Assembly: GCF_003967515.1 (NCBI RefSeq)
Contig: NZ_BIFQ01000001.1
Span: 2,852,001 to 2,916,000 of the forward strand
Direction of reading: 5' to 3'
Source: Dictyobacter aurantiacus
GTDB taxonomy: Bacteria; Chloroflexota; Ktedonobacteria; Ktedonobacterales; Ktedonobacteraceae
DNA: 64,000 nucleotides
Part shown: one piece after another, positions 1 through 64,000 of the stretch
Position numbering within the stretch: the first letter of the stretch is position 1
Layout: each line of letters begins with the position of its first letter
Position numbers and translations under genes: made by a program
Notes under the pieces: generated by a model
Told to the model about the DNA's origin: nothing
Seen by the model: only the letters and a program-made list of their open reading frames with translations
Database searches by the model: none

Positions 1-47
1 GATCGCACCTAGTTCAACGCACGAGTTGAAGTATACAATCTGCTCTC

Positions 48-215
48 TTACTTGGTCTCACGATGAAGCGCAGGCTCTCGACATGTGTTGCAATACTTCC
101 GAAGCTCCATGCGCTCGGGGTTATTTTTCTTGTTTTTCGAGGTGGTATAGTTGCGGCTTTTGCAAACGGTGCAAGCCAATGTTACCACGATACGATTCTC
201 TTTGCTTTTAGCCAT
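48..215 (-). CDS. rpmG: 50S ribosomal protein L33
   Basis: A 55-residue ribosomal protein L33 of the large subunit, starting [11 protein letters not shown] and ending HRETK before TAA. Two cysteine pairs, CTVC at residues 15-18 and CNTC at 42-45, mark the zinc-binding (C+) form of L33. Length and the N-terminal pattern match the family. It lies downstream of tuf on the same strand, as in the usual bacterial order tuf, rpmG, (tRNA-Trp), secE, nusG; the window ends before the next gene can be seen. The spacer from tuf is about 345 bp and is filled with tandem repeats, so it may be transcribed separately or by read-through. Confidence 0.93.
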
Positions 216-253
216 TTCTCTCTCCGTTTAACGTTTGGGTCTGGCTTGCCGCA

Positions 254-480
254 GGGGTGCAGGGTCCTCCCTGCCGGGGCGTGGGCGAGCATGCCGGGGC
301 ATACTCAAGTTCCCATAAATCCCTTTCCCCACTCCCAAGAGGGGTGCAGGGTCCTCCCTGCCGGGGTATGAGGTGTCCCCATAATCCTCTTTTCCCCACT
401 CCCAAGAGGGGTGCAGGGTTCTCCCTGCCGGGGTATGGGGTGTCCCCATACATCCTTTTCCCCGCTCCCAAAGGGAGCGC
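254..480. repeat. 67-bp tandem repeats between tuf and rpmG
   Basis: Two full units (starting at about 341 and 408, offset 67 bp) and partial units on either side. Each carries the core GGGGTGCAGGGTCCTCCCTG followed by CCGGGGTATG and GTCCCCA. The same core occurs at 48387-48427, inverted at 48490-48514, and at 62842-62891, so this is a dispersed family that became tandem here. Several short overlapping reading frames exist in the array, but they only reflect its repetition and are not called as genes. Confidence 0.85.
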
Positions 481-514
481 AAAAGTAAATCTCCAGAATA
501 GTTATCTAAGACAA

Positions 515-543
515 CTGTGGGCGCAATAACCTTGCGCCCACAG
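515..543 (-). terminator. hairpin behind tuf
   Basis: Perfect 12-bp inverted repeat (CTGTGGGCGCAA and its complement) around a 5-nt loop, starting 18 bp beyond the tuf stop codon. On the minus strand it is followed by TTGTCTT, a weak T-tract. It is a plausible intrinsic terminator or a stable 3' end for the tuf message. Confidence 0.65.
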
Positions 544-560
544 TGCGTCACTTTATAACC

Positions 561-1766
561 TTAGTTGATCACCTTTGTGCAGATACCAGCACCAACGGTG
601 CGGCCACCTTCACGGATGGCGAATTTCACGCCTTCTTCCATGGCGACCGGCTGAATCAGTTCAACTGTCATTTCGATGTTGTCACCAGGCATCACCATCT
701 CGACACCCTCGGGCAGCTTGATCGCTCCGGTTACGTCCGTGGTACGAACGTAGAACTGCGGGCGATAGCCGTTGAAGAATGGGGTATGGCGGCCACCCTC
801 TTCTTTGGAGAGGACGTATACCTGCGCCAGGAAGTTCTTGTGCGGCTTGATCGAACCGGGCTTGGCCAGAACCTGGCCGCGCTCGATGTCGGTACGCTCA
901 ACACCACGCAGCAGACACCCAACGTTGTCACCAGCCATACCGGAGTCCAGCGTCTTCTGGAACATCTCAACACCGGTTACGACGACGGAGCGGGTGTTTT
1001 CCTGCATGCCGACGATCTCGATGGTGTCGCCGGTCTTGACGATGCCGCGCTCGATACGTCCGGTGGCCACGGTACCGCGACCTTTAATACCGAAGACGTC
1101 TTCCACAGGCATCAAGAATGGCTGATCGGTTGGACGTGGTGGGGTGGGGATGTAGTTGTCGACCTGGTCCATCAGCTCCCAGATGCACTTGGCAGCTGGA
1201 TCATTGCGGGACAGGTCGCCCTTGCTTTCGAGAGCACCCAGGGCCGAACCACGAACGACGGGAATGTCGTCGCCAGGGAACTGGTTCTTGGAGAGCAGTT
1301 CGCGTACTTCCAACTCAACCAGCTCGAGCAACTCTTCGTCATCCATCATGTCAACCTTGTTCAGGAAGACAACCATGGACGGCACTTCTACCTGACGAGC
1401 AAGCAGTACGTGCTCACGGGTCTGTGGCATCGGGCCGTCGGGGGCACTCACCACCAGAATAGCACCGTCCATCTGGGCGGCACCGGTGATCATGTTTTTA
1501 ATGTAGTCAGCGTGACCAGGGCAGTCGACGTGCGCATAGTGGCGCTTCTCGGTCTCGTACTCCAGGTGAGCGATCGAGATGGTGATACCACGCTCGCGCT
1601 CCTCAGGTGCTTTGTCGATCTGGTCAAAAGCCGTGTATTTGGCGAGCTGAGCAGCTGACAGCACTTTGGTGATAGCTGCGGTCAGGGTCGTCTTACCATG
1701 GTCGATGTGGCCAATAGTACCAATGTTCACATGCGGCTTTGTTCGCTCGAACTTTTTCTTCGCCAT
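561..1766 (-). CDS. tuf: translation elongation factor Tu
   Basis: EF-Tu, 401 residues, the GTPase that delivers aminoacyl-tRNA to the ribosomal A site. The P-loop [10 protein letters not shown] covers residues 19-28, followed by the switch region with EERERGITI, the DCPGHADY motif and NKVD for guanine specificity; domains 2 and 3 follow with the usual GRGTVATGR and [11 protein letters not shown] segments. An AGGAG-type ribosome binding site stands just upstream of the ATG. Two tRNA genes lie directly upstream on the same strand, an arrangement like the tRNA-tufB operons of many bacteria. The minus-strand promoter at 2270-2298 probably drives the whole set. Confidence 0.98.
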
Positions 1767-2023
1767 TTCCTACTGTGGCTCCTTCTGCAATCCTGCTTAC
1801 GATTCAGATCAGATAGCAATGGGTATAGACATGCAGCAGCCGCCCCCTGTATCTGATCGTCAAACAAAGTTAAAACTTCCCTACGGTTAAACGAACGGGA
1901 GTTGACGATCATTCAGAAGACGGCAGCAAGATCTTAATTACTTATAACCTACACGCGGAATTTATGAGTGTGGGCTATAGACGTGAAGAACGCCGAGCCC
2001 ACTCATCATATAGAAACCACGGA

Positions 2024-2095
2024 AGCCCGTGATGGGACTTGAACCCATGACCTCATTCTTACCAAGAATGTGCGCTACCTCTGCGCCACACGGGC
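2024..2095 (-). tRNA. tRNA-Thr (GGT)
   Basis: A 72-nt cloverleaf on the minus strand with acceptor GCCCGTG paired to CACGGGC, the GGTTCAAGTCC T-arm and anticodon loop TTGGTAA, giving anticodon GGT for threonine. CCA is not encoded. It lies between tRNA-Tyr and tuf in the same transcript. Confidence 0.95.
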
Positions 2096-2127
2096 TTGAT
2101 ACTACCAATACCTGGAGTCATTGATAG

Positions 2128-2211
2128 TGGTGGGCAGTGGAGGATTCGAACCTCCGAAGCTTGCGCAACTGATTTACAGTCAGTCCCATTTGGCCACTTT
2201 GGTAACTGCCC
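2128..2211 (-). tRNA. tRNA-Tyr (GTA)
   Basis: Class II tRNA with acceptor GGGCAGT paired to ACTGCCC, a long variable arm (GCAAGCTTC) and anticodon loop CTGTAAA, giving GTA. The 3' CCA is encoded at 2128-2130, unlike in the neighbouring tRNA-Thr. It is the first gene after the promoter at 2270-2298. Confidence 0.95.
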
Positions 2212-2269
2212 CTATATTGTCAAACACTCCGGTTCCTCTGAGTGATCGCTCTGAGTGATCAACGCCCAC

Positions 2270-2298
2270 ATTATAGCCGACCTACTCAGTTGTGTCAA
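2270..2298 (-). promoter_or_regulatory. sigma-70 promoter of the tRNA-tuf-rpmG operon
   Basis: On the minus strand TTGACA (2293-2298) and TATAAT (2270-2275) are both perfect consensus hexamers with exactly 17 bp between them. The predicted start near 2263 leaves a leader of about 50 nt before tRNA-Tyr. No convincing gene is seen in 2299-2590. Confidence 0.9.
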
Positions 2299-2590
2299 CA
2301 CCTTTTCTCGCCTTTTTTTTAAGTGGTCGTTAAATTGATAAATTTGGCTCCGCCTGATCCGCCACGGGAAAGTCATTGCCAAAAGCATTGCGTCTTGCAT
2401 AAATTGCTGGTATAATCTCCAACGTTGGAGAAATTCATCACACCTCAAGCCTTTTAATCGTCTGAGCCTAGCTAGCCAGGATTGATTGGTGTTCACAGTT
2501 GCTCTATACTGTAATTGAGCAGCATGCGGTTTTTCCGCTACCCAATGTATGAGTAATCTGTTTGGATTCTAGGAATAAGAGGTAGCTTCT

Positions 2591-2815
2591 ATGGCGACGA
2601 ATTGTGACTTCAGCCGTTCTTCCTTACTTAGTGAGCAGTATCAGCGTGAAATGGAACTCATCGCTGTTGCATTACAAGAAGAGACTCAGGATGAACGTGA
2701 TGAGCGTCTGTGCCTCGTCGCTCAGTCTTGGGCTTTGACTTCGGCTTGCTTCCGTTCACAGCTCGAGACCAGTGACGTTCCGTCCTATTCTCCGGTTGCT
2801 CTTGCTCGTCCGTAG
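2591..2815 (+). CDS. small hypothetical protein, possible antitoxin
   Basis: A 74-residue protein beginning MATNCDFSRSSLLSEQ, with an acidic, helix-prone centre (QEETQDERDERL). I do not recognise its family. An AAGAGGTAG element 7-15 bases before the ATG could be its ribosome binding site. It ends 32 bp before a MazF/PemK-like toxin on the same strand, and its size and position match the antitoxin of a type II pair, but no classical AbrB or MazE motif is visible. The antitoxin role is an inference from position only. Confidence 0.5.
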   Translation: MATNCDFSRSSLLSEQYQREMELIAVALQEETQDERDERLCLVAQSWALTSACFRSQLETSDVPSYSPVALARP

Positions 2816-2847
2816 TTTTCTAGTGAAGATGTGTTAGTTTAATTGCC

Positions 2848-3279
2848 ATGCCTCATCCTCCTGAAATTGCACCGGAAGCTCTGACCTATCTTACACCTGT
2901 GCAGTTTGGCATGGTGTACTGGGTGAATTTCGGTTATTCATCTCTCCCTCCTGGGATTGAAGAGAAGCGTATCCTGGATTGGCACCCCGCTCTGGTTGTG
3001 TCGGGCGATCCTTTCTGCCGTCACGCGGGTGCTGTGAATGTTGTCGCTTTGACTTCATATCGTGGAAAATTGCGCCCATATCATCACCTCCTCCTGAAAC
3101 GCGATTACCCTTTACTCGATACTGATAGCCTGGTGAAGACAGAGTTGATGTATCCCATTCTGCGTACCCTGCTGGCTGATCAGTATGCTATTTGCCGTCT
3201 CAACGATGCGGATTTACGGGCTGTGATGGGAAAAGTGGCCAATAGTCTGGCGATTACGATGTTCTATTCATTACATTAG
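2848..3279 (+). CDS. MazF/PemK-like toxin family protein
   Basis: A 143-residue protein with the PemK/MazF fold pattern. It has the opening VYWVNFG strand at about residues 22-28, then HPALVVSGD, then VVALTSYRG, then a conserved closing segment with LADQYAICRLNDADL that corresponds to the DQIRTVDKSRL-type end of MazF. Members are ribosome-independent mRNA interferases or, in some clades, inactive relatives. The N-terminus carries some 20 extra residues before the canonical start of the fold; the internal ATG at 2911 is an alternative start. It lies between a small ORF (possible antitoxin) and selA, all on one strand. Activity cannot be judged because the usual catalytic Arg/Ser-Thr signature is only partly recognisable. 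Confidence 0.68.
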   Translation: MPHPPEIAPEALTYLTPVQFGMVYWVNFGYSSLPPGIEEKRILDWHPALVVSGDPFCRHAGAVNVVALTSYRGKLRPYHHLLLKRDYPLLDTDSLVKTELMYPILRTLLADQYAICRLNDADLRAVMGKVANSLAITMFYSLH

Positions 3280-3313
3280 CGCATCGCCCTTATGTGTTAA
3301 GTTGGGTTTGCTT

Positions 3314-4699
3314 ATGACGCTTAATCAGAATCAGTTCCGCTTACTTCCTTCAGTCGATGAATTGCTACATACATCGCAAGGGATGGCCCTGGCCGAGACT
3401 TTTTCCCACGAGCTGGCTGTCAGCGCGCTGCGTTTGAGCATATCTCAGGCGCGCGATGCTATCCGCGCGGGCTCCCCCTGTCCCTCCGCCGAATCGTTGT
3501 TGCTCACTGCCGAACTTCATCTCCAACAACAATTCCAGCCCCGCTTGCGTCCATTGATTAACGCTACAGGCGTGATCATTAACACCAATCTGGGCCGCGC
3601 ACCTTTGAGCCAGGCTTCGTTACAGGCCGTTCAGCGAGTCGCTGGCGGCTATTCTAATCTTGAGTATGATATCGATCTGGGTGCACGTGGCTCTCGTCAT
3701 ACGCATGTGAGTGCTCTGCTGCGTGAATTGACTGGAGCTGAGGCGGCGCTGGTGACCAATAACAATGCCGCGGCTGTCTTGCTGGGATTGAGCGCGCTGG
3801 CTGCGGGACACGAGGTGGTGATTTCGCGAGGACAGCTGGTTGAGATCGGTGGGGGCTTTCGCGTTCCCGATGTGATGCGCCAGAGTGGCTGTCAACTGGT
3901 TGAAGTAGGAACGACCAATCGGACCCGCATCGCCGATTACGCGGCCGCCCTGACGGATCGTACGGCGGTGCTCCTGTCGGTCCATCCCAGCAATTTTTTG
4001 ATCACCGGTTTTACTGAATCCACCTCCATCGCGTCCCTGGTTGAGTTGGCCCACGAGCGAGGCCTGCTGGTTATGGATGATCTGGGAAGTGGCTGCCTGC
4101 TGAATTGTGAGCAATATGGCCTGTCCCACGAACCGACTCCCCAGGAGAGCCTGGCCGCGGGCGCCGACCTGGTCTGTTTTTCGGGTGATAAACTGCTGGG
4201 TGGACCCCAGGCGGGAATTATCCTGGGCAAGGCCGAGGTGGTGGCGCGGGTGGCTCGCCATCCCTTGATGCGTGCTATGCGTATCGATAAGATGACGCTG
4301 GCGGCGCTGGAGGCCACGCTGCGCCATTACCAGCTCGGAGAGGCCGAGATCCGCATTCCAATCTGGCGCATGATTTCTACCCCGGCCGAAAAGGTTGCGC
4401 GCCGTGCCGCCGACTGGGCGCATCAGTTGACCGCGCAGGGACTGGCTGTCCATACGCAACCGGGACAATCTACCATCGGCGGTGGCTCGCTGCCTGGCGA
4501 GACGCTGCCTACAATGCTGCTGGCCCTCGATGCTGTTTCCTGTTCATTGCCCCTGGAAACGATTTCGCAGCGTCTGCGTACTCGCCATACTCCCATTATC
4601 ACCAGAATCTCGCGCGATACCCTCTACCTCGATCCCCGCACAGTCCTCGAAGAACAGGATGCCGAGGTGATCGCCGCCCTGCAAGCCGCCCTGGCTTAA
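3314..4699 (+). CDS. selA: L-seryl-tRNA(Sec) selenium transferase
   Basis: SelA, 461 residues from the ATG at 3314 (an upstream in-frame TTG at 3302 is possible). This PLP enzyme converts Ser-tRNA(Sec) to Sec-tRNA(Sec) using selenophosphate. The sequence shows the N-terminal helical tRNA-binding part, then INATGVIINTNLGRAPL at about 82-98, the YDIDLGARGSRH segment and the PLP lysine region DLVCFSGDKLLGGPQAG with Lys293. Length and motifs match the family. selB, selD and tRNA-Sec are not found in this window, so the rest of the selenocysteine pathway would have to be elsewhere. The toxin-like gene ends 34 bp upstream and may be co-transcribed. Confidence 0.95.
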   Translation: MTLNQNQFRLLPSVDELLHTSQGMALAETFSHELAVSALRLSISQARDAIRAGSPCPSAESLLLTAELHLQQQFQPRLRPLINATGVIINTNLGRAPLSQASLQAVQRVAGGYSNLEYDIDLGARGSRHTHVSALLRELTGAEAALVTNNNAAAVLLGLSALAAGHEVVISRGQLVEIGGGFRVPDVMRQSGCQLVEVGTTNRTRIADYAAALTDRTAVLLSVHPSNFLITGFTESTSIASLVELAHERGLLVMDDLGSGCLLNCEQYGLSHEPTPQESLAAGADLVCFSGDKLLGGPQAGIILGKAEVVARVARHPLMRAMRIDKMTLAALEATLRHYQLGEAEIRIPIWRMISTPAEKVARRAADWAHQLTAQGLAVHTQPGQSTIGGGSLPGETLPTMLLALDAVSCSLPLETISQRLRTRHTPIITRISRDTLYLDPRTVLEEQDAEVIAALQAALA

Positions 4700-4707
4700 A
4701 ATGGCTG

Positions 4708-5532
4708 CTAGCCGCGCAGAAGCTGACTCTCTGCTAAGAGTACCTTCTGTATAATCGCCTCTGGCGTGGTAAATCTCATCTCATTTGCATCGTATAAAGC
4801 TTTCTTCTCATTATCAGGTAGGGATATTAATGTTTGGAGCTGCTGATCAAACATCTGGCTGACTGCCAGGTAACGGCTCGGAAGATGCTCTGGTAAATCT
4901 GCATCTAGCCAGAATGCATAGAACATTTCAGCTGCGGCCAGGTGATGGAGCGTTTGTTTTATGCTCCAGCCTTCATCCTGAGGAATCCAATCAAGCTGCT
5001 GCAAACTGAGATTTTCCGTGCGCTGGATCAGCATCTCGACTACAAGGTCGATGCGCCATAACCATGCATCCAGATCTTTTGCTGTTAATGGCAGTAAATC
5101 TTCATCCAGGGTGACAGCAGAGCTAGCCCAGCCATTGGTAGGCCGGGGCTCTATCCCTTTCTGTTGCCAGTTCAGCCATTGTTCTAGTTGATTGAGGTGA
5201 TCCAGCGCGTGATCTAGTATTCGCCTCAATACCTTCCGAGGCGTGTAGCTGTGCTCATCATCAGCAAACACCTCCCGAACCGGATCATATTGAGGAAGGC
5301 GTTGTAGCCGGACTTGTGTGTAGGCATGGGCCGCTCGTATGTGCCCGGCTACGTTTTCTGGCATTGGATAGAGTGAGAGCAGCAACCGCGATTTAAGCTC
5401 TATCACATTGGCCAGCATGTGCCTATCCACTGTTTCAGCGTTAGCCCTCTGTAATAGGGTATCCCGAGATGTCGCTAGCTGCTTTAATAATTCTATGTAC
5501 TCTGTAGATGGTGATGATAGGGGAAAAGACAT
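4708..5532 (-). CDS. DinB-like four-helix protein
   Basis: A 274-residue protein with a C-terminal DinB-like domain. The segment DEGWSIKQTLHHLAAAEMFY, around residues 185-204, matches the conserved helix of the DinB/YfiT superfamily with its metal-binding histidines. The N-terminal half has a similar pattern (RRILDHALDHLNQLEQWL), so two repeats of the fold are likely. DinB-like proteins are thiol-dependent transferases or hydrolases or have unknown roles. It starts with a GGAGG-type ribosome binding site and is divergent from the ArsR regulator, whose operator lies in the shared spacer, so it may be regulated by it. Its end lies 8 bp from the end of selA, in convergent orientation. Confidence 0.8.
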   Translation of the reverse strand: MSFPLSSPSTEYIELLKQLATSRDTLLQRANAETVDRHMLANVIELKSRLLLSLYPMPENVAGHIRAAHAYTQVRLQRLPQYDPVREVFADDEHSYTPRKVLRRILDHALDHLNQLEQWLNWQQKGIEPRPTNGWASSAVTLDEDLLPLTAKDLDAWLWRIDLVVEMLIQRTENLSLQQLDWIPQDEGWSIKQTLHHLAAAEMFYAFWLDADLPEHLPSRYLAVSQMFDQQLQTLISLPDNEKKALYDANEMRFTTPEAIIQKVLLAESQLLRG

Positions 5533-5595
5533 ATTGCCTCCATCTTATCTGTTCGGATGTTGTTCTTTGCCCTGGTGGCGGGTATGCGCTTACCA

Positions 5596-5630
5596 TTGTA
5601 ACACTGCTATATTTCGACTATAATCGAAAT
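5596..5630 (+). promoter_or_regulatory. promoter and operator of the ArsR gene
   Basis: TTGTAA (5596-5601) and TATAAT (5619-5624) are spaced 17 bp. A perfect inverted repeat, ATTTCGA and TCGAAAT with a 6-bp centre (5611-5630), encloses the -10 box. The predicted start of transcription falls on about 5631, the first base of the start codon. This is a typical layout for an autorepressor operator on a leaderless gene. Confidence 0.8.
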
Positions 5631-6326
5631 ATGTATGAGGCAAAAACAAAAGTAGATATCGCGATGGCGGCTGAGCTAATTGCCGATCCATCCAGGGCCG
5701 CTATACTCGATGCTTTGATGGAGAAGCGGGCTTTGACCGCGGGAGAACTGGCTCGCCAGGCCAGGGTCACACCCCAGACAGCCAGCTCTCATCTGGCAAA
5801 ATTGGTGGCTGGCGGTTTGCTGACAATGACAACTCAAGGACGGCATCGCTACTATGCGTTAGCGAGCGCGGAGGTTGCTTATTGCCTGGAGGCTCTGGCC
5901 TGTATCGCTCCTTCCGTCCCGATTCGTTCTCTACGCGAGTCTCTTGTTGAAGAACGTCTCCATGTGGCACGTACCTGCTACGATCACCTTGCTGGCAAAC
6001 TGGGTGTTGAATTGACTCAGATATTTATTGAGACCAGGCTATTAACAGCTGAGGGACAAAATTACGCCGTAACCAATGAAGGCGCTCGCTTTTTTCTTGA
6101 TTTTGGACTTGACCTTGAGCTGTTACGGCGGCAACGGCGTATGTTTGCACGCCAGTGTCTGGATTGGAGTGAACGTCGCTACCATCTGGCTGGTAGTCTG
6201 GGAACGGCCATCGCCCGGCAGCTATTTGAGCGCGGTTGGCTGGAAAAAATTCCGTCGTGCCGTGCGCTTCGCGTAACGGATAAAGGACGGGTTGGCTTAC
6301 TGGAGATGTTCGGCTTGAGGATGTAA
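5631..6326 (+). CDS. ArsR-family transcriptional regulator
   Basis: A 231-residue winged-helix regulator. The N-terminal ArsR-type domain contains the AAELIADPSRAAILDALM opening, the ALTAGELARQARVTPQTASSHLAKL recognition helix region and the GRHRYYALAS wing within residues 8-75. The remaining 150 residues form a helical C-terminal part without the metal-binding cysteines of classic ArsR, so the ligand is unknown. The start at 5631 is chosen because the domain begins there and the promoter and operator end exactly at it. A longer in-frame reading to 5508 runs through the promoter and into the neighbouring gene and is rejected. Autorepression and control of the divergent DinB-like gene are inferred. 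Confidence 0.88.
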   Translation: MYEAKTKVDIAMAAELIADPSRAAILDALMEKRALTAGELARQARVTPQTASSHLAKLVAGGLLTMTTQGRHRYYALASAEVAYCLEALACIAPSVPIRSLRESLVEERLHVARTCYDHLAGKLGVELTQIFIETRLLTAEGQNYAVTNEGARFFLDFGLDLELLRRQRRMFARQCLDWSERRYHLAGSLGTAIARQLFERGWLEKIPSCRALRVTDKGRVGLLEMFGLRM

Positions 6327-6340
6327 TATTTTGTAGAGCT

Positions 6341-6377
6341 AAAGAAGGAAGCCTTTTCCAGTCAGGCTTCCTTCTTT
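6341..6377. terminator. bidirectional terminator
   Basis: Hairpin with a 13-bp perfect stem (AAAGAAGGAAGCC and its complement) and an 11-nt loop between convergent arsR-type and rsgA genes. The A-rich and T-rich flanks let it work in both directions. Confidence 0.85.
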
Positions 6378-6404
6378 ATTGCCGTTTCTCTTGTTTAGCG
6401 TTCT

Positions 6405-7472
6405 TTAGCGTTCCTCACCTGTATAGATGCGAACGTAGCTGCGGTAGCGGCGCTCCTGAATGTGTCCATCGTTGACCGCCTGGCGGATAGCACAGCCATC
6501 TTCGTCCAGGTGGGCGCAATCTCCGTACAGGCATTCGCCCAGGTATGGACGAAACTCGACGAAGCATTCAGCCAACTCCTCGGGCGCGATATTCCAGGCA
6601 GCCAGGGCACGAATACCGGCCGAGTCGGCCAGCCAGCCGCCGCCCGAGAGAGGATAGAGCTGCGAACCCGTCGTCGTATGTTTGCCTTTGCCGGTGGCGT
6701 CGCTCACCAGCCCCGTGCGAATGGCCATGCCAGGCTCGATCGCGTTGACCAGTGAGGATTTACCAACACCCGAGGGGCCTGTAAACAGGGTGGTGTGATC
6801 TTTTAATAGTTCGCGCAACTGATCAATGCCTTGCTCGGTCTGGGTACTGGTAAAGATTACTTGATAGCCGAGCTGGCCATACAGCTTTGCCTCTTCTTCA
6901 ACGTAGCCGCTATGGGGGAGGTCGGCCTTATTGATGCAGATAACCGAGGAGAGCTGTGCGGACTCACAGATAGTCAGGTAACGGTCTAACAGACCAAAGT
7001 GGGGCTCGGGCTGCGCCGTTGCAAAGACGATAACTACTTGATTGAGATTTGCTAGCAGAGTTTGCTGAACCACCCTTTTGGCGGTTGATCCCGCATCCAT
7101 GCGTGAGAGCTCACTTTTACGCGGCAGGATCTCTTCAATTAAACCGTTCGTCTCGTCGAGACGGCGTATTTTGACATAATCTCCAACTGAAAGTCGAGTG
7201 GGGGGTGCGTTTTCGCTGCTGTCACGTTTCTCAATGCGTTCGAGACGCTCGGCGTGATTCTGAGCGTTGTGACCTTGTGAACTGTACTTGTTACTGCGTT
7301 GTTGGTTTTGACGGGTTTTCCCTAAGGATTTGGCCGAGTTGGCCTGTGCGAATGCTTTTTTGAGCTTACCTCGGAGTGTACAGCGCAAGATGCCATCTTC
7401 AGTATGTACATCGTAAATGCCATGCGCGCCGTTGAGGACCATGCCGGTCAGTTGTGCCGGGTTGTTAATCAA
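6405..7472 (-). CDS. rsgA: ribosome small-subunit GTPase RsgA
   Basis: A circularly permuted GTPase that checks maturation of the 30S subunit, 355 residues from a TTG start. Order along the protein: an OB-fold N-domain (TGMVLNGAHGIYDV), then NKAD (the G4 motif) placed before the P-loop GPSGVGKSSLVN, then DSAGIR, then the C-terminal zinc knuckle CLYGDCAHLDEDGC. The TTG at 7472 is preceded by GGAGGGG at a good distance and the OB domain begins right after it. The upstream extension to 7565 is hydrophobic, has no ribosome site and is unlike the family. A 41-codon ORF with a strong ribosome site lies 111 bp upstream. Confidence 0.94.
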   Translation of the reverse strand: MINNPAQLTGMVLNGAHGIYDVHTEDGILRCTLRGKLKKAFAQANSAKSLGKTRQNQQRSNKYSSQGHNAQNHAERLERIEKRDSSENAPPTRLSVGDYVKIRRLDETNGLIEEILPRKSELSRMDAGSTAKRVVQQTLLANLNQVVIVFATAQPEPHFGLLDRYLTICESAQLSSVICINKADLPHSGYVEEEAKLYGQLGYQVIFTSTQTEQGIDQLRELLKDHTTLFTGPSGVGKSSLVNAIEPGMAIRTGLVSDATGKGKHTTTGSQLYPLSGGGWLADSAGIRALAAWNIAPEELAECFVEFRPYLGECLYGDCAHLDEDGCAIRQAVNDGHIQERRYRSYVRIYTGEER

Positions 7473-7583
7473 TGCTATATCCCCTCCACAGAGAATAAAA
7501 AAACACGGTGTGAACAGTAACAATTTTTGCTGTCTATCCGTGCGGGAGGGAGCGGAGCGAACCATGCCTTTGTGTTGCGTTCG

Positions 7584-7709
7584 TTAGTCAGGCACTCCGC
7601 ATCGCTGTGGGATACCGGGGACCTGGCTATGTGGGTTTCGCCCTTTACCCTCGTGCAGGGTAGACAAGGTGCATGTAGGCACTATCGGTGAGTAGGTGAT
7701 CCTGGCCAT
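7584..7709 (-). CDS. 41-codon upstream ORF in the rsgA leader
   Basis: Small ORF MARITYSPIVPTCTLSTLHE onward to GVPD and a TAA stop, with a strong GAAGGAGGTG ribosome binding site 6 bases before the ATG. I do not recognise the product. The encoding region also forms local hairpins (TACCCT...AGGGTA and GGGCGAAACCC) and contains the heptamer AGGCACT twice, so the leader may act through RNA structure or leader translation. I tested it by eye against common riboswitch cores (TPP, cobalamin, SAM, c-di-GMP, c-di-AMP) and saw no clear match. It may encode a real micropeptide, a regulatory leader peptide, or nothing. Confidence 0.4.
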   Translation of the reverse strand: MARITYSPIVPTCTLSTLHEGKGRNPHSQVPGIPQRCGVPD

Positions 7710-7932
7710 AAAACTGCACCTCCTTCAACTGGACGAGCCAGAATTTGAAAAAACAGTGTTCTTTTAAGAGCATACTAGAATACTTATACGTTTGTCAATG
7801 AGCAAAGGTGACATGATTTTCGCCGTATTTCCTGGGCTCCAGGCATAATGTTCCTGTCTGCTTTTGCATAATTATAATTATTTATCAGTCCTGGCAATAT
7901 TGCCGTTCCTTAATCTTATTAGCTGGCACTAC

Positions 7933-7961
7933 TTGACATTCTGCCAGGATTGTAGTATTCT
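7933..7961 (+). promoter_or_regulatory. promoter of the initiator tRNA array
   Basis: TTGACA at 7933-7938 and TATTCT at 7956-7961 with a 17-bp spacer. The predicted start at about 7968 is only a few bases before the first tRNA. Confidence 0.85.
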
Positions 7962-7972
7962 ATGGAAGTTGT

Positions 7973-8048
<76 letters not shown>

Positions 8049-8080
8049 GTGTTTTTACACTTGATATTATTCCCTATTAT

Positions 8081-8156
<76 letters not shown>

Positions 8157-8188
8157 GTGTTTTTACACTTGATATTATTCCCTATTGA

Positions 8189-8264
<76 letters not shown>

Positions 8265-8303
8265 GAACTCCTTCCATACATGTATGGAAGGAGTTCTTTC
8301 TTT
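8265..8303 (+). terminator. terminator of the tRNA-fMet array
   Basis: Perfect 32-bp palindrome (8265-8296, arm GAACTCCTTCCATACA) followed by TTTCTTT. It begins one base after the CCA of the third tRNA. Confidence 0.9.
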
Positions 8304-8432
8304 AATGTTTGCCTTTTTATCGTGGCATACTCTTTGTAGTGACCTTTCTTGCACCAGCGTAATCGGTAATAAAAAAAGAGCTATTATTATTTATTATGTA
8401 CATTTTCGTTTTCTGTTCGAGATAGCATGCCA

Positions 8433-9557
8433 TCAATACTCGATTGGACCATCCAGGGCTTCGCGCAGGGTCGTTCCCGCCCTGCCAATTTCTCTCGTTA
8501 GATTATCGATATGTTTCTGGATACCGTAGATGCGCTCCATCAGGCGGATCGTGCCATGTTCCTGGCATTGCTCAATGCATTCGACGGCCAGCTCTACTCC
8601 GCTCTGAATCTCACCTCCCCGCACCAGAGCCATGGCCCGTGCCGTTTTGAGCAGGATTTCCCAGTGCTTGGTAGGCTCCAGGCTCTGTTCAGCTTTGTCC
8701 AGGTACTCTAAAGCCTTCTGCGTCTGGCCCAGCTGGCTATAGCTGCGACCATATTCCTCATACACGGTCCCCAGGCTGTATTGTCCACAGGTACTGCTCT
8801 GTTGTGGATCGATTTGATGGGATAATTCTTCAGCCTCCGCCATCATATGTTCAAACTCGTCCAGGCGACCGGCGCGTAGATAGGCGCGCCCCAACAGTTG
8901 CACGCCGTTACCCCTGGCAGCTATGTCCGCTCTGGGCGTTGTATCGCGCGCCGCCTCCAGATAGAGAATCCCTCTGGGGACATCACCTCCCCGACAATAC
9001 ATGTCCCCTTCATACGTCAAGGCGATATTTAAGAGCGTATCATTACGAATGAGGCGCGCTACCCGCTCCATCTCTCGATAGTGATTGAGCGAATAGGTCG
9101 CTTCATTCGCGCGCGTGACAACTGATTTGACGTAGCCCGCCAGGTGCAGCGTCTGCGCCAGCTTATGGAGCAGTATGGGATTTTCCGTGGTGATCTGCGC
9201 ATTGAGATCCTGCAGGAGCTTCTCGATCAGGCTATTCGCTTCATAGCTGCGGGCTAAATTGATCAATTCCCAGACATGTTTCAAGACCGAGTCAATATGC
9301 TCCACGGTTAATACCGTATACGTAGATCCAGCCAGTCCCAGGCGCTCCGGCTCAACCCCTAACCATGTCGCGATGCGCCGTAATTCACGCACATCATGGA
9401 GCAGGGTATCACCGCTCTCCCATCGTCGCAGGGTGCGTACATCAACAGATAGATCATTCGCTAGCTGCTCTTGCGTCAATGTATACTTATCACGATATTC
9501 GCGTACAACTTGAGCTAATGGGGAATTACTGCGGCCTTTTTTTGTATGTGTGGACAT
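8433..9557 (-). CDS. XRE-type regulator with TPR domain
   Basis: A 374-residue protein. Residues about 15-70 form a Cro/C1-type helix-turn-helix (LTQEQLANDLSVDVRTLRRWESG). The rest is a helical tetratricopeptide-like array with segments such as LGRAYLRAGRLDEFEHMMAEAEEL and YSQLGQTQKALEYLDKAEQSL. This layout is common in peptide-sensing regulators of the RRNPP type and in Chloroflexota and Actinobacteria signalling proteins, but no cognate peptide gene is evident. A GGAGGAGG ribosome site precedes the ATG. It faces away from the small ORF at 9719. Confidence 0.88.
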   Translation of the reverse strand: MSTHTKKGRSNSPLAQVVREYRDKYTLTQEQLANDLSVDVRTLRRWESGDTLLHDVRELRRIATWLGVEPERLGLAGSTYTVLTVEHIDSVLKHVWELINLARSYEANSLIEKLLQDLNAQITTENPILLHKLAQTLHLAGYVKSVVTRANEATYSLNHYREMERVARLIRNDTLLNIALTYEGDMYCRGGDVPRGILYLEAARDTTPRADIAARGNGVQLLGRAYLRAGRLDEFEHMMAEAEELSHQIDPQQSSTCGQYSLGTVYEEYGRSYSQLGQTQKALEYLDKAEQSLEPTKHWEILLKTARAMALVRGGEIQSGVELAVECIEQCQEHGTIRLMERIYGIQKHIDNLTREIGRAGTTLREALDGPIEY

Positions 9558-9718
9558 CGCGTGTCCTCCTCCTACCTACTACCTATCCACATTTATAAGT
9601 GATGGATGTCCTGTAAAAATGGATTTTTTAGCTTAATACTGTATATTGGAAGCTTTTTCTAGTATAGCAAGTTTGTTAGGTTTTTGACAACACCACTAGG
9701 AAGAAAGGAGCCGGGGCT

Positions 9719-9943
9719 ATGGCGGAATGTCGAAGTGAGGTGGCAAGGCTGAGAGAACAGATAGAGACGGTGTGTGACGCCATGAATCAGATGTTGACTG
9801 GCTACGCGATCACTTCCAGGCATGACATCATTAACCATAAATATAGTACATTGGGTTCGTATCAAGAAGAACTCGAAGCTTTCGTGGGGGAGCAGCAAGC
9901 ATTAGAAATCGTAATCGAGACCTACAACCGCGTTGTACGCTAG
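9719..9943 (+). CDS. small coiled-coil-prone hypothetical protein
   Basis: A 74-residue protein starting MAECRSEVARLREQIETVCD, mostly helical by pattern, with an AGGAG ribosome site at the right distance from ATG. No known domain is recognised. It stands alone between the XRE-TPR gene (divergent) and a tRNA. The helix content and size would suit a small adaptor or DNA-associated protein, but this is a guess from composition. Confidence 0.6.
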   Translation: MAECRSEVARLREQIETVCDAMNQMLTGYAITSRHDIINHKYSTLGSYQEELEAFVGEQQALEIVIETYNRVVR

Positions 9944-10065
9944 CTGTTGCAATCTAAACCAATCATATCTCTATTTTTATCACTTCTCAACTCTCAGTAA
10001 AAAAAACACAGTGCAGGAAGAATAAACGAATTTTGTCAATTCGGCAAAATTCAGCCACTACCCCC

Positions 10066-10094
10066 TTGCATCCTATCGATAGTCGTGATATTAT
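10066..10094 (+). promoter_or_regulatory. promoter of the tRNA-Met at 10152
   Basis: TTGCAT (10066-10071) and TATTAT (10089-10094), 17-bp spacer. The predicted start near 10101 gives a leader of about 50 nt, similar to the tRNA-Tyr operon. Confidence 0.7.
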
Positions 10095-10151
10095 AAGGGC
10101 CGTAAAGAATTGACAGCCAGAACCCTGTTAAAACAAGGAACTGTCTTTCCT

Positions 10152-10224
10152 GGCGGCGTAGCTCAGTCGGTAGAGCAAGGGACTCATAAGCCCTGTGTCA
10201 CAGGTTCGATTCCTGTCGCCGCTA
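10152..10224 (+). tRNA. tRNA-Met (CAT), probably elongator
   Basis: A 73-nt tRNA, CCA not encoded (CTA follows the discriminator). Anticodon loop CTCATAA. The acceptor pairs fully apart from a G1-T72 wobble and there is no GGG/CCC initiator stem, so this is elongator Met or, less likely, the lysidine-type Ile2. The last anticodon-stem pair is an A-G mismatch (A before the loop, G after it), an oddity. The D-arm and T-arm resemble bacterial elongator Met. Confidence 0.9.
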
Positions 10225-10229
10225 CTATT

Positions 10230-10262
10230 GCCCCCGACCTGTAAACAGGTCGGGGGCTTTTT
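10230..10262 (+). terminator. intrinsic terminator of tRNA-Met
   Basis: Stem GCCCCCGACCTGT...ACAGGTCGGGGGC with a 2-nt AA loop (the inner T-A pair probably opens to give four), followed by TTTTTG. A textbook intrinsic terminator. Confidence 0.95.
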
Positions 10263-10544
10263 GTTGCCATTGTGTGCATATCTCCAAAGCCTTGATCTCT
10301 CGCTTGCCCTGGCCGATGTATATGCTCGTGTACCGGTAGAAGATGACCGGGTGTAGTTTTCTTTTCCTATCTTTAACCGCCTGTTTTGACCAGACCTGCA
10401 ATCAAAAAGCAGTACCTGTGACCTTTTCCTTCATTAATGTTATCCCTTACATTGCTGTGCGTTCTAATGGCAGAGTTTGTAAATCTAATTGTGTCTATCT
10501 AACTGCAATGTATTCATTTATGCTGTTTTAGAGGGAATAATTCT
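10263..10544. other. intergenic stretch, nothing recognised
   Basis: About 280 bp between the tRNA-Met terminator and the membrane protein gene. No convincing ORF, repeat or hairpin was seen; it should hold the promoter of the gene at 10545. Confidence 0.5.
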
Positions 10545-11225
10545 ATGCCATATTTATTAGCTCGCATGAGCATTCTATTGCTTCGCAGCCATGTCGGTCG
10601 CCTGGCTGTGGGAGGTCTATTGATCCTGGGTGGCATTATCTATGGATTAACCTCCCACCACGTCAACTATGTTCCGGTTCCCCAGGGAAAATATCATGTT
10701 ACCGCCATGACCGATGGCACCTATGGGTTTGTGCTGGATGGTACTGATACGTACTATATAGTTCATCCAACCGATTTTAATCCCGTGCCCGACGATAATG
10801 CATTTAAGAATACCGATGGTATCGGTGAGGTTCTCTATAAAGATGAGGACCCCCAGTCATTTGTTATGCATAATGACGATGGCAGCCAGGTTAATTCGCA
10901 AGAGCTTACGGTGGTGAGCTTTACCCTGACCAGTTCTAAAGATCAAAAGGAGTATCGTTTTACGACCGGCGATTACCTGTCACATCCCGATGGCTTTGAT
11001 GATAATCGCTGGCCGGTAGGCGTCTTAGTAGCTGCTCTGGGACTGGGTTTATTGGGCTTCTTTTTAATGTGGCCAGCCATGCAGGCCCGGCGCCAGCAGA
11101 GGCAGAATCGTGCGTTTATGCCCGTGGGTCCGCAACCTGTCGCTGGTACCCCCTCGTTTGCGCCTCCCTCTGTGCCATATGTCCCGCCTGTGATTCCAGA
11201 GCCCGGGCAAGAATGGCGCAACTAA
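10545..11225 (+). CDS. two-pass membrane protein, unknown function
   Basis: A 226-residue protein with membrane segments at about 18-36 (LAVGGLLILGGIIYGLTS) and 156-174 (VGVLVAALGLGLLGFFLMW). They flank an extracytoplasmic domain of roughly 115 residues rich in Asp and Tyr, and a proline-rich cytoplasmic tail (VPYVPPVIPEPGQEW) follows. The layout, a small outside domain between two helices, resembles membrane proteins common in this group; no family is recognised. It is a single-gene unit with its own terminator. A GAGGGAATAATTCT element before the ATG can serve as ribosome site. Confidence 0.75.
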   Translation: MPYLLARMSILLLRSHVGRLAVGGLLILGGIIYGLTSHHVNYVPVPQGKYHVTAMTDGTYGFVLDGTDTYYIVHPTDFNPVPDDNAFKNTDGIGEVLYKDEDPQSFVMHNDDGSQVNSQELTVVSFTLTSSKDQKEYRFTTGDYLSHPDGFDDNRWPVGVLVAALGLGLLGFFLMWPAMQARRQQRQNRAFMPVGPQPVAGTPSFAPPSVPYVPPVIPEPGQEWRN

Positions 11226-11238
11226 GTTGCTTTTTCAG

Positions 11239-11274
11239 CGAGACTTCTGGCATGTTTCCAGAGGTCTCGTTTTT
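11239..11274 (+). terminator. intrinsic terminator
   Basis: Stem CGAGACTTCTGG with its complement (one wobble or mismatch), 7-nt loop, then TTTTT. It ends the gene at 10545. Confidence 0.9.
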
Positions 11275-11459
11275 ATTGCATATGGTTCAGCCTTCCATGA
11301 TCGAGGAACATTGTACGCATGACGGTTACTACAGCAGGGGTAAAATCGATCTTATAAAAAGAAATATGTTGCGCATTGATGATGACGCCCTCTCTCTGTT
11401 TAAGTGGATGAATTATATTGAGTGGCGCCTATAGTATTTGACCTGACGGGGAGAGCATT

Positions 11460-14228
11460 ATGACCGATATCCAGGGGACGCAAGAGGGGCAGCGCTTAGC
11501 CGTTAATCAGCAGGGGACGGCTCATTGGAAGCATTGGGGGCCATATCTAAGCGATCGGCAGTGGGGGACGGTGCGTGAGGATTATAGCGCGAACGGCCAG
11601 CCCTGGACTTATTTTTCGTATGAAGATGCGCGTTTTCGCGCCTATCGTTGGGGTGAGGATGGGATCGCCGGATTGTGCGATTCCGATCAGCGTCTCTGCT
11701 TCGCCCTGACGCTCTGGAATGGGCAGGACGACTTTCTGAAGGAGCGCCTGTTTGGCCTGACCAACGGCGAGGGCAACCATGGGGAGGACGTCAAGGAGTA
11801 TTATTTCTATTTAGACAATGTCCCCACCCATTCTTATATGAAGTGCCTGTATAAATATCCGCAGGCCAGATTTCCCTATGCCGATCTGAGGATGGAGAAC
11901 GCCCGGCGCAAGGCGAATCCCGCCAGCTTTGAGTATGAATTGCTCGATACCGGCGTCTTCGCCGACAACCGCTATTTTGATGTCCTGGTCGAGTACGCCA
12001 AACAGACGCCGGAAGATATCTGTATCCAGTTCAGCATCACCAATCGCGGCCCTGACGCTGCTCCGCTGCATGTCCTGCCTACGCTCTGGTTCCGCAACAC
12101 ATGGTCCTGGGACCACACCGTCAGCAAGCCGCTGCTGCGGCGCGTACCGGTGGATCATCCCGGTCGACACGTCATCGAAGCTCAGGGCAGCGCTCAGGAT
12201 ATCGGTACGATGTACCTGTATGCCGAGGGGGCCGATGAACTTCTGTTCACTGAGAACGAGACCAATAACGCCCACTTCAACTGGGGCGCCAATGCTTCGC
12301 CCTATGTGAAGGATGCCTTTGAGCAATATGTCATCCACGGACAGCAGTCGGCGGTCAATCCCGCGGCAGTGGGTACGAAGGCCGCTGCCGCGTATTCCCT
12401 GCAGGTCGCGGCCGGTGAGACGCGGGTGATTCGTCTGCGCCTGAGCAATATAGCCGCTATGAATGAGCCGTGCGACGCTACCACCTTTGCTTCTCTGTTG
12501 CAAACGCGCCGTCAGGAGGCCGATGACTTTTATCAGGCGGTCAACCCCTATCCTCTCTCCTCAGACCTGCGCAATATCCAGCGCCAGGCCTTCGTGGGCA
12601 TGCTGTGGAACAAGCAGTTCTACTTCTATATGGTCAAAGAATGGCTCAATGGGGATCCCGCTTTTCCGCCGCCACCGCCCGAGCGCAAAAGCGGGCGCAA
12701 CTCGACCTGGAAACATCTCTTCCTGAAAGATATCATCTCCATGCCCGACACCTGGGAATATCCCTGGTTCGCTGCCTGGGATCTCGCCTTCCATACGATC
12801 CCCCTGGCCATGATTGATCCCGTGCTGGCCAAGCAGCAGATCCTGCTGCTGATGCAGCCCTGGAGCATGCATCCAAATGGGCAGATTCCCGCTTACGAAT
12901 GGTCCTTCAACGATTTGAATCCCCCCGTCCAGGCCTGGGCCGCATGGCGCGTCTATAAAATTGAGGCCAGGATGTATGGCACCGGCGACCGTGTATTTCT
13001 GGAGCAGGCTTTTCAGAAGCTGACGCTCTATTTTACCTGGTGGCTGAACCGTAAGGATGTGGACGGCAACGATATCTTTCAGGGTGGCTTCCTGGGACTC
13101 GACAATATCGGTCCGTTTGATCGCAGCAATATCCCCGCCGGCATCAGTGGCTACCTGGACCAGTCGGATGCCACGGGTTGGATGGGCATGTTTAGCCTCA
13201 ACATGTTGCGCATCGCCATCGAACTGGCCAGCCACGACGTGACCTACGAGCAGATGGCGGTCCAGTACCTGTTGCAATTCCTCTTTATCGCGCGTGCCAT
13301 CAACGAGATCGGCGACGATGGTGAAAATCTCTGGGATGATGTGGATGGCTTTTACTACGATATTCTGCATCTGGCTGACGACGTAGATATTAATGGTCAA
13401 AAGTTTCTGAGCATGAAGCTGCGTTCGGTCGTCGGACTTGTCCCCTTGCTCGCCATCGAAGGGATCGACCTCAAATTCCTCGCATCCCCCAACCTGGCCG
13501 ATTTCCGCCAGCGTTTTGATCACCTTCTCAGATCGGGGACCGACCTGACCAGTCACGAAAACGTCGATATCCGCAGCACCAGTGGCCTGATGCAGGGTAT
13601 CATGCTGGCGCTGGTCAAACCGGAACGCCTCAAACGCATTCTGGCCCGGCTGCTGGATGAGAACGAATTTCTTAGCCCATATGGTATTCGCTCACTCTCA
13701 AAATATTATGAGCAGCACCCTTACATCTTACCCGGTATTACCGCTGCCAATGGTCAACCCTACCAGGTGCGATATACCCCGGCCGAATCGCGCACCAACG
13801 ACTTCGGAGGTAACTCAAACTGGCGCGGACCCATCTGGTTTCCCATTAATTACCTGCTCATCGAAGCCCTCCAAAAGTTCCACCAGTATCTCGGGCCCGA
13901 CTTCACCGTCGAATGCCCAACTGGCTCGGGCAACCGCATGAACCTCTGGGAAGTCGCCAACGAGCTCTCCACCCGCCTCATACGCATCTTCCAGCGTGAT
14001 CCCGGTAGCGGCCAGCGAGCAGTTTACGGTGGCATCGCCACCCTGCAAAGTGACCCCAACTGGAAAGAATTCATCCTCTTCTACGAATACTTCCATGGCG
14101 ACAACGGAGCTGGCCTCGGAGCCAGCCACCAGACCGGTTGGACCGGCGTCATAGCCAAGCTCATCCAACAATGGGCCGAATACTCCAGCCCTGACCATCC
14201 CGCCCAATCTCCAACCCCCGACTTCTAA
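11460..14228 (+). CDS. MGH1-like (GH63-related) glucosidase
   Basis: A 922-residue cytoplasmic glycosidase (no signal peptide). The C-terminal two thirds match the (alpha/alpha)6-barrel of the mannosylglycerate hydrolase / GH63 group. Segments include EYPWFAAWDLAFHTIPLA near 435, PNGQIPAYEWSFNDLNPPVQ near 475, and the closing GGNSNWRGPIWFPINYLL near 780. The Asp in the AWD motif is the expected general acid region. The N-terminal part (HWKHWGPYLSDRQWGTVREDY) is the beta-domain typical of the long glucosidase form. Substrate cannot be deduced. It is likely an isolated gene; the ATG follows a GGGGAGAGCATT element acting as ribosome site. Downstream lies an IS element. Confidence 0.88.
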   Translation: MTDIQGTQEGQRLAVNQQGTAHWKHWGPYLSDRQWGTVREDYSANGQPWTYFSYEDARFRAYRWGEDGIAGLCDSDQRLCFALTLWNGQDDFLKERLFGLTNGEGNHGEDVKEYYFYLDNVPTHSYMKCLYKYPQARFPYADLRMENARRKANPASFEYELLDTGVFADNRYFDVLVEYAKQTPEDICIQFSITNRGPDAAPLHVLPTLWFRNTWSWDHTVSKPLLRRVPVDHPGRHVIEAQGSAQDIGTMYLYAEGADELLFTENETNNAHFNWGANASPYVKDAFEQYVIHGQQSAVNPAAVGTKAAAAYSLQVAAGETRVIRLRLSNIAAMNEPCDATTFASLLQTRRQEADDFYQAVNPYPLSSDLRNIQRQAFVGMLWNKQFYFYMVKEWLNGDPAFPPPPPERKSGRNSTWKHLFLKDIISMPDTWEYPWFAAWDLAFHTIPLAMIDPVLAKQQILLLMQPWSMHPNGQIPAYEWSFNDLNPPVQAWAAWRVYKIEARMYGTGDRVFLEQAFQKLTLYFTWWLNRKDVDGNDIFQGGFLGLDNIGPFDRSNIPAGISGYLDQSDATGWMGMFSLNMLRIAIELASHDVTYEQMAVQYLLQFLFIARAINEIGDDGENLWDDVDGFYYDILHLADDVDINGQKFLSMKLRSVVGLVPLLAIEGIDLKFLASPNLADFRQRFDHLLRSGTDLTSHENVDIRSTSGLMQGIMLALVKPERLKRILARLLDENEFLSPYGIRSLSKYYEQHPYILPGITAANGQPYQVRYTPAESRTNDFGGNSNWRGPIWFPINYLLIEALQKFHQYLGPDFTVECPTGSGNRMNLWEVANELSTRLIRIFQRDPGSGQRAVYGGIATLQSDPNWKEFILFYEYFHGDNGAGLGASHQTGWTGVIAKLIQQWAEYSSPDHPAQSPTPDF

Positions 14229-14277
14229 CCTTATAATGCATCCCAGGAGGCGTGGCGCCGTTGATGGAATGCGGATG

Positions 14278-14367
14278 GCCGGCCACGGGGCCGCCGCCCG
14301 CAAGGGGCGCACCTACGGGCATCCTCCCCCGGGTGCGCGGGGCCGCTGCGCGGCAAGCGCCCGCAAG
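14278..14367. repeat. GC-rich dispersed repeat with IS target site
   Basis: The segment CGCCCGCAAGGGGCGCACCT at 14297 onward occurs again, split by the IS: its left part ends at 14367 and its right part resumes at 15891. Surrounding sequence (CCCCCGGGTGCGCGGGG, GCGGCCCC) is rich in short palindromes. Confidence 0.7.
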
Positions 14368-14419
14368 GGCACCTACTCCAACAAATTCACAGAAGGGGTT
14401 GTAATAGCGCCAAAAAAAG

Positions 14420-14476
14420 AGGAAAATCTTTCTTGATACATCTTTTCTGTCACTTGATAGCAAGAAAGGTTTTCCT
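14420..14476 (+). promoter_or_regulatory. hairpin hiding the transposase ribosome site
   Basis: Inverted repeat of 16 bp with one wobble (AGGAAAATCTTTCTTG at 14420-14435 against CAAGAAAGGTTTTCCT at 14461-14476). The right arm contains the ribosome site AAGAAAGG, 9 bases from the ATG. In mRNA read through from outside it would mask translation; a transcript starting inside the left arm would not. Confidence 0.65.
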
Positions 14477-14478
14477 GG

Positions 14479-15885
14479 ATGCATCATAGCGAATCGCACC
14501 CCCATCTGTCTATCCCCACTCCTGACCCTCAGCAGGTTTGTCAGCTCGTACAAGCCGATGGGAGAGAGCTGCTGACTCTGTCCGTGCGCCGACGTGGCCG
14601 ACCGACACATCTGAGTTGGATGCACCTCTGCCTGGGCGTGCTTGCCTGTGTCTTGATGCAATGGCGCAGCCAGCTCGATTTGCGGCGGCTGCTCTGTTTT
14701 GAGGGATTTTGGCATGTGCCCCCTGTCCTGCCCATCTGCGATCAAGCCATCTACAACCGTCTTGAGCGCGCTGGTCCTTGGATGCGGCAGCTCTTTGACC
14801 AGTTGAGCCAACGCATGCGGGCGCGTCTGGAGCCCTGGCAGGATCACAGCTTGGCTCCGTTTGCGACGCAGGTGATTGCCTTGGATGAGTGTGTCTTGGA
14901 CCGGGTCGGGCGCTGGCTCCCCGAGTTACGCGCGTTGCTGCGAGGTGATGCCCGTTTACGCGCCGGACGCCTGAGTGCGCTTTTTGACCTGCGCCTGCAA
15001 CAATGGCTACGGGTTGATCTGCTGGAAGATGCCGCCACCAATTGCAAAGTGCATGCCTTGGAGATGATCGAGCAGCTGCAGGAAAACACCCTGCTGCTTT
15101 TTGATCGGGGGTATTTCAGTTTTGAATGGCTTGATGTCCTCACCGAGCGTCGGCTGTGGTGGATCACCCGCTACAGCAACCGCGCCAGCTACACCGTGGT
15201 GCATGGCATCTATGAGGCTGATGGGGTTCGTGATCTCATCGTGTTGTTCGGAGTCCATCGCAGTGACCGTGCCCGCTATCCCGTGCGCCTGATCCAGTTC
15301 TGGTATCACAAGAAGTTCTATCAGTATGTGACCAATGTGTGTGATCCGACAGTGTTGCCTCTGGCTGAGGTCGCCCGACTCTATGCCCGCCGCTGGGATA
15401 TTGAACTGGGGTTCCGCTTGCTCAAAGATCATCTGCAGCTGCGTCTGCTGTGGTGTGCGAAATGGCCTGTGATCCAGGTCCAGCTGTGGGCGGGGCTGCT
15501 CCTGGCGCAGTACTTTCATGGCCTGCAACATGAGATTGCGATGCAAGCGGGCGTGAGGCCACAAGATGTGTCGCTGGATCTGCTCACCCGCATGACGGGA
15601 CGCATGTTCCAGGCAGGGCGCGATCCTCTGGAAGTCGTGCGGTGGTGGGGGCGGGAAGCCGGGCTGATTCGGCCCAGCACCCGAACCGTCTATGCGGTCC
15701 CATTTGTGGACCAGGCATGGGTGAGGCCGCCCCCGGAAGAAGTGCTTGAGCCACGTGAGCACGTTCGCTATGCCCACCGTTCCGATCGGCAAAGGCAGGA
15801 ACGTGCTCAGGCCCGCGCCGCCAAGCAAGCGGCTAAGACCCATCAAGGGGCTTGCCACGCGCCTCCTACGAATTTGTTGGAGTAG
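14479..15885 (+). CDS. IS4-family DDE transposase
   Basis: A 468-residue transposase. Catalytic residues by motif: first Asp in VIALDECVLDRVGRW (about residue 136), second Asp in LLFDRGYFSFEWLD (about 211), Glu in YARRWDIELGFRLLKDHLQL (about 312), the YxxxW/E signature of the IS4 group. The C-terminal tail is Arg- and Ala-rich (RQRQERAQARAAKQAAKT). The frame is open throughout with no frameshift, so the element may be active. Start chosen by the AAGAAAGG ribosome site. The TAG stop is inside the right inverted repeat. Confidence 0.93.
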   Translation: MHHSESHPHLSIPTPDPQQVCQLVQADGRELLTLSVRRRGRPTHLSWMHLCLGVLACVLMQWRSQLDLRRLLCFEGFWHVPPVLPICDQAIYNRLERAGPWMRQLFDQLSQRMRARLEPWQDHSLAPFATQVIALDECVLDRVGRWLPELRALLRGDARLRAGRLSALFDLRLQQWLRVDLLEDAATNCKVHALEMIEQLQENTLLLFDRGYFSFEWLDVLTERRLWWITRYSNRASYTVVHGIYEADGVRDLIVLFGVHRSDRARYPVRLIQFWYHKKFYQYVTNVCDPTVLPLAEVARLYARRWDIELGFRLLKDHLQLRLLWCAKWPVIQVQLWAGLLLAQYFHGLQHEIAMQAGVRPQDVSLDLLTRMTGRMFQAGRDPLEVVRWWGREAGLIRPSTRTVYAVPFVDQAWVRPPPEEVLEPREHVRYAHRSDRQRQERAQARAAKQAAKTHQGACHAPPTNLLE

Positions 15886-15890
15886 GTGCC

Positions 15891-16076
15891 GCAAGGGGCG
15901 CACCTACGGGGTCTCGCCCGCCGTCATTCAATAAGCGGGGTGCAGGGGCGGCAGCCCCTGACTGGGGGCTCCGGGGGCTGTGCCCCCGGCCCTCCTTCTC
16001 TCTCCGGTGCCGCCGTCAGGCGGCACCACAAAACCCCAAAAAGAACCTATGTACTTTTATATCCACCTATGGTATA
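15891..16076. repeat. right half of the interrupted repeat and GC-rich palindromic DNA
   Basis: Continuation of the repeat split by the IS, followed by stacked short palindromes (GGGGGCTCCGGGGGCTGTGC and CCCCGG) and a GGGGTGCAGGGG segment related to the dispersed family at 254-480. The short frames here are not gene-like. Confidence 0.6.
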
Positions 16077-16080
16077 GTCT

Positions 16081-16210
16081 AACCTAGAACAACTTAAAAA
16101 CAAAAACCCTTAAAACAACCATATCAACCACACCAAAAACAAACAACAAAGAAAACACACAAAAGCCTTTCTTATCTTAAACAGACACACAAGTATTTTC
16201 AAATCCATAC
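16081..16210. other. G-depleted A/C-rich strand-asymmetric tract
   Basis: Over about 120 bases the plus strand has only a handful of G residues and long runs of A and C (CAACCACACCAAAAACAAAC). Neighbouring DNA is GC-rich. There is no reading frame with coding character. Function unknown. Confidence 0.7.
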
Positions 16211-16327
16211 CCTTATAATAAAAGGACAAACAATCTATTTCTACGTTCTTTATTAGAGAGTGTCTGCTCTAATGAGCATCGCCTGCGGCTTGAGTGAGAT
16301 TTCGCACCTACGGTGCTCACGAATCCG

Positions 16328-16381
16328 TTGTGTGTTGGTGCATCGGGGTCACAGGTGCGACCCCGATGCACCAACACACAA
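16328..16381. repeat. 23-bp perfect inverted repeat, GTTGGTGCAT family
   Basis: Arms 16328-16350 and 16359-16381 are perfectly complementary around an 8-nt loop. The arm core GTTGGTGCAT is shared with the palindrome at 52309 and, with one change, with that at 56333. The flank on the left (ATCGCCTGCGGC) also recurs at about 56279, so a larger element is repeated. Confidence 0.85.
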
Positions 16382-16493
16382 AACCTTGAGGCTGCGTGAG
16401 CTGAGACGCTCACGTGCCGCCAGGGTGAGGGGAGTAAGACCTATTCTTAGCCAGTCGCAACGTAGTCTCTTTAATATAGAGAGTGAGATAATA

Positions 16494-16832
16494 ATGAAAG
16501 ATACCTCCTACTTCGTACCCAGAACAGCGTTAAATAAGCTGTACACAGGTGACATGAACCTCTCATCTAAAGAATTTATGTTAGAGATCTGGCTTGACGA
16601 TCCCACCACACCCTGGAGGCGCATGTTTACACTCCGCGAATGCCTGGCCAGCATCGAACAGCTTGCCGCTGGAAGCACGTTTCGTATTCGTTGTCACTTC
16701 AATCGATTGGACATCGGAGAAGGCATCTACTGCAAGCAAGGTACCGGTATGACGGTCCTCAAAGAAGAAGGAGTGTTAACAAACCTGTTTACACCATTTT
16801 TACAGGTGTCGCCGTCAAATATTCGTCACTAA
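16494..16832 (+). CDS. hypothetical protein, 112 residues
   Basis: Begins MKDTSYFVPRTALNKLYTGD and contains LEIWLDDPTTPWRRMFTLRE and a beta-rich C-terminal half. The start is set by the GAGAGTGAG ribosome site; the longer in-frame reading from 16260 runs through the palindrome at 16328 and is rejected. No family is recognised. The protein is soluble by composition. It stands alone, with no operon partner, about 600 bp behind the IS. Confidence 0.6.
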   Translation: MKDTSYFVPRTALNKLYTGDMNLSSKEFMLEIWLDDPTTPWRRMFTLRECLASIEQLAAGSTFRIRCHFNRLDIGEGIYCKQGTGMTVLKEEGVLTNLFTPFLQVSPSNIRH

Positions 16833-17059
16833 ATCGTTGTTTAGACGCCCGGTTGCTCCAATAACAGTACTTGCTTTACTGTATTTTCTGGTTTTGGAGC
16901 TAGATAATGTTCCATTCCGTATATAACATCAGAGGACTTTTTTATCTCGCTATTTTTACTTTTTATCCTGTGTCCTCACATATATACCCATCCCGAATGG
17001 GTGTAGAATAAACCATTGTGAGTGCTCAAATAGCATTACAATGAGAAAGAGGTGCCGCA

Positions 17060-17404
17060 ATGGCAGAACGTCCGTCTGATATTCTCACTGAAACCGAGCT
17101 TCTGGATCGTGCTGTGTGGCGAAAATGGAATAAATATACCTGGAGTGGGCTGCTCATTGTTGGAATTGGTTGTCTTCTGATTGTGGTTGGGCTTATGCTG
17201 AAGACAGGTGCTTACTCAGCCGAGGGATTGTTGGTTGGCATTGGCGCGATTGTGGTGCTGATTGGCCTGATACGCGTAGCGATTGGATTGATCAATCCAC
17301 TATCACCGAGCGATATACGCGTCCAAAAAAGGCGCCGCAAAGAAGTAGATGCCGACCCTATATTGAGTACGCTTCAGAGCGATGAAACCGGGCCTTTATC
17401 GTAG
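17060..17404 (+). CDS. small two-pass membrane protein
   Basis: A 114-residue protein with two adjacent helices at about 27-48 (YTWSGLLIVGIGCLLIVVGL) and 54-77 (AEGLLVGIGAIVVLIGLIRVA), then a basic (RVQKRRRKE) cytoplasmic tail. A GAGAAAGAGGTG ribosome site precedes the ATG. No family recognised; it could be a small regulatory membrane protein. The next gene (TetR) is convergent. Confidence 0.7.
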   Translation: MAERPSDILTETELLDRAVWRKWNKYTWSGLLIVGIGCLLIVVGLMLKTGAYSAEGLLVGIGAIVVLIGLIRVAIGLINPLSPSDIRVQKRRRKEVDADPILSTLQSDETGPLS

Positions 17405-17499
17405 TAATGTAGTAAATACATATAAATACATGTGTAGAGTGTGCGGGCTACTATAAATTTCATGGTGGCTCATGCACTCTATTATTTGTTCAGGGGACA

Positions 17500-18201
17500 T
17501 TATAGCGTATGATCGCTATCCACCGTTTCTACCTGATGTCTTTCCCCAACTCCTTGCTCTGCCAATCCATAGAGCAGTACCTGCACGAGCATCTCCGCCT
17601 GTTCTATCTTCAAACCATGACGGCTCGCATGGGAGGGACCATGTTCAGGAACTGTGAGTGGTGGGCGAGAGAGGAATCGGGGAAGCATACTCATAAAGAG
17701 GTAGGCCGCGTTAGTGGCGTCCAATCCACCCATGCTGGGATGGCGCAGGAAGCCTGTTTGAATCCCTTCCTCGAAGATGGAGGCCAGAGGCGCGATCAAA
17801 CCCGTTATAAATAGCTGGTTGAGCAGTTCGCGCATCTGAGGATCAAGCTCGTGCTGGATATCATGCAGCATCTGGCTGATGTCATGCTGTGTTGTGTTAT
17901 AAAGGTAGCGCACGATCAGTCGTAACCGCTCGGCGATCCCTTCGTTACGGCGCACAATGCGTTCCATGGCGCTTTGCGTCTTCCCCGTATTCTCTTTAAT
18001 TACCTCAACGTAGAGGGTCTGCTTATCAGCAAAATAGTGGTAGAGGGCCGGTTGGGTTAGACCACAGGCGTCAGCGATCTGCCGCGTGGATACCGCGCGA
18101 TAGCCGTACTCCATAAATAGCTGCTCGGCTGTACGCAAAATGGTCTGACGTGTCTCCTCCGATTCCTCGCGCGTAGCTGCTCTCTTGGCTCCACGTGACA
18201 T
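17500..18201 (-). CDS. TetR/AcrR-family regulator
   Basis: A 233-residue repressor. The N-terminal DNA-binding domain at about 15-65 shows ETRQTILRTAEQLFMEYGYR followed by AVSTRQIADACGLTQPALYH and YFADKQTLY, the TetR signature. The C-terminal helical ligand domain is unlike specific subfamilies I know. The ATG at 18201 is preferred because GAGG precedes it; two more upstream codons are possible. A 14-bp palindrome and a consensus promoter lie just upstream (18254-18295), so autorepression is likely. No obvious target such as a transporter is adjacent. Confidence 0.92.
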   Translation of the reverse strand: MSRGAKRAATREESEETRQTILRTAEQLFMEYGYRAVSTRQIADACGLTQPALYHYFADKQTLYVEVIKENTGKTQSAMERIVRRNEGIAERLRLIVRYLYNTTQHDISQMLHDIQHELDPQMRELLNQLFITGLIAPLASIFEEGIQTGFLRHPSMGGLDATNAAYLFMSMLPRFLSRPPLTVPEHGPSHASRHGLKIEQAEMLVQVLLYGLAEQGVGERHQVETVDSDHTL

Positions 18202-18253
18202 GAACACCTCGCTCTTGTGCTCCGATTGAGCTGCTTTTTTTGCATCCCGATAT

Positions 18254-18295
18254 TTATCAATTGATAAGTATAGGATGCTTGGATACCCTTGTCAA
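18254..18295 (-). promoter_or_regulatory. TetR promoter with palindromic operator
   Basis: Minus strand TTGACA (18290-18295), 17-bp spacer, TATACT (18267-18272). Just downstream is the perfect palindrome TTATCAATTGATAA (18254-18267) over the expected start site, a good candidate operator. Confidence 0.82.
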
Positions 18296-19059
18296 GCTTG
18301 CTGGCGTTGATGATTATTTGTAATGAGAGATAATACGAAGCGAGCGAAGGGAGGTATTCCTTTCTCCAGGGGCGAGAAGTTCGAGGAGACTTCTCGCCCT
18401 GTCAACGAGCGTCTCCTTGCGAGAAACGTCGTTACAAGAGGCATAGCACCTATCGCGTGTCCATAGATACGCAACAGGTCTATGTCGATGGAAGGTGCCA
18501 GGGAGATGCTTTGGGGGTAAATAGTGATAGTCTGGCTGTTTACCCGCTCATCAGCTGCTCAATCCAGGCAATGATCACATCAATCATTTATGCTTTTTTG
18601 CTGACATCAGTAGTGTATCAGCTTAATATTAAGCGATCATTATTCGAGCGTTAAACTTACAGCCATGTCAACAAAAACATGCAATATCAATGAATTGCTA
18701 AGGATATGAACACCTCTCGTATAGGATAGAAAACAGCATGAAACTACTACAAACGCAATCTATGGGTATTAGATCGACTTTCTATAAGCCGTACGGATTT
18801 ACAGGACCGGCAGCCATCGTATTTGCAATCATGCCAGGGGCGCAAAAGTCCTATATCCGGCAGGATCTCTTACAACCATTTGGGTCATTTACAATGCTGA
18901 AGCACTGTGTTACACTTCGGGTAAGGTTTCAGGCTTAGAGGATTGACGCTATTTATATGAAAACCATTAAATACCACGCTTTTTTGGGTGTGCGAAACCT
19001 TGCAGCCTCGAGAATCCTGTTTCGATCACTGTGTGCGGTGTTTCACAAGGAGGTGCTCT
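18296..19059. other. long intergenic region with one hairpin
   Basis: About 760 bp without a convincing gene. A hairpin with an 11-bp stem (GGGCGAGAAGT with its complement, 18368-18400) is the clearest structure. Three frames of 60-66 codons exist but lack ribosome sites and coding character. A weak promoter-like pair TTGACG and TTAAAT at 18943-18972 could serve the gene at 19060. Confidence 0.5.
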
Positions 19060-19506
19060 ATGGCTGGCTGGGAAGATGAATTGTCTGTGTTGCTGAGCGA
19101 GCTAGGTGTACAGCAAGAAGAGCCCCAGGCTCATTTGCGACAATCACGTAAAACCATGCGCAGCGACGTCAAGCGACGTGAGCAATTCGCGGATGCACTG
19201 TTGTGGAACAATGGTGATGATGCGGCTGAAGACGATGGCGACCCCTGGATAGATGACCTGGATATGATGCGCCACGAGGTCGATTCTATTGTGAGCCAGG
19301 TGGTGTTGTTGATGCAGCGTGGAGATATGGATGCAGCCCTTAAAGAAGATGTGATGGTGGTGTTGCGCGCGTTGAGACGCCGCATACCGATGGCCCAGCA
19401 GTCCGCGAATAGCGATGAAGCCTATCTGGAGTCAGCGTCCGCGCTGCTACACTTTTGTCGGCTGGTCCTGCAGTTGAGTGAGTTTTCGGCCGAAGATTTC
19501 TCATAA
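19060..19506 (+). CDS. acidic hypothetical protein, 148 residues
   Basis: Starts MAGWEDELSVLLSELGVQQE after an AAGGAGGTG ribosome site. Acidic and helical, with DDLDMMRHEVDSIVSQVVLLM and a DEAYLESASALLHFCRLVLQL C-terminal helix. No domain recognised. The longer frame to 18988 lacks a ribosome site. Single gene with a terminator near 19615. Confidence 0.72.
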   Translation: MAGWEDELSVLLSELGVQQEEPQAHLRQSRKTMRSDVKRREQFADALLWNNGDDAAEDDGDPWIDDLDMMRHEVDSIVSQVVLLMQRGDMDAALKEDVMVVLRALRRRIPMAQQSANSDEAYLESASALLHFCRLVLQLSEFSAEDFS

Positions 19507-19614
19507 CCCTCTTTGACAGCTATATTTCTATCTATGATTTTTTGCCGCTCGTCCACCTGACTGATGATATCCGTACTGACAAGTACATGCTCGCCTGCTT
19601 TTTTCCCTCTTTAC

Positions 19615-19636
19615 CTATCCTTCGGGGTAGTTTTTT
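19615..19636 (+). terminator. UUCG-loop terminator
   Basis: Stem CTATCC / GGGTAG closed by a TTCG tetraloop, followed by six T. It lies about 110 bp behind the gene at 19060. Confidence 0.8.
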
Positions 19637-19664
19637 GCTCCTGATTGAACAACTATCCGTTTTC

Positions 19665-19694
19665 TTGACACACTTCAATATAAGCTGACATACT
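19665..19694 (+). promoter_or_regulatory. candidate promoter for the 19868 gene
   Basis: TTGACA at 19665-19670 and CATACT at 19689-19694 with an 18-bp spacer, roughly 170 bp before the ATG. Confidence 0.5.
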
Positions 19695-19867
19695 GATGCA
19701 GACGTCCTGCCGCCTTTATCGTGTAGAGCGCTGCAGGAGCCAGACAGGTGGATATGTGGGCTTCTTGCGGTATACCTGCGTTCATGTTTTGCCCGACCTA
19801 TACATCGATAATGGTTTGTGACGCGTGTTCCCTAATAGGTAGCGTTGCTTTGAATGAGGAGGTTGTT

Positions 19868-20875
19868 ATGAAATCTAATCAGAAGAAGAATATATCCCAG
19901 GATGCGGGCCGCTGGGCCCGGGTTGGTGCTTTATCGGCCAGTACACTGGCCCCCGTTGTTGATGCCGCGATTGAACGTATCCGTGCCCAGCAAGAGGCGG
20001 AGCAGGCCGCCGCTGACATTCGTGATGCTAAGCGCAAAGAGATGATCGCCGCCCTTGCCAATGACGCGCAGCCCGACCTGCAAGAGCGTTTGCAGTCAAT
20101 CGGGACCGCACTGTCAGATGTTTTGGCGGATCTGCGTGAGCGCTCCACCAATCAGGCTATGTTGAAGCGTGCTAATGAATTGACAGAAGATTTCATTGCG
20201 CGCAGTAATAAGTTTTCGCAAACCCTGGCCGAGCGTGGTAGCGATTTCTCGCATGAGCTAGGAAAGCGCAGCAGTGAGATCTCGCATGAGCTGGGAAAGC
20301 GTGGTAGCGATTTCTCTCAAGAACTGGGGAAGCGCAGCAGTGAGTTCTCTCAAGAACTGGGGAAGCGTAGCCGTAAGGCGCAGCGCAGCATCGCGCAACA
20401 GGATCGTAAACTCTGGATCTTTCTGGGGTTTGGCTGTGGTTTAACGGTGGCGGGCATTGTGACGTTTATGCTGGTGCGCCGACGCCTGCGTGATACCGAC
20501 GTTTCCAATGATTCCTCTATTCAAATGAATTATGATGCCAATCTCTCAACGATCCATGTTTCACAGCCCAGGGGCGAAATTCATGCGATCAGCAATACGG
20601 CCAGCCAGCCAGAATCTTATCCCTTTGGCGAGCTGAAGACGGTCACTGCTTACGATGGCCCTGTCTCTGATAAGAGCGCGGAGGAGTTGGCCGCGACCGC
20701 GCAAGCGGCTCCGAGCGACGCCATTTTTGTGGGTCTGGCCAGTACTAGAAAATATTATCCGGTTGAAACACCTCTGGATCAGCTGGGCACAGCTGATGGC
20801 ACGCCTGTGGATGTGATCTACTTCTCTTCCGAGCAGGAGGCGCAGACACAGGGTTTTACCGCCGCTAACTTCTAG
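19868..20875 (+). CDS. membrane protein with 11-residue helical repeats
   Basis: A 335-residue protein. The N-terminal half is a long charged helix (AIERIRAQQEAEQAAADIRD) that includes four consecutive 11-residue repeats of the form GSDFSHELGKR / SSEFSQELGKR (codons at 20237-20368). One membrane helix follows at about 181-201 (LWIFLGFGCGLTVAGIVTFML), then an RRR stop and a C-terminal domain with little sequence identity. Eleven-residue periodicity favours right-handed coiled coils or amphipathic, membrane-associated helices. The start is set by GAGGAGG. The longer frame from 19748 is rejected. Role unknown; a cell-envelope or nucleoid link is only a guess. Confidence 0.82.
   Translation: MKSNQKKNISQDAGRWARVGALSASTLAPVVDAAIERIRAQQEAEQAAADIRDAKRKEMIAALANDAQPDLQERLQSIGTALSDVLADLRERSTNQAMLKRANELTEDFIARSNKFSQTLAERGSDFSHELGKRSSEISHELGKRGSDFSQELGKRSSEFSQELGKRSRKAQRSIAQQDRKLWIFLGFGCGLTVAGIVTFMLVRRRLRDTDVSNDSSIQMNYDANLSTIHVSQPRGEIHAISNTASQPESYPFGELKTVTAYDGPVSDKSAEELAATAQAAPSDAIFVGLASTRKYYPVETPLDQLGTADGTPVDVIYFSSEQEAQTQGFTAANF
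20237..20368 (+). repeat. four 33-bp in-frame tandem repeats
   Basis: Four 33-bp units encoding GSDFSHELGKR, SSEISHELGKR, GSDFSQELGKR, SSEFSQELGKR. Units 1 and 3 and units 2 and 4 are closest, suggesting duplication of a 66-bp pair. Confidence 0.9.
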
Positions 20876-20898
20876 CCTGTACATAGATACGTTCGGGT

Positions 20899-20937
20899 TG
20901 GGGAGCATATATATGGTTATATGCCTCCCCTTTATTT
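20899..20937. terminator. bidirectional terminator
   Basis: Hairpin GGGGAGCATATA with TATATGCCTCCCC (one bulge), followed by TTTATTTG on the plus strand. It separates the convergent genes at 19868 and 20932. Confidence 0.8.
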
Positions 20938-21384
20938 GTTTCTGTACTGTTTTGGGACCTGACCTTCTTTGAATCCTTCATTGAGAATGCCATGTTGAAT
21001 CAGGTAGCGGAGAAATAGCAGGTGGTTCTCTGCGTCAGTGCTATCCTGGGCTGGCTGTTCGCTGGCTACCACCGACTGTTGGGCGGATAAAATAGAAGGT
21101 TGCCCAAAGAAATTACTCTCGTCGGGAGATGGGATACCGGCGTCCGCTGCCATGGGATGCTCAATCGATGGTGCATTCAGGTCGTGTTCAATGGCGATGG
21201 TTGTGTTGTTGGATTGGGAATTGACCGCCTCGGCTCCGTTGATGCTTGTGTACCAGGCCGCTTCTGGAACGGCGCTCCAGGCCCTACTGTCGCTTGCTTG
21301 AACGCGATTGACGGTGGCTGTGCTTCTCCACGGCCACCAGCTAAATAATCTGTTCAACCAACGCTTGAACGTTTGCATGATCAT
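20932..21384 (-). CDS. hypothetical protein, 150 residues
   Basis: Starts MIMQTFKRWLNRLFSWWPWR, an amphipathic aromatic N-terminus that may touch the membrane. A low-complexity middle follows, then a folded-looking C-terminal segment ENHLLFLRYLIQHGILNEGF that resembles short helical C-terminal modules in other proteins of unknown function. The ribosome site GAGGGCAAG is somewhat distant from the ATG. Family not recognised. Confidence 0.62.
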   Translation of the reverse strand: MIMQTFKRWLNRLFSWWPWRSTATVNRVQASDSRAWSAVPEAAWYTSINGAEAVNSQSNNTTIAIEHDLNAPSIEHPMAADAGIPSPDESNFFGQPSILSAQQSVVASEQPAQDSTDAENHLLFLRYLIQHGILNEGFKEGQVPKQYRNK

Positions 21385-21679
21385 CGTATTTCTTGCCCTC
21401 GCTAGTGTAGGGATGCCAAATACAGTGACAAAAGCTCTGAGGACGCGCTACAGAAAATACCAGATGGCATTAAAGAGGATATAGAAACATAGTAGCATAT
21501 CAATGGTAACTCGTCAAACATACTTGCAATTTTATATACGGCGTGCCATAATCAAGGGGGTCAGGCCTTTGGGAAAGGTCTTTTGATGTTTACTCTGGCA
21601 AAAGTTCCATATACGTGGATATGGAGCATTTGATGATCTGCGACTTTTCTGAAATAGCATAGAAAGACAGGTGTCGGAC

Positions 21680-21886
21680 ATGCAGGAAGACGTTCTTGGA
21701 ACCCGACGAACTGCCGTCACGGAAACGTATGTCACTTGTGCGAGGTGCGGGAAGGCAACTCGTCTCCGGTACGCCCGCGTGGTTCAAAGCGATGTTCTTT
21801 CAGAGAGCAATTCCGAGTATGAATATCTTTGTTCGGAATGCCAGAAAGCTCTTGCCTCGGGAGAGAAGGATCTCCCTCTCGGGTAG
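21680..21886 (+). CDS. small zinc-ribbon protein
   Basis: A 68-residue protein. CARCGK at about 19-24 and CSEC at about 51-54 form two CxxC pairs typical of a zinc ribbon, with a short basic stretch (TRLRYARVV) between. A GTG three codons upstream (21671) is an alternative start. No wider family recognised. Such small ribbons often bind nucleic acid or serve as adaptors. It stands alone between a divergent gene and hsp20. Confidence 0.7.
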   Translation: MQEDVLGTRRTAVTETYVTCARCGKATRLRYARVVQSDVLSESNSEYEYLCSECQKALASGEKDLPLG

Positions 21887-22017
21887 AGCACAACATCTTT
21901 TATTGTAGCGTCGATTAGGCAAAAGGTAGCAGGCATTCAGTATGCGGTGCATGGAATAAATGCCTGTCCTTTTGCCTTTTTCTATAGAGATACACGTCCC
22001 CTTCTTCCAGCGTTTGT

Positions 22018-22042
22018 GCTTGTGGTGATATGGTATACAAGC
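22018..22042. promoter_or_regulatory. possible operator upstream of hsp20
   Basis: Inverted repeat GCTTGT...ACAAGC with a 13-bp centre, about 80 bp before the hsp20 start. It is loosely like HAIR-type (HspR) sites but lacks the full CTTGAGT consensus, so this is weak. Confidence 0.3.
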
Positions 22043-22119
22043 AAGTTTCTTCGTTCATTATATAGGTAAGTAGAGGCCGTGTGCCATCCCTTTTGATTTG
22101 TGTGATAGGGGGAAATGCT

Positions 22120-22596
22120 ATGCGCATGCGCTATCGGTATGTGACCTATCGGTCCCGTGAAGGGTCACAAAAGCAACTGGAGCAGCATTATCGTCAACTT
22201 CTCAATGACGCGCTTCGCCAGGGCCAGCAGTCGATCCTGCAGCAGTCTACGACATGGTGCCCTTCGGCCGATATTCTTGAGTCAGCCGATCTGATCCGGG
22301 TGAAGATCGAGCTCGCTGGCATGCAAGAAGAAAATATTGAAGTGACCCTGTACGAAAATGCGCTGGTTGTCAGTGGTGAGCGTCGCGACATTCACGAGGC
22401 TCGTGAAGGCTTGAGCTATCAAGAAGCACAGATTCGCTATGGCCCCTTCCGGCTAGAAGTATTTATTCCCCGACCCATCAATCAAGATGCGGTTACGGCC
22501 CGTTATGAGAATGGCATGCTCTTTGTTGATTTACCAAAGGTGTCTGCTAAAAAGGTGGAGCAGGTGCGCATTCAGGGTGCCGTGAAACAAGAGTAG
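22120..22596 (+). CDS. Hsp20/alpha-crystallin small heat shock protein
   Basis: A 158-residue ATP-independent holdase. The alpha-crystallin domain spans about 48-145: ADILESADLIRVKIELAGMQ, then ENIEVTLYENALVVSGERRD, then GPFRLEVFIPRPINQDAVTA and YENGMLFVDLPKV, with the A/GxLxVxLPK-type closing strand. It starts behind GGGGGA. It ends 30 bp before lon on the same strand, so holdase and protease are probably co-transcribed as a protein quality-control unit. Heat-shock control is likely but no clear CIRCE or HAIR site is visible. Confidence 0.95.
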   Translation: MRMRYRYVTYRSREGSQKQLEQHYRQLLNDALRQGQQSILQQSTTWCPSADILESADLIRVKIELAGMQEENIEVTLYENALVVSGERRDIHEAREGLSYQEAQIRYGPFRLEVFIPRPINQDAVTARYENGMLFVDLPKVSAKKVEQVRIQGAVKQE

Positions 22597-22626
22597 CATT
22601 ATTCGAAATATGTAGAGAAGAATTTT

Positions 22627-25488
22627 ATGGAAAAGATTACAAATCAGCATGCGGCAGATCCGCAAGAGGATGTGATGCAACAGGCAAACTCACATAATGT
22701 GGATGAGCTTCTTGAGAATCAGCCTATCGCTGCGGATGCATTTGAAGATGTGCCTGCCAGCGATGCCGACGCTGATCAGGAGCAAATTCCCTCTTCCTCA
22801 GAGGAGGATGAGGTGTCGGAGCCTTCATCGCCTTCTGATGACGATCCTTCTGATGAGAAGGCGCCTGATGAGACGACTACTACTTCGACTGATACAAACG
22901 AACCCGCTTCCGAAGGTGAGTTCGGTGAGCTACCAGCGCACGGAGAAGATGAGGAGCGCTTACATATTCCTGAGGTGTTGCCCATCCTGCCTTTAAAGGA
23001 TACGGTGATCTATCCCTTCTCCGTCCAGCCTTTCTCGGTTGGGCAGGAACGCTATATTCGTTTGATTGATGATGTGATGCGTGGCAATCGTATGGTGGTG
23101 CTGGTGGCCCAGAAGTCGCCGGATATCGATCATGCGGGTCCGGATGACATCTATCGCGTCGGTACGGTCTCACGCGTCGGTCGTATGTTCAGGATGCCCG
23201 ATGGGACGGTGCAGATCGCCGTTCAGGGCCTGGAGCGCGTGACTATCGATGAGTTCACGCAGGAGAAGCCGTACCTGCAGGCTCGTGTGACGGCCAAACC
23301 CGATATCCAGGAGGATGATACCGAGACCGAGGCGATCAAACGCAATGTGATTAGCTACTTCCAGCGTCTGGTCGCCCTGGTACAGAATGTGCCGGAGGGG
23401 GTGGCCGCGGCAACCTTGAATCTGGAGGAGCCGCGCCAGGTTGTCTACGTGATCGCGACCTTTGTGCAGATGGATATGGAGTTGCGCCAGAAGCTGCTTG
23501 AGATCGATTCTGTACATGAGAAACTGAGCCAGCTGAGTACTTTCCTGGCCCATGAGCTGGAAATCCTGGAGCTGGGAAAGAAGATTCAGAATAGCGCCCA
23601 GGAAGAGATGGGAAAGGTTCAGCGAGAATACCTGCTGCGCGAACAGCTGAAGGCCATTCAGCGGGAACTGGGCGAGGAGAGCGAGGAGCAGGCGACCGTT
23701 AATGAGCTGCGGCGCAAAATTGAAGAGGCGAAGATGCCCGAGGAGGCCTATAAAGAGGCCAACCGCGAGCTGTCGCGCCTTGAGAAGCTGCCAACGGTCT
23801 CGCCCGAATACAGCATTATCCGTACCTACGTTGAGCTGCTGGCGTCGCTGCCCTGGAATAAAGGTACCGCTACCGAGATCGATGTTCCTCATGCCCGCGA
23901 AGTGCTGGATGAGGATCATTATGATCTGCAGAAGATTAAAGAGCGCATCCTGGAGTACCTGGCGGTACGCCGCCTGAAAGAGGATCGCCTGTCGGAGGAG
24001 ATGGCGCACGAGCGTGAGCTTGATGGTGAGAGGGAAGGGGTCGAGGTCGAAAAGCTTGTGCCCACGCAGCCGCTGAAGGACCAGGAGGCGGCCCGTCCTC
24101 TGCATCGTGAGCCTATCCTGTGCTTCGTTGGCCCGCCGGGAGTTGGTAAAACTTCGCTGGGACAGTCGATCGCCCGGGCGCTGGGCCGTAAGTTCGCGCG
24201 TATGTCGCTGGGCGGCATCCGCGATGAGGCTGAGATTCGCGGCCATCGCCGTACCTATATCGGTGCCATGCCAGGACGTATCATCCAGACCCTACGTCGC
24301 GTCGAGGCCAATGATCCGGTGATTATGCTGGATGAGGTGGATAAAGTCGGTGCCGATTGGCGCGGTGATCCGTCGTCCGCGCTGCTTGAGGTGCTGGACC
24401 CCGAGCAGAATTTCAATTTCCGCGATAACTACCTGGACCTGCCCTTTGACCTGTCACGGGTGATGTTTATCGCTACCGCCAACGCGCTGGAACCGATTCC
24501 CGCCCCGTTGCGCGACCGTATGGAGATTCTGGAGCTGTCCGGCTATACCGAGGAGCAGAAGCTGCATATCGCTCGCAACTACCTGCTTTCCAAGCAGCGC
24601 GAGTCTAACGGCTTGAAGCCGGATGAATTGACGATTGACGATGATGCGATTCGCCGCCTGATTCGCGATTATACACGCGAGGCCGGTGTGCGTAATCTGG
24701 AGCGCCAGGTGGGCTCGCTGTGCCGTAAGGTGGCGCGCCAGGTCTCCGAAGGCCTGCCAACCCCGGTACACGTTACCGCGGATAAGGTGACCGAGTACCT
24801 GGGCCGCCAGCGTTTCTTCGATGAGGCGGCCGAGCGCATCGACCGTCCCGGTATTGCCACGGGCATGGCCTGGACCTCGGTGGGTGGCGAGATCATGTTT
24901 ATCGAAGCGGCGACTATGCCGGGCAAAGAGGAGCGCCTGATCCTGACAGGCCAGTTGGGTGACGTGATGAAAGAGTCTGCCATCGCTGCTCTGAGCTATG
25001 TGCGCTCCAATGCGGCCGCCCTGGGACTGCCCAGGAACGTGTTCGAGGGCCAGAACGTGCATATCCACGTCCCGGCTGGAGCTATTCCTAAGGATGGACC
25101 CTCGGCCGGTGTGACGATGGTGACGGTGCTGGTCTCACTGGCCAGTGGCCGTAAAGTGCGTTCGGATGTAGCCATGACCGGCGAGATTACCCTGCGCGGT
25201 AAGGTCATGCCGATTGGCGGCGTCAAAGAAAAGGTGCTGGCGGCTTACCGCTCCGGCATCCGCTCGGTGATCCTACCTGCCAAAAACGAGGCCGAGTTCA
25301 TGGAGGATATCCCCAACGAACTGCGCGAGCAGATGCACTTCACCTTTGCCAGCGACATTCGTCAGGTCCTCGATACCGCCCTGGTCCCTGAGGATGAGGA
25401 GAAGGCCTCCGCCAACGGCGACGGCCGCCATCGCAAACGCAAGTCCGAAAAAGGCGAGAAAGGCGAGAAAGCTATCGCCAAGGCATAA
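22627..25488 (+). CDS. lon: ATP-dependent protease Lon
   Basis: Lon, 953 residues, a soluble hexameric AAA+ protease. Residues 1-115 are an acidic Ser/Asp/Glu-rich extension not found in standard Lon. The substrate domain then starts at [19 protein letters not shown]. Walker [10 protein letters not shown] lies at 502-510, Walker B is [10 protein letters not shown], and the arginine-finger region follows. The catalytic dyad is Ser826 (PKDGPSAG) and Lys867 (PIGGVKEK). An insertion of about 40 charged residues ([17 protein letters not shown]) interrupts the usual link just before Walker A. A basic tail ([15 protein letters not shown]) ends the protein. Co-transcribed with hsp20; a terminator follows. 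Confidence 0.97.
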
Positions 25489-25500
25489 TAGTGAATAACG

Positions 25501-25541
25501 AGAAGGGGGCCGGGCGCGTCTGCGTTCGGCCCCCTTCTTGT
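25501..25541 (+). terminator. terminator of hsp20-lon
   Basis: Perfect 12-bp stem AGAAGGGGGCCG with its complement, inner pairing in the loop, then TGTTGTT. It starts 12 bp after the lon stop. Confidence 0.88.
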
Positions 25542-25656
25542 TGTTCACCGGCTCTTCCAACCAGATGGGTATATTGGTCGGCAAAATTGTCACACGTAGA
25601 CGCTTCGGGCTGATTACTAAGGTGAGATCTCAAAAATGTGCTGAAAGGAACGTCTG

Positions 25657-26211
25657 ATGTATCAACCCGACAGCCCTCCTCTACCGGAAGGAATCGATTT
25701 TGATCTATTGTACCGCACGCATGCGCGGACCGTCTTGCGCTATCTTATGTCGCGTGTGGCGCTCAAAGAAGATGCGGAGGATCTTTTAATTGAGGTCTTC
25801 CTTGCCTCTTTTCGGAATCTGAAGAGACCGCAGATGAGCCATGCTGAGCAGCAGGCATGGTTATTGCGTGTCGCTCGTAATAAATTGGCTGACCACTATC
25901 ATCGCGGTCATCCTGAGGAGAAACCTCTTCTCATCGAGGATGTGTTCGAGACGTTGACGGAGGAAGATATTTCTCAGCTACCGGAGCCATCGACCTTACG
26001 TCAGGAAGACCATCTGCATCTGATGAAGCATGTCAGAAAGCTTAATGACCTCCAACAAGAAATATTACGCCTGCGGTTTGGCTATGGTATGTCTTCTGCT
26101 GACATTGGCCAGAGACTCAACAAAAACGCCACGACTATTCGCGCAACTCTATCCCGTACCTTGAATAAACTGCGTGTAATTTATGAAAAACTCGAAAAAC
26201 AGGAGCTGTAG
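25657..26211 (+). CDS. ECF-type RNA polymerase sigma factor
   Basis: A 184-residue sigma-70-family factor. Region 2 at about 18-80 (FDLLYRTHARTVLRYLMSRV, then EDAEDLLIEVFLASFRNL and AWLLRVARNKLADHYHR) and region 4 at about 120-175 (LNDLQQEILRLRFGYGMSSA, then DIGQRLNKNATTIRATLSR) are both present, with no region 3, as in ECF factors. Its stop is 5 bp before the next gene, a membrane protein with an intracellular N-terminus and extracellular propeller, which is probably its anti-sigma or sensor partner. Likely autoregulated from a promoter in 25540-25656 that I cannot assign. Confidence 0.93.
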   Translation: MYQPDSPPLPEGIDFDLLYRTHARTVLRYLMSRVALKEDAEDLLIEVFLASFRNLKRPQMSHAEQQAWLLRVARNKLADHYHRGHPEEKPLLIEDVFETLTEEDISQLPEPSTLRQEDHLHLMKHVRKLNDLQQEILRLRFGYGMSSADIGQRLNKNATTIRATLSRTLNKLRVIYEKLEKQEL

Positions 26212-26216
26212 AAGGA

Positions 26217-27818
26217 ATGAACACACCAAAGAACACCTTTCGTCCTGAAGACATTGACGCTGATATTGATCAGCTATTAAAAACACGCCATCAGAGGGAT
26301 CATGTTTCGCACCCAAAGGCTCGCCTGGTCTCTGAAATGAAGGATCTTTATGCGCGGGAGCGCTATGAGGATGAATCCCAGATATTAGATCGAGCCTGGG
26401 AACAACTCTCTCAACAGATACAGCGCCCGTTAGCTAAGATGGCTGAATCACCGGAGCAGTATCAGAGACGGAGGGAATTTAATCAGCCAATTGTTCTCAA
26501 GAGCACACAAAAGAGCGCTACAAAACGCCGTCTGATGCAGGTAGGATTAGGGTTGGTTGCCGCGTTTGTTCTGGTGAGTACCATGGTTATGTTCACTGTG
26601 GCGCAGCAACATAGGATGGGTGTCGCGAGCAACCATTCGACCCCCGCGGCGAATCATACAACCAGCCCATCTGGAAATAATGCATCGCAGGGACATGTGA
26701 TCTTTCGTTCCCAAAGTGCAGATGGCGAGGCCTGGGTGAATTGGCCGGCCGCTGGACCGCGTCTGATAGAGGTGGTAACGAGGCAGAATACCATATTTGG
26801 CGGGACCATGAAAATAGTGGATGCGAAGACAAATCAAACGTACGCGAGTATTCCCCTGGACTCAGATGAACAGGTGAATATGCCTGGCTCCTGGTCGCCG
26901 GTGGACGATATGGTCGCTATTGCAACTAATAAGAGGGTTATTATCGTCAACGGCCAGACAGGGCAGATCATGACGAGTCATTGGTCATCAACACTCGCGT
27001 TCACGACTCCAGAAAAGCCCACAGTAGCTCTCAGCTCGATGGCGATCCCTTTAAGCTATAGCAGCACACAATCTCATCTCCGGGCTCTCGCATCAGCATC
27101 TTCGTTTCGCGGTATCGCCTGGTCACCTGACGGCAAATCAATTGCCTCTTCCTATAGTTCAGGTGCTGCGCAGGGAAATAGCCCGTCGGCAATAGACGTT
27201 TGGAATCCTACGACAGGCATTGTTTCTAATTCTTTTCATACGGATCCAGGTTGGAGTGTGGCTGAAATTTCCTGGTCTTCTGATGGAAAGTATATCGCTG
27301 CCAACATGTCAAAGGGTCTGACACAAAATCAGGTGGTCGTGTGGAATGCCAAAACGCGGCAGATTGTGTTTCAACATGCGGTTAGCCAGGAGCTTTCAGG
27401 TTCTAGCTGGCAGCCCGGCACGCACAATCTGGCTTTTTCCCTACTGGTGCGAGGAAATTTCGAAGGCGATGTGATGAATGTATGGAATATCGATGCCAAA
27501 GCATTGCTGAAAACATTTCCTGGTGTAACGGCCAGCGAAATGGCCTGGTCACCCAATGGGAATGAGATTGCGTACAATACTATGATCGGCGGTGGTAAAA
27601 CAGACGTAGTGGCAATTTTGAATATCAAGGACGGCCAAAAAAGCTCCACCTATCAGGCGTCAGCTCCATCCCAGCATATCATTAATATTGCTTCGATTAC
27701 CTGGTCACCCGATGGCAAATATATTCTGACCTGTGAGACGACGACGTCAGTCCCTAGCGGGAACGGTCCTCAACCACCACGGATACCATCACATAGTGTC
27801 GTGGTCTGGGAGCCCTAA
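26217..27818 (+). CDS. membrane beta-propeller protein, putative sigma partner
   Basis: A 533-residue single-pass protein. Residues 1-105 are cytoplasmic, helical and charged (EDIDADIDQLLKTRHQ, then ARERYEDESQILDRAWEQL). The membrane helix is at 107-129. Outside lies a WD40-like propeller with repeated blades marked by IAWSPDGKSIASSYS, ISWSSDGKYIAANMS, MAWSPNGNEIAYNT and ITWSPDGKYILTCE. No zinc anti-sigma motif (HxxxCxxC) is seen, so if it restrains the sigma factor it does so by a different fold. Close coupling with the sigma gene and the outside sensor domain support a signal-transducing role. The Walker-free propeller probably binds a protein or glycan ligand. Confidence 0.85.
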   Translation: MNTPKNTFRPEDIDADIDQLLKTRHQRDHVSHPKARLVSEMKDLYARERYEDESQILDRAWEQLSQQIQRPLAKMAESPEQYQRRREFNQPIVLKSTQKSATKRRLMQVGLGLVAAFVLVSTMVMFTVAQQHRMGVASNHSTPAANHTTSPSGNNASQGHVIFRSQSADGEAWVNWPAAGPRLIEVVTRQNTIFGGTMKIVDAKTNQTYASIPLDSDEQVNMPGSWSPVDDMVAIATNKRVIIVNGQTGQIMTSHWSSTLAFTTPEKPTVALSSMAIPLSYSSTQSHLRALASASSFRGIAWSPDGKSIASSYSSGAAQGNSPSAIDVWNPTTGIVSNSFHTDPGWSVAEISWSSDGKYIAANMSKGLTQNQVVVWNAKTRQIVFQHAVSQELSGSSWQPGTHNLAFSLLVRGNFEGDVMNVWNIDAKALLKTFPGVTASEMAWSPNGNEIAYNTMIGGGKTDVVAILNIKDGQKSSTYQASAPSQHIINIASITWSPDGKYILTCETTTSVPSGNGPQPPRIPSHSVVVWEP

Positions 27819-27840
27819 ACCTGTCTATCTCTTTTCCTTC

Positions 27841-27897
27841 GTAACCCCTATGTTATTCCACTCATGTGAGAATTGAATGGAACAGCATAGGGGTTAC
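27841..27897 (+). terminator. long imperfect terminator hairpin
   Basis: 20-bp arms GTAACCCCTATG... with two imperfect pairs and a 17-nt loop, 22 bp behind the propeller gene. Without a T-run; probably ends the sigma operon. Confidence 0.75.
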
Positions 27898-27983
27898 ACC
27901 TCCAAAAACTTTTCGTTTCCTCAATGTACATATCTGCATCTGTCTCGAAAATGCCTGTTTCTCTAGAAGAAAGGAACATGACA

Positions 27984-29162
27984 ATGGCAAGCGTAAAGGC
28001 TGCGCTGAAAGAAGCTGGTTGGACTTTTGTTATTAGCCGTATTGTCATCATGATGTTATCATTTCTCGTTGTCAGTATAATACCATCGAGAGGAAGCCTC
28101 TCTGCTGCTAATTGCTTTACATCGCCACGCAGTTGCGTCTTCGGATGGTTGCACTTCGATGTTCTCTCTTACATCTATATCGCGGTCTCTGGATATGGTA
28201 CCGAAACGTCAACCGCTTTTTTTCCGCTCTGGCCTTTGCTCTTGCATGTCGTCGGGGCACCACTAGGGCCATCAGTGCATCTCTACTATCTTATAGGTAT
28301 AGTTCTGGCCAATATATTGTTTTATCTCTCGCTCGTGCTCCTTTACCTTCTTACGGTTGAATTGTTTGATCACACAATTGCCAGGAAAGCCCTCATCTAT
28401 CTTGCCTTTGCTCCATATGCCCTATTTTTCTTTATTGGTTATACGGAATCCCTCTTTTTAGTTCTGTGTCTGGCAACATTTTTCTGTTTACAGCGAGCAG
28501 CAAAATATGGAAACCTCGTCTACTGGTGGTCTGCTGGGCTTTGCGGTTTGCTTGCAGCCTTAACACGCTCACAAGGTTTTCTCCTGAGCGTACCTTTCAT
28601 TGTCGTTTTCGCACAACGGTATCTGGTAGCAAGCAAAATCCAGCTCACCGCCTGGCGTGAAAAGATGATGGCTTTGCTTCCTATTCTCTTGATACCGCTC
28701 GGAGTTCTTATCTACATGGGCTATCTCTGGTATGCCAAAGGAGATCCTCTCCTTTTTAGCAAGGCTGAAGCCGTCGATTGGAACCGCGCTTTTAGATATC
28801 CCTGGGTGGGAATCCACGATGCACTGCATGCGCTCTTTGTACCTGGCCCCCTGCAAATTTCAAACGCGATAAATATCTCCAGTTTCTTCGTTTCCGCTAT
28901 TATTCTTGGGAGCAACTGGAAACGCTTACCTTTACACTATGCTCTTTTTGCAATGGTGCTCATAATTTTTCCACTTTGTTATCCTATTGGAACAATCGAT
29001 GCACTATCTGCTATTCCGCGCTATATGCTCATTGTGTTTCCCGTTGTGATTATCAGTGCTAGCTGGAAACAGCAGCGGTTAGCCACATTGTGTCTGGCAG
29101 TATCACTGGCGCTCTTTACCTTCAATGTCATGTTGTTCATCTGTCACTATTGGGTCGCTTAA
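27984..29162 (+). CDS. PIG-V-like mannosyltransferase, multi-pass
   Basis: A 392-residue integral membrane protein with about 10 helices. Segments near the N-terminus such as FGWLHFDVLSYIYIAVSGYG and TSTAFFPLWPLLL, then FAPYALFFFIGYTESLFLVL and GLCGLLAALTRSQGF, match the PIG-V / GT-C mannosyltransferase family, which uses polyprenyl-phosphate mannose. The acidic Asp in HFDVLSY is the expected catalytic position in GT-C enzymes. The start at 27984 has AAGGA at 8 bases; upstream ATGs at 27924 and 27978 are less well placed. It is flanked by terminators and forms a single gene. Likely role: glycosylation of envelope lipid or protein. Confidence 0.83.
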   Translation: MASVKAALKEAGWTFVISRIVIMMLSFLVVSIIPSRGSLSAANCFTSPRSCVFGWLHFDVLSYIYIAVSGYGTETSTAFFPLWPLLLHVVGAPLGPSVHLYYLIGIVLANILFYLSLVLLYLLTVELFDHTIARKALIYLAFAPYALFFFIGYTESLFLVLCLATFFCLQRAAKYGNLVYWWSAGLCGLLAALTRSQGFLLSVPFIVVFAQRYLVASKIQLTAWREKMMALLPILLIPLGVLIYMGYLWYAKGDPLLFSKAEAVDWNRAFRYPWVGIHDALHALFVPGPLQISNAINISSFFVSAIILGSNWKRLPLHYALFAMVLIIFPLCYPIGTIDALSAIPRYMLIVFPVVIISASWKQQRLATLCLAVSLALFTFNVMLFICHYWVA

Positions 29163-29200
29163 GGACAACGTTGTCGTGTACCATATCAGGCAAAGAGGAG

Positions 29201-29262
29201 AACTGGTAAGATGGAAAACGACCCACCGCAAACGTGGTGGGCCGTTTTCCATCTTACCAGTT
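29201..29262. terminator. 27-bp near-perfect hairpin overlapping the radC stop
   Basis: Arms 29201-29227 and 29236-29262 match in 26 of 27 pairs around an 8-nt loop. The right arm contains the radC stop codon (29254-29256) and its last two codons. It separates two convergent genes and lacks a clear T-run. Confidence 0.85.
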
Positions 29263-30045
29263 CAGTTTCTCCTTCAGACTGATGTAGAGCGGATTACCGA
29301 TGATGATGTGATCGAGGAGTTCGATATCCAGCAACTTTCCGGCTTCAGCTAGCTGATAGGTTACCTCGATATCCTCTTCTGACGGCGTGGGATCGCCGCT
29401 GGGATGGTTGTGGCTGACGATGATGCGGGGGCTGTTACGGGTGATGGCTGGACGCATGATCTCCGCGATGCGCAGTACCGAGCTGTTGACGGTCCCCTTG
29501 TAGCGCTTGACACATTCGATGACCTGATTTTTGGTGTCTAGCAAGAGAATATGCATCTCCTCGTGATCCAGATACATCAGCTCCATGCGCACCAGGCGGG
29601 CGGCGTCATCGGCCGAGCGGATCTGATAGCGTTTCTCGGTTTGCAGGACGCTCAGGCGCTTGCCGATCTCCAGCGCGGCCTTCAACTGACTGGCTTTCGC
29701 GGGTCCAAGACCATGCTGAGAACCGAGTTCATGCAGGTCGGCGCTGACCAGGCCGGCCAGCCCTCCATACCGGGTGATCAGTTTGTTGGCGACCTCAATC
29801 ACATTTTCGCGCTGGGTGCCGGTGCGCAGGATAATAGCCAGCAGTTCGGCTGTGGTGAGCATCTCAGCCCCGTGCTTCTGTAGGCGCTCGCGCGGACGCT
29901 CGTCGAGCGGCATGTCGTGTACGGTGGCATGATAGGCTGGTTTGATGATGGACAATGGCATAGGAATCTCAGGATCGCTGGTGGGCGCGGGTATATCTGT
30001 AAGCATAGCTTCCATATCATTATTTAAGACAGTACTATCAATCAT
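29254..30045 (-). CDS. radC: RadC family JAB/MPN protein
   Basis: A 263-residue protein of the RadC/YicR family. The N-terminal part has helix-hairpin-helix-like segments (LLAIILRTGTQREN, then LHELGSQHGLGPAKASQLKA). The C-terminal half is the JAB1/MPN metalloprotease-like domain with SHNHPSGDPTPSEED, the HxHPSGDxxPSxxD signature of the family, and an earlier glutamate. Despite its name, a DNA-repair role is disputed and the function remains unclear. A 35-residue unstructured N-terminus (TDIPAPTSDPEIPMP) precedes the domain and may be extended; the start is not firmly set. Confidence 0.94.
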   Translation of the reverse strand: MIDSTVLNNDMEAMLTDIPAPTSDPEIPMPLSIIKPAYHATVHDMPLDERPRERLQKHGAEMLTTAELLAIILRTGTQRENVIEVANKLITRYGGLAGLVSADLHELGSQHGLGPAKASQLKAALEIGKRLSVLQTEKRYQIRSADDAARLVRMELMYLDHEEMHILLLDTKNQVIECVKRYKGTVNSSVLRIAEIMRPAITRNSPRIIVSHNHPSGDPTPSEEDIEVTYQLAEAGKLLDIELLDHIIIGNPLYISLKEKLNW

Positions 30046-30276
30046 AAGTCTTTATGTTGCTCCTTATCAAATGCTGGCAGGTTGCTATACATAATTGCTG
30101 TTGCTGACCTGACAATACAATACCTGTGCCTCCACTGTAAATAGGCAAAATAAGAAGCAAGCGGTATTCATACACATTGCTTTTTGGCTGAGAATCGGGT
30201 ACGCTTCAGGCAAGCAACGGGTGTATGCTTGCAAAGAACGACGGGGACCGAGCAGAAAGGATCGCTCTAAAAAGTT

Positions 30277-31242
30277 ATGACACATACGCATAATTCTGGA
30301 AGAACCATTCATGTGCACCGCGACCAGTGGCACCTGGCCTGGGATAACAGTATTGAGCCTATCGGTAGAATTCAATCTGGTGAAATCGTGGAATTTGATC
30401 TGCTGGATTCGGCGGGCGGACAGATTGGTCCCGCGAGTACCGTTGAGGCGATCAAAACTCTGGATTTTTCGCGCGTTGACCAGGTGAATGGGCCGATCTA
30501 TGTTGAGGGGGCTGAACCCGGCGATACGCTGGAAGTTGAGATCGTCGACCTTCAACCGGCGAACTGGGGCTGGACCGCGATCATCCCTGGCTTTGGCCTG
30601 CTGGCCGATGAGTTTTCGGAGCCGGCTTTGAAGATCTGGAAGATCGAGGGGGGCGCCGATGGCTGGGCCGAGTTTTTGCCCGGTATCCGCATCCCCATGG
30701 CTCCTTTCTGCGGAGAGATTGGCCTGGCTCCTGGCGCGCCCGGCGCCCTGTCGACGATTCCACCGTATCGCCACGGCGGCAATATGGATACCAAACATCT
30801 GACGAAAGGTGCGCGCCTGTATTTGCCGATTGAGACTTCCGGCGCCCTCTATTCAATGGGTGATGGACATGCCGCGCAGGGCGACGGCGAGGTGTGCGGT
30901 ACAGCCATTGAGGCTCCCATGCACGCTACGGTGCGCCTGACGGTGCGTAAGGATCTGCAGGTGCCACAGCCCCAGTTCTTGACCGCTGGCCCCCTGGCCA
31001 CGCGCACCAATACCGCCCCCTACTATGCCACCGATGGCATCGGGCCAGATCTGGTTGAGGCTACGCGCAGCGCCGTGCGGCACATGATCGAACACCTGCA
31101 GCGCACCTATCATCTCTCACGTGAAGATGCCTATATGCTCTGTAGCGTCGCGGTCGACCTGAAGCTCTGTGAAGTCGTAGACATGCCTAACTGGCTCGTC
31201 GGTGCCTTCCTGCCTTTGAGCATCTTCTCTAAAAATTCCTGA
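30277..31242 (+). CDS. acetamidase/formamidase family protein
   Basis: A 321-residue amidohydrolase of the FmdA/AmdA family, which hydrolyses formamide or acetamide to ammonia plus the acid. Signature stretches include AEPGDTLEVEIVDLQP, GEIGLAPGAPG, PYRHGGNMDTKHL and the SMGDGHAAQGDGEVCGTAIE segment with the conserved metal-binding residues. The length matches the shorter, acetamidase-like form. It is divergent from radC and stands alone; an amino-acid permease follows on the same strand after a long palindrome, with no sign of an operon. Substrate preference cannot be fixed from sequence. Confidence 0.92.
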   Translation: MTHTHNSGRTIHVHRDQWHLAWDNSIEPIGRIQSGEIVEFDLLDSAGGQIGPASTVEAIKTLDFSRVDQVNGPIYVEGAEPGDTLEVEIVDLQPANWGWTAIIPGFGLLADEFSEPALKIWKIEGGADGWAEFLPGIRIPMAPFCGEIGLAPGAPGALSTIPPYRHGGNMDTKHLTKGARLYLPIETSGALYSMGDGHAAQGDGEVCGTAIEAPMHATVRLTVRKDLQVPQPQFLTAGPLATRTNTAPYYATDGIGPDLVEATRSAVRHMIEHLQRTYHLSREDAYMLCSVAVDLKLCEVVDMPNWLVGAFLPLSIFSKNS

Positions 31243-31246
31243 TCTT

Positions 31247-31314
31247 AAATAGTGGATGGTTCACATGTTTTCAGCAAGGGCAGACGCTGAAAACATGTGA
31301 ACCATCCACTATTT
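31247..31314. terminator. 29-bp perfect giant hairpin
   Basis: Arms 31247-31275 and 31286-31314 are perfectly complementary with a 10-nt loop, starting 4 bases after the formamidase stop. Followed by TTATT only. One of the clearest members of the long-hairpin class. Confidence 0.9.
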
Positions 31315-31642
31315 TATTGCCAGCTTGATTGCAGAGCTAAATTATTGTATGCTTGTGTTATTCCCCTTCGTAGAGCTACAGATCATCAGCAACCAACGGT
31401 GGTACGTTGTATGCATTTACTATAGTAATGATGCGATGTGCTTGCATTGTTGTATCTAATTCAAGCAATGCAGCATAACATTATTGCGATATAAAGGGGC
31501 CACTTAAAAGATAGCTACTTTATACACGTATCGAAAAGCCAAATGATCATCGGGCTAGTGCTTACCATTTTTTCTCGAAACGTGGGAACGTGCTATCTTT
31601 TGTCGGAATTGTTATTCTTGTGTTCTGTGAGAAGGAGCTATT
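31315..31642. other. intergenic region before the permease
   Basis: About 330 bp, AT-rich. Contains local repeats such as TGCTTGCATTGTTGTATC and its near complement TTCAAGCAATGCAG, but no known riboswitch or T-box core was recognised. Probably carries the promoter and leader of the permease. Confidence 0.4.
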
Positions 31643-33076
31643 ATGTCTACCGAAACTTCTTCCCCGCCTGAACAAGGCCAGTTACGTGCGAACACGATTG
31701 GGTTGCCTGGAGTGCTGTTCCAGTCCATTACTACGATGGCTCCGGCATCCGCTGTTGCCTTTAGCCTCGGAGCGGCCATTCCCTTTACGGGAAGTGCTCT
31801 TCCGCTGGCCGTTATTATCGCTCTTATCGTTTGTTGTTTTATTGCGTTGAGCATTGGTTCGCTGGCTAAATATCTACCGTCAGCAGGTGGCTATTTTACG
31901 TATGTGAGCGAATCTCTTGGCATGCCACTCGGTTGGCTGACTGGCTGGATGTTTGATCTGGCATATCTACTGATCGTGCCGTTCCAACTGCTGGTTCTGG
32001 GGCCGGTGGCGGATTCATTTGTGGGTAGCGTCTTTAACCTTCACCTGGGCTGGCCTGTCTGGGCCTTGATCTTCGCGGCGATCGTCTTCGGTCTGACCTT
32101 CTTTGGTATTAAGATCTCGGCTGATACGGGCATCGTCCTTGGCGTAATAGAGATCGTTGTGTTTACGCTGCTCTCAATCTGGCTGATTGCTACCTCTAAC
32201 AATAATACCCTGGCGGTGTTCAATCCCGCCTCTAGCTTGCAATCAGGACTGGGAGGCTGGCAGGGCGTGTTCTTTGGCATGATCTTTGTGCTGCTGGCCT
32301 TCGCCGGCTTTGAATCTTCGGCCCCGCTGGCGGAAGAGGCTCGGAATCCACGCCGTACGGTGCCGCGTGCCATTGTGCTGGCCGCTATCTGTATCGGTAT
32401 CTTTTATGTGTTCTGCTCGTACGCGGGTGTTGTCGGCTGGGGACCTGCTAAGATCGGGGCATATAGCGGCGATCCAGACCCCTGGGGGACGATGGCGACG
32501 CGTGTGTGGGGACCATTCCACATTATTGTCATCCTGGCGATCTTGAATAGCGCGCTGGGCAATGCTAATGCCGGTGTGAATGCGGCCTCTCGCATGCTCT
32601 ATGCTATGGGCCGTACCAGGTCTTTGCCACCAATTCTGGCCCACCTGAACAAGGCCAGCGTTCCTGATGTAGCCATCATCTTTACCACCATTGTCGCGGT
32701 TATCTTCTCGCTTCTGCCCGGCTTCGCCTATGGCACCACCACCGGCTTTGCCTTCCTGGGGGCTGTGCTGACCCTGCCGATTATCCTGGTCTACCTGGCC
32801 ACCTGCATATCGGTCCCCTTCTTCTACCTGCGCCGGCACCGTGAAGAGTTTAACGTCCTGCGTCACGTTATCGTTCCTGGTATCCCATTTCTTATTCTCT
32901 TAGTCGTGCTCTACTTCCAGTTCTCGCCGCTACCGGCGGCCCCTTTAAATCTGGCTGGCCCCATCGTCGGCATCTGGCTTCTGATCGGCATCGCCATCAT
33001 CTTCCTGCAGACCCGTCGCTCACCCGACGCGCTCCAGGCCAGCAGCAAAGCCTATGTCGAAGATGCCGAAATCTAG
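31643..33076 (+). CDS. APC-family amino acid permease
   Basis: A 477-residue transporter with 12 predicted membrane helices. The first helix region contains SITTMAPASAVAFSLGAAIP and the G-rich AGGYFTYV segment characteristic of the APC superfamily (AAT or YjeH/EAT-like groups); LAEEARNPRRTVPRAIV is the conserved loop after helix 6, and NAGVNAASRMLYAMGR lies in helix 8. It is a secondary transporter for amino acids or amines; substrate unknown. A GAGAAGGAG ribosome site precedes the ATG. An intrinsic terminator follows. Confidence 0.94.
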   Translation: MSTETSSPPEQGQLRANTIGLPGVLFQSITTMAPASAVAFSLGAAIPFTGSALPLAVIIALIVCCFIALSIGSLAKYLPSAGGYFTYVSESLGMPLGWLTGWMFDLAYLLIVPFQLLVLGPVADSFVGSVFNLHLGWPVWALIFAAIVFGLTFFGIKISADTGIVLGVIEIVVFTLLSIWLIATSNNNTLAVFNPASSLQSGLGGWQGVFFGMIFVLLAFAGFESSAPLAEEARNPRRTVPRAIVLAAICIGIFYVFCSYAGVVGWGPAKIGAYSGDPDPWGTMATRVWGPFHIIVILAILNSALGNANAGVNAASRMLYAMGRTRSLPPILAHLNKASVPDVAIIFTTIVAVIFSLLPGFAYGTTTGFAFLGAVLTLPIILVYLATCISVPFFYLRRHREEFNVLRHVIVPGIPFLILLVVLYFQFSPLPAAPLNLAGPIVGIWLLIGIAIIFLQTRRSPDALQASSKAYVEDAEI

Positions 33077-33133
33077 CTAGAAAATTCGCCTATAGTTGAT
33101 CCAGCACCATACCGAATCAGTTGTGTGCTTTTA

Positions 33134-33178
33134 AGTAAGGGTTGCCATTTTTTTGCAAAGATGGTAACCCCTATTTTT
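33134..33178 (+). terminator. intrinsic terminator
   Basis: Stem AAGGGTTGCCAT... paired to ATGGTAACCCCT with a T-rich loop, followed by ATTTTTCT. It lies about 60 bp behind the permease. Confidence 0.85.
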
Positions 33179-33360
33179 CTGCCTCTGGTTATTTCTTCAG
33201 ATCTCAAAAGATGCAATCCTTGCTTTCAGTCATCACAGAGAAAACGGGCCAGCCTCTGTACGATTTACGGTAACACCTCGTAGGTGTCGGGCTTGCCCCG
33301 ACTTTGTCGCGAAGCGACCCTGTACCCGGGCGTGTACGTTCCGCCGCAGATATTCCTTCC
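33179..33360. other. spacer between convergent genes
   Basis: Contains TGTCGGGCTTGCCCCGAC, a short hairpin, then GTCGCGAAGCGAC, a second short hairpin. No gene is seen. Confidence 0.5.
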
Positions 33361-34569
33361 TCAATTGAGGGTGGTGGTGCCGGTCAGGAGCAGGCTGTCG
33401 GGTGCTACGCAGCTGATCCGGGCTGTGGACCCCATGCTTGCCGAGGTCAGGGTGAGATTGTTGCCTGCTATGTTTCCGATCTTGTCATTGAGCGCCTGTT
33501 CTATCTGCTGATTGTAGTTGTCGGCCGGGAAGGTGAAAATCAGCACGTTGAGCGTGGTCTTGTCGACGTGGAACTGCAGCTTGCCATCCGCGACCTGTGG
33601 CTCCATGATTGTGGTGGCGGTCCCTAGCTTGAGCATGGGGGTGCCAAACACCAGGCTGATAATGTCGGCGGTGACGACCAGCTTACCATTTTGCGTGCTG
33701 AGCTGGATGTTTTTTGCCTCCATGCTGCTGTTGAGGGAGAGCGTCCCTACACCGCCGGCGACCGTGTTGAGGGAGCTAAATGGTACCTCAACATAGACTG
33801 GAACAGCCTGCTGATCGATGGGACTGGCAGCTGCGCCTGGCATGGTCATGCTCAGGGGTACTGTGTCCATGGCTGGCGTGTTACCGCTGTGCGCCTGCTG
33901 GTATGAACCATGGAGACTGCCCTGGGCTTGAGTGCCTGTTTGCGGAATCTGCAGCCCCAGATCTAGATTGGCGTCGCCACAGGTAGTGGTGGTCTGCACG
34001 CTGGTGAGCTTCCCTATCGGCACGTGCAGGGTGGTCAGGGGACCCGTGATGAGCGCCGGGCTACCGGGCAGGGCCTGTCCGTTAACCTGGATGGTTGAGT
34101 CATTGAGGATGCTGAAGGTGACGAGCATGTGGCTATTGATTGGTTTAGGATCGCCGGGATAGAGACTGAGCCTGATGCCTGTGTTGAATCCACCAGCCTG
34201 GGGTGTTAGATCGGTCAGGGTCGCCGCTGGCTGGATCAGCGCGTTGGCGATCTGCCCGATCCAGCCCTGATCGCCCGCCGGTGCGCTGTGCACGATGCCG
34301 TTGATGGTGCTGGCGCTGAGGTGCGGTACCTGCTGGTTAATCGTATTCTGGAAGCGCTGGCGCAGCACATCCCCGGTCAAAAAGACGCGCGCGTCGAGCA
34401 TCCCGGCTTCTTTTGTCTGCTGCGTCTCTCGTGTGGAGGCATCTACAGGCGCCGCCATACCAATCAGGATCAAGCTGATGAGCAGTATCCAGCTGATCTG
34501 TATGGCGCGTCTAAACCTTCTTGTCATCTCTCGATCCTCGATCCTTACTTCTACTTTTTTCCCTGCCAT
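33361..34569 (-). CDS. secreted or anchored protein, possibly lipid-binding
   Basis: A 402-residue protein with one N-terminal membrane/signal segment at about 26-43 (ISWILLISLILIGMAAPV) and a large extracytoplasmic part. Blocks such as DARVFLTGDVLRQRFQNTIN and NYNQQIEQALNDKIGN are spaced like the alpha/beta lipid-binding modules of LmeA/DUF2993-type proteins; I regard this as a possibility, not an identification. It starts 30 bp after the stop of an MFS transporter on the same strand. The last 190 residues of that transporter form a similar outside domain, so the two probably act together, for example in handling a hydrophobic molecule at the cell surface. Confidence 0.7.
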   Translation of the reverse strand: MAGKKVEVRIEDREMTRRFRRAIQISWILLISLILIGMAAPVDASTRETQQTKEAGMLDARVFLTGDVLRQRFQNTINQQVPHLSASTINGIVHSAPAGDQGWIGQIANALIQPAATLTDLTPQAGGFNTGIRLSLYPGDPKPINSHMLVTFSILNDSTIQVNGQALPGSPALITGPLTTLHVPIGKLTSVQTTTTCGDANLDLGLQIPQTGTQAQGSLHGSYQQAHSGNTPAMDTVPLSMTMPGAAASPIDQQAVPVYVEVPFSSLNTVAGGVGTLSLNSSMEAKNIQLSTQNGKLVVTADIISLVFGTPMLKLGTATTIMEPQVADGKLQFHVDKTTLNVLIFTFPADNYNQQIEQALNDKIGNIAGNNLTLTSASMGSTARISCVAPDSLLLTGTTTLN

Positions 34570-34599
34570 TATATATCTCGCACAATATCTACGTACCAG

Positions 34600-37044
34600 C
34601 TATTTGTGTAGTAGTGTTTTGAAATCAAGCGTGTCGTTAAAACAGATTGGCGATGGGAGCGATTGCGCCGGGATACCTTGAATGGTTGTGGCCTCTATCT
34701 GTAAGACGAACGTGATGGCCCCCTTACTACACACCATACTCTTACTAGTATGGACTGAGACGATTTTGATGCCCTTGAGCTGCTGATGAATGGTGGGCAT
34801 GACCGTCGCGATCAGGAGCTGGTTCAGGGCCTTTTGCATGGTTGTGGCCGTGACCGGTCCAGAGTCGATCCCATCGCGCCTGACATGCCGCACCGATAGC
34901 TGCATATTTTGTTGCTTATCCAGATACATCTTGCTCTGGATTTCAATCGGTAGCGTGCGATGGATGCCCTGCAGGTCTATCTGCAGGTTGAAGTTGATGT
35001 TCAGCCCATCGTTCTCCATTGGCGTGACCTTCAGGTCCTTGAGAAATTTCTGCTGCTGGCCAAGCTGCGTGGCGAAGACAGAGGTGAGCGCCGTCTGATT
35101 CAACGCCAGGTCGATCTTGCGCGTTGCCGTGACCGTTTGTGTGCCTGTTCCGCCCGGATTGCTGACTAGCAGGTAGGTGGCCAGCAGGCTACTGGCGATG
35201 AGCATAGCGACCAGCGCGATGGTGACCACGTTGCGCGTGGGTGCCGCCGTTCGCTGTCCCACGGATACCGCTGTTGGTATCTGATCGATGTCCACCGGAT
35301 TGAACGTGGAGGCAGCTGGTGCGGCCCGACCCCAGAGAAACAGGGCCGGAATGATGGCGATCAGGCAGAGGATGGCCGAGATAAAGAAGACGGTACAATA
35401 GACGGTGTGCGCGGCCTCGATCAGGTAGTGCGCATAGCCAGTGAGCGGATCGCCGCTGCTGGCCTGCGGTGAGGTGGGATAGGCCAGCGAGAGCTGACGG
35501 AAGTAGGCCAGCGCCCATGAGGTGAGGGCGGCCAGTCCCAGGATCATGCCGACCATCCTGAGAGCGGTTACGACTGAGGAGCTCATACCGACCTGTGTGC
35601 TGCGTACCGCGTTGATGGCGGTGGTCCCGATTGGCGCGATAACCAGTCCGAAGCCAAAGCCCGCTGTAACGGTCGCCATCGTCATCTGCGTCCAATCGAC
35701 ATGGGTGGGCCAGTGACTCATCAGATAGAAGCCGGCCGCCGTAAAGAAGAGCCCCACAATGGCGGTGACGCGGCTGGTAATGTGATGGCTGAGCCAGCCG
35801 CCGAGCAGCGCACCAATGGGAATCATCACGGTCAGGCGCAGCAGGGCCAGTCCACTATCCAGTACCGAGCTCTGCAGAACCGTATCGACGAAGATAGGAA
35901 TATTCGTCATGGCGATGATCAGTGCGGCCCCCACCAGCAGACTGACCAGGGACGAGGCGCTAAAGGGCCAGCGCTTGAAGAGCTGTAGATCAACCACGGG
36001 CCAGCGCACCCTGCGCTCAACCAGGATAAAGGCCAACAAGAAGACCAGCGCCAGCACCAGTGCCAGCGGATTATTCTGTGGCGCGCTCCCACTGGCCGCC
36101 GTGGGTCCCAGCGAGGTCCCCTGCTGGGCCAGCCCCATGCTCAGACAGGTCAGGGCCAGTCCCAGGAAGATCGCACCCAGCCAGTCGATGTTCTCGGGTA
36201 GCTTTGTGCCGCGTGGGATAAAAAACCAGGCCGCCATAAACAGGGCGATAACCAGTGGTACATTCAGGTAAAAGATATACTGCCAGCCCAGGTGCTCGAC
36301 GATCAGCGCGCCATAGAGCGGCCCAATCGCGCCCCCCGCCTCGGTGACCGCTCCGATGACACCCAGGGCCAGGGCGCGCTTCTTATGGGTGTAGACATCG
36401 CTGGCGATCGCCATCGCTACCGGTACGATGGCCCCTCCTCCGATTGCCTGTATTACACGCGCTGCAATCAACCAGATCAATCCGGGAGACGAGATATCAA
36501 CCTGTAGCGGGGCCAGGAATTGCAGCGAAATATCTTTGCCCAGTATAGGTGCCACGCCACAGCCTACCGAGCCGATACCAAAGATAACCAGGCACATCAG
36601 GAAGATACGTCGACGTCCATAAATATCCGAGACGCGTCCCATCAGTGGCATCGCCACCACAAAGCCTAGTAGATACGCACTGATAATCCAGGCCGCGTGA
36701 TCCAGCTGGGTAAGGGGAATATTGAGGTCAACGATCACCTGTGGCAGCGCGGTCACTACCACCGTTTGGTCCAGAGCCGTCAGGAAGACCCCGATGCAGG
36801 CAACGATGATCGCCGCCAGCGCTGCCCTGCTCGATCGTGGATCTATCCTGCTAGTCAGCTGAGGAGGCTGCGTCGACAGATCCTCCACCGTCACATCTGA
36901 CGGCAAAATAACTGTGCGCCTGCCACCGGCCGATGTAGCCTCACCAACCCGGTCAGGCTCAGTCACCTCATCCTGATCCGTAGCATCAAACATAGACCGC
37001 TTATACCGTGAAGAAGTCTCATGATCATCCTCAAATGTATACAT
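34600..37044 (-). CDS. DHA2-type MFS transporter with large outside domain
   Basis: An 814-residue transporter. After a cytoplasmic tail of about 70 residues come 13-14 helices of the drug:H+ antiporter-2 (QacA/EmrB) type. Motif A is GRVSDIYGRRRIF and motif C-like glycines are present (GPLYGALIVEHLGWQYIFYLNVP). Helix 1 carries FLTALDQTVVVTALP, the D1 motif of the group. After the last helix (VTIALVAMLIASSLLATYLL) follows an extra domain of about 190 residues outside the cell (ALNQTALTSVFATQLGQQQK onward) that ordinary QacA proteins lack. The gene after it encodes a secreted protein of similar style. Drug or lipid export is likely. Confidence 0.9.
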   Translation of the reverse strand: MYTFEDDHETSSRYKRSMFDATDQDEVTEPDRVGEATSAGGRRTVILPSDVTVEDLSTQPPQLTSRIDPRSSRAALAAIIVACIGVFLTALDQTVVVTALPQVIVDLNIPLTQLDHAAWIISAYLLGFVVAMPLMGRVSDIYGRRRIFLMCLVIFGIGSVGCGVAPILGKDISLQFLAPLQVDISSPGLIWLIAARVIQAIGGGAIVPVAMAIASDVYTHKKRALALGVIGAVTEAGGAIGPLYGALIVEHLGWQYIFYLNVPLVIALFMAAWFFIPRGTKLPENIDWLGAIFLGLALTCLSMGLAQQGTSLGPTAASGSAPQNNPLALVLALVFLLAFILVERRVRWPVVDLQLFKRWPFSASSLVSLLVGAALIIAMTNIPIFVDTVLQSSVLDSGLALLRLTVMIPIGALLGGWLSHHITSRVTAIVGLFFTAAGFYLMSHWPTHVDWTQMTMATVTAGFGFGLVIAPIGTTAINAVRSTQVGMSSSVVTALRMVGMILGLAALTSWALAYFRQLSLAYPTSPQASSGDPLTGYAHYLIEAAHTVYCTVFFISAILCLIAIIPALFLWGRAAPAASTFNPVDIDQIPTAVSVGQRTAAPTRNVVTIALVAMLIASSLLATYLLVSNPGGTGTQTVTATRKIDLALNQTALTSVFATQLGQQQKFLKDLKVTPMENDGLNINFNLQIDLQGIHRTLPIEIQSKMYLDKQQNMQLSVRHVRRDGIDSGPVTATTMQKALNQLLIATVMPTIHQQLKGIKIVSVHTSKSMVCSKGAITFVLQIEATTIQGIPAQSLPSPICFNDTLDFKTLLHK

Positions 37045-37276
37045 TTATCCCCCTGCGGAAAATATCCCCTCCCGTAGGTTCGGGCCTTGAGCCCGATTTT
37101 CCCTCGCCGCCCGAAAACGTGACATCATAGATTCGAGCCTTGCGCCCTGTTGCCTTCTAGTATAGTGCATTACGCTCAATTAGCAACCTTTTGAGGCTAT
37201 TATCTAAACAATGAACGCCCTTAAAAGCATCTTTCGGGGAAAACAGGAGTTTTGTCCCCATGGGCGCGGAGAAAAA

Positions 37277-37330
37277 ATGAAGGTGAGGTGCCCAAAGTCG
37301 CATACGCGACTTTGGGCACCTCACCTTCAT
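37277..37330 (-). terminator. 25-bp perfect hairpin with T6, second of two
   Basis: Arms 37277-37301 and 37306-37330 perfectly complementary, 4-nt loop. On the minus strand six T follow. Second terminator of the tatD-cysS-type unit. Confidence 0.92.
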
Positions 37331-37340
37331 AAAAAAAATA

Positions 37341-37360
37341 TGGGGGCGTCAGCGCCCCCA
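37341..37360 (-). terminator. short GC hairpin with T8, first of two
   Basis: Stem TGGGGGCG and complement with a TCAG loop. On the minus strand it is followed by TATTTTTTTT. It stands 29 bp behind the stop of the cysteine ligase gene and is directly followed by the longer hairpin. Confidence 0.92.
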
Positions 37361-37388
37361 CGCTGGCCTCCCGCCAGGGATAATACCG

Positions 37389-38573
37389 CTACGCAGTCAA
37401 CCCTAGCACGCCGGCCAGGCGCAACACCTCAGAGCCAAGCTGGCGATCCCTGCCCTGCAGTGCATCCTGGGCGGCATGCCGCAGCAACAAGATCGCCTCA
37501 GGCGTATTCAAATCATTCTCCATCGCCGCGATAAAGCGATTATGCAACATGTTATCTTCGCCCTCCAACCTTTGCCCGACCATCTCGCGCACCTGGGTAA
37601 AGAAATAGGCGGTCTCGGCCGCGATCTTGAGGTCCTGCGGGAAACATTCCCAGGGATAGCGATAGTGATGGCTCTGCAGCACAATGCGAATGGCGTCGGC
37701 GCTATACTCTTTGAGCAAGTTTCTGACCAGGGTCAGGTTCCCCAGCGACTTGCTCATCTTCTCACCGTCCTGGTAAACCATGCCAACATGCATCCAGGTA
37801 TTGACGAATGGAGCTTTACCGCTGTAATGTTCCGACTGAGCGATCTCGCAGGTGTGGTGAGGGAAGGTCAGGTCCGCGCCACCACCGTGAATATCGATCT
37901 GCTCTCCCAGGTAGTGCATGGACATGCTGCTACATTCGATATGCCAGCCGGGGCGTCCAGGACCCCATGGGCTCTCCCAGGAGGGCTCGCCCGGAGCCTT
38001 TGCCTGCCAGAGCACGAAGTCCAGCGGATCGCGCTTGCGTTTGTCGTCGGGGAAATTGCCGCGTTCATTGGCGATGGCGAGCATCGATTGATAATCGTTG
38101 AGACCAACGGCCTGTGCCATCTTGCCGAAATCTTTATCCTCGCGCACACTGTAGAAGACACAGCCCTCGCTCTCATAAGCCAGTCCACGCTCTATCAGGG
38201 CCTGCGTCAGTTTAATGATGCGTTCGATCTCATCGGTTGCGCGTGCGTACACATCCGGCCGACGCCAGTTAAGCGAATCCATCTCACCCAGGAAGCGCTC
38301 GATCTCGCGATTGCCCAGTTCGTCCCAGGCGATGCCAAGCTCGCCCGCTTTACGAATTACATCATCATCGACGTCAGTAACGTTCTGCACATATTTGACC
38401 GTATGGCCCTTGTATTCTAAATAACGGATCAGCGTATCAAAGGTGATATATGTGAAGGCGTGACCCAGATGCGTGGTGTCATAAGGAGTTACACCGCACA
38501 CATAAATAGTTACCGTGTCACCGATGGGCTTGAATTCCTGCAATGATTGGGTCAGCGTATTAAATAGTTTCAT
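37389..38573 (-). CDS. CysRS-like / MshC-like cysteine ligase
   Basis: A 394-residue class I synthetase-fold enzyme. YVCGVTPYDTTHLGHAFTY at 24-42 has the zinc cysteine Cys26 and the HIGH motif as HLGH at 35-38. IECSSMSMHYLG, GGGADLTFPHHTCEIAQSEH and KMSKSLGN follow. It stops about 70 residues short of typical CysRS, lacking most of the anticodon-binding domain. The VTPYDTTHLGHA signature is closer to MshC (mycothiol ligase) than to CysRS (GPTVYD). The IAQSE segment is CysRS-like. It may act as MshC-type ligase, or be a reduced CysRS. The first four bases overlap the end of tatD, indicating an operon. Confidence 0.85.
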   Translation of the reverse strand: MKLFNTLTQSLQEFKPIGDTVTIYVCGVTPYDTTHLGHAFTYITFDTLIRYLEYKGHTVKYVQNVTDVDDDVIRKAGELGIAWDELGNREIERFLGEMDSLNWRRPDVYARATDEIERIIKLTQALIERGLAYESEGCVFYSVREDKDFGKMAQAVGLNDYQSMLAIANERGNFPDDKRKRDPLDFVLWQAKAPGEPSWESPWGPGRPGWHIECSSMSMHYLGEQIDIHGGGADLTFPHHTCEIAQSEHYSGKAPFVNTWMHVGMVYQDGEKMSKSLGNLTLVRNLLKEYSADAIRIVLQSHHYRYPWECFPQDLKIAAETAYFFTQVREMVGQRLEGEDNMLHNRFIAAMENDLNTPEAILLLRHAAQDALQGRDRQLGSEVLRLAGVLGLTA

Positions 38574-39349
38574 GCTTGCTTTTCTCCTAGACCGAACAAA
38601 CGAACCGCGTTTGCTGTTGTGACCTGAGCAACCTCTTCCAGGGTCATGCCACGTATCTCTGCCAGCTTCGCTGCCGTATGCTTTACAAAAAGTGGCTCGT
38701 TGCGCCTGACTTTCAACGGTTTGGGGACCAGATAGGGACTATCCGTTTCAACCAGGATGCGGTCGAGCGGCGCTATACGGGCAACATCTGGAAGAGCATT
38801 CCCTTGCTTTGTCAGTGGACCAGCAAATGAGAGCATGAAACCTTCGAATGCCAGGCATTCCTCCGCCTGGGCAACATCGCCTGAGAAGCAGTGGAATACA
38901 CCACGCAATCCCTGGCCATGGGCACGCAACAGTTCCATTACATCTTCGTGGGCATCGCGTACATGAATAATGCAGGGAAGATTGCACTCCCGGGCAAGTT
39001 GTAAATGGGCGCAAAAGACACTACGTTGTGTATCACGCGGTGAGAGCATGCGAAAGTAGTCGAGTCCGAATTCACCTATGGCCACTACTTCAGGCTCACG
39101 TGCCATCTCGCGCAACTGGTTCTCTACCTCGGGTGTATAGGTTGTGGCCTCGTGTGGATGCACGCCCACGCCCGCGAAAACGACACCAGGATGAGCTTTA
39201 GCTAAGGCGAGAGCCGCCTGACTGGAAGGCAGGTCGCATCCGGGGTCCACCATACGGGTTATGCCGCCCGCTATCGCCGCCTGAATGACGGCTTCTCGAT
39301 CACCTTCAAAGCGGTCCGTATCTATATGCGTGTGGCTGTCGATGAGCAC
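38570..39349 (-). CDS. tatD: TatD family metal-dependent hydrolase
   Basis: A 259-residue TIM-barrel nuclease of the TatD/YcfH family. Metal ligands by motif: DSHTHID near the N-terminus, the Glu in AIGEFGLDYF, His in CIIHVRDAHED, His in GVFHCFSGD, and Asp in VETDSPYL. The start is set at GTG (39349), preceded by AAGGA at nine bases, so that the protein begins MLIDSHTH as in the family. It overlaps the following synthetase-like gene by 4 bp (ATGA), hence the two are translationally coupled. Confidence 0.95.
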   Translation of the reverse strand: MLIDSHTHIDTDRFEGDREAVIQAAIAGGITRMVDPGCDLPSSQAALALAKAHPGVVFAGVGVHPHEATTYTPEVENQLREMAREPEVVAIGEFGLDYFRMLSPRDTQRSVFCAHLQLARECNLPCIIHVRDAHEDVMELLRAHGQGLRGVFHCFSGDVAQAEECLAFEGFMLSFAGPLTKQGNALPDVARIAPLDRILVETDSPYLVPKPLKVRRNEPLFVKHTAAKLAEIRGMTLEEVAQVTTANAVRLFGLGEKQA

Positions 39350-39476
39350 TCCACAAATCCTTTCCAACAGCAAGTGAACACAAGAAAAGGAGAGTCAAAG
39401 CGAAACTGGCTTTAGCTCTCTCCCAGGTTACTTTATTAATGTAAGTATAGCACTTTTAAGCATGCACCTGCTATGC

Positions 39477-39536
39477 TGTTGTCCAATAGGAACGCCCGGT
39501 ACCACCAATGGTGCCGGGCGTTCCTATTGGACAACA
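39477..39536. terminator. 28-bp giant hairpin
   Basis: Arms 39477-39504 and 39509-39536 (one G-T pair), 4-nt loop CCAA. It stands about 17 bp behind the MOSC gene's stop on the minus strand. The T-run (TTTTTTT) lies between stop codon and hairpin rather than after it. Confidence 0.9.
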
Positions 39537-39552
39537 ATACTGTAAAAAAATG

Positions 39553-40086
39553 TTAGATGGCCGGCTCAAGCGCCTCTTTGGCTGCCTGTTCTGCTTTATA
39601 AGCCAGGGCGATTGACTGATCCTCTGCTACCTGAATGGGATCTCCTGGTCGGATGATGCCCTCGGTGAGAATCTGGGCGCGGAGCCCACCACGGTGGAGA
39701 AGACCACTGAGGGCGTCGGGTTTGGTGAGTTGGACCAGGTGAAAGCATGGTTCACACAGTCGACGACCGAGCAATGTGACTTCGCCAACCTTGAACGCTT
39801 TCCAGACCAGGTGATTGAGCGGTACGCCTACGGTGACAATATTGCGGCGGGCGGTCAATGGCGTGAGTTCACAGCCATAGTCTCTTTTGAGTGCTTCCAG
39901 CGCTTCGCTTTCGATGAGGGTTATTTCGTAGCTGGCTTTCCCCATTTTTGAAAAATGGCCAGTACCCAGGTAATAGCGATCACCCTCGATTCCACGACCG
40001 GGAACTGCATGTGCCTGGTCAGTGTGTGTCAGGGGCTGCCCTTCACCTGAAGCGATCTGGAGCGAAATAACGGAGCCTTTCCACAT
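39553..40086 (-). CDS. MOSC domain protein
   Basis: A 177-residue MOSC protein. VISLQIASGEGQPL, the GRGIEGDRYYLGTGHF segment and GRRLCEPCFHLVQLT (with the conserved cysteine for sulfur transfer) are the hallmarks. MOSC domains act in molybdenum cofactor sulfuration and in related sulfur-transfer reactions such as those of YiiM and mARC. Stand-alone short forms have unclear substrates. The start at 40086 has a GAGGAG site; the upstream extension to 40209 is AT-rich leader sequence and is rejected. Confidence 0.88.
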   Translation of the reverse strand: MWKGSVISLQIASGEGQPLTHTDQAHAVPGRGIEGDRYYLGTGHFSKMGKASYEITLIESEALEALKRDYGCELTPLTARRNIVTVGVPLNHLVWKAFKVGEVTLLGRRLCEPCFHLVQLTKPDALSGLLHRGGLRAQILTEGIIRPGDPIQVAEDQSIALAYKAEQAAKEALEPAI

Positions 40087-40292
40087 CGTATAGATCTCCT
40101 CATTTTTAGAAAAAAATTTTATAGGGAAACATAGCACATAGAGAAAAATATATTTATATAGATTTGCTAATATTGGCGCCGCAATTATGGTGAATATAGA
40201 TTTCTGCATGCGCTACATCCCGCAATACTCTTTATAACGGTTTATCTTCCAATTTCTAACGATGAATATTAGTGAGTGAAAATCTTTTATTT

Positions 40293-40346
40293 AAAGAGCA
40301 ATAAAGCGGGCCCTCCCGCTCAGAAGGGCCCGCTTTATTGCTCTTT
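40293..40346. terminator. 22-bp perfect hairpin
   Basis: Arms 40293-40314 and 40325-40346 perfectly complementary, 10-nt loop. Located 12 bp behind the prenyltransferase stop (minus). On the minus strand it is followed by TAAATAAAAG, not a T-run. Confidence 0.88.
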
Positions 40347-40357
40347 GTAAGTAGAAC

Positions 40358-41809
40358 TTATGGAAGTGAAATGAGATGTGCCGGTAACTTTGGTATTACC
40401 GGTATAAAGGCCGCGATGACCAGGCCGACAATGAGCAGGATGGTAAACATAATGAATATCTTCATGCTCTGGCGCATAACATCGTGGAAGCCAGCCGAAA
40501 TCTCTGTGCGTAGCACACCGCTGATAGCCACAGCCAGCGTGGGTAGCGTCCAGAGAGCCAGCAGCACAAAGTGGTTATGACCGTGTGGAACACCCAGCAA
40601 GATGACCACCAGGTAGGCCAGCACCATCAGGACGATATAGGCGATGCGGCTCCCGCGCAGGCCAATCATGGTGACGAGGGTCTTGCGGCCAACATGGCTA
40701 TCACCTTCAATGTCGCGCATATTGTTGGCATAGACGATGGCGGCCGCCAGGAATCCGAGAGCCAGGCTATAGTAGAAGATGGTCGTGACAAGATGCCCGC
40801 CCGTCTGGATCATATAGGCTCCCATGACGGGTAATAAGCCAAACGCGATAAAACCTACCAGTTCTCCCAGGCCCAGGCTAGAAAGCGATTTTTTTGTGGC
40901 GCTAAAGAAATAGGCGCACAATACGATGATCAGGCCGAAGAGACAGGTCAGCGGACCACCGGCCAGCGCGGCGATCAGCCCGAGCACGGCGCCAATTCCC
41001 AGGACAATTAAACCAATGGTTAAAATGCGGATTGGTTTGATGAGCCCTTGTTGAATTAACCCACCGGGACCGAGCGCGTTACTGGCATCGATGCCGTGCT
41101 GGTGATCATAATAGTCATTGATGAGGTTAGCGCCGATCTGCAGGATAGCAGCGGCCACCAGAGCCATCACGAAATGAACGATGTCGAGTTGCCCAAGTGG
41201 TTTATCCGGTGTCACGCTCTGTGTCCAGGCCAGCGCGGTCCCCAGAAGGATCGGCATCAAGGATAAGGGAAGATAGTTAAGCCGGATACCGTCGCGCCAG
41301 ATATCCAGCCATTCGCTGATGCCGCGCCTGTACTCGGATGGTTGCACGACCAGGGGGGCCGGCATGCCAACCGCGCGCATCGAAGCAACAGAATGTACTG
41401 ACACTTCTGGCTCAAGGGTGCTGATGGTTTGTAGAGAACCAATGGGGATCGTTGGAACCTCTTCGGCCTGAACTCTATCAGCGGTTACAACCTGGGCTGA
41501 TTGTTGCTTTTTGGTGGGCTTCACTTCAGGAACGACTTCTGGCTTGATGTCGTCCTCAACCGCCTCAGGCTTGTCTTCGGCTATCTCAGACTCGTCTGTA
41601 ACTGCCTCAGGCTCGTCTTCGGCTACTGTGGATTCGTCTTCTATTGTTTCGGCTTGATCCTCGTGAGTTTCAATCTGAGCAGTTTCTTCCCGCCTGGGAT
41701 CAGCATCCACCACCTGGATGGCATGGGGTGTCTGGGTTGATGCCTCTTCCTGTGGCTCGACTTCCGGCGCGAGATCCTGATGAGTGGTGTTTTGTTCTGT
41801 GTTTTCCAT
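40358..41809 (-). CDS. UbiA/MenA-type prenyltransferase with acidic N-terminus
   Basis: A 483-residue protein. Residues 1-165 are a highly acidic, low-complexity extension (DEPEAVTDESEIAEDKPEAV) absent from typical MenA. The UbiA domain then has about 8-9 helices. NLINDYYDHQHGID carries the first Asp-rich NDxxD site and YANNMRDIEGDSHVGRKTL the second, both needed for prenyl diphosphate and Mg2+. The pattern is close to 1,4-dihydroxy-2-naphthoate octaprenyltransferase (menaquinone synthesis). The rest of the men pathway is not in the window; sdhCDAB further on would use menaquinone or ubiquinone. The function of the acidic tail is unknown. Confidence 0.88.
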   Translation of the reverse strand: MENTEQNTTHQDLAPEVEPQEEASTQTPHAIQVVDADPRREETAQIETHEDQAETIEDESTVAEDEPEAVTDESEIAEDKPEAVEDDIKPEVVPEVKPTKKQQSAQVVTADRVQAEEVPTIPIGSLQTISTLEPEVSVHSVASMRAVGMPAPLVVQPSEYRRGISEWLDIWRDGIRLNYLPLSLMPILLGTALAWTQSVTPDKPLGQLDIVHFVMALVAAAILQIGANLINDYYDHQHGIDASNALGPGGLIQQGLIKPIRILTIGLIVLGIGAVLGLIAALAGGPLTCLFGLIIVLCAYFFSATKKSLSSLGLGELVGFIAFGLLPVMGAYMIQTGGHLVTTIFYYSLALGFLAAAIVYANNMRDIEGDSHVGRKTLVTMIGLRGSRIAYIVLMVLAYLVVILLGVPHGHNHFVLLALWTLPTLAVAISGVLRTEISAGFHDVMRQSMKIFIMFTILLIVGLVIAAFIPVIPKLPAHLISLP

Positions 41810-42073
41810 GCGCTCCCCTCTTGGCGTAGAGATTAACTAATATGGTTATGAGTGCATTTTATGCGTTTACAGTATGAGTGCTTGTATACATCGATATGAT
41901 GCGCGGTTTTGGTTAGTGTGTATCTATGCCGGCTGGCGTATCTGATTAATAATATATGCCGTAAATGCCAGGTCTATGACGAGATACAAGTATGATAAGC
42001 ACCTGTCAGCTTACTGTGATCAGGTATATAAAGTCAAGGAAGTGGACTTTTTTCTTTGTACAACTCCTATTCT

Positions 42074-42727
42074 TTATTGATCGGCTGGCAAGTGCTGTTG
42101 TAAACTCTCCTGGAGTTCACGCATAGACCGTTGTAGCTGTAATTGGATGGCCGCCGCGGTGAGGTCTCCCCGTGTCTTTTCCAGAATACCACGCGCCGAA
42201 TCGGTGGTGCGTCGCAGACCACTGGTAATTGCATCTGGAAAATCGACCGTAATTAAGACGGCGTAGATGTCATCCATGTAGTTAAGAAATATTTCGCAAT
42301 CCTCAATATTGCTGCGGCGGAGCTGATCCAGTACGTAGCGCCGAAGCTCTCCAATTGCCTCGGCGATCCCATTGAGATAGGCTGCGTAGCCGATGGATAG
42401 CTCTTTGGGCGTGGGTAAAGGCTGGTGTTGGGTGAGGGCCGCGAACGTACGTGCTTCAGCGTACTCTTTTTGCGCATCCTGGACGAATCCTGCGAAATAA
42501 ATATCACGATGGTCTTGCAGGTTCTGCTCCATTTCTTGCAGCAAGGTCGCGGCTTGCTTTAGCAGCGCCTCGGCGGCGGCAATCTCATGGCGATGCGTGG
42601 CTCGGATACTGTTCGCACATAAGCGAATCGCCGCACGCGATTTTGGCAATGCGCTTTCGCGTGCGGCGTGCTTGAGAGAAAAATATTCAATCGCCTCTCG
42701 CCCTATTGCATCTATGTGTTCGGGCAT
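42074..42727 (-). CDS. translin family protein
   Basis: A 217-residue all-helical protein resembling translin/TRAX. The segment AQKEYAEARTFAALTQHQPL lies about residue 87-106. YAAYLNGIAEAIGELRRYVL and the YAVLITVDFPDAITSGLRRT region, then DSARGILEKTRGDL, match the conserved helices of translin homologues. Eukaryotic translin binds single-stranded nucleic acid and with TRAX forms the C3PO nuclease. Archaeal and bacterial homologues exist but their role is little known. The acidic residues required for TRAX-type catalysis (E-E-D) cannot be assigned with confidence. ATG at 42727 is preferred (AAAGGA upstream). Upstream promoter is not assigned. Confidence 0.75.
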   Translation of the reverse strand: MPEHIDAIGREAIEYFSLKHAARESALPKSRAAIRLCANSIRATHRHEIAAAEALLKQAATLLQEMEQNLQDHRDIYFAGFVQDAQKEYAEARTFAALTQHQPLPTPKELSIGYAAYLNGIAEAIGELRRYVLDQLRRSNIEDCEIFLNYMDDIYAVLITVDFPDAITSGLRRTTDSARGILEKTRGDLTAAAIQLQLQRSMRELQESLQQHLPADQ

Positions 42728-42975
42728 CAATGCTATTCCTTTCTATAGTGCCTTAGCGTATCATGCAGTTGAATTTTCTGACTTCCTGCTGATTCTATGT
42801 AGCATGTTTGCCCTGACCAGCTTCATCAATGCTGGTACAATTGTACTTTGATTCTGCACAAGGATTCAATAGGGGGCGGTCAAAAAATCACCTTCTCCTA
42901 TTTCTAATAACGTTGCAAGGTAGCTGGACGTTTCTTTTCTGGCCTGAAATGGCAGTAGTGATGAAGGTTTTATTG

Positions 42976-43039
42976 GGGTTAATACAACACGAGGAGTGGG
43001 CACGCATATACGTGCCCACTCCTCGTGTTGTATTAACCC
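42976..43039. terminator. 29-bp perfect giant hairpin
   Basis: Arms 42976-43004 and 43011-43039 perfectly complementary, 6-nt loop. It follows the stop of the gene at 43059 (minus) by about 20 bp. Confidence 0.92.
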
Positions 43040-43058
43040 TGGATCATGCTATAAATTC

Positions 43059-43532
43059 TTAGTGGGCCCACTTTTTCCCATTGTGGCGTTGGGCCTGGAC
43101 CAGGATTGGATAGACCTCGATTTCTGGCGGAAAAGCCATGCTTTGCACATCCCCGGACCAGAAGAGTTGCTTCATCATCTCAGCCGCAGCGTAGAGGAGA
43201 TGTTGTAAGGCGGCATCACGTCCTTGCTCATAAGCTCCACTGCCTTCGTACATAGACATCCTGACGAAACTTTCATTAAGTGGCGTGCGCTCGCTTAAAC
43301 GGACCAGGTAGATGTCCATTTTGGCATCTCCCTTATCAACTGGAAGCATGATGCGTAATTCTGGCCTCTGGTCGATGATATCCAGACGATAGAAGACGCC
43401 ATAATGATCACGTGAGGCCTGAAAAATGGAGATCTCTGGAATGGAGTCACCACTGTATTGTCGATCTTCTGGTTGTTCCATTTCTACTCCTAATCCTGCC
43501 AGAAAATGTTCAAATTGTTCATCTATATTCAT
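43059..43532 (-). CDS. hypothetical protein, 157 residues
   Basis: Starts MNIDEQFEHFLAGLGVEMEQ after GGAGAGG. Segments include YGVFYRLDIIDQRPELRIML and SFVRMSMYEGSGAYEQGRDA. It appears soluble, mixed alpha/beta. No family recognised. It sits between two giant hairpins and has no operon partner, so context gives no clue to its function. Confidence 0.68.
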   Translation of the reverse strand: MNIDEQFEHFLAGLGVEMEQPEDRQYSGDSIPEISIFQASRDHYGVFYRLDIIDQRPELRIMLPVDKGDAKMDIYLVRLSERTPLNESFVRMSMYEGSGAYEQGRDAALQHLLYAAAEMMKQLFWSGDVQSMAFPPEIEVYPILVQAQRHNGKKWAH

Positions 43533-43624
43533 TGTTTATCCTCTCCATTCTTGATCCCTGATGCTATGATGTATTTCCCCTCACTCTAAATATTCTACGC
43601 GCCTCCTACTAAAGCGGAAATCTC

Positions 43625-43700
43625 TCCCAGCAACGAATAGAGGGATGCCCGTGGAGCCGCAACAGCGGCTCCACGGGCATCCCTCTATTCGTTGCTGGGA
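43625..43700. repeat. 36-bp perfect giant hairpin
   Basis: Arms 43625-43660 and 43665-43700 perfectly complementary, 4-nt loop AACA. It lies in the spacer between yciH and the hypothetical gene at 43059 (both minus). Confidence 0.95.
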
Positions 43701-43707
43701 GGTGTCC

Positions 43708-43856
43708 AAAAACTAATAAAGGAGTGAGTGCCGAAGATGCGGCATTATGTGTACCCTTATAAAAGACTTTAGAGCACCGTGGGTGCTCAAAAACTAATCA
43801 AGGTGTGAGTGCGGAAGGTGCGCAACCGCGCACCTTCCGCACTCACACCTTGATTA
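43708..43856. repeat. imperfect direct repeat ending in a 29-bp hairpin
   Basis: CAAAAACTAATAAAGGAGTG (from 43707) recurs about 80 bp later as CAAAAACTAATCAAGGTGTG (43788). The second copy forms a 29-bp perfect hairpin (43795-43823 with 43828-43856, loop AACC), while the first lacks an inverted partner. Confidence 0.85.
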
Positions 43857-43890
43857 AAGAATGGGGGCGCCTGCGCTCCCCAGGCCCGGC

Positions 43891-43931
43891 TAAGTGCAAC
43901 AGGTGGGCACAGCGACCACCTGTTGCACTTA
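43891..43931 (-). terminator. 16-bp hairpin containing the yciH stop codon
   Basis: Arms 43891-43906 and 43916-43931 perfectly complementary. The right arm contains the TAA of yciH (43929-43931). Next comes a GGGGAGCGCAGGCGCCCC short hairpin, then the 29-bp hairpin. Confidence 0.85.
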
Positions 43932-44285
43932 GCCCCCCGCTCTCTTTACTTTGTAGCCGAGGCTGGTCAGCTTTTCCTGAATTTTGTCACAGTGGTCGCC
44001 CTGGATCTCAACATTGCCATCTTTAATAGTGCCGCCGGTACCGCATAGCTTCTTCAGCTGTTGCGCCAGCGTCGTCAGTTCGTTACCCTGGTCGGGTAGC
44101 CCGGTGATCACCGTGACGGTCTTTCCACCACGTCCTTTGCGATCACGCATAATGCGCACGATTCCATCACTCTTCTTCTTAGGGGCCGCTGCTTGATCGC
44201 ATCGGCAATTCTTATATGGCTGTCCGCATTGGGGACAGGTTGAGACGCGGCCACTGTCGGTTGAATATACTATGCGATCTGGCAT
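43929..44285 (-). CDS. yciH: SUI1/YciH family translation factor
   Basis: A 118-residue bacterial homologue of eukaryotic eIF1. The N-terminus has a small Zn-ribbon-like CPQCGQPYKNCRC, seen in some bacterial and archaeal members. The SUI1 fold is GRGGKTVTVITGLP and KKLCGTGGTIKDGNVEIQGD. The family checks start-codon selection in eukaryotes and archaea; in bacteria YciH may affect translation initiation under stress, though its role is not settled. Its stop codon lies within a strong hairpin. A 500-bp spacer lies upstream. Confidence 0.93.
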   Translation of the reverse strand: MPDRIVYSTDSGRVSTCPQCGQPYKNCRCDQAAAPKKKSDGIVRIMRDRKGRGGKTVTVITGLPDQGNELTTLAQQLKKLCGTGGTIKDGNVEIQGDHCDKIQEKLTSLGYKVKRAGG

Positions 44286-44820
44286 CTACTGTTTCTTCTC
44301 CTCTCATCATCTGCTCTGTATTGTACCATAGTACCATAACAACTACACATATTTTTTTCAATTTTACTGCTGTGTTTATATTCATCGTTTTTATCCTATT
44401 CAATATATGATGCACCTCATAACAGCTTTCGAATGAGCAAAATGCGCAGGTGAGTATTGAAAACGTGTATTGCATATTTTCGTTACCTCGACTACAATGG
44501 CTATAGAAGATATGCCCGCGTCCGCTTTAGTGTTTAGTGCAGAAGCAATTATTTTCGTAGTTAGAGCAAACATAGAAAAATAGGTATTTAATCTCAACCT
44601 GACACTAATTCAAAAAAACAGCCGTGTATGTATATGTAAGATTACGCTACACCATCAGATGAGCAATGTCGCTCTCGTTGTAAGAGTGAGGTTCCCTTCT
44701 TCTCTACACACATGCTTCAACGTGCTTGTCGTGCCCGGGTCAGTCGCACGAATCGCGTTGCTGATGGCTTCTTGACCGCGTGTGATGGAACAGCTTGTAT
44801 ATTTTAGCATGGGGATGGTA
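44286..44820. other. long AT-rich spacer, divergent promoters expected
   Basis: About 530 bp between yciH (minus) and the kinase gene (plus). No gene, repeat or hairpin was seen. One 65-codon minus frame has no ribosome site and is not counted. Confidence 0.5.
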
Positions 44821-46101
44821 ATGCAACAGCTAGAACAGGTCACTCTTGGACACTATCAAATCCTGAAGCGTCTGGCACGTGGGGGAATGTCTGAGATTTA
44901 TCTCGCACGTGACACTGCTAACGATCAGGTCGTTGCTGTGAAGTTAGTGAATACAGGGGCAGGTGACTATTACGAGCGTTTCCGCGCTGAAGTAAAGGCG
45001 CAAGCTGCCTTTAACCACGAACATATCTTACCCGTCCTGGATTACGGCGAATTTGATTCGTGGTGTTATATGATTACCCCCTATATTGAGGATGGAACGC
45101 TGAGCGAGCGTTTGCAGCAGGGCTGCCTTTCGCTGGCTGAAGCCGAGCAGGTGCTGGCGCAATTATCACAGGCGCTGCACTATGCTCATGAAAAAGGAAT
45201 CGTCCATCGAGATATCAAGCCCTCTAATGTGTTGATGCGGGATGGCACCCATGTTTATCTGTCCGATTTTGGACTGGTGAAACGGGTGGGTGAAGATAAC
45301 GGCCTGACATTGACCGGCTACCTGATTGGTACTCCCGAATATATGGCACCAGAACTGGCCGAGTGTGAAGCGTCACCGTGTAGCGATGTCTATGCGTTAG
45401 GCATCTTGATGTACGAGATGCTTTCTGGCCGTGTCCCTTTTAAAGCTAACACCCCGATAGCTGTTTACATGCGGCATATTCGCGATCTGCCTGACCCACC
45501 ATCCATCTATAATCCGTCTATCCCTCCCGAGGTAGAGGCGGTAATTTTCCAGGCCCTGGAAAAGGATCCAGATCATCGTTTTCAGTCGGCCCAGGAGTTT
45601 TACCTGGCGTACGCACAGGCGGTGAGACTGGCTGAAGAGCACCGCTTGCATGCCGCAGCCATGCCTACCCAGGTCAATCGCTTTGACCTGGAGAAGCCGC
45701 GCGTAACCATTGTGCGCCAGAAGCATCGTATATTGCGTGGACGTTTTCTGTTTACCCTCTTGCTGTTGCCTTTATTGTTGGTGACATTACCTGCCATATT
45801 GCATTTCAGCCTGGGTTCACAGGGATTCAAGATGTCAATCTGGGGAGCCGATGCGGCTCCCCCTTCCCATCAGCATGTAATATCAACTAATGCTGTAAAT
45901 ACAAATCAGAAGCCAGCTATGCCGCCGACTCCTGCGCCACAATCCACCAATCCATCTGTTACTCAGGCACCAGCTCAAACCATTTCAAATAGTGGCAATA
46001 ATCAGAATGTTGCGGGTAATAAGGATGGCCCGAAAGCAAAGGCGAAAGCGTCTCGTCCTCCTGCGGCGCCCAGGCAGCCCGGGAAGGGGCCTAAAAAGTA
46101 A
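44821..46101 (+). CDS. transmembrane Ser/Thr protein kinase
   Basis: A 426-residue Hanks-type kinase. The glycine-rich loop RGGMSEIYLARD starts at about 20, the ATP-binding lysine is Lys41 (VAVKLV), HRDIKPSN has catalytic Asp131, DFG is at 149-151 and GTPEYMAPE begins the activation segment end. The catalytic part ends near 275. A membrane helix lies at about 305-327 (FTLLLLPLLLVTLPAILHF), then an extracellular Pro/Thr/Asn-rich tail (TPAPQSTNPSVTQAPAQ) without a known domain. The start at 44821 follows GGGGATGGTA. It is followed within 165 bp by a second kinase, so signalling genes are paired. Confidence 0.95.
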   Translation: MQQLEQVTLGHYQILKRLARGGMSEIYLARDTANDQVVAVKLVNTGAGDYYERFRAEVKAQAAFNHEHILPVLDYGEFDSWCYMITPYIEDGTLSERLQQGCLSLAEAEQVLAQLSQALHYAHEKGIVHRDIKPSNVLMRDGTHVYLSDFGLVKRVGEDNGLTLTGYLIGTPEYMAPELAECEASPCSDVYALGILMYEMLSGRVPFKANTPIAVYMRHIRDLPDPPSIYNPSIPPEVEAVIFQALEKDPDHRFQSAQEFYLAYAQAVRLAEEHRLHAAAMPTQVNRFDLEKPRVTIVRQKHRILRGRFLFTLLLLPLLLVTLPAILHFSLGSQGFKMSIWGADAAPPSHQHVISTNAVNTNQKPAMPPTPAPQSTNPSVTQAPAQTISNSGNNQNVAGNKDGPKAKAKASRPPAAPRQPGKGPKK

Positions 46102-46264
46102 GTTCTGGCACAAGGTGCGCGCTCTTCCCTGCTGTTTCATCTTTTCTGAAATTGACACTTTTCGCATAAATGCGTGTATATTTGTGCATCTACGCATCTG
46201 GTCGCTGCGTATTATAGGTATTGTTTTCCATCATATTGCCAGCGACAGAAGGATGCTGATTGCT

Positions 46265-48259
46265 ATGCCCGGTCTAGTAGGAACAGTTGTTAAACAATAT
46301 CATATTCAACGTCTGCTCGGTAGCGGCGGCATGTCAGAGGTCTATCTGGCATATGACGAGGTTACTGAGCAGTATGTTGCCGTCAAAGTTATGACCGGCT
46401 ATGCGGCAGACTATCTCGAACGTTTCCGTCGCGAGGCGGAGGCCATTGATAAACTGCAACATCCCCATATCCTTCCCGCGCTCGACTATGAAGAATGTGA
46501 GCCCTGGCATATGCTGGTGATGCTGTATGCTCCAGGTGGCACTCTACGCGATGTGCTGACCAAGGGTCCGCTTGATCCAGATGAGGCTGGTGTGCTGTTC
46601 GAACAGATCGCCAGTGCTGTTCAGTTCGCCCATGATAATGGTGTGTTGCATCGGGATATCAAGCCTTCTAACATTCTGTTGCGCGATCGTAGCCATGCCT
46701 ACCTGGCCGATTTCGGACTGGCAAAGCTAGTTGATGCGACGGGAGAACTGACGCGTACGGGTGTGTTGATGGGGACTCCAGAGTATATGGCGCCCGATCT
46801 GGCTACTGCTCCCGCAACTGTTAGTACAGATGTCTATTCGCTGGGTATCCTGCTCTATCAGATGTTGACGGCCCGTTTGCCTTTCGAGGCTGAGACGCCG
46901 GTTGCTGTATTCTGGAAGCAATTGCACGATGAACCATTGCCTCCTTCTTTACACAATCCGACGTTGACACGCGCGATTGATCGCGTGGTGTTGCGGGCAC
47001 TGACTAAAGATCCAACCCGGCGTTACACATCTGCTATTGAATTGGCGCAGGCGTATAAGCTGGCGTTGCTGGCTTCTATTGAAGAGGAAATTCACTCGTC
47101 CTCCCTCAATCTAGATGTTAAGTCGGAGTATGAGCCGGTGGTGCTGGCTGATAGCGTCAGTTTGCCTGATTCTGTGCTGGTCCATGCGGAGGCGCCCGCC
47201 GTTTCTGAACCGCCTCGGCGACGACGGCGCGATACCCTTTTTTCTCCCGCCAGGCGCATGATGACCTCCCGACCTGTACTGCCTGTTGTCGCGAGACGCC
47301 GGGCAACGCGGCGCGCCCGTCGGCTGGCGTACGCGACCCCTGCTGTTCTGGATCCTGATTCTTCGATGCCGCAATCGCCAGAGGCCGCATCAATTCATAC
47401 AGAGACGCTCGCGCCACGCCGCCGTCGCCGTATTCGTGGACGCTCCCCCACAGTGACGGAACGGCCACATAAGAGTTCCAGGGCGACGCGCCGTACTCAT
47501 ATTGTCCCAGGCATTATCGGGGCCGGTATTCTGCTCTTTATCATTTTGCCGTTGAGCGTTATGTACTACCTGTATGCTACACGGCCCATCGCCACTGTTA
47601 TTGGGAATGCCCATTCGGTACCGGTTGCCAGTTCTCCCCAGTCGGTGGGACGTATAAATTCAAAAACAGCCCCTCCAGCAGCAAAATCTGATAATCCTGC
47701 TGCGTCGGGACCGCTGCTCCTGCAGGACGATCTGACCAGTAATACGAATGGTCGCTGGTCCGAGGCGCCCGGTAGTTGTTCCTTCGCTTATGGATCGTAC
47801 CGCGTCATGCATAGTCCGGGCTCGGCTGAGCTTCCCTGCGCTTTGATCTCTCCGCTGATCGGGGATGCCAGCGTTCAGGTGAACGCCTCTTTGCTGTCCG
47901 GTGACACGGTGGATATGCTGCTGAGGTTGCGTGGTGAACAATATTATATGCTTCAGTTGAATAGCGCGGGGCAAATCTCGTTCCTGCGCCATGATGCCGG
48001 GGCCGCCCAGGATCAGTATGTGACCCTGCTCAAGCCTACGGCCAGTAGCGCCATCGTGCCTGGCTCGGGTATCAATACGTTACTGGTGCAGGCACAGGGG
48101 AGCGACTTCAAGTTCTATGTCAACGGCATCTTCCTGGGCGAGGTCCGGGATGCAAACTACAAGAGCGGTCAACTGGCTTTTCAGGTGAATAGCGCTTCAA
48201 CTACAGAGCAGGCTATAGCCAGCTTTACGCACTTCAAACTCTCCGCTCCCACCCCTTAA
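46265..48259 (+). CDS. transmembrane Ser/Thr kinase with lectin-like outside domain
   Basis: A 664-residue kinase. Residues 1-275 form the kinase domain (GSGGMSEVYLAYD, Lys41, HRDIKPSN, DFGLAK, GTPEYMAPD). A basic, Arg-rich juxtamembrane stretch of about 140 residues (RRRRRDT, RRATRRARR) follows, then a membrane helix near 422-446 (GIIGAGILLFIILPLSVMYYL). The outside part of about 170 residues (QDDLTSNTNGRWSEAPGSCS onward to FHLGEV-like beta strands) resembles concanavalin-like LamG/DUF1080 sandwiches that bind sugars. Sensing of a surface or extracellular glycan is thus plausible. The ATG at 46265 is chosen by domain start and the AAGGA upstream; an earlier frame is not credible. Confidence 0.93.
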   Translation: MPGLVGTVVKQYHIQRLLGSGGMSEVYLAYDEVTEQYVAVKVMTGYAADYLERFRREAEAIDKLQHPHILPALDYEECEPWHMLVMLYAPGGTLRDVLTKGPLDPDEAGVLFEQIASAVQFAHDNGVLHRDIKPSNILLRDRSHAYLADFGLAKLVDATGELTRTGVLMGTPEYMAPDLATAPATVSTDVYSLGILLYQMLTARLPFEAETPVAVFWKQLHDEPLPPSLHNPTLTRAIDRVVLRALTKDPTRRYTSAIELAQAYKLALLASIEEEIHSSSLNLDVKSEYEPVVLADSVSLPDSVLVHAEAPAVSEPPRRRRRDTLFSPARRMMTSRPVLPVVARRRATRRARRLAYATPAVLDPDSSMPQSPEAASIHTETLAPRRRRRIRGRSPTVTERPHKSSRATRRTHIVPGIIGAGILLFIILPLSVMYYLYATRPIATVIGNAHSVPVASSPQSVGRINSKTAPPAAKSDNPAASGPLLLQDDLTSNTNGRWSEAPGSCSFAYGSYRVMHSPGSAELPCALISPLIGDASVQVNASLLSGDTVDMLLRLRGEQYYMLQLNSAGQISFLRHDAGAAQDQYVTLLKPTASSAIVPGSGINTLLVQAQGSDFKFYVNGIFLGEVRDANYKSGQLAFQVNSASTTEQAIASFTHFKLSAPTP

Positions 48260-48386
48260 TCGCTGTAGTGGAATCTCTAAATCTCTACAGCGCTTCAGCT
48301 TTTGACAGATTTTTGTAGATTTGCGGTTGATAAATTCCCACATACCGCGCTATGATATGAGAGGCATCCTACAGAAGTCAACTTGA

Positions 48387-48514
48387 GGGGTGCAGGGTCC
48401 TCCCTGCCGGGGTGTGGGGTGTCCCCACCAAACTTCTTTTTCTCTTTTTTCGCGCCGCCGCAGGCGGCGCGAGAGGAGAAAGGAGAGCATGGGGACACCC
48501 CACACCCCGGCAGG
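48387..48514. repeat. inverted pair of dispersed GC-rich repeats
   Basis: GGGGTGCAGGGTCCTCCCTG onward (48387-48427) is followed by an inverted copy (48490-48514; 25 bp). Between them are complementary purine and pyrimidine tracts around GCGCCGCCGCAGGCGGCGC, so the whole could fold as one long hairpin of about 128 nt. It lies before hemE. A similar half-element is at 62842. Confidence 0.85.
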
Positions 48515-48632
48515 AGGACTGACCGCCCTCCTGCACTACCCGCACTGGGAGTGCAGAGGGCTAGCCCTCTGCTTAATAACGCTTATGCGAGACCCCCCTG
48601 GTGGATGTGCAAAAATCTGACAAGGAACATTT

Positions 48633-49715
48633 ATGCAACAAGATAGAATACCTGCCTCTACCGCCCGATCGTCGCATGTTCCTTCAACTGGCGTTGCGCG
48701 TTTTCTGGCCGCCTGCCGGCATGAGCAGCCCGATGCAACCCCAATCTGGTTCATGCGCCAGGCCGGTCGTAGCTCGAAAGGGTATCATGAGCTACGCGAA
48801 AAATACGATGTCTTAACCCTCATCAAAACTCCTGAGCTGTGTACCCGCATGACTATGATGCCGGTCGAGAGCTTTGGGGTTGATGGGGCAGTTCTCTACG
48901 CCGATATCATGCTGCCTCTAGAAGGTATGGGCATTGATTTTGAATTGCGTACCGAGGGACCCGTGATCCATAACCCGATCCGTTCCGCTCAAGATGTGGA
49001 GGCGCTGCGCTTGATGAACATTGAGGAGTCTGTGCCCTATATCCTTGAGTCTCTGCGCCTGGTGCGGCGTGAATTGGAGGGGAAGCAGGCCGTGATCGGC
49101 GTCTCGGGCGGACCCTTTACGCTGGCCTGTTATATGATCGAGGGCAAGCCTTCGCGCGATTACGCGACCGCCAAGTCTCTTATGTATAGCCAGCCTGACC
49201 TCTGGCATACCTTGATGGAGAAGGTGACCGGTGTTGTCACCGAGTATGTCCTGGCGCAGATCTCTGCGGGGGCCGACGTGATCCAGATCTTTGAGAGCTG
49301 GATTGGGACGCTGGGTCCCAGCGCCTATCGCCGCTTTGTGCTGCCCTATACACAGCGGATCTTCGCGGCCATCAAACAGACGGGCGCGCCGGCGATCCAT
49401 TTTGGGACCGGCGCGGCATCCTTGCTGGAAAATATGGCTGAAGCTGGCGGCGACGTTATTAGCGTTGATTGGCGTGTCGAGCTGGATACGGCCTGGGAGC
49501 GCATCGGCCTGGAGCGAGGCATCCAGGGCAACCTGGACCCGACCCTGCTGTTGACCTCCTGGCCTGTGGTAGAGGCTGGTATGCAGGATGTGTTGCGTCG
49601 GGCGGCCAATCGGCCTGGCCATATCTTCAATCTGGGACATGGCATCCCGATGGCGGCCGATCCCGACTTGCTGCGCCGCCTGGTTGAAGCTGTCCATGAA
49701 ACGACAAAGAGATAA
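48633..49715 (+). CDS. hemE: uroporphyrinogen decarboxylase
   Basis: A 360-residue HemE, converting uroporphyrinogen III to coproporphyrinogen III. The active-site MRQAGR motif is in PIWFMRQAGRSSKGYHELR at about 45-64. FADI-like LYADIMLPLEGMGID, the SGGPFTLACYMIEG segment and the C-terminal FNLGHGIPM stretch are standard. The 25-residue N-terminus is longer than average. The ribosome site AAGGAAC precedes ATG. hemH follows after 12 bp, so the two are one operon. Confidence 0.95.
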   Translation: MQQDRIPASTARSSHVPSTGVARFLAACRHEQPDATPIWFMRQAGRSSKGYHELREKYDVLTLIKTPELCTRMTMMPVESFGVDGAVLYADIMLPLEGMGIDFELRTEGPVIHNPIRSAQDVEALRLMNIEESVPYILESLRLVRRELEGKQAVIGVSGGPFTLACYMIEGKPSRDYATAKSLMYSQPDLWHTLMEKVTGVVTEYVLAQISAGADVIQIFESWIGTLGPSAYRRFVLPYTQRIFAAIKQTGAPAIHFGTGAASLLENMAEAGGDVISVDWRVELDTAWERIGLERGIQGNLDPTLLLTSWPVVEAGMQDVLRRAANRPGHIFNLGHGIPMAADPDLLRRLVEAVHETTKR

Positions 49716-49727
49716 GGGAAGAAACAG

Positions 49728-50666
49728 ATGACAAAGAAACACGTTGGCGTCATGTTGATGACGTATGGTTCGCCGGCTACCCTGGATGATATTCCTGCCT
49801 ATATTAAGAATGTGTATGGTGGCCGAGAGCCTTCTGAAGAGGTATTGACCGAGTTCCGGCGTCGCTATGCCTTGATCGGCGGCTCGCCATTGATCCGCAT
49901 TACGCGCGATCAGGCTGAGGCGCTGGAGCAGGAGTTGAACGCGAACAGTACCAATGGTACCACCTACCATGTGACCGCCGGTATGCGTTTCTCGCCACCG
50001 TTCGTGGCAGATATGGTACCCGAGACGGCCGCCGGCGCGCAATACCTGGTGGGCATCATTATGTCGCCCCAGTATTCGCCGATTATCATGAGCGGTTACA
50101 TCAAAACGCTGCGGCAGGCCTATGAAAATCTGCACCGCGATGACCTGCAGCTGAAGATCTCGACCGACTGGCACCTGCAGCCTTTCTTCATCCAGGCGGT
50201 GGCCGAGCGCGTTCAGCAGGCGCTGGCACGCTTTCCCAAAGACGTGCGCGACCAGGTTCCTGTGCTGCTAACCGCCCACAGCATGCCCAAACGCGTCATC
50301 GAGAACGAACCAGACTATATCAATCACCTCAAAGAGACCGCCGCCGAGATCGCCAAACGCGCGGGGCTGGCCGATGATCGCTGGATGTTCTGTTATCAGA
50401 GCGCCGGTCACACCCCCGAAGAATGGCTTAAGCCAGACTTCGCCGATGTCATGCCCGAATTAAAAGAGGCTGGCAAACAACACGTCTTGATCGCCCCCGT
50501 CCAGTTCCTGGCCGATCACCTGGAGATCCTCTACGACATCGAAGTTGGCGCCCGCGAACAGGCAGAAGAGCACGGCATCCGGTTCGCTCGCATCGAATCC
50601 CTCAACACCAGCCCCCTCTTCATCAAAGCCCTCGCCGCCGTCGTCCACGACACATTGGCCCAGTAG
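49728..50666 (+). CDS. hemH: ferrochelatase (coproporphyrin or protoporphyrin)
   Basis: A 312-residue HemH. GVMLMTYGSPATLDDIPAYI opens the protein; LLTAHSMPKRVI contains the catalytic His of the family, and QFLADHLEILYDI the conserved Glu. Adjacent hemE and hemH occur in both the classical and the coproporphyrin-dependent (monoderm) haem pathway. The absence of a hemY/hemG next to it leaves open which iron acceptor is used. The last 100 bp run into a hairpin region. A neighbouring lipoprotein gene is convergent. Confidence 0.95.
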   Translation: MTKKHVGVMLMTYGSPATLDDIPAYIKNVYGGREPSEEVLTEFRRRYALIGGSPLIRITRDQAEALEQELNANSTNGTTYHVTAGMRFSPPFVADMVPETAAGAQYLVGIIMSPQYSPIIMSGYIKTLRQAYENLHRDDLQLKISTDWHLQPFFIQAVAERVQQALARFPKDVRDQVPVLLTAHSMPKRVIENEPDYINHLKETAAEIAKRAGLADDRWMFCYQSAGHTPEEWLKPDFADVMPELKEAGKQHVLIAPVQFLADHLEILYDIEVGAREQAEEHGIRFARIESLNTSPLFIKALAAVVHDTLAQ

Positions 50667-50672
50667 GTAATT

Positions 50673-50720
50673 CGATAAGTGATAAAAAATGCGCTGCAGC
50701 ACATTTTTTATCACTTATCG
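50673..50720. terminator. 19-bp hairpin behind hemH
   Basis: Arms 50673-50691 and 50702-50720 perfectly complementary with a 10-nt centre containing GCTGCAGC. The left arm has AAAAAA and the right arm TTTTTT, so it may work in both directions. Confidence 0.85.
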
Positions 50721-50730
50721 TCATGTATAT

Positions 50731-50855
50731 GCACATGCGTCTACACATTTTGCCAGCTTTATATGTATGTGCGCATATGGAGACAGGCCGCGCTCAGCTC
50801 GGCGCGGGCGCACATGCGTCTACACATTTTGCCAGCTTTATATGTATGTGCGCAT
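50731..50855. repeat. 46-bp perfect direct repeat
   Basis: The 46-bp sequence starting GCACATGCGTCTACACATTT occurs at 50731-50776 and, identical, at 50810-50855 (offset 79). The second copy leads directly into a 35-bp hairpin; the first does not have a matching arm. Confidence 0.92.
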
Positions 50856-50910
50856 CGGTGGACAGGTTGCGCTCAGCGCAACCTGTCCACCGATGCGCAC
50901 ATACATATAA
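50838..50910. repeat. 35-bp perfect giant hairpin
   Basis: Arms 50838-50872 and 50876-50910 perfectly complementary with a loop of only TCA. Its outer end overlaps the direct repeat at 50810-50855. Next comes a shorter GC hairpin (50909-50944). Confidence 0.95.
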
Positions 50911-50944
50911 AAATGTGGGGCCGCGTCAGCGGCCCCACATTTTT
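50909..50944 (-). terminator. terminator overlapping the lipoprotein stop codon
   Basis: 16-bp perfect stem AAAAATGTGGGGCCGC with complement, loop GTCA. On the minus strand the T-run is in the right place, TTTTTATAT. The right arm reaches into the stop codon of the lipoprotein gene (50943-50945). The 35-bp hairpin follows. Confidence 0.92.
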
Positions 50945-52133
50945 AAGAAAGCAGCATTGCAATCTGCTTCGCATCAGTGGCGCTGATCGCGCCACTGATG
51001 CGATACCCCACCCCTTTTTCGGTCCATGAGAGGGTGGTATTTCCGTTGGAGTTATAGAGGTTGCCATTGCCGCCACGTATCGTGGTCGCCGTACCGCGAC
51101 CGGGCAGATTGGCCAGCGGCTTCCCTTCGGCCAGCGTAAAAGCCTGGCTGCCCTTCATATAGCTTAAAGTATAGGTTTGCAGACCAGGAGTTCCCAGCGC
51201 GGTGACGCCAGTCAGCGTGTATTCGCCCTGATCGGCCGGGATACTCAGGAGATGATAACCCGCCTGCTTCTGGGCCTGGGCAAGCGTTAGCTTGCCCGTG
51301 TCCTGATTCCCACTGAGATCTGATAATGGACGCGTCTTTGTGCCTGTGGGAGCTGTAAAGGTAAACAATTTATTGTCCACCTGCTTATTCAGCTCCAGTT
51401 GTGGGATGTCGACCGTGATCTTTCCCAGGTTATTGATATTCAGATCAACTTTCAGTGGTAGCCGGGTCGCATTGTCGACGTAGATCTCGCCGCTATAGTT
51501 AAAGCTCGTGGTATCAGCGCCACTATCGCTGGTACGCGGCACGACATGGATGTCCGAGGCCGTGCGCCCATTAACCCGGGTCGAAGAAGAGCGCAGGGTA
51601 CCATTGCTATGATCAAAGATACTCTGAATGACGTTGAGCAGACTCTGGCTCTGGCCGCCGGTAGAGCCGGCGATTCCCCTGCTCTGCGTATCGGGTGTAT
51701 TGGCGTCGTGGCTCACTTTTCCTGTATACACTACTTTTTTTGCCGGATCATACTGCCATATCTGCTGTCCATCGCTTACCGATAGGGCACCCGCACTCAC
51801 CTGCGCCAGGGTCGATTTCAGGACAGTGGTACGGCTCTTATCGGGGGCCGCCTTCCACAGCTCGGTTTCAACTGTGCCATTGAAGGCCTGGCTCGCGCTG
51901 TCCAGATTGAAGATGCCATGCAGCGTTTTCGCGTTATCCAGTGTATGCGTCATCGTATCCAGCATATTCTGTCCGGGTCCGCTAGCGACGGTAGGAGTGG
52001 GTTTCGCGGGCGTTTCTGTCGGAGTCGGCGCTGTCTTTGACGTGCTACCGCTGCCACAGCCCGCCAGCATCAGCAAAACGAGCAGCAAAGCTATCACCGA
52101 TAGCGCACCAGCCCTCCGATGCGAGAGGTTCAT
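50943..52133 (-). CDS. lipoprotein with LolA-like domain
   Basis: A 396-residue lipoprotein. Signal peptide with lipobox LMLAGC near residue 25, then a Thr/Pro-rich linker (TPTETPAKPTPT). The body shows a LolA-/DUF2092-like arrangement: a first domain (MLDTMTHTLDNAKTLHGIFN, then YDPAKKVVYTGKV and LPLKVDLNINNLGKI) resembling lipoprotein carriers, and a second beta-rich domain near the C-terminus. It is anchored outside the membrane. Role unknown; similar proteins act in envelope or sporulation processes in Gram-positives. The ATG at 52133 is preferred (AAGGAG upstream). Confidence 0.85.
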   Translation of the reverse strand: MNLSHRRAGALSVIALLLVLLMLAGCGSGSTSKTAPTPTETPAKPTPTVASGPGQNMLDTMTHTLDNAKTLHGIFNLDSASQAFNGTVETELWKAAPDKSRTTVLKSTLAQVSAGALSVSDGQQIWQYDPAKKVVYTGKVSHDANTPDTQSRGIAGSTGGQSQSLLNVIQSIFDHSNGTLRSSSTRVNGRTASDIHVVPRTSDSGADTTSFNYSGEIYVDNATRLPLKVDLNINNLGKITVDIPQLELNKQVDNKLFTFTAPTGTKTRPLSDLSGNQDTGKLTLAQAQKQAGYHLLSIPADQGEYTLTGVTALGTPGLQTYTLSYMKGSQAFTLAEGKPLANLPGRGTATTIRGGNGNLYNSNGNTTLSWTEKGVGYRISGAISATDAKQIAMLLS

Positions 52134-52274
52134 AGAGAGAGCTCCTTTTATAGAGAGAAGGAACATCGCGCATGTCCCAATTTGTATTTATTTGTTACTA
52201 GACAGTATATCATGCAGCAAAAGATAACAATATGTAACCTTTTGTGGCTGAAAGGAGCATTCGCGCTCTCGCAC

Positions 52275-52308
52275 AGGCGGCCGCATGCGCGGCCGCCCTC
52301 GTTTTTTT
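52275..52308 (+). terminator. GC hairpin with T7
   Basis: AGGCGGCCGC with GCGGCCGCCT around an ATGC centre, then TCGTTTTTTT. A textbook intrinsic terminator on the plus strand although no plus-strand gene lies upstream. A related segment (GTGCGCGGCCACCCTCGTTT) occurs at about 52491. Confidence 0.8.
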
Positions 52309-52353
52309 AGTGTTGGTGCATGGGGCGCTTGACGCGCCCCATGCACCAACACT
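52309..52353. repeat. 20-bp perfect hairpin, GTTGGTGCAT family
   Basis: Arms 52309-52328 and 52334-52353 perfectly complementary, 5-nt loop. It starts one base after the T-run of the preceding hairpin. The core is shared with 16328 and 56333. Confidence 0.88.
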
Positions 52354-52478
52354 GGTGAAAATGTTGCGGGCATTCAACCATTCTTCGGAAGAGTGCGGGG
52401 CGCTTGACGAGTCCATGCACCAACACTGGTGAAAATGTTGCGGGCATTCAACCATTCTTCGGGAGAGTGCGGGCGCTC
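52339..52478. repeat. 74-bp tandem repeat
   Basis: CCATGCACCAACACTGGTGA onward (52339) recurs at 52413, offset 74. The units run through ATTCAACCATTCTTCGG and GAGTGCGGG. The second copy carries AGT instead of CGC in the palindromic arm, so it no longer pairs. Confidence 0.88.
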
Positions 52479-52511
52479 AGCACTCCCACGTGCGCGGCCA
52501 CCCTCGTTTTT

Positions 52512-52557
52512 GTGTGTTGTGGCAGGGGCGCATCCGCGCCCCCCTGCCACAACACAC
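52512..52557. repeat. 17-bp hairpin
   Basis: Arms 52512-52528 (GTGTGTTGTGGCAGGGG) and 52541-52557 are complementary, with further inner pairs. It follows a TTTTTG tract, repeating the order GC segment, T-run, hairpin seen at 52275-52353. Confidence 0.82.
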
Positions 52558-52569
52558 CCATTTAGAGTC

Positions 52570-52612
52570 GTGTGTATGACGCGGGGTGCTCAGCACCCTG
52601 CGTCATACACAC
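52570..52612. repeat. 20-bp hairpin
   Basis: GTGTGTATGACGC with complement at the right, total stem about 20 bp with one G-T pair and a TCA loop. Spacer 52613-52999 then holds nothing that I recognise as a gene. Confidence 0.82.
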
Positions 52613-52999
52613 TTTCATGTGTTTTTATTCATTTTCCAAAAACAGGTCGAAATTTACTCATTATTTGGCTAAAGATTGATTATAATAGATAGGGAACAAG
52701 AATATGTGTAGCTATTGGACCGTTGCGTTGATTGCTGTCCACAGTATAATCATCTTGTATCCGCGTCCCGAGGAAGTTGGCCTGGTGGAAGGTGGCAGTG
52801 AATTATATCCAGGTTTCTCATCTATCGCGAAATCTCAAGCGGTTACCGTTTATTGTGTATGTGTAAGAATTCATACATAAAAATGTGTTTTTCCTGGGAT
52901 CAATGTATCAAAAATCTATGGGCATAGATTTTTAAAATGCCAAAAAACGACTCCTTATCTGTTTGTGAGGAGACGCCTGCTGAGAAAGGATGTGGATGT

Positions 53000-53311
53000 A
53001 TGGTGCGTCAATGCGCTTGGTGCCTGCGCTTAATCAACAGCGCGGGGGAGCGTCTGTCTCCCTTACCGCTACCCAAGCTCTATGAGGCAAGCCATGGGAT
53101 ATGTGGAATCTGCGGCATGCAATGGATGGAGCAGGTCATTGAAGCAGATAGCCCACTGGGAGTACTCCAGCGGCAAGAAGTCGACGTTACTGGTGGATAT
53201 CCGGATGTGGCAAGGCATGAACCTATTGTACAGCTGGTATTGCAGCTACAGGAGCCAGCGGCTGAGCTTGATGGGGGGCCGCGCCCCGGGCGGAGATCTG
53301 TAGAAGCATAA
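53000..53311 (+). CDS. small Cys-rich zinc-binding protein
   Basis: A 103-residue protein starting MVRQCAWCLRLINSAGERLS. CAWC and CGICG form two cysteine pairs of a probable zinc knuckle, with the EASHGIC motif known from a family of small CAWC/SHGIC domains that often occurs in signalling proteins. A 21-codon N-terminal extension (from 52937) lacks a ribosome site, while 53000 has AGAAAGGATG. The C-terminal half is acidic and helical. Function is unknown. Confidence 0.68.
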   Translation: MVRQCAWCLRLINSAGERLSPLPLPKLYEASHGICGICGMQWMEQVIEADSPLGVLQRQEVDVTGGYPDVARHEPIVQLVLQLQEPAAELDGGPRPGRRSVEA

Positions 53312-53336
53312 ATGAGAACGGGTTTGCGAACGAGAA

Positions 53337-53393
53337 ACACAGTAAGAAGCGGGGGAGCGACCAGACCAGTCGCTCCCCCGCTTCTTACTGTGT
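53337..53393. terminator. 25-bp perfect giant hairpin
   Basis: Arms 53337-53361 and 53369-53393 perfectly complementary, 7-nt loop. It lies between convergent genes at 53311 and 53416 and would end both. Confidence 0.92.
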
Positions 53394-53415
53394 GTTGCCT
53401 CGCCATTGCAGCGGT

Positions 53416-55035
53416 CTAATTGGTGGCCATGAAGGAGTCCTGAATATCCCCAAAATCAAAGGGGCAGAGCTGACCCACCTGCGCGACATAAACGGGTTGG
53501 TTGGTCGTCTTTGAATGATAGAACATGTAAAGCTGTGAGCCATCGCTGCGCATAAAACCCCACACAAGATCGTAGTTGCCGGGCGCCAGAGGTTGGAACT
53601 TGAAGTGTCCATCATCGCTGATGGTGGCCGCCGGAGCGTTGGCTAACTGCTGGTAGAAGGCGTCACTGCCAATGTTGGGGTCCAGATTCTGCAGCAAGGC
53701 GGCATTGATCTTTACATAACCGTCACTGAGTTTGGGCACATCCTTGACGAAGTGTCCCAACACAGGCTGCGGAACGCTCAGGGCTGTCTTTGCCTCCCGA
53801 CCCTCGGGCGTGTCGGCAAATTTGTTGGCCAGCTCCTGATAAACGGGTACGGCTGTTTCACACAGGGTGCTTTTGTCTTGCTTGCCCTTGCCTAGCAAAG
53901 CCTTACTCATGTCTTTATGCTGTTTGCTTACCTCGGGCGCCTGCGGGAAGCGATTCGTTACCACCTCAAAGCTGGTGACGGCCTCCTGATAGTTTTTCTT
54001 GCTCAACATCATTTCCGCCTGATTGTAGTAGGCGGTGGCGTCTAACGGGCTGACCTGAGATTTACAATTGGAGTCGCAATAGGACAGGCTAAGGACGTAG
54101 TCGAAGTGACTGGTGGCGTCGCTATAGTGTCCCTGGCTCGCCTCCTGTTGGCCCCAGTCTATGTAGGACTGCATCTCGTCTTTCTGCGCGCGGTGGACCT
54201 CGTCTGTTAGCTGGCCGAAATTGTTTTGCACCATCTCAAACTTGCCGTTGGCGGCCTGGTACTGTTTTTTCTGGCTCAGGCTTTCACCCCATTCAACATA
54301 AGTACGCGCCAGGTTGATGCTGCTGGGAGACTTTTCGCCAGCCATCTGATATTCGCTGATGGCCTGCTCCCACTGTTGCTGGCCCTCCAGGAAATGGGCC
54401 TGGGGGGCATGCAGCGAGCTATGCACCAGCAGTCCCGCACCTCCACTGGTAAATAAGATGATAATGACCAGGACGGAGGAGACATATTGCCTCACACGAT
54501 GTGGATTATTGCTGGACGCCATGCCGACCACAGAACGAATGCCGAGCACGATCAAGAGGAAAACCGCGATTCCCGCCGCAGCAAATGACATGCGCAGATC
54601 CCCATCGGTCCAGTCGTTGCCGGTGAAAAAGATCGCGATTAGCGATCCGACGATCACGAGCAGACCCAGGACAAATGCCCAGACGGGGAGCGGTCTGGCA
54701 ATGCCTTTGGGGCGACGCGCCGGGGCTGGCACGGGAGCGCCTGGAAATCCGCTATTGGGATATCCGGGATACGAGGGCGGCGCTGGCGGATATACGGGGT
54801 ACGTTGGCGCGGACGATGAATATGCCGGATATGAGGGTGCAGACCCCGGCCAGGCATGTTCCGGAGCCGCGGCAGCGGGTACTTTTGCGGTGGGAAGCCC
54901 ACTGGCGTCGTACCGGTCCGGCGATGACAATGGTTGTCCGCTGACGGGCACATTTTCGGATGGCATCTCTGCCTGATTAGCAGCAGGATCAGTACGCGAC
55001 ATGGAGTCCTCAGGTTGCGATGATGTTGTACTCAT
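53416..55035 (-). CDS. membrane protein with proline-rich head and outside TPR
   Basis: A 539-residue protein. Residues 1-110 are a low-complexity Pro/Tyr/Ser-rich segment (YPVYPPAPPSYPGYP). Membrane helices are at about 117-137, 149-168 and 184-206. Outside, TPR-like helix pairs (QQQWEQAISEYQMAGEKSP, YQAANGKFEMVQNNFG, YSDATSHFDYVLSLS, YQEAVTSFEVVTNRFP) occupy about 215-400. The last 130 residues are beta-rich (PLAPGNYDLVWGFMR), like a carboxypeptidase-regulatory-type sandwich. Probably an envelope-associated scaffold. Function unknown; no partner gene in the unit. Confidence 0.82.
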   Translation of the reverse strand: MSTTSSQPEDSMSRTDPAANQAEMPSENVPVSGQPLSSPDRYDASGLPTAKVPAAAAPEHAWPGSAPSYPAYSSSAPTYPVYPPAPPSYPGYPNSGFPGAPVPAPARRPKGIARPLPVWAFVLGLLVIVGSLIAIFFTGNDWTDGDLRMSFAAAGIAVFLLIVLGIRSVVGMASSNNPHRVRQYVSSVLVIIILFTSGGAGLLVHSSLHAPQAHFLEGQQQWEQAISEYQMAGEKSPSSINLARTYVEWGESLSQKKQYQAANGKFEMVQNNFGQLTDEVHRAQKDEMQSYIDWGQQEASQGHYSDATSHFDYVLSLSYCDSNCKSQVSPLDATAYYNQAEMMLSKKNYQEAVTSFEVVTNRFPQAPEVSKQHKDMSKALLGKGKQDKSTLCETAVPVYQELANKFADTPEGREAKTALSVPQPVLGHFVKDVPKLSDGYVKINAALLQNLDPNIGSDAFYQQLANAPAATISDDGHFKFQPLAPGNYDLVWGFMRSDGSQLYMFYHSKTTNQPVYVAQVGQLCPFDFGDIQDSFMATN

Positions 55036-55297
55036 TTTTTGTGCAGAGATAGCGGGCCTCTCTGGCAGCCTTTAACTAAAATACATGTAAATACAGAGGT
55101 TATACACCGTTTTCCAGATAGAGTGTGTTTTATCCACTATTCGCGTATTTCACAGGGATGATATCAGCACAAATAAATCCCTATCAAATATAAGTAATAG
55201 CAGGAGTCGCGTGTTGTCGCAGACGTATATATGCATATATATCTATTTTACACAAAAAAACACTGCTTTTACAATCTTAAAGAAAAAATTACTGCAT
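55036..55297. other. spacer, nothing recognised
   Basis: AT-rich sequence upstream of the TPR gene with an ATATATGCATATAT palindrome at about 55227; no gene. Confidence 0.45.
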
Positions 55298-55352
55298 TTA
55301 GTGATGTTGTGTGGTGGGTGCCATGCATGGCACCACCATACAACATCACTAA
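55298..55352. terminator. long imperfect hairpin, about 26 bp
   Basis: TTAGTGATGTTG and complement, inner arm GGTGCCATG/CATGGCACC, with two interior irregularities. It stands 2 bases behind the hydrolase stop on the minus strand. Confidence 0.85.
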
Positions 55353-55354
55353 GC

Positions 55355-56239
55355 TTATACACTTTTGGGTTGGGACTGTAGAAATTCGCGCAGGAAGCGG
55401 TTGACGAGCTCTGGTTGCTCCTGTTGTACCCAGTGTCCACTATCGCGGATGCGTTTGACCTGCAGGTTGGTGATCCACTGGTCCAGCGCCTCGGTGAGCG
55501 CGATGTCCAGCGCTACATCCTGCTCGCCCCAGATGAGGAGGGTGGGCATGTTGATGACGCCGACAAGGCGGCGATCCAACAGATTCTGTGGTCTTCTAGC
55601 GAGCGCGCGATAATAGTTGATGCTGGAGGTTAGCGTCTTCGGCTTGTTCATGGCTTCTCGATAATGGGCGATGACTTCTGGTGGGAAGGCTTCCTTTTTC
55701 ACGGCCGCCTCCTTGAGTATGCGCCCGATGAGCTCGGCATGGTTGCGTCCCAGTAGGTATTCTGGCAGCCAGGGAAGCTGGAAGGCGAAGATATACCAGC
55801 TCTTGCGCAGCTGCTTGAGGGTGCGCAGTTCGCGCTGCATGGCGCCTGGATGGGGAGCGTTTAATACCACCAGCTTCTCGGTCATCTCTGGATAGGCGAT
55901 GGCAAAGCTCCAGGCCAGGGCGCCGCCCCAGTCGTGTCCGATGATAATCGCCTTTTCGTACCCCAGGCCCTTGATCAGGCCGACGATATCGAGGAGCAGG
56001 GTGGGAATATCATAGCCGCTGGTTGGTTTGTCGCTATCGTTGTAGCCGCGCAGGTCGGGTGCGACCACGGTATAGCCAAGGTTGGCCAGAAAGGGGATCT
56101 GCAGTCGCCATGAGTACCAGAATTCGGGAAAACCGTGTAGCAGAACGATCAGCGGACCCTCACCCTGGGTGACGTAATGCATGCGAATGGTATTGGTCAT
56201 CATATCATGATGCTGCCAGCTCTCGGTTGCTACTGTCAT
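55355..56239 (-). CDS. alpha/beta hydrolase, epoxide hydrolase type
   Basis: A 294-residue alpha/beta-hydrolase fold enzyme. HGFPEFWYSWR carries the HGxP oxyanion motif, GHDWGGALAW holds the nucleophile Asp in GHDWGG (about 105), as in epoxide hydrolases and haloalkane dehalogenases, and SGHWVQQEQP supplies the catalytic His. LLGRNHAELIGR and the tyrosine-rich segment NYYRALARRP belong to the cap domain. Substrate unknown. The start at 56239 follows AGGGAGC; the upstream extension runs through a giant hairpin and is rejected. Confidence 0.92.
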   Translation of the reverse strand: MTVATESWQHHDMMTNTIRMHYVTQGEGPLIVLLHGFPEFWYSWRLQIPFLANLGYTVVAPDLRGYNDSDKPTSGYDIPTLLLDIVGLIKGLGYEKAIIIGHDWGGALAWSFAIAYPEMTEKLVVLNAPHPGAMQRELRTLKQLRKSWYIFAFQLPWLPEYLLGRNHAELIGRILKEAAVKKEAFPPEVIAHYREAMNKPKTLTSSINYYRALARRPQNLLDRRLVGVINMPTLLIWGEQDVALDIALTEALDQWITNLQVKRIRDSGHWVQQEQPELVNRFLREFLQSQPKSV

Positions 56240-56332
56240 ATAAATGCTCCCTATCAGAATGTGTCTCACACTCATGATTATCGCCTGCGGCCCATCTGAG
56301 CTTTTGCGCCTCTCAGGTGCTCCCAAATCTGT

Positions 56333-56384
56333 ATTGAGTTGGTGGATCGGGTGCGCGGATGCGCACCCGATCCACCAACTCAAT
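56333..56384. repeat. 24-bp perfect hairpin, GTTGGTG family
   Basis: Arms 56333-56356 and 56361-56384 perfectly complementary, loop GGAT. Core GTTGGTGGATCGGG is like the arm at 16328 (GTTGGTGCATCGGG). Its left flank (ATCGCCTGCGGC at 56279) also matches the flank at about 16276. Confidence 0.92.
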
Positions 56385-56454
56385 AAAACAGTGCGGCCGC
56401 GCAGCGGACGCGCGTGCGGGGGCACTTACGCACCCCATATAAAAAGAGTCAGCC

Positions 56455-56508
56455 GCGCGCGAAAGAAAAGGGGCTGGATCCTGATCCGACCCCTTTTCTT
56501 TCGCGCGC
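56455..56508 (-). terminator. 19-bp hairpin behind sdhB
   Basis: Arms 56455-56473 and 56490-56508 (GCGCGCGAAAGAAAAGGGG and complement) with further pairing in the loop (GGATCCTGATCC). It starts 11 bp after the sdhB stop. Confidence 0.85.
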
Positions 56509-56519
56509 CAGCTAACCTA

Positions 56520-57227
56520 TCAGGCGTCTTCAGGACCGCCGTAGACGACGGCACGCTTGACCTCTTCAATCAGGTCGGTGACAGGGATACCACGTGGACA
56601 GGCATCGGAGCAGTTGAAGATGGTGCGGCAGCGCCAGACGCCATCTTTGCGGCTCAACAGTTGCAGTCGCTCGGCGGCGCCCTGGTCTCGACTATCGAAG
56701 ATGAAGCGGTGTGCGTTCACAATCGAGGCCGGACCCACCCAGTCAGGATTGCCCCAGATGGAGGGGCAGGAGCCGGTGCAGGCGCCACACAGGATACACT
56801 TGGTGCCCTCGTCGTAGCGCGCACGCTCCGCCGGAGATTGCAAGCGCTCGGTGCCGGGCTCGTTATCATGCGTAATCAGGAAGGGTTTGATCGAGCGATA
56901 TTTATCGAAGAAGCGATCCATATCGACCACCAGGTCCTTAATGACAGTATAACCCAGCATCGGTTCGATGGTGACTTTGTTGCCGACATCACGCATCAGC
57001 ACCTTACACGCCAGGCGATTGCGGCCATTGATGCGCATCGCGTCCGAGCCACAAACTCCGTGGGCGCAGGAACGACGATAGGTGAGGGTGCCGTCCATCG
57101 TCCATTTGATCGTGTTGAGCGCGTCCAGCAGGCGATCGATCGGATCGGCCTCGACCCGGAATTCGTCCCAATAGGGCTTCGCATCTCGTTCTGGATCGTA
57201 GCGCTTAATACGTATCAGTACGTTCAT
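56520..57227 (-). CDS. sdhB: succinate dehydrogenase iron-sulfur subunit
   Basis: A 235-residue SdhB/FrdB. CAHGVCGSDAMRINGRNRLAC holds the 2Fe-2S ligands, CILCGACTGSCP the first and CRTIFNCSDACPRG the second iron-sulfur motif of the C-terminal ferredoxin domain (4Fe-4S and 3Fe-4S). It links flavin electrons to quinone via the membrane anchor. The ATG at 57227 is preferred over TTG 57233 (GAGGAG upstream). Last gene of sdhCDAB; 11 bp behind sdhA. Confidence 0.97.
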   Translation of the reverse strand: MNVLIRIKRYDPERDAKPYWDEFRVEADPIDRLLDALNTIKWTMDGTLTYRRSCAHGVCGSDAMRINGRNRLACKVLMRDVGNKVTIEPMLGYTVIKDLVVDMDRFFDKYRSIKPFLITHDNEPGTERLQSPAERARYDEGTKCILCGACTGSCPSIWGNPDWVGPASIVNAHRFIFDSRDQGAAERLQLLSRKDGVWRCRTIFNCSDACPRGIPVTDLIEEVKRAVVYGGPEDA

Positions 57228-57238
57228 TGCCAACTCCT

Positions 57239-58975
57239 CTAGTATTTGCGTTCCTTGGGCTTGAAGATCGGATCGTCAATGAGGATCACATCTTTATAGT
57301 CCAGGCGTACATCATGTGCTTTAGTGCCGCGATAGGCCAGGGTGTGCTTGAGCCAGTTCGCGTCATCGCGTTTCTGATAATCAAGACGGAAGTGGGCGCC
57401 CCGGCTCTCGGTGCGGGCGAGGGCTCCATGGATGGTAGCTTCGGCGCAGTCTAACAGGAAGCCTAGCTCGACCGCCTCCACCAGTTCGGTGTTGAAGCGT
57501 TTGCCTTTGTCCTGTAGCTGGACGTTTTTGTAGGCTTCTTGCAGGCCCGCGATCTCGTCGAGGGCGTGGCGCATGCCTTTGTCTTCACGTTCAACGAAGA
57601 CGTTATCGATCATTTCGTTCTGCAGGTCGCTGCGGATACGGGCTGCCGATTCACCGCCGGTCGAGCTGTAGAGATGATCGATATATGCACGCGAGTACTC
57701 CTCGTGGTTCTCTGGCAGGGGAGCGAAGTCGTTCTCCTGAATAAACTTCGCTATGTGCTTGCCCGCTCGTCGTCCGAAGACGATCAGGTCCACCAGCGAG
57801 TTGGTGCCCAGGCGGTTGGCGCCATGGACCGAGACGCAGGCGACCTCTCCAGCGGCATAGAAGCCCGGCATGGGGGTCCACTGCGGATCGATGACGACGC
57901 GAGCGTCGGTATCGGTTGGGATGCCACCCATGGCGTAGTGGGCGGTTGGCTGGATCGGCACCGGCTCTGTAATCGGCTCGACGCCCAGGTAGTTGCGGGC
58001 GAAGTCGGTGATGTCGGGCAGCTTCTCGGCGATCTTCTGAGCGCCCAGGTGGCGCACATCCAGGTAGACATAGTCCTTGCCGTCGACGCCGTTGCCATCA
58101 TTGATCTCCTGCACGATACAGCGCGAGACGATATCGCGGGGCGCCAGGTCCTTTAGGACTGGCATGTAGCGCTCCATGAAGTATTCGCCTTTGCCGTTGA
58201 GCAACTTGGCGCCCTCACCACGGGCCGCCTCACTGAGCAGGACGCCGACCTTGTAGATGCCGGTGGGATGGAACTGGTACATCTCCATGTCCTGCAGCGG
58301 AATGCCCCGGCGATAGGCGATCGACATGCCATCACCCATACAGGCAAAGGCGTTGCTGGTCACGCGCCAGGCGCGGCCATAGCCACCAGTGGCGAATAAT
58401 ACCGCTTTGGCGTGGAAGGTATGGATCTCGCCCGATTTGATCTCCATGGCGACGACACCGCAGGCCTGCCCGTCATTGATCAGTAGATCCAGCACCAGGA
58501 ACTCGTTGAAGAAGCGCACCTCGTTTTTGATAGCGTTCTGATACATGGTCTGCAGGATCATGTGACCCGTGCGGTCGGCGGCATAGCAGGAGCGGCGCAC
58601 CGGCCCCTCGCCGAAGTTGCGGGTGTGACCGCCGAAGCGACGCTGGTCGATGCGCCCATCGTCTGTGCGGTTAAAGGGGAGTCCCCTGTGCTCAAGTTCG
58701 TAGACCGCGTCGATCGCCTCGCGCGCCAGAATCTCGGCGGCCGGCTGATCAACCAGGTAATCACCGCCCTTGACGGTGTCGTACATATGCCATTTCCAAT
58801 GATCTTCTTCCTGGTTACCGAGGGCCGCAGCAACGCCACCTTGCGCTGCTCCGGTATGTGAACGGGTGGGGTAAACCTTGGTCAGAACCGCAACACTGGC
58901 ATTGGGAAGTTGCATCGCTGCCATCAGACCGGCGCCGCCAGAGCCAACAATAACCACATCAAACTTCTGATACAT
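57239..58975 (-). CDS. sdhA: succinate dehydrogenase flavoprotein subunit
   Basis: A 578-residue SdhA. The dinucleotide-binding GSGGAGLMAAMQL is at 10-23. SHTGAAQGGVAAALGN supplies the His for covalent FAD binding (the His in RSHTGAAQGG). HPTGIY and the substrate-binding Arg/His residues lie downstream (QPTAHYAMGGIPTD, ANRLGTNSLVDL). C-terminal helical domain ends with KPKERKY. It oxidises succinate to fumarate. Ends 11 bp from sdhB. Confidence 0.98.
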   Translation of the reverse strand: MYQKFDVVIVGSGGAGLMAAMQLPNASVAVLTKVYPTRSHTGAAQGGVAAALGNQEEDHWKWHMYDTVKGGDYLVDQPAAEILAREAIDAVYELEHRGLPFNRTDDGRIDQRRFGGHTRNFGEGPVRRSCYAADRTGHMILQTMYQNAIKNEVRFFNEFLVLDLLINDGQACGVVAMEIKSGEIHTFHAKAVLFATGGYGRAWRVTSNAFACMGDGMSIAYRRGIPLQDMEMYQFHPTGIYKVGVLLSEAARGEGAKLLNGKGEYFMERYMPVLKDLAPRDIVSRCIVQEINDGNGVDGKDYVYLDVRHLGAQKIAEKLPDITDFARNYLGVEPITEPVPIQPTAHYAMGGIPTDTDARVVIDPQWTPMPGFYAAGEVACVSVHGANRLGTNSLVDLIVFGRRAGKHIAKFIQENDFAPLPENHEEYSRAYIDHLYSSTGGESAARIRSDLQNEMIDNVFVEREDKGMRHALDEIAGLQEAYKNVQLQDKGKRFNTELVEAVELGFLLDCAEATIHGALARTESRGAHFRLDYQKRDDANWLKHTLAYRGTKAHDVRLDYKDVILIDDPIFKPKERKY

Positions 58976-58987
58976 AATTCATCCTCA

Positions 58988-59404
58988 CTATTTGGGAATA
59001 CAGAGTGGTCCCGTCGCACCAGGAACCGTTGGGAAGGTAATCAGGGTGAGCGTCCCCAGCATAAAGAAGACCACCAGCAGGAGGGCGGAGATGGATAAGA
59101 GCCACATGCGTGCCCCCGGTGCGTGCACGTAATCGTCGATGACCACGCGCAATCCATTCATGCCATGGGTCAGTCCCACTGTGAGCAACAGCCAGTCAAA
59201 GACACGCCAGAAGACGTTGCTATAGCGCATGGCAACGAATGCATAGGTGGTGCAGGATACATCGTTGGCGATGTGCATAATAAGTAGGTGCACGATTACC
59301 AGTACGAGTAGTAGTGCCCCTGAAATACGGAAATAATACCAGGAAAATGTTTCGAACCCGCCAGCAACAGGTCGAGGTCCACGTCCGCTAGAAATACGCA
59401 GCAT
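58988..59404 (-). CDS. sdhD: succinate dehydrogenase membrane anchor subunit
   Basis: A 138-residue membrane protein with three helices: about 23-45 (WYYFRISGALLLVLVIVHLL), 70-90 and 105-130 (LLSISALLLVVFFMLGTLTL). The histidines in VHLLIMHI are candidate haem ligands. Its position between sdhC and sdhA fits the second anchor. With SdhC it forms the haem b and quinone site. Ends 12 bp before sdhA. Confidence 0.9.
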   Translation of the reverse strand: MLRISSGRGPRPVAGGFETFSWYYFRISGALLLVLVIVHLLIMHIANDVSCTTYAFVAMRYSNVFWRVFDWLLLTVGLTHGMNGLRVVIDDYVHAPGARMWLLSISALLLVVFFMLGTLTLITFPTVPGATGPLCIPK

Positions 59405-59478
59405 AAAGATGCTTCTCCTTACATTGAGTATGCTTCATCATTGTACTCGAGATGGTCTTTCCATCGTAGAAGGGCCGT

Positions 59479-59865
59479 CTAGCGACCTGCTGTTGTGTGT
59501 GGCGCTTGTGTTAACCAGTGGAAGGCGGGCACCATAATCACGTAGGCCATGGGAATGAAGACAATGATGGTTACAGCCAGGACAATCCAAAACATCACAC
59601 GCTGATAGCGAGATCCTTTACGCCAGAAGTCGATGGCCATAATTCTGACGCCATTGAAGGCGTGGTAGAGTACTGCTCCTATCAGGGCCAGCGATAACAG
59701 GCGCACAATCCAATAATCAAATAGGGTGACGCTCTGGTTATACACTCCGGCGCCAAAGCTGAGCATTGAGACGTCGACGATATGGATAAACAGAAAGAGC
59801 AAAATACCGAGCCCTGTGACGCGGTGAAGCAGCCAGGACCACATTCCAGATTGACCTTTGTACAT
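59479..59865 (-). CDS. sdhC: succinate dehydrogenase cytochrome b556 subunit
   Basis: A 128-residue membrane protein with three helices. The SWLLHRVTGLGILLFLFIHI segment shows the HRxTG signature of SdhC with the haem-linked histidines. The ATG at 59865 is preferred because it follows GAGGAAAAA and matches the usual protein start MYKGQSGMWSWL. First gene of the operon; its promoter should lie in 59866-60100 but I cannot pick it. Confidence 0.92.
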   Translation of the reverse strand: MYKGQSGMWSWLLHRVTGLGILLFLFIHIVDVSMLSFGAGVYNQSVTLFDYWIVRLLSLALIGAVLYHAFNGVRIMAIDFWRKGSRYQRVMFWIVLAVTIIVFIPMAYVIMVPAFHWLTQAPHTTAGR

Positions 59866-60387
59866 TTTTTCCTCGATTCTGGAGGCGGGAGGTCGGGCTT
59901 GAGGCGATAAATGAGAGTGGTGCCCAGGCACACACTCTCGATTGAAGTGGCACGTTCATGCGCCGCTTCGGCATTGTTTTCTGGCCTCCTGGCTCTTGCT
60001 CTCGCCCATTTGGACATCCACCAGAGGTGCCATTGCCCAGGGCTGCTACATATACTGATCAGCCCTGTTTCAGCTTGCCTGTCGCCAAATGGCTTGTCGC
60101 AAGAAAAACAAACAGTACATTTCTATCGAACTGGTATGCCTTGAACCCGGACTGCACTGTCTTTGTCTCTAGCACCTCGTTGTACCTTCTGGGAGTTGAC
60201 GGTGTTATTGATATTATACGTCAGTTAGCCGGGCTGCGCCAACAGTAAACTGACTCTTTTTCTATTCTCTGCCATTCCCGTTTTGCGATCTGGTCGTTTG
60301 TGACTGGTAATAGCCTGCGCAATCAGATATAATACAGGAAAGATAGAAAATAATACGCGAGCTTACATTCGTTAGCAGACTGTTTCT
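59866..60387. other. spacer upstream of sdhC, nothing recognised
   Basis: About 520 bp between sdhC (minus) and the hairpin at 60388. It has a TATAAT at 60328-60333 on the plus strand, without a good -35. Short frames of 70-110 codons here lack ribosome sites. Confidence 0.45.
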
Positions 60388-60470
60388 GGTGGGTTATGCT
60401 TCGCCCCTGCTCGTCATGATAGAACCTTCTCTCTAATAGGCAGGGGTGTGCAGGCATAACCCACCTTTTT
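60388..60470 (+). promoter_or_regulatory. leader hairpin-terminator before the YtkA-like gene
   Basis: 12-bp stem GGTGGGTTATGC with complement, then an inner 7-bp stem CCCCTGC/GCAGGGG, then TTTTT at 60466-60470. It stands 42 bp upstream of the ATG at 60513 and there is no gene in front of it, so it may be an attenuator or end of a small RNA started near 60338 (TATAAT at 60328). Confidence 0.6.
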
Positions 60471-60512
60471 CATGTCCATCCGTCGGATTGAAAATCCTCT
60501 ATAACAGATTAT

Positions 60513-60953
60513 ATGAAGAGACGACAACTTTTAATTGTGGTGTTGGGACTGGGCTTCCTGATCGTGATTACCACCATCGGTACCTCGCTGGAATCATTGC
60601 TCCCTCACCATCCCACTGCGCCCGTACAGGTAGCGCAGGCCGGACCCTACGAGGTTACGTTACGCGTTGATCCCAACCCGCCACCGACCAGCCAGCCAGC
60701 TCATCTTTCTTTGCAGATCGTCAAAAAAGCGGCCGGCCAGCTGGTGAGCAACGCCCATGTTACCCTGTCCAGCTCAATGACCACCATGGATATGGGAACC
60801 GAGGCGATCACCGCCCAACAACAATCCCCCGGCATCTACCAGGCCCAGGCCCACCTCGGTATGAGCGGCACCTGGGAGGTTCGCGTCCACATCTCCTCTC
60901 CTGGCGCCCCGGACGCCTCCACCACCTTCGACATCACCGCCTCATCGCCGTAG
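60513..60953 (+). CDS. YtkA-like secreted protein
   Basis: A 146-residue protein with an N-terminal membrane/signal segment (LLIVVLGLGFLIVITTIGTS, about 5-25). A single Ig-like domain of about 100 residues follows: YEVTLRVDPNPPPTSQPAHL, then SSSMTTMDMGTEAITAQQQS and GIYQAQAHLGMSGTWEVRVH. The MTTMDMG and MSGTWEV features match YtkA/FixH-like domains found near copper and cytochrome-oxidase genes. Metal-binding Met residues support copper handling by analogy. A terminator-like hairpin lies just upstream and another structure (60961-61006) downstream. Confidence 0.8.
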   Translation: MKRRQLLIVVLGLGFLIVITTIGTSLESLLPHHPTAPVQVAQAGPYEVTLRVDPNPPPTSQPAHLSLQIVKKAAGQLVSNAHVTLSSSMTTMDMGTEAITAQQQSPGIYQAQAHLGMSGTWEVRVHISSPGAPDASTTFDITASSP

Positions 60954-60960
60954 GTGCGTT

Positions 60961-61006
60961 CCCCACACGATCATGTCCCCCGTAGGCGGCATGATCGTGT
61001 GAGGGG
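60961..61006 (+). terminator. hairpin behind the YtkA-like gene
   Basis: CCCCACACGATCATG paired with CATGATCGTGTGAGGGG (one bulge), without T-run; 7 bases after the stop codon. Confidence 0.82.
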
Positions 61007-61135
61007 ACCATTCGTGCATTCGATTATCCATTGGAATGGTAAAAATGTCGCCGGGTGTGCGTGGAAATGAATATAATGGTGTTGAATAGATGGATTATTT
61101 ATTCTGAAATTATATTCGCGATTATGAGGACCATG

Positions 61136-62827
61136 ATGGGTGCATTACCTGCTGCTACTACTAAGAGGGAGCGCTGGCGACGCGGAGCGCTGGCGGGACT
61201 GCTGGCCGGCATTCTGGCCACCGTGCTGATGTTGTTGCTGAGTCTGACGATGGGGAGCGTTTCTCTGCCCGAGGCGTTGGGATCGGCGATCGCGCAGTCG
61301 TTACCACTACCTGTGTTTGATTATCTGCATGCCACGCTGGGCGGCGATGCCAAGCATTACCTACTGTATATTATTCTGATTGGACAATGCCTGGTCTTCG
61401 CCCTTTTCGGCGGACTCTGCAACCTGTTGGTCGATCGGCTGAACTTCGGGCAGTGGCGCGATGAGCAGGGGGACCTGAACTATGGCGTCGGTCTGCTCCT
61501 GGCTTTCGTGCTCTGGCTCTTCAGCGGTCTGATCTTTCTGCCGCTGACTGGCTCTGGTGTTTTCGGCGCGCAGCTGGCGACCGGTGCGTTCAATACCATG
61601 GTCAGCCTGGCCGTGACCGGTGTGGTCTATGGAATGCTGTTTATCTTCCTGCATAACTGGCTGACCTGGCGTCTGCTGCGCCGGACAGCGTCATCCGATC
61701 AGGAGACGGCCGATGTGCTGGAGAGCAAACGCATCGAGCGCCGTTCGTTGATTCGCAACGGACTGGTGGTGCTGGGCCTGGGGACGCTGGGGGTGGCCGC
61801 GTGGCGCTTCATTAGCGGCGTGGGTGGCGGCGGCACGGGCGGTACGGCCGACGCCCAGACCCAATCGAATCTGTTGGATAAGTATCAGCAGAAGATCTCG
61901 CCTCCGCCGCAGCCGGTGTATGGCGAATGGCAGCCGGTCCCCGGACTCTCTCCCGAGATCACCAGCAACGAGCAATTCTATGGCGTCTCCAAGAACCTGG
62001 TGTCAGATCCCAGCGTGAAGGGGGATGACTGGGAGCTGATGGTGGATGGCCTGGTCTCGCAGCCCTATACCATGAGCTACAAAGAGTTGCTGGCTCTGCC
62101 CACGCACAGGCAGTATGAATCCATGATGTGCATCAGCAACGAGGTGGGCGGTAGCTATATGAGCAACGCCCTGTGGGAAGGTATCGCGCTGAAAGATCTG
62201 CTGGCGCGTGCCGGGACTATCAAGCCGGGTGCCACCAAGGTCGTACTCTATGCCGCTGATAGCTACAGCGATAGTATCCACCTCGCCAAGGCTCTAGAGC
62301 CGACGACGATGGTCGCTATCAAGATGAACGGCGAGACGCTGCCCACATCCCATGGCTATCCCGCTCGTCTGCTCGTCCCCGGTATCTATGGCATGAAGCA
62401 CGTCAAGTGGATCACGCGCATCCAGGTCGTCAACACCGATTATCAGGGCTACTGGCAGCAGAACGGCTGGAGCGATCCCGCCCCCATCAAGATGACCTCG
62501 CGCATCGATACTCCCACGTATGGCAGCAAGATCAGCGCCGGCAAGCAGACCTATATCGCCGGTGTGGCCTTCTCCGGCAACAAAGGCATCAGCCAGGTCG
62601 AGGTCAGCCTGGATGGCGGCAAGAGCTGGCAAAAGGCCAACCTGCGTCGTCCCCTTTCCGCGCTCACCTGGGTCCTATGGGAGCTCCCCTGGCAGCCCGC
62701 CGCTGGCAGCTACAGCATTGTCGTCCGCGCCACCGACTTGCAAGGGAACGTACAGGATCCCCATATCGCCTCCCCCCTCCCCAACGGTTCCTCCGGCTAC
62801 CACACCGTCCCCATCACCGTTGCATGA
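61136..62827 (+). CDS. membrane-anchored molybdopterin oxidoreductase
   Basis: A 563-residue protein. Four or five helices occupy residues 17-230 (LAGLLAGILATVLMLLLSL, then YLLYIILIGQCLVFALFGGL). The catalytic domain follows outside. MMCISNEVGG has Cys332, the molybdenum ligand typical of sulfite oxidase-fold enzymes (YedY/MsrP and sulfite oxidase families). PARLLVPGIYGMKHVKWI and the Ig-like dimerisation domain (GISQVEVSLDGGKSWQKA) complete the fold. Reaction not determined; sulfite or sulfoxide chemistry is possible. The start at 61136 has AGGA at five bases; the ATG at 61133 and the upstream ORF to 61055 are alternatives. Confidence 0.9.
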   Translation: MGALPAATTKRERWRRGALAGLLAGILATVLMLLLSLTMGSVSLPEALGSAIAQSLPLPVFDYLHATLGGDAKHYLLYIILIGQCLVFALFGGLCNLLVDRLNFGQWRDEQGDLNYGVGLLLAFVLWLFSGLIFLPLTGSGVFGAQLATGAFNTMVSLAVTGVVYGMLFIFLHNWLTWRLLRRTASSDQETADVLESKRIERRSLIRNGLVVLGLGTLGVAAWRFISGVGGGGTGGTADAQTQSNLLDKYQQKISPPPQPVYGEWQPVPGLSPEITSNEQFYGVSKNLVSDPSVKGDDWELMVDGLVSQPYTMSYKELLALPTHRQYESMMCISNEVGGSYMSNALWEGIALKDLLARAGTIKPGATKVVLYAADSYSDSIHLAKALEPTTMVAIKMNGETLPTSHGYPARLLVPGIYGMKHVKWITRIQVVNTDYQGYWQQNGWSDPAPIKMTSRIDTPTYGSKISAGKQTYIAGVAFSGNKGISQVEVSLDGGKSWQKANLRRPLSALTWVLWELPWQPAAGSYSIVVRATDLQGNVQDPHIASPLPNGSSGYHTVPITVA

Positions 62828-62841
62828 TATATAAAGCGGGA

Positions 62842-62950
62842 GGTGCAGGAGGGCCGGCGAGGCCCTCCTGCCGGGGTGTGGGGTGTCCCCACAAAATTTT
62901 ATTTCTCTCTTCTGCCGCCGTAGGCGGCGAGTGGGCAGGGGCCGCGCCCC
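62842..62950. repeat. dispersed GC-rich repeat, half-element
   Basis: GAGGTGCAGGAGGGCCGGCG onward includes CTGCCGGGGTGTGGGGTGTC and CCCA. An internal GCAGGAGGGCC/GGCCCTCCTGC hairpin replaces the simpler one at 254-480. It is followed by TTTCTCTCTTCTGCCGCCG, closely like the centre of the element at 48387-48514. Confidence 0.85.
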
Positions 62951-62965
62951 GACGCGCATCTATTA

Positions 62966-64000
62966 TTAGATGCGCGTCGGCACAAACCCTTCGCCCGGTT
63001 TGTAGTCTGGGGATTGGTGGCGGAAGTAGGTGTTGTAGAGCTCGGAGTAGTGGCCCCCGCGCTCCATCAGCTCTTCGTGTGTTCCCTCTTCAGCGATGCG
63101 ACCACCGTCGAGGACGATGATGCGATCAGCGTGCTTGATGGTTGAGAGGCGGTGCGCGATCACGATCGCGGTCCTGTGCTCCAAAATCACATCCAGCCCT
63201 TCCTGGATCTGGGCCTCGGTCAACGGATCGACGCTGGCCGTGGCTTCGTCCATAATGATGATGCCCGGCTCCTGCAGCAGGACGCGAGCCAGGGCCACCA
63301 GCTGGCGTTGCCCCATTGACAGGGAACGTCCGGTCTCGCCGACCATGGTTCCCAGACCTTCGGGCAGAGCCTCGATCCAGTCGCCGTTGCCGATGCGCTC
63401 TGCTACCTCCCGGACCTCCTCATCGGTGGCGTCTGGTCTGGCATAGCGGATATTGTCGGCCACTGTCCCCGAGAACAGGAATGGAGACTGTGGCACGATC
63501 CCCAGCCGTTGGTGATAGTCGTGCAGATCGAAGCTGCGGATATCGCGGTTATCGATCAGGATCTGCCCCCCCTGGAACTCGTAGAAGCGGGAGATCAGCT
63601 TGCCAATACTCGATTTACCGGCTCCGGTATGGCCGACGAAGGCCACCGTCTCACCGGCCTTGATGGTCAGGCTGAAGTCTTTCAGCACCGTCTGCCGGTC
63701 ATCGTAGCTGAAGAAGACGTTCTGGAAGGTGATCTTGCCCTTGATTTGTTGGACCGGTTGCTGATCGACCTGGTAGACGCGTGGCTCGGCATCCAGCAGC
63801 GCGAAGACGCGTTCGCTGGCGGCCAGACCCAGCTGGAACTGGCTCCAGAACGAGGCGATGCTCGTCAGCGGTTGCCAGAGCAGTCCCAGGCTCTGAATGA
63901 ACAGGAACCAGTCGCCGGCCGAGATGGTGCCGCTGACCACGCTACGTCCACCGAAGTAGACGATCAGCGTGGTGCCGATGTTGGCGATAAAGACCAGCAC
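62966..64000 (-). CDS. ABC exporter, membrane and ATPase parts, N-terminus outside the window
   Basis: The last 344 residues of an ABCB-type (MsbA-like) half-transporter. The beginning lies beyond 64000. The first 75 visible residues end the transmembrane domain (IQSLGLLWQPLTSIASFWSQF). The ATPase has Walker A GHTGAGKSSIGK (near 122-133), signature LSMGQRQLVALAR, Walker B IIIMDEATASVD and the H-loop VIAHRLSTI. Many relatives export lipids or peptides as homodimers or heterodimers. The gene ends 19 bp from the dispersed repeat. Confidence 0.94.
   Translation of the reverse strand: MLVFIANIGTTLIVYFGGRSVVSGTISAGDWFLFIQSLGLLWQPLTSIASFWSQFQLGLAASERVFALLDAEPRVYQVDQQPVQQIKGKITFQNVFFSYDDRQTVLKDFSLTIKAGETVAFVGHTGAGKSSIGKLISRFYEFQGGQILIDNRDIRSFDLHDYHQRLGIVPQSPFLFSGTVADNIRYARPDATDEEVREVAERIGNGDWIEALPEGLGTMVGETGRSLSMGQRQLVALARVLLQEPGIIIMDEATASVDPLTEAQIQEGLDVILEHRTAIVIAHRLSTIKHADRIIVLDGGRIAEEGTHEELMERGGHYSELYNTYFRHQSPDYKPGEGFVPTRI

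Follow-up and report, generated by a model that had tools for sequence, protein, structure and literature searches.

The window, a stretch of 64,000 nucleotides from a genome of the Dictyobacter group (Ktedonobacteraceae, Chloroflexota), carries two neighboring minus-strand genes that encode a membrane transporter fused to an outside C-terminal domain (CTD) and a secreted protein (SEC). The transporter gene (MFS, 37044 to 34600) is followed by the SEC gene (34569 to 33361), with an intergenic gap of 30 bp as called. This layout, an 814-residue DHA2 transporter with an outside C-terminal domain and a secreted 402-residue neighbor 30 bp away, confirms what the initial annotation had described. 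Pfam MFS_1 (PF07690) matches residues 83-503 of the transporter (2.8e-48). Hydropathy and the positive-inside rule predict 14 transmembrane (TM) segments, a cytoplasmic linker, a fifteenth TM segment (residues ∼605-627), and, in the last 187 residues (628-814), a domain outside the membrane. SEC begins with a signal-like hydrophobic helix and has no lipobox. Its true start is probably Met15 (34527), giving 388 residues, because most relatives begin there and because a better ribosome-binding site precedes Met15. With this start, the gap between the two genes would be nearer 72 bp. The features of the locus are as follows.

34600..37044, minus strand: MFS-CTD gene, 814 residues, DHA2 transporter of predicted Rv1410 type with fused outside domain (E 2.4e-70 to PDB 8pnl, MHAS2168)
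36340..36342, minus strand: codon of Glu235, counterpart of ion-lock Glu157 of MHAS2168 and Glu147 of Rv1410
35557..35559, minus strand: codon of Arg496, counterpart of ion-lock Arg426 of MHAS2168 and Arg417 of Rv1410
35332..36825, minus strand: 14-TM transporter core, residues about 74-571 (Pfam MFS_1, hydropathy, 34.7% identity to MHAS2168 over 495 columns)
35386..35517, minus strand: putative TM11-TM12 outside extension, residues 510-553 (44 residues, aligned Trp to Phe)
35164..35232, minus strand: fifteenth TM segment, predicted tether of the outside domain, residues about 605-627 (hydropathy; cytoplasmic side basic)
34603..35163, minus strand: CTD, putative TULIP-like outside domain, residues 628-814, with invariant Cys772 and Cys801 (AF2 model, Foldseek, alignment)
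33361..34569, minus strand: SEC gene, 402 residues as called, secreted two-domain protein (probable start 34527, 388 residues)
33934..34401, minus strand: SEC domain 1, residues 57-212, putative TULIP-like domain without the second helix, with invariant Cys197
33364..33807, minus strand: SEC domain 2, residues 255-402, predicted CTD-like beta-alpha-4beta-alpha-2beta plan, with invariant Cys387 at the position of Cys772 in the CTD

Which transporter of solved structure does the core most resemble? The best match was 8pnl, the structure of MHAS2168 from Mycobacterium hassiacum (240.8 bits, E 2.4e-70), and the alignment runs end to end over the transporter core. The second-best match, the DHA2 protein EfpA, scored 93.2 bits, 147 bits behind. 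MHAS2168 is a homologue of Rv1410 and has been termed a triacylglyceride transporter. Remm et al. (2023) described the Glu157-Arg426 ion lock as the hallmark of this group, present throughout 17 mycobacterial homologues and found in none of 46 characterised MFS transporters (PMC10576003). In our alignment, the Glu (TM5)-Arg (TM11) pair is present in the window transporter as Glu235 and Arg496, and it is kept in all Ktedonobacterales relatives that cover the sites, with or without a CTD. In contrast, EfpA has Ala and Gln at these positions and no fused outside domain in its aligned structure. A further trait of the Rv1410 type, the extension of TM11 and TM12 about 20 Å outside the membrane, was gauged here by alignment lengths: the window transporter has 44 residues in the TM11-TM12 stretch, as against 52 for MHAS2168 and 35 for EfpA, and most relatives have 48. 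Judged by its sequence, the window transporter is of the Rv1410 type rather than a generic drug pump.

In Mycobacterium, Rv1410c shares an operon with the gene of the lipoprotein LprG (Rv1411c), and we therefore turn to the gene neighborhood. Directly upstream of the CTD-type transporter lies a lipoprotein gene of the LppX_LprAFG family (PF07161) in seven genomes (G019, G020, G021, G022, G027, G044, and G046), all with the gene order LprG-MFS-CTD-SEC. The four of these lipoproteins tested directly match PF07161 with Pfam E values of 3e-14 to 2e-19, above the curated cut-off. Together, the closeness of the core to MHAS2168, the retained ion lock, and the LprG-family gene upstream in relatives support the analogy with mycobacterial lipid export that had been drawn for this locus. 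At the window locus itself, no PF07161 gene lies in the interval from 37045 up to the gene that ends at 37389, and the adjacent LprG-family lipoprotein is absent from the CTD/SEC locus in Dictyobacter, Ktedonobacter, and Thermosporothrix. PF07161 was undetected anywhere in five genomes that carry CTD and SEC (G024, G025, G032, G033, and G034).

The window genome also contains an ordinary LprG-MFS pair (G000:C1, about 2,312,996-2,315,747). Its transporter belongs to the same family, with 52-55% identity and the same ion lock; unlike the window locus, it has a PF07161 lipoprotein 19 bp upstream and no CTD or SEC, and it is followed by a DUF4097 gene. This is the general arrangement in Ktedonobacterales, where PF07161 is followed within 6-123 bp by a transporter of 543-611 residues without a CTD. 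Across the phylum, PF07161 is present in 115 of 301 Chloroflexota genomes, and among ten further Chloroflexota loci that we inspected, several have a related transporter next to an LprG-like gene or a PF07161 match. Some of these other LprG-linked transporters have Thr in place of the ion-lock Glu. Our literature search found no paper joining LprG with Chloroflexi.

In a tree of the transporter cores with two distant references left out, the CTD-type proteins group as a single clade next to the canonical transporters, with support of 100/100. Support for this clade was only 46/28 when the references were included, because of their long branches. The simplest history would be a single duplication of the LprG-MFS pair in Ktedonobacteraceae, followed by the addition of CTD and SEC and a later loss of the adjacent LprG gene; by this history, the loss would have occurred in the Dictyobacter, Ktedonobacter, and Thermosporothrix lineages.

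We then asked what the two added parts might be. The AF2 model of the CTD (mean pLDDT, 84.7; pTM, 0.77) runs from a strand and a helix through four strands to a long helix and two closing strands. The AlphaFold model of SEC (pLDDT, 72.6) shows a disordered linker between its two domains; domain 2 repeats the element order of the CTD, and domain 1 has the same order minus the second helix. In each case, an invariant Cys lies in or at the loop that connects the two closing strands (Cys772 of the transporter, Cys197 and Cys387 of SEC). The initial annotation had called the two proteins similar in style, which holds for the secondary-structure plan and the Cys position and does not extend to significant sequence homology: profile comparisons among the two SEC halves and the CTD gave P values of 0.08-0.12. 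The alignment of SEC domain 1 with the CTD did run end to end with the conserved Cys paired, though it was not significant.

Foldseek placed LBP (ranks 1 and 2) and SPLUNC1 (rank 3) at the top of the PDB matches of the CTD; YceB, Takeout, and Der p 7 came lower in the list. The first four entries for SEC were LBP, OrfX1-OrfX3, CETP, and YceB. All of these (LBP, SPLUNC1, YceB, Takeout, Der p 7, OrfX, and CETP) are TULIP proteins. The best E values were 1.7e-3 to 4.5e-3 with TM-scores of 0.2-0.3, and at that strength the assignment is a lead, not proof. The predicted helix-in-curved-sheet plan is like that of the bacterial TULIPs (YceB/DUF1439, P47/OrfX, DUF4403, DUF2140, and DUF2993/LmeA), which have been reviewed (PMC6791001). 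Unlike them, CTD and SEC have no detectable membership in those Pfam families; indeed, no Pfam or NCBIfam family matches either part, and neither a PDB sequence-profile search nor a viral fold library returned a match. The idea of related, lipid-binding folds thus gains partial support from the shared plan and from the TULIP proteins that head both lists, and none from a match to a Pfam lipid-binding family. The specific suggestion of LmeA/DUF2993 (PF11209) failed, as neither part matches this family and PF11209 is absent from the window genome. We also considered whether the CTD or SEC could be a diverged LprG; no Pfam match was found, and LprG/LppX is not among the best 50 fold matches listed. 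These models suggest that CTD and SEC likely adopt a TULIP-like lipid-binding fold. Our literature search turned up no TULIP-MFS fusion and no account in which any of the bacterial TULIP families above is joined to an MFS transporter.

Of 47 Ktedonobacteria genomes, searches with the CTD and with SEC picked out an identical set of 18, all Ktedonobacteraceae. Wherever the region is assembled, the two genes are neighbors with 0 to about 300 bp between them, and identity among relatives in these genomes is 33-82% for the CTD and 37-73% for SEC. Because both are conserved and adjacent in the same 18 genomes, their pairing is more than chance. A CTD profile run against 301 Chloroflexota found no match outside Ktedonobacteraceae, and within the window genome SEC has no paralogue and the CTD one negligible match. 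Named SEC relatives occur in D. kobayashii, D. vulcani, D. arantiisoli, Ktedonobacter, Thermosporothrix, and Ktedonobacteraceae/Ktedonobacterales genome bins. Two species depart from the intact pair. In D. kobayashii, the transporter is broken into three frames, which may reflect a sequencing error, and SEC is intact. In D. arantiisoli, SEC is intact, the transporter is lost except for about 30 codons, and no other close transporter of this type was found. The idea of a two-part system raised in the initial annotation is thus not established as an obligate machine, because D. arantiisoli keeps SEC without the exporter.

On balance, we favor the view that the locus encodes a derived lipid exporter of the LprG-Rv1410 type, with TULIP-like domains working beside LprG or in its place. 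In the proposed mechanism, whose entry, lift, and exit steps follow the published Rv1410 model (PMC10576003), a very hydrophobic, probably multi-acylated lipid would leave the core of the cytoplasmic membrane and enter the central cavity of the transporter. Protons, acting through the Glu235-Arg496 ion lock as it forms, would drive the lift of the lipid to the outer face, from which it would leave along the TM11-TM12 extension to the tethered TULIP-like CTD. The secreted two-domain SEC would then ferry the lipid onward to the thick wall or the cell surface. The ancestral acceptor would have been an LprG-type lipoprotein, and the TULIP-like domains would have been added in the Ktedonobacteraceae lineage.

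The proposed system shares with the LprG-Rv1410c operon the 14-TM DHA2 core (MHAS2168 being its nearest solved relative), the Glu/Arg ion lock, a probable TM11-TM12 extension, a putative extracytoplasmic acceptor in the same operon, and, in related genomes, an LprG-family gene upstream. It differs in the fifteenth TM segment and fused outside domain that Rv1410c lacks. In place of the separate lipoprotein LprG, the neighboring acceptor would be a two-domain TULIP-like protein without a lipobox. The window locus has no LprG, and its host, a Gram-stain-positive mycelial chloroflexotan rather than a mycobacterium, has no WS/DGAT that we could find. A bolder version is that the exporter carries its acceptor covalently, the TULIP-like domain tethered by the fifteenth TM segment and the secreted tandem TULIP-like carrier having taken over the job of LprG. 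Two unrelated carrier folds would then serve one transporter family, and D. kobayashii, strain brp13, and Ktedonobacter would run without a detectable LprG-family lipoprotein. We advance this version tentatively, as somewhat less than an even prospect.

Which lipid might be exported? WS/DGAT (PF03007), a triacylglycerol synthase, was not found in the window genome or in any Ktedonobacteraceae genome searched. The search was able to find this enzyme, as evidenced by a match in G014, a genome of the same order. Triacylglyceride as the substrate is therefore unsupported, and synthesis by WS/DGAT was set aside as an argument for it. The mechanism could operate as proposed with a phosphatidylinositol-derived or other glycolipid in place of a neutral lipid. 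LprG binds triacylated phosphatidylinositol mannosides and lipoarabinomannan (PMC4709180), and in Dictyobacter halimunensis mannose occurs as a cell sugar alongside phosphatidylinositol and unidentified glycolipids (PMC12453558); on these grounds, together with the missing WS/DGAT, such a glycolipid is as plausible a substrate as a neutral lipid. However, the very hydrophobic cavity of MHAS2168 is suited to neutral lipids (PMC10576003), and the locus holds no pointer to glycolipid synthesis. We consider the glycolipid version a real possibility, if on the unlikely side.

A second alternative is that the transporter exports its lipid alone or with LprG-type lipoproteins and that CTD and SEC serve to bind the wall or to aid assembly and have no lipid pocket. 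The weak TM-scores, the lack of a sequence match to any lipid-binding family, and the persistence of SEC without the transporter in D. arantiisoli are all consistent with this reading. It fits less well with two independently modelled proteins whose lists are both topped by the same rare superfamily. In addition, CTD and SEC are the only obvious acceptor in the five genomes without detectable PF07161. We judge it improbable. Least likely, in our estimate, is a DHA2 multidrug or toxic-compound efflux pump with CTD and SEC as accessory scaffolds rather than lipid carriers: many EmrB/QacA-type NCBIfam models match the core, and LprG-Rv1410 itself has been linked to the efflux of dyes such as ethidium (PMC4709180), but the EmrB model TIGR00711 scored 203.3 bits, under its curated cut-off of 230.2, a lipid exporter leads the solved proteins by 147 bits, and the core has the ion lock that characterised drug pumps lack.

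Read as a derived LprG-Rv1410-type exporter, the locus bears on how very hydrophobic lipids exit the cytoplasmic membrane and cross the wall. Mycobacterial LprG and Rv1410 seem not to bind each other strongly (PMC10576003). With the acceptor fused to the pump, as it appears to be here, the hand-off would have a set geometry and could be tested directly. The distribution of the canonical pairs suggests that export of the Rv1410 type is not confined to mycobacteria, as LprG-linked transporter pairs are widespread in Ktedonobacterales and occur in other Chloroflexota as well, in hosts that stain Gram positive and have mycelial growth.

The exporter, the Rv1410-type DHA2 transporter with its fused outside C-terminal domain (CTD), is accompanied in the window by the following features.

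36985-37044, minus strand: residues 1-20 of the transporter, the cytoplasmic N-terminus, with the start MYTxEDDxxTSSR.
About 37275-37335, upstream of the transporter gene: a long inverted repeat, picked out by eye, whose arms are almost perfectly complementary (aaggtgaggtgcccaaagtcgc / gcgactttgggcacctcacctt).
37389-38573, minus strand: gene for a short CysRS-like protein of 394 aa with the motif CGVTPYDTTHLGHA.

The MYTxEDDxxTSSR start is conserved among CTD-type transporters and is lacking from the canonical MFS sequences. The inverted repeat is followed by a run of A and is possibly a terminator or a repeat element. With its motif, the CysRS-like protein presumably is closer in look to MshC (mycothiol cysteine ligase) than to ordinary CysRS. 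The gene order TatD, CysRS-like gene, transporter, SEC (the adjacent secreted 402-aa protein) is conserved in Dictyobacter, and the two genes also lie near each other in Ktedonobacter.

The same genome carries a canonical locus outside the window.

Contig C1, about 2,312,996-2,316,993 (L125 4997-8994): LprG (PF07161)-MFS-DUF4097 trio.

Here an ordinary LprG-MFS pair precedes a DUF4097 (toast-rack) gene, whose product has one TM and a charged N-terminus. This trio was found again in several Ktedonobacteraceae (L104, L117, L124, L130, and L131). In the CTD-type relative G019, a DUF4097-like gene directly follows an LprG-family gene with no MFS in between (L110 3105-5317), as if the canonical exporter had been lost there. 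Weak, subthreshold matches to LmeA (PF11209) were observed in two genomes from a different family of Ktedonobacterales (L072 and L073).

The exporter is deleted down to a remnant of ∼30 codons in D. arantiisoli (L060 7830-8013) and is spread over three frames in D. kobayashii (L058 5174-7709); SEC is intact in both species and may have a separate role.
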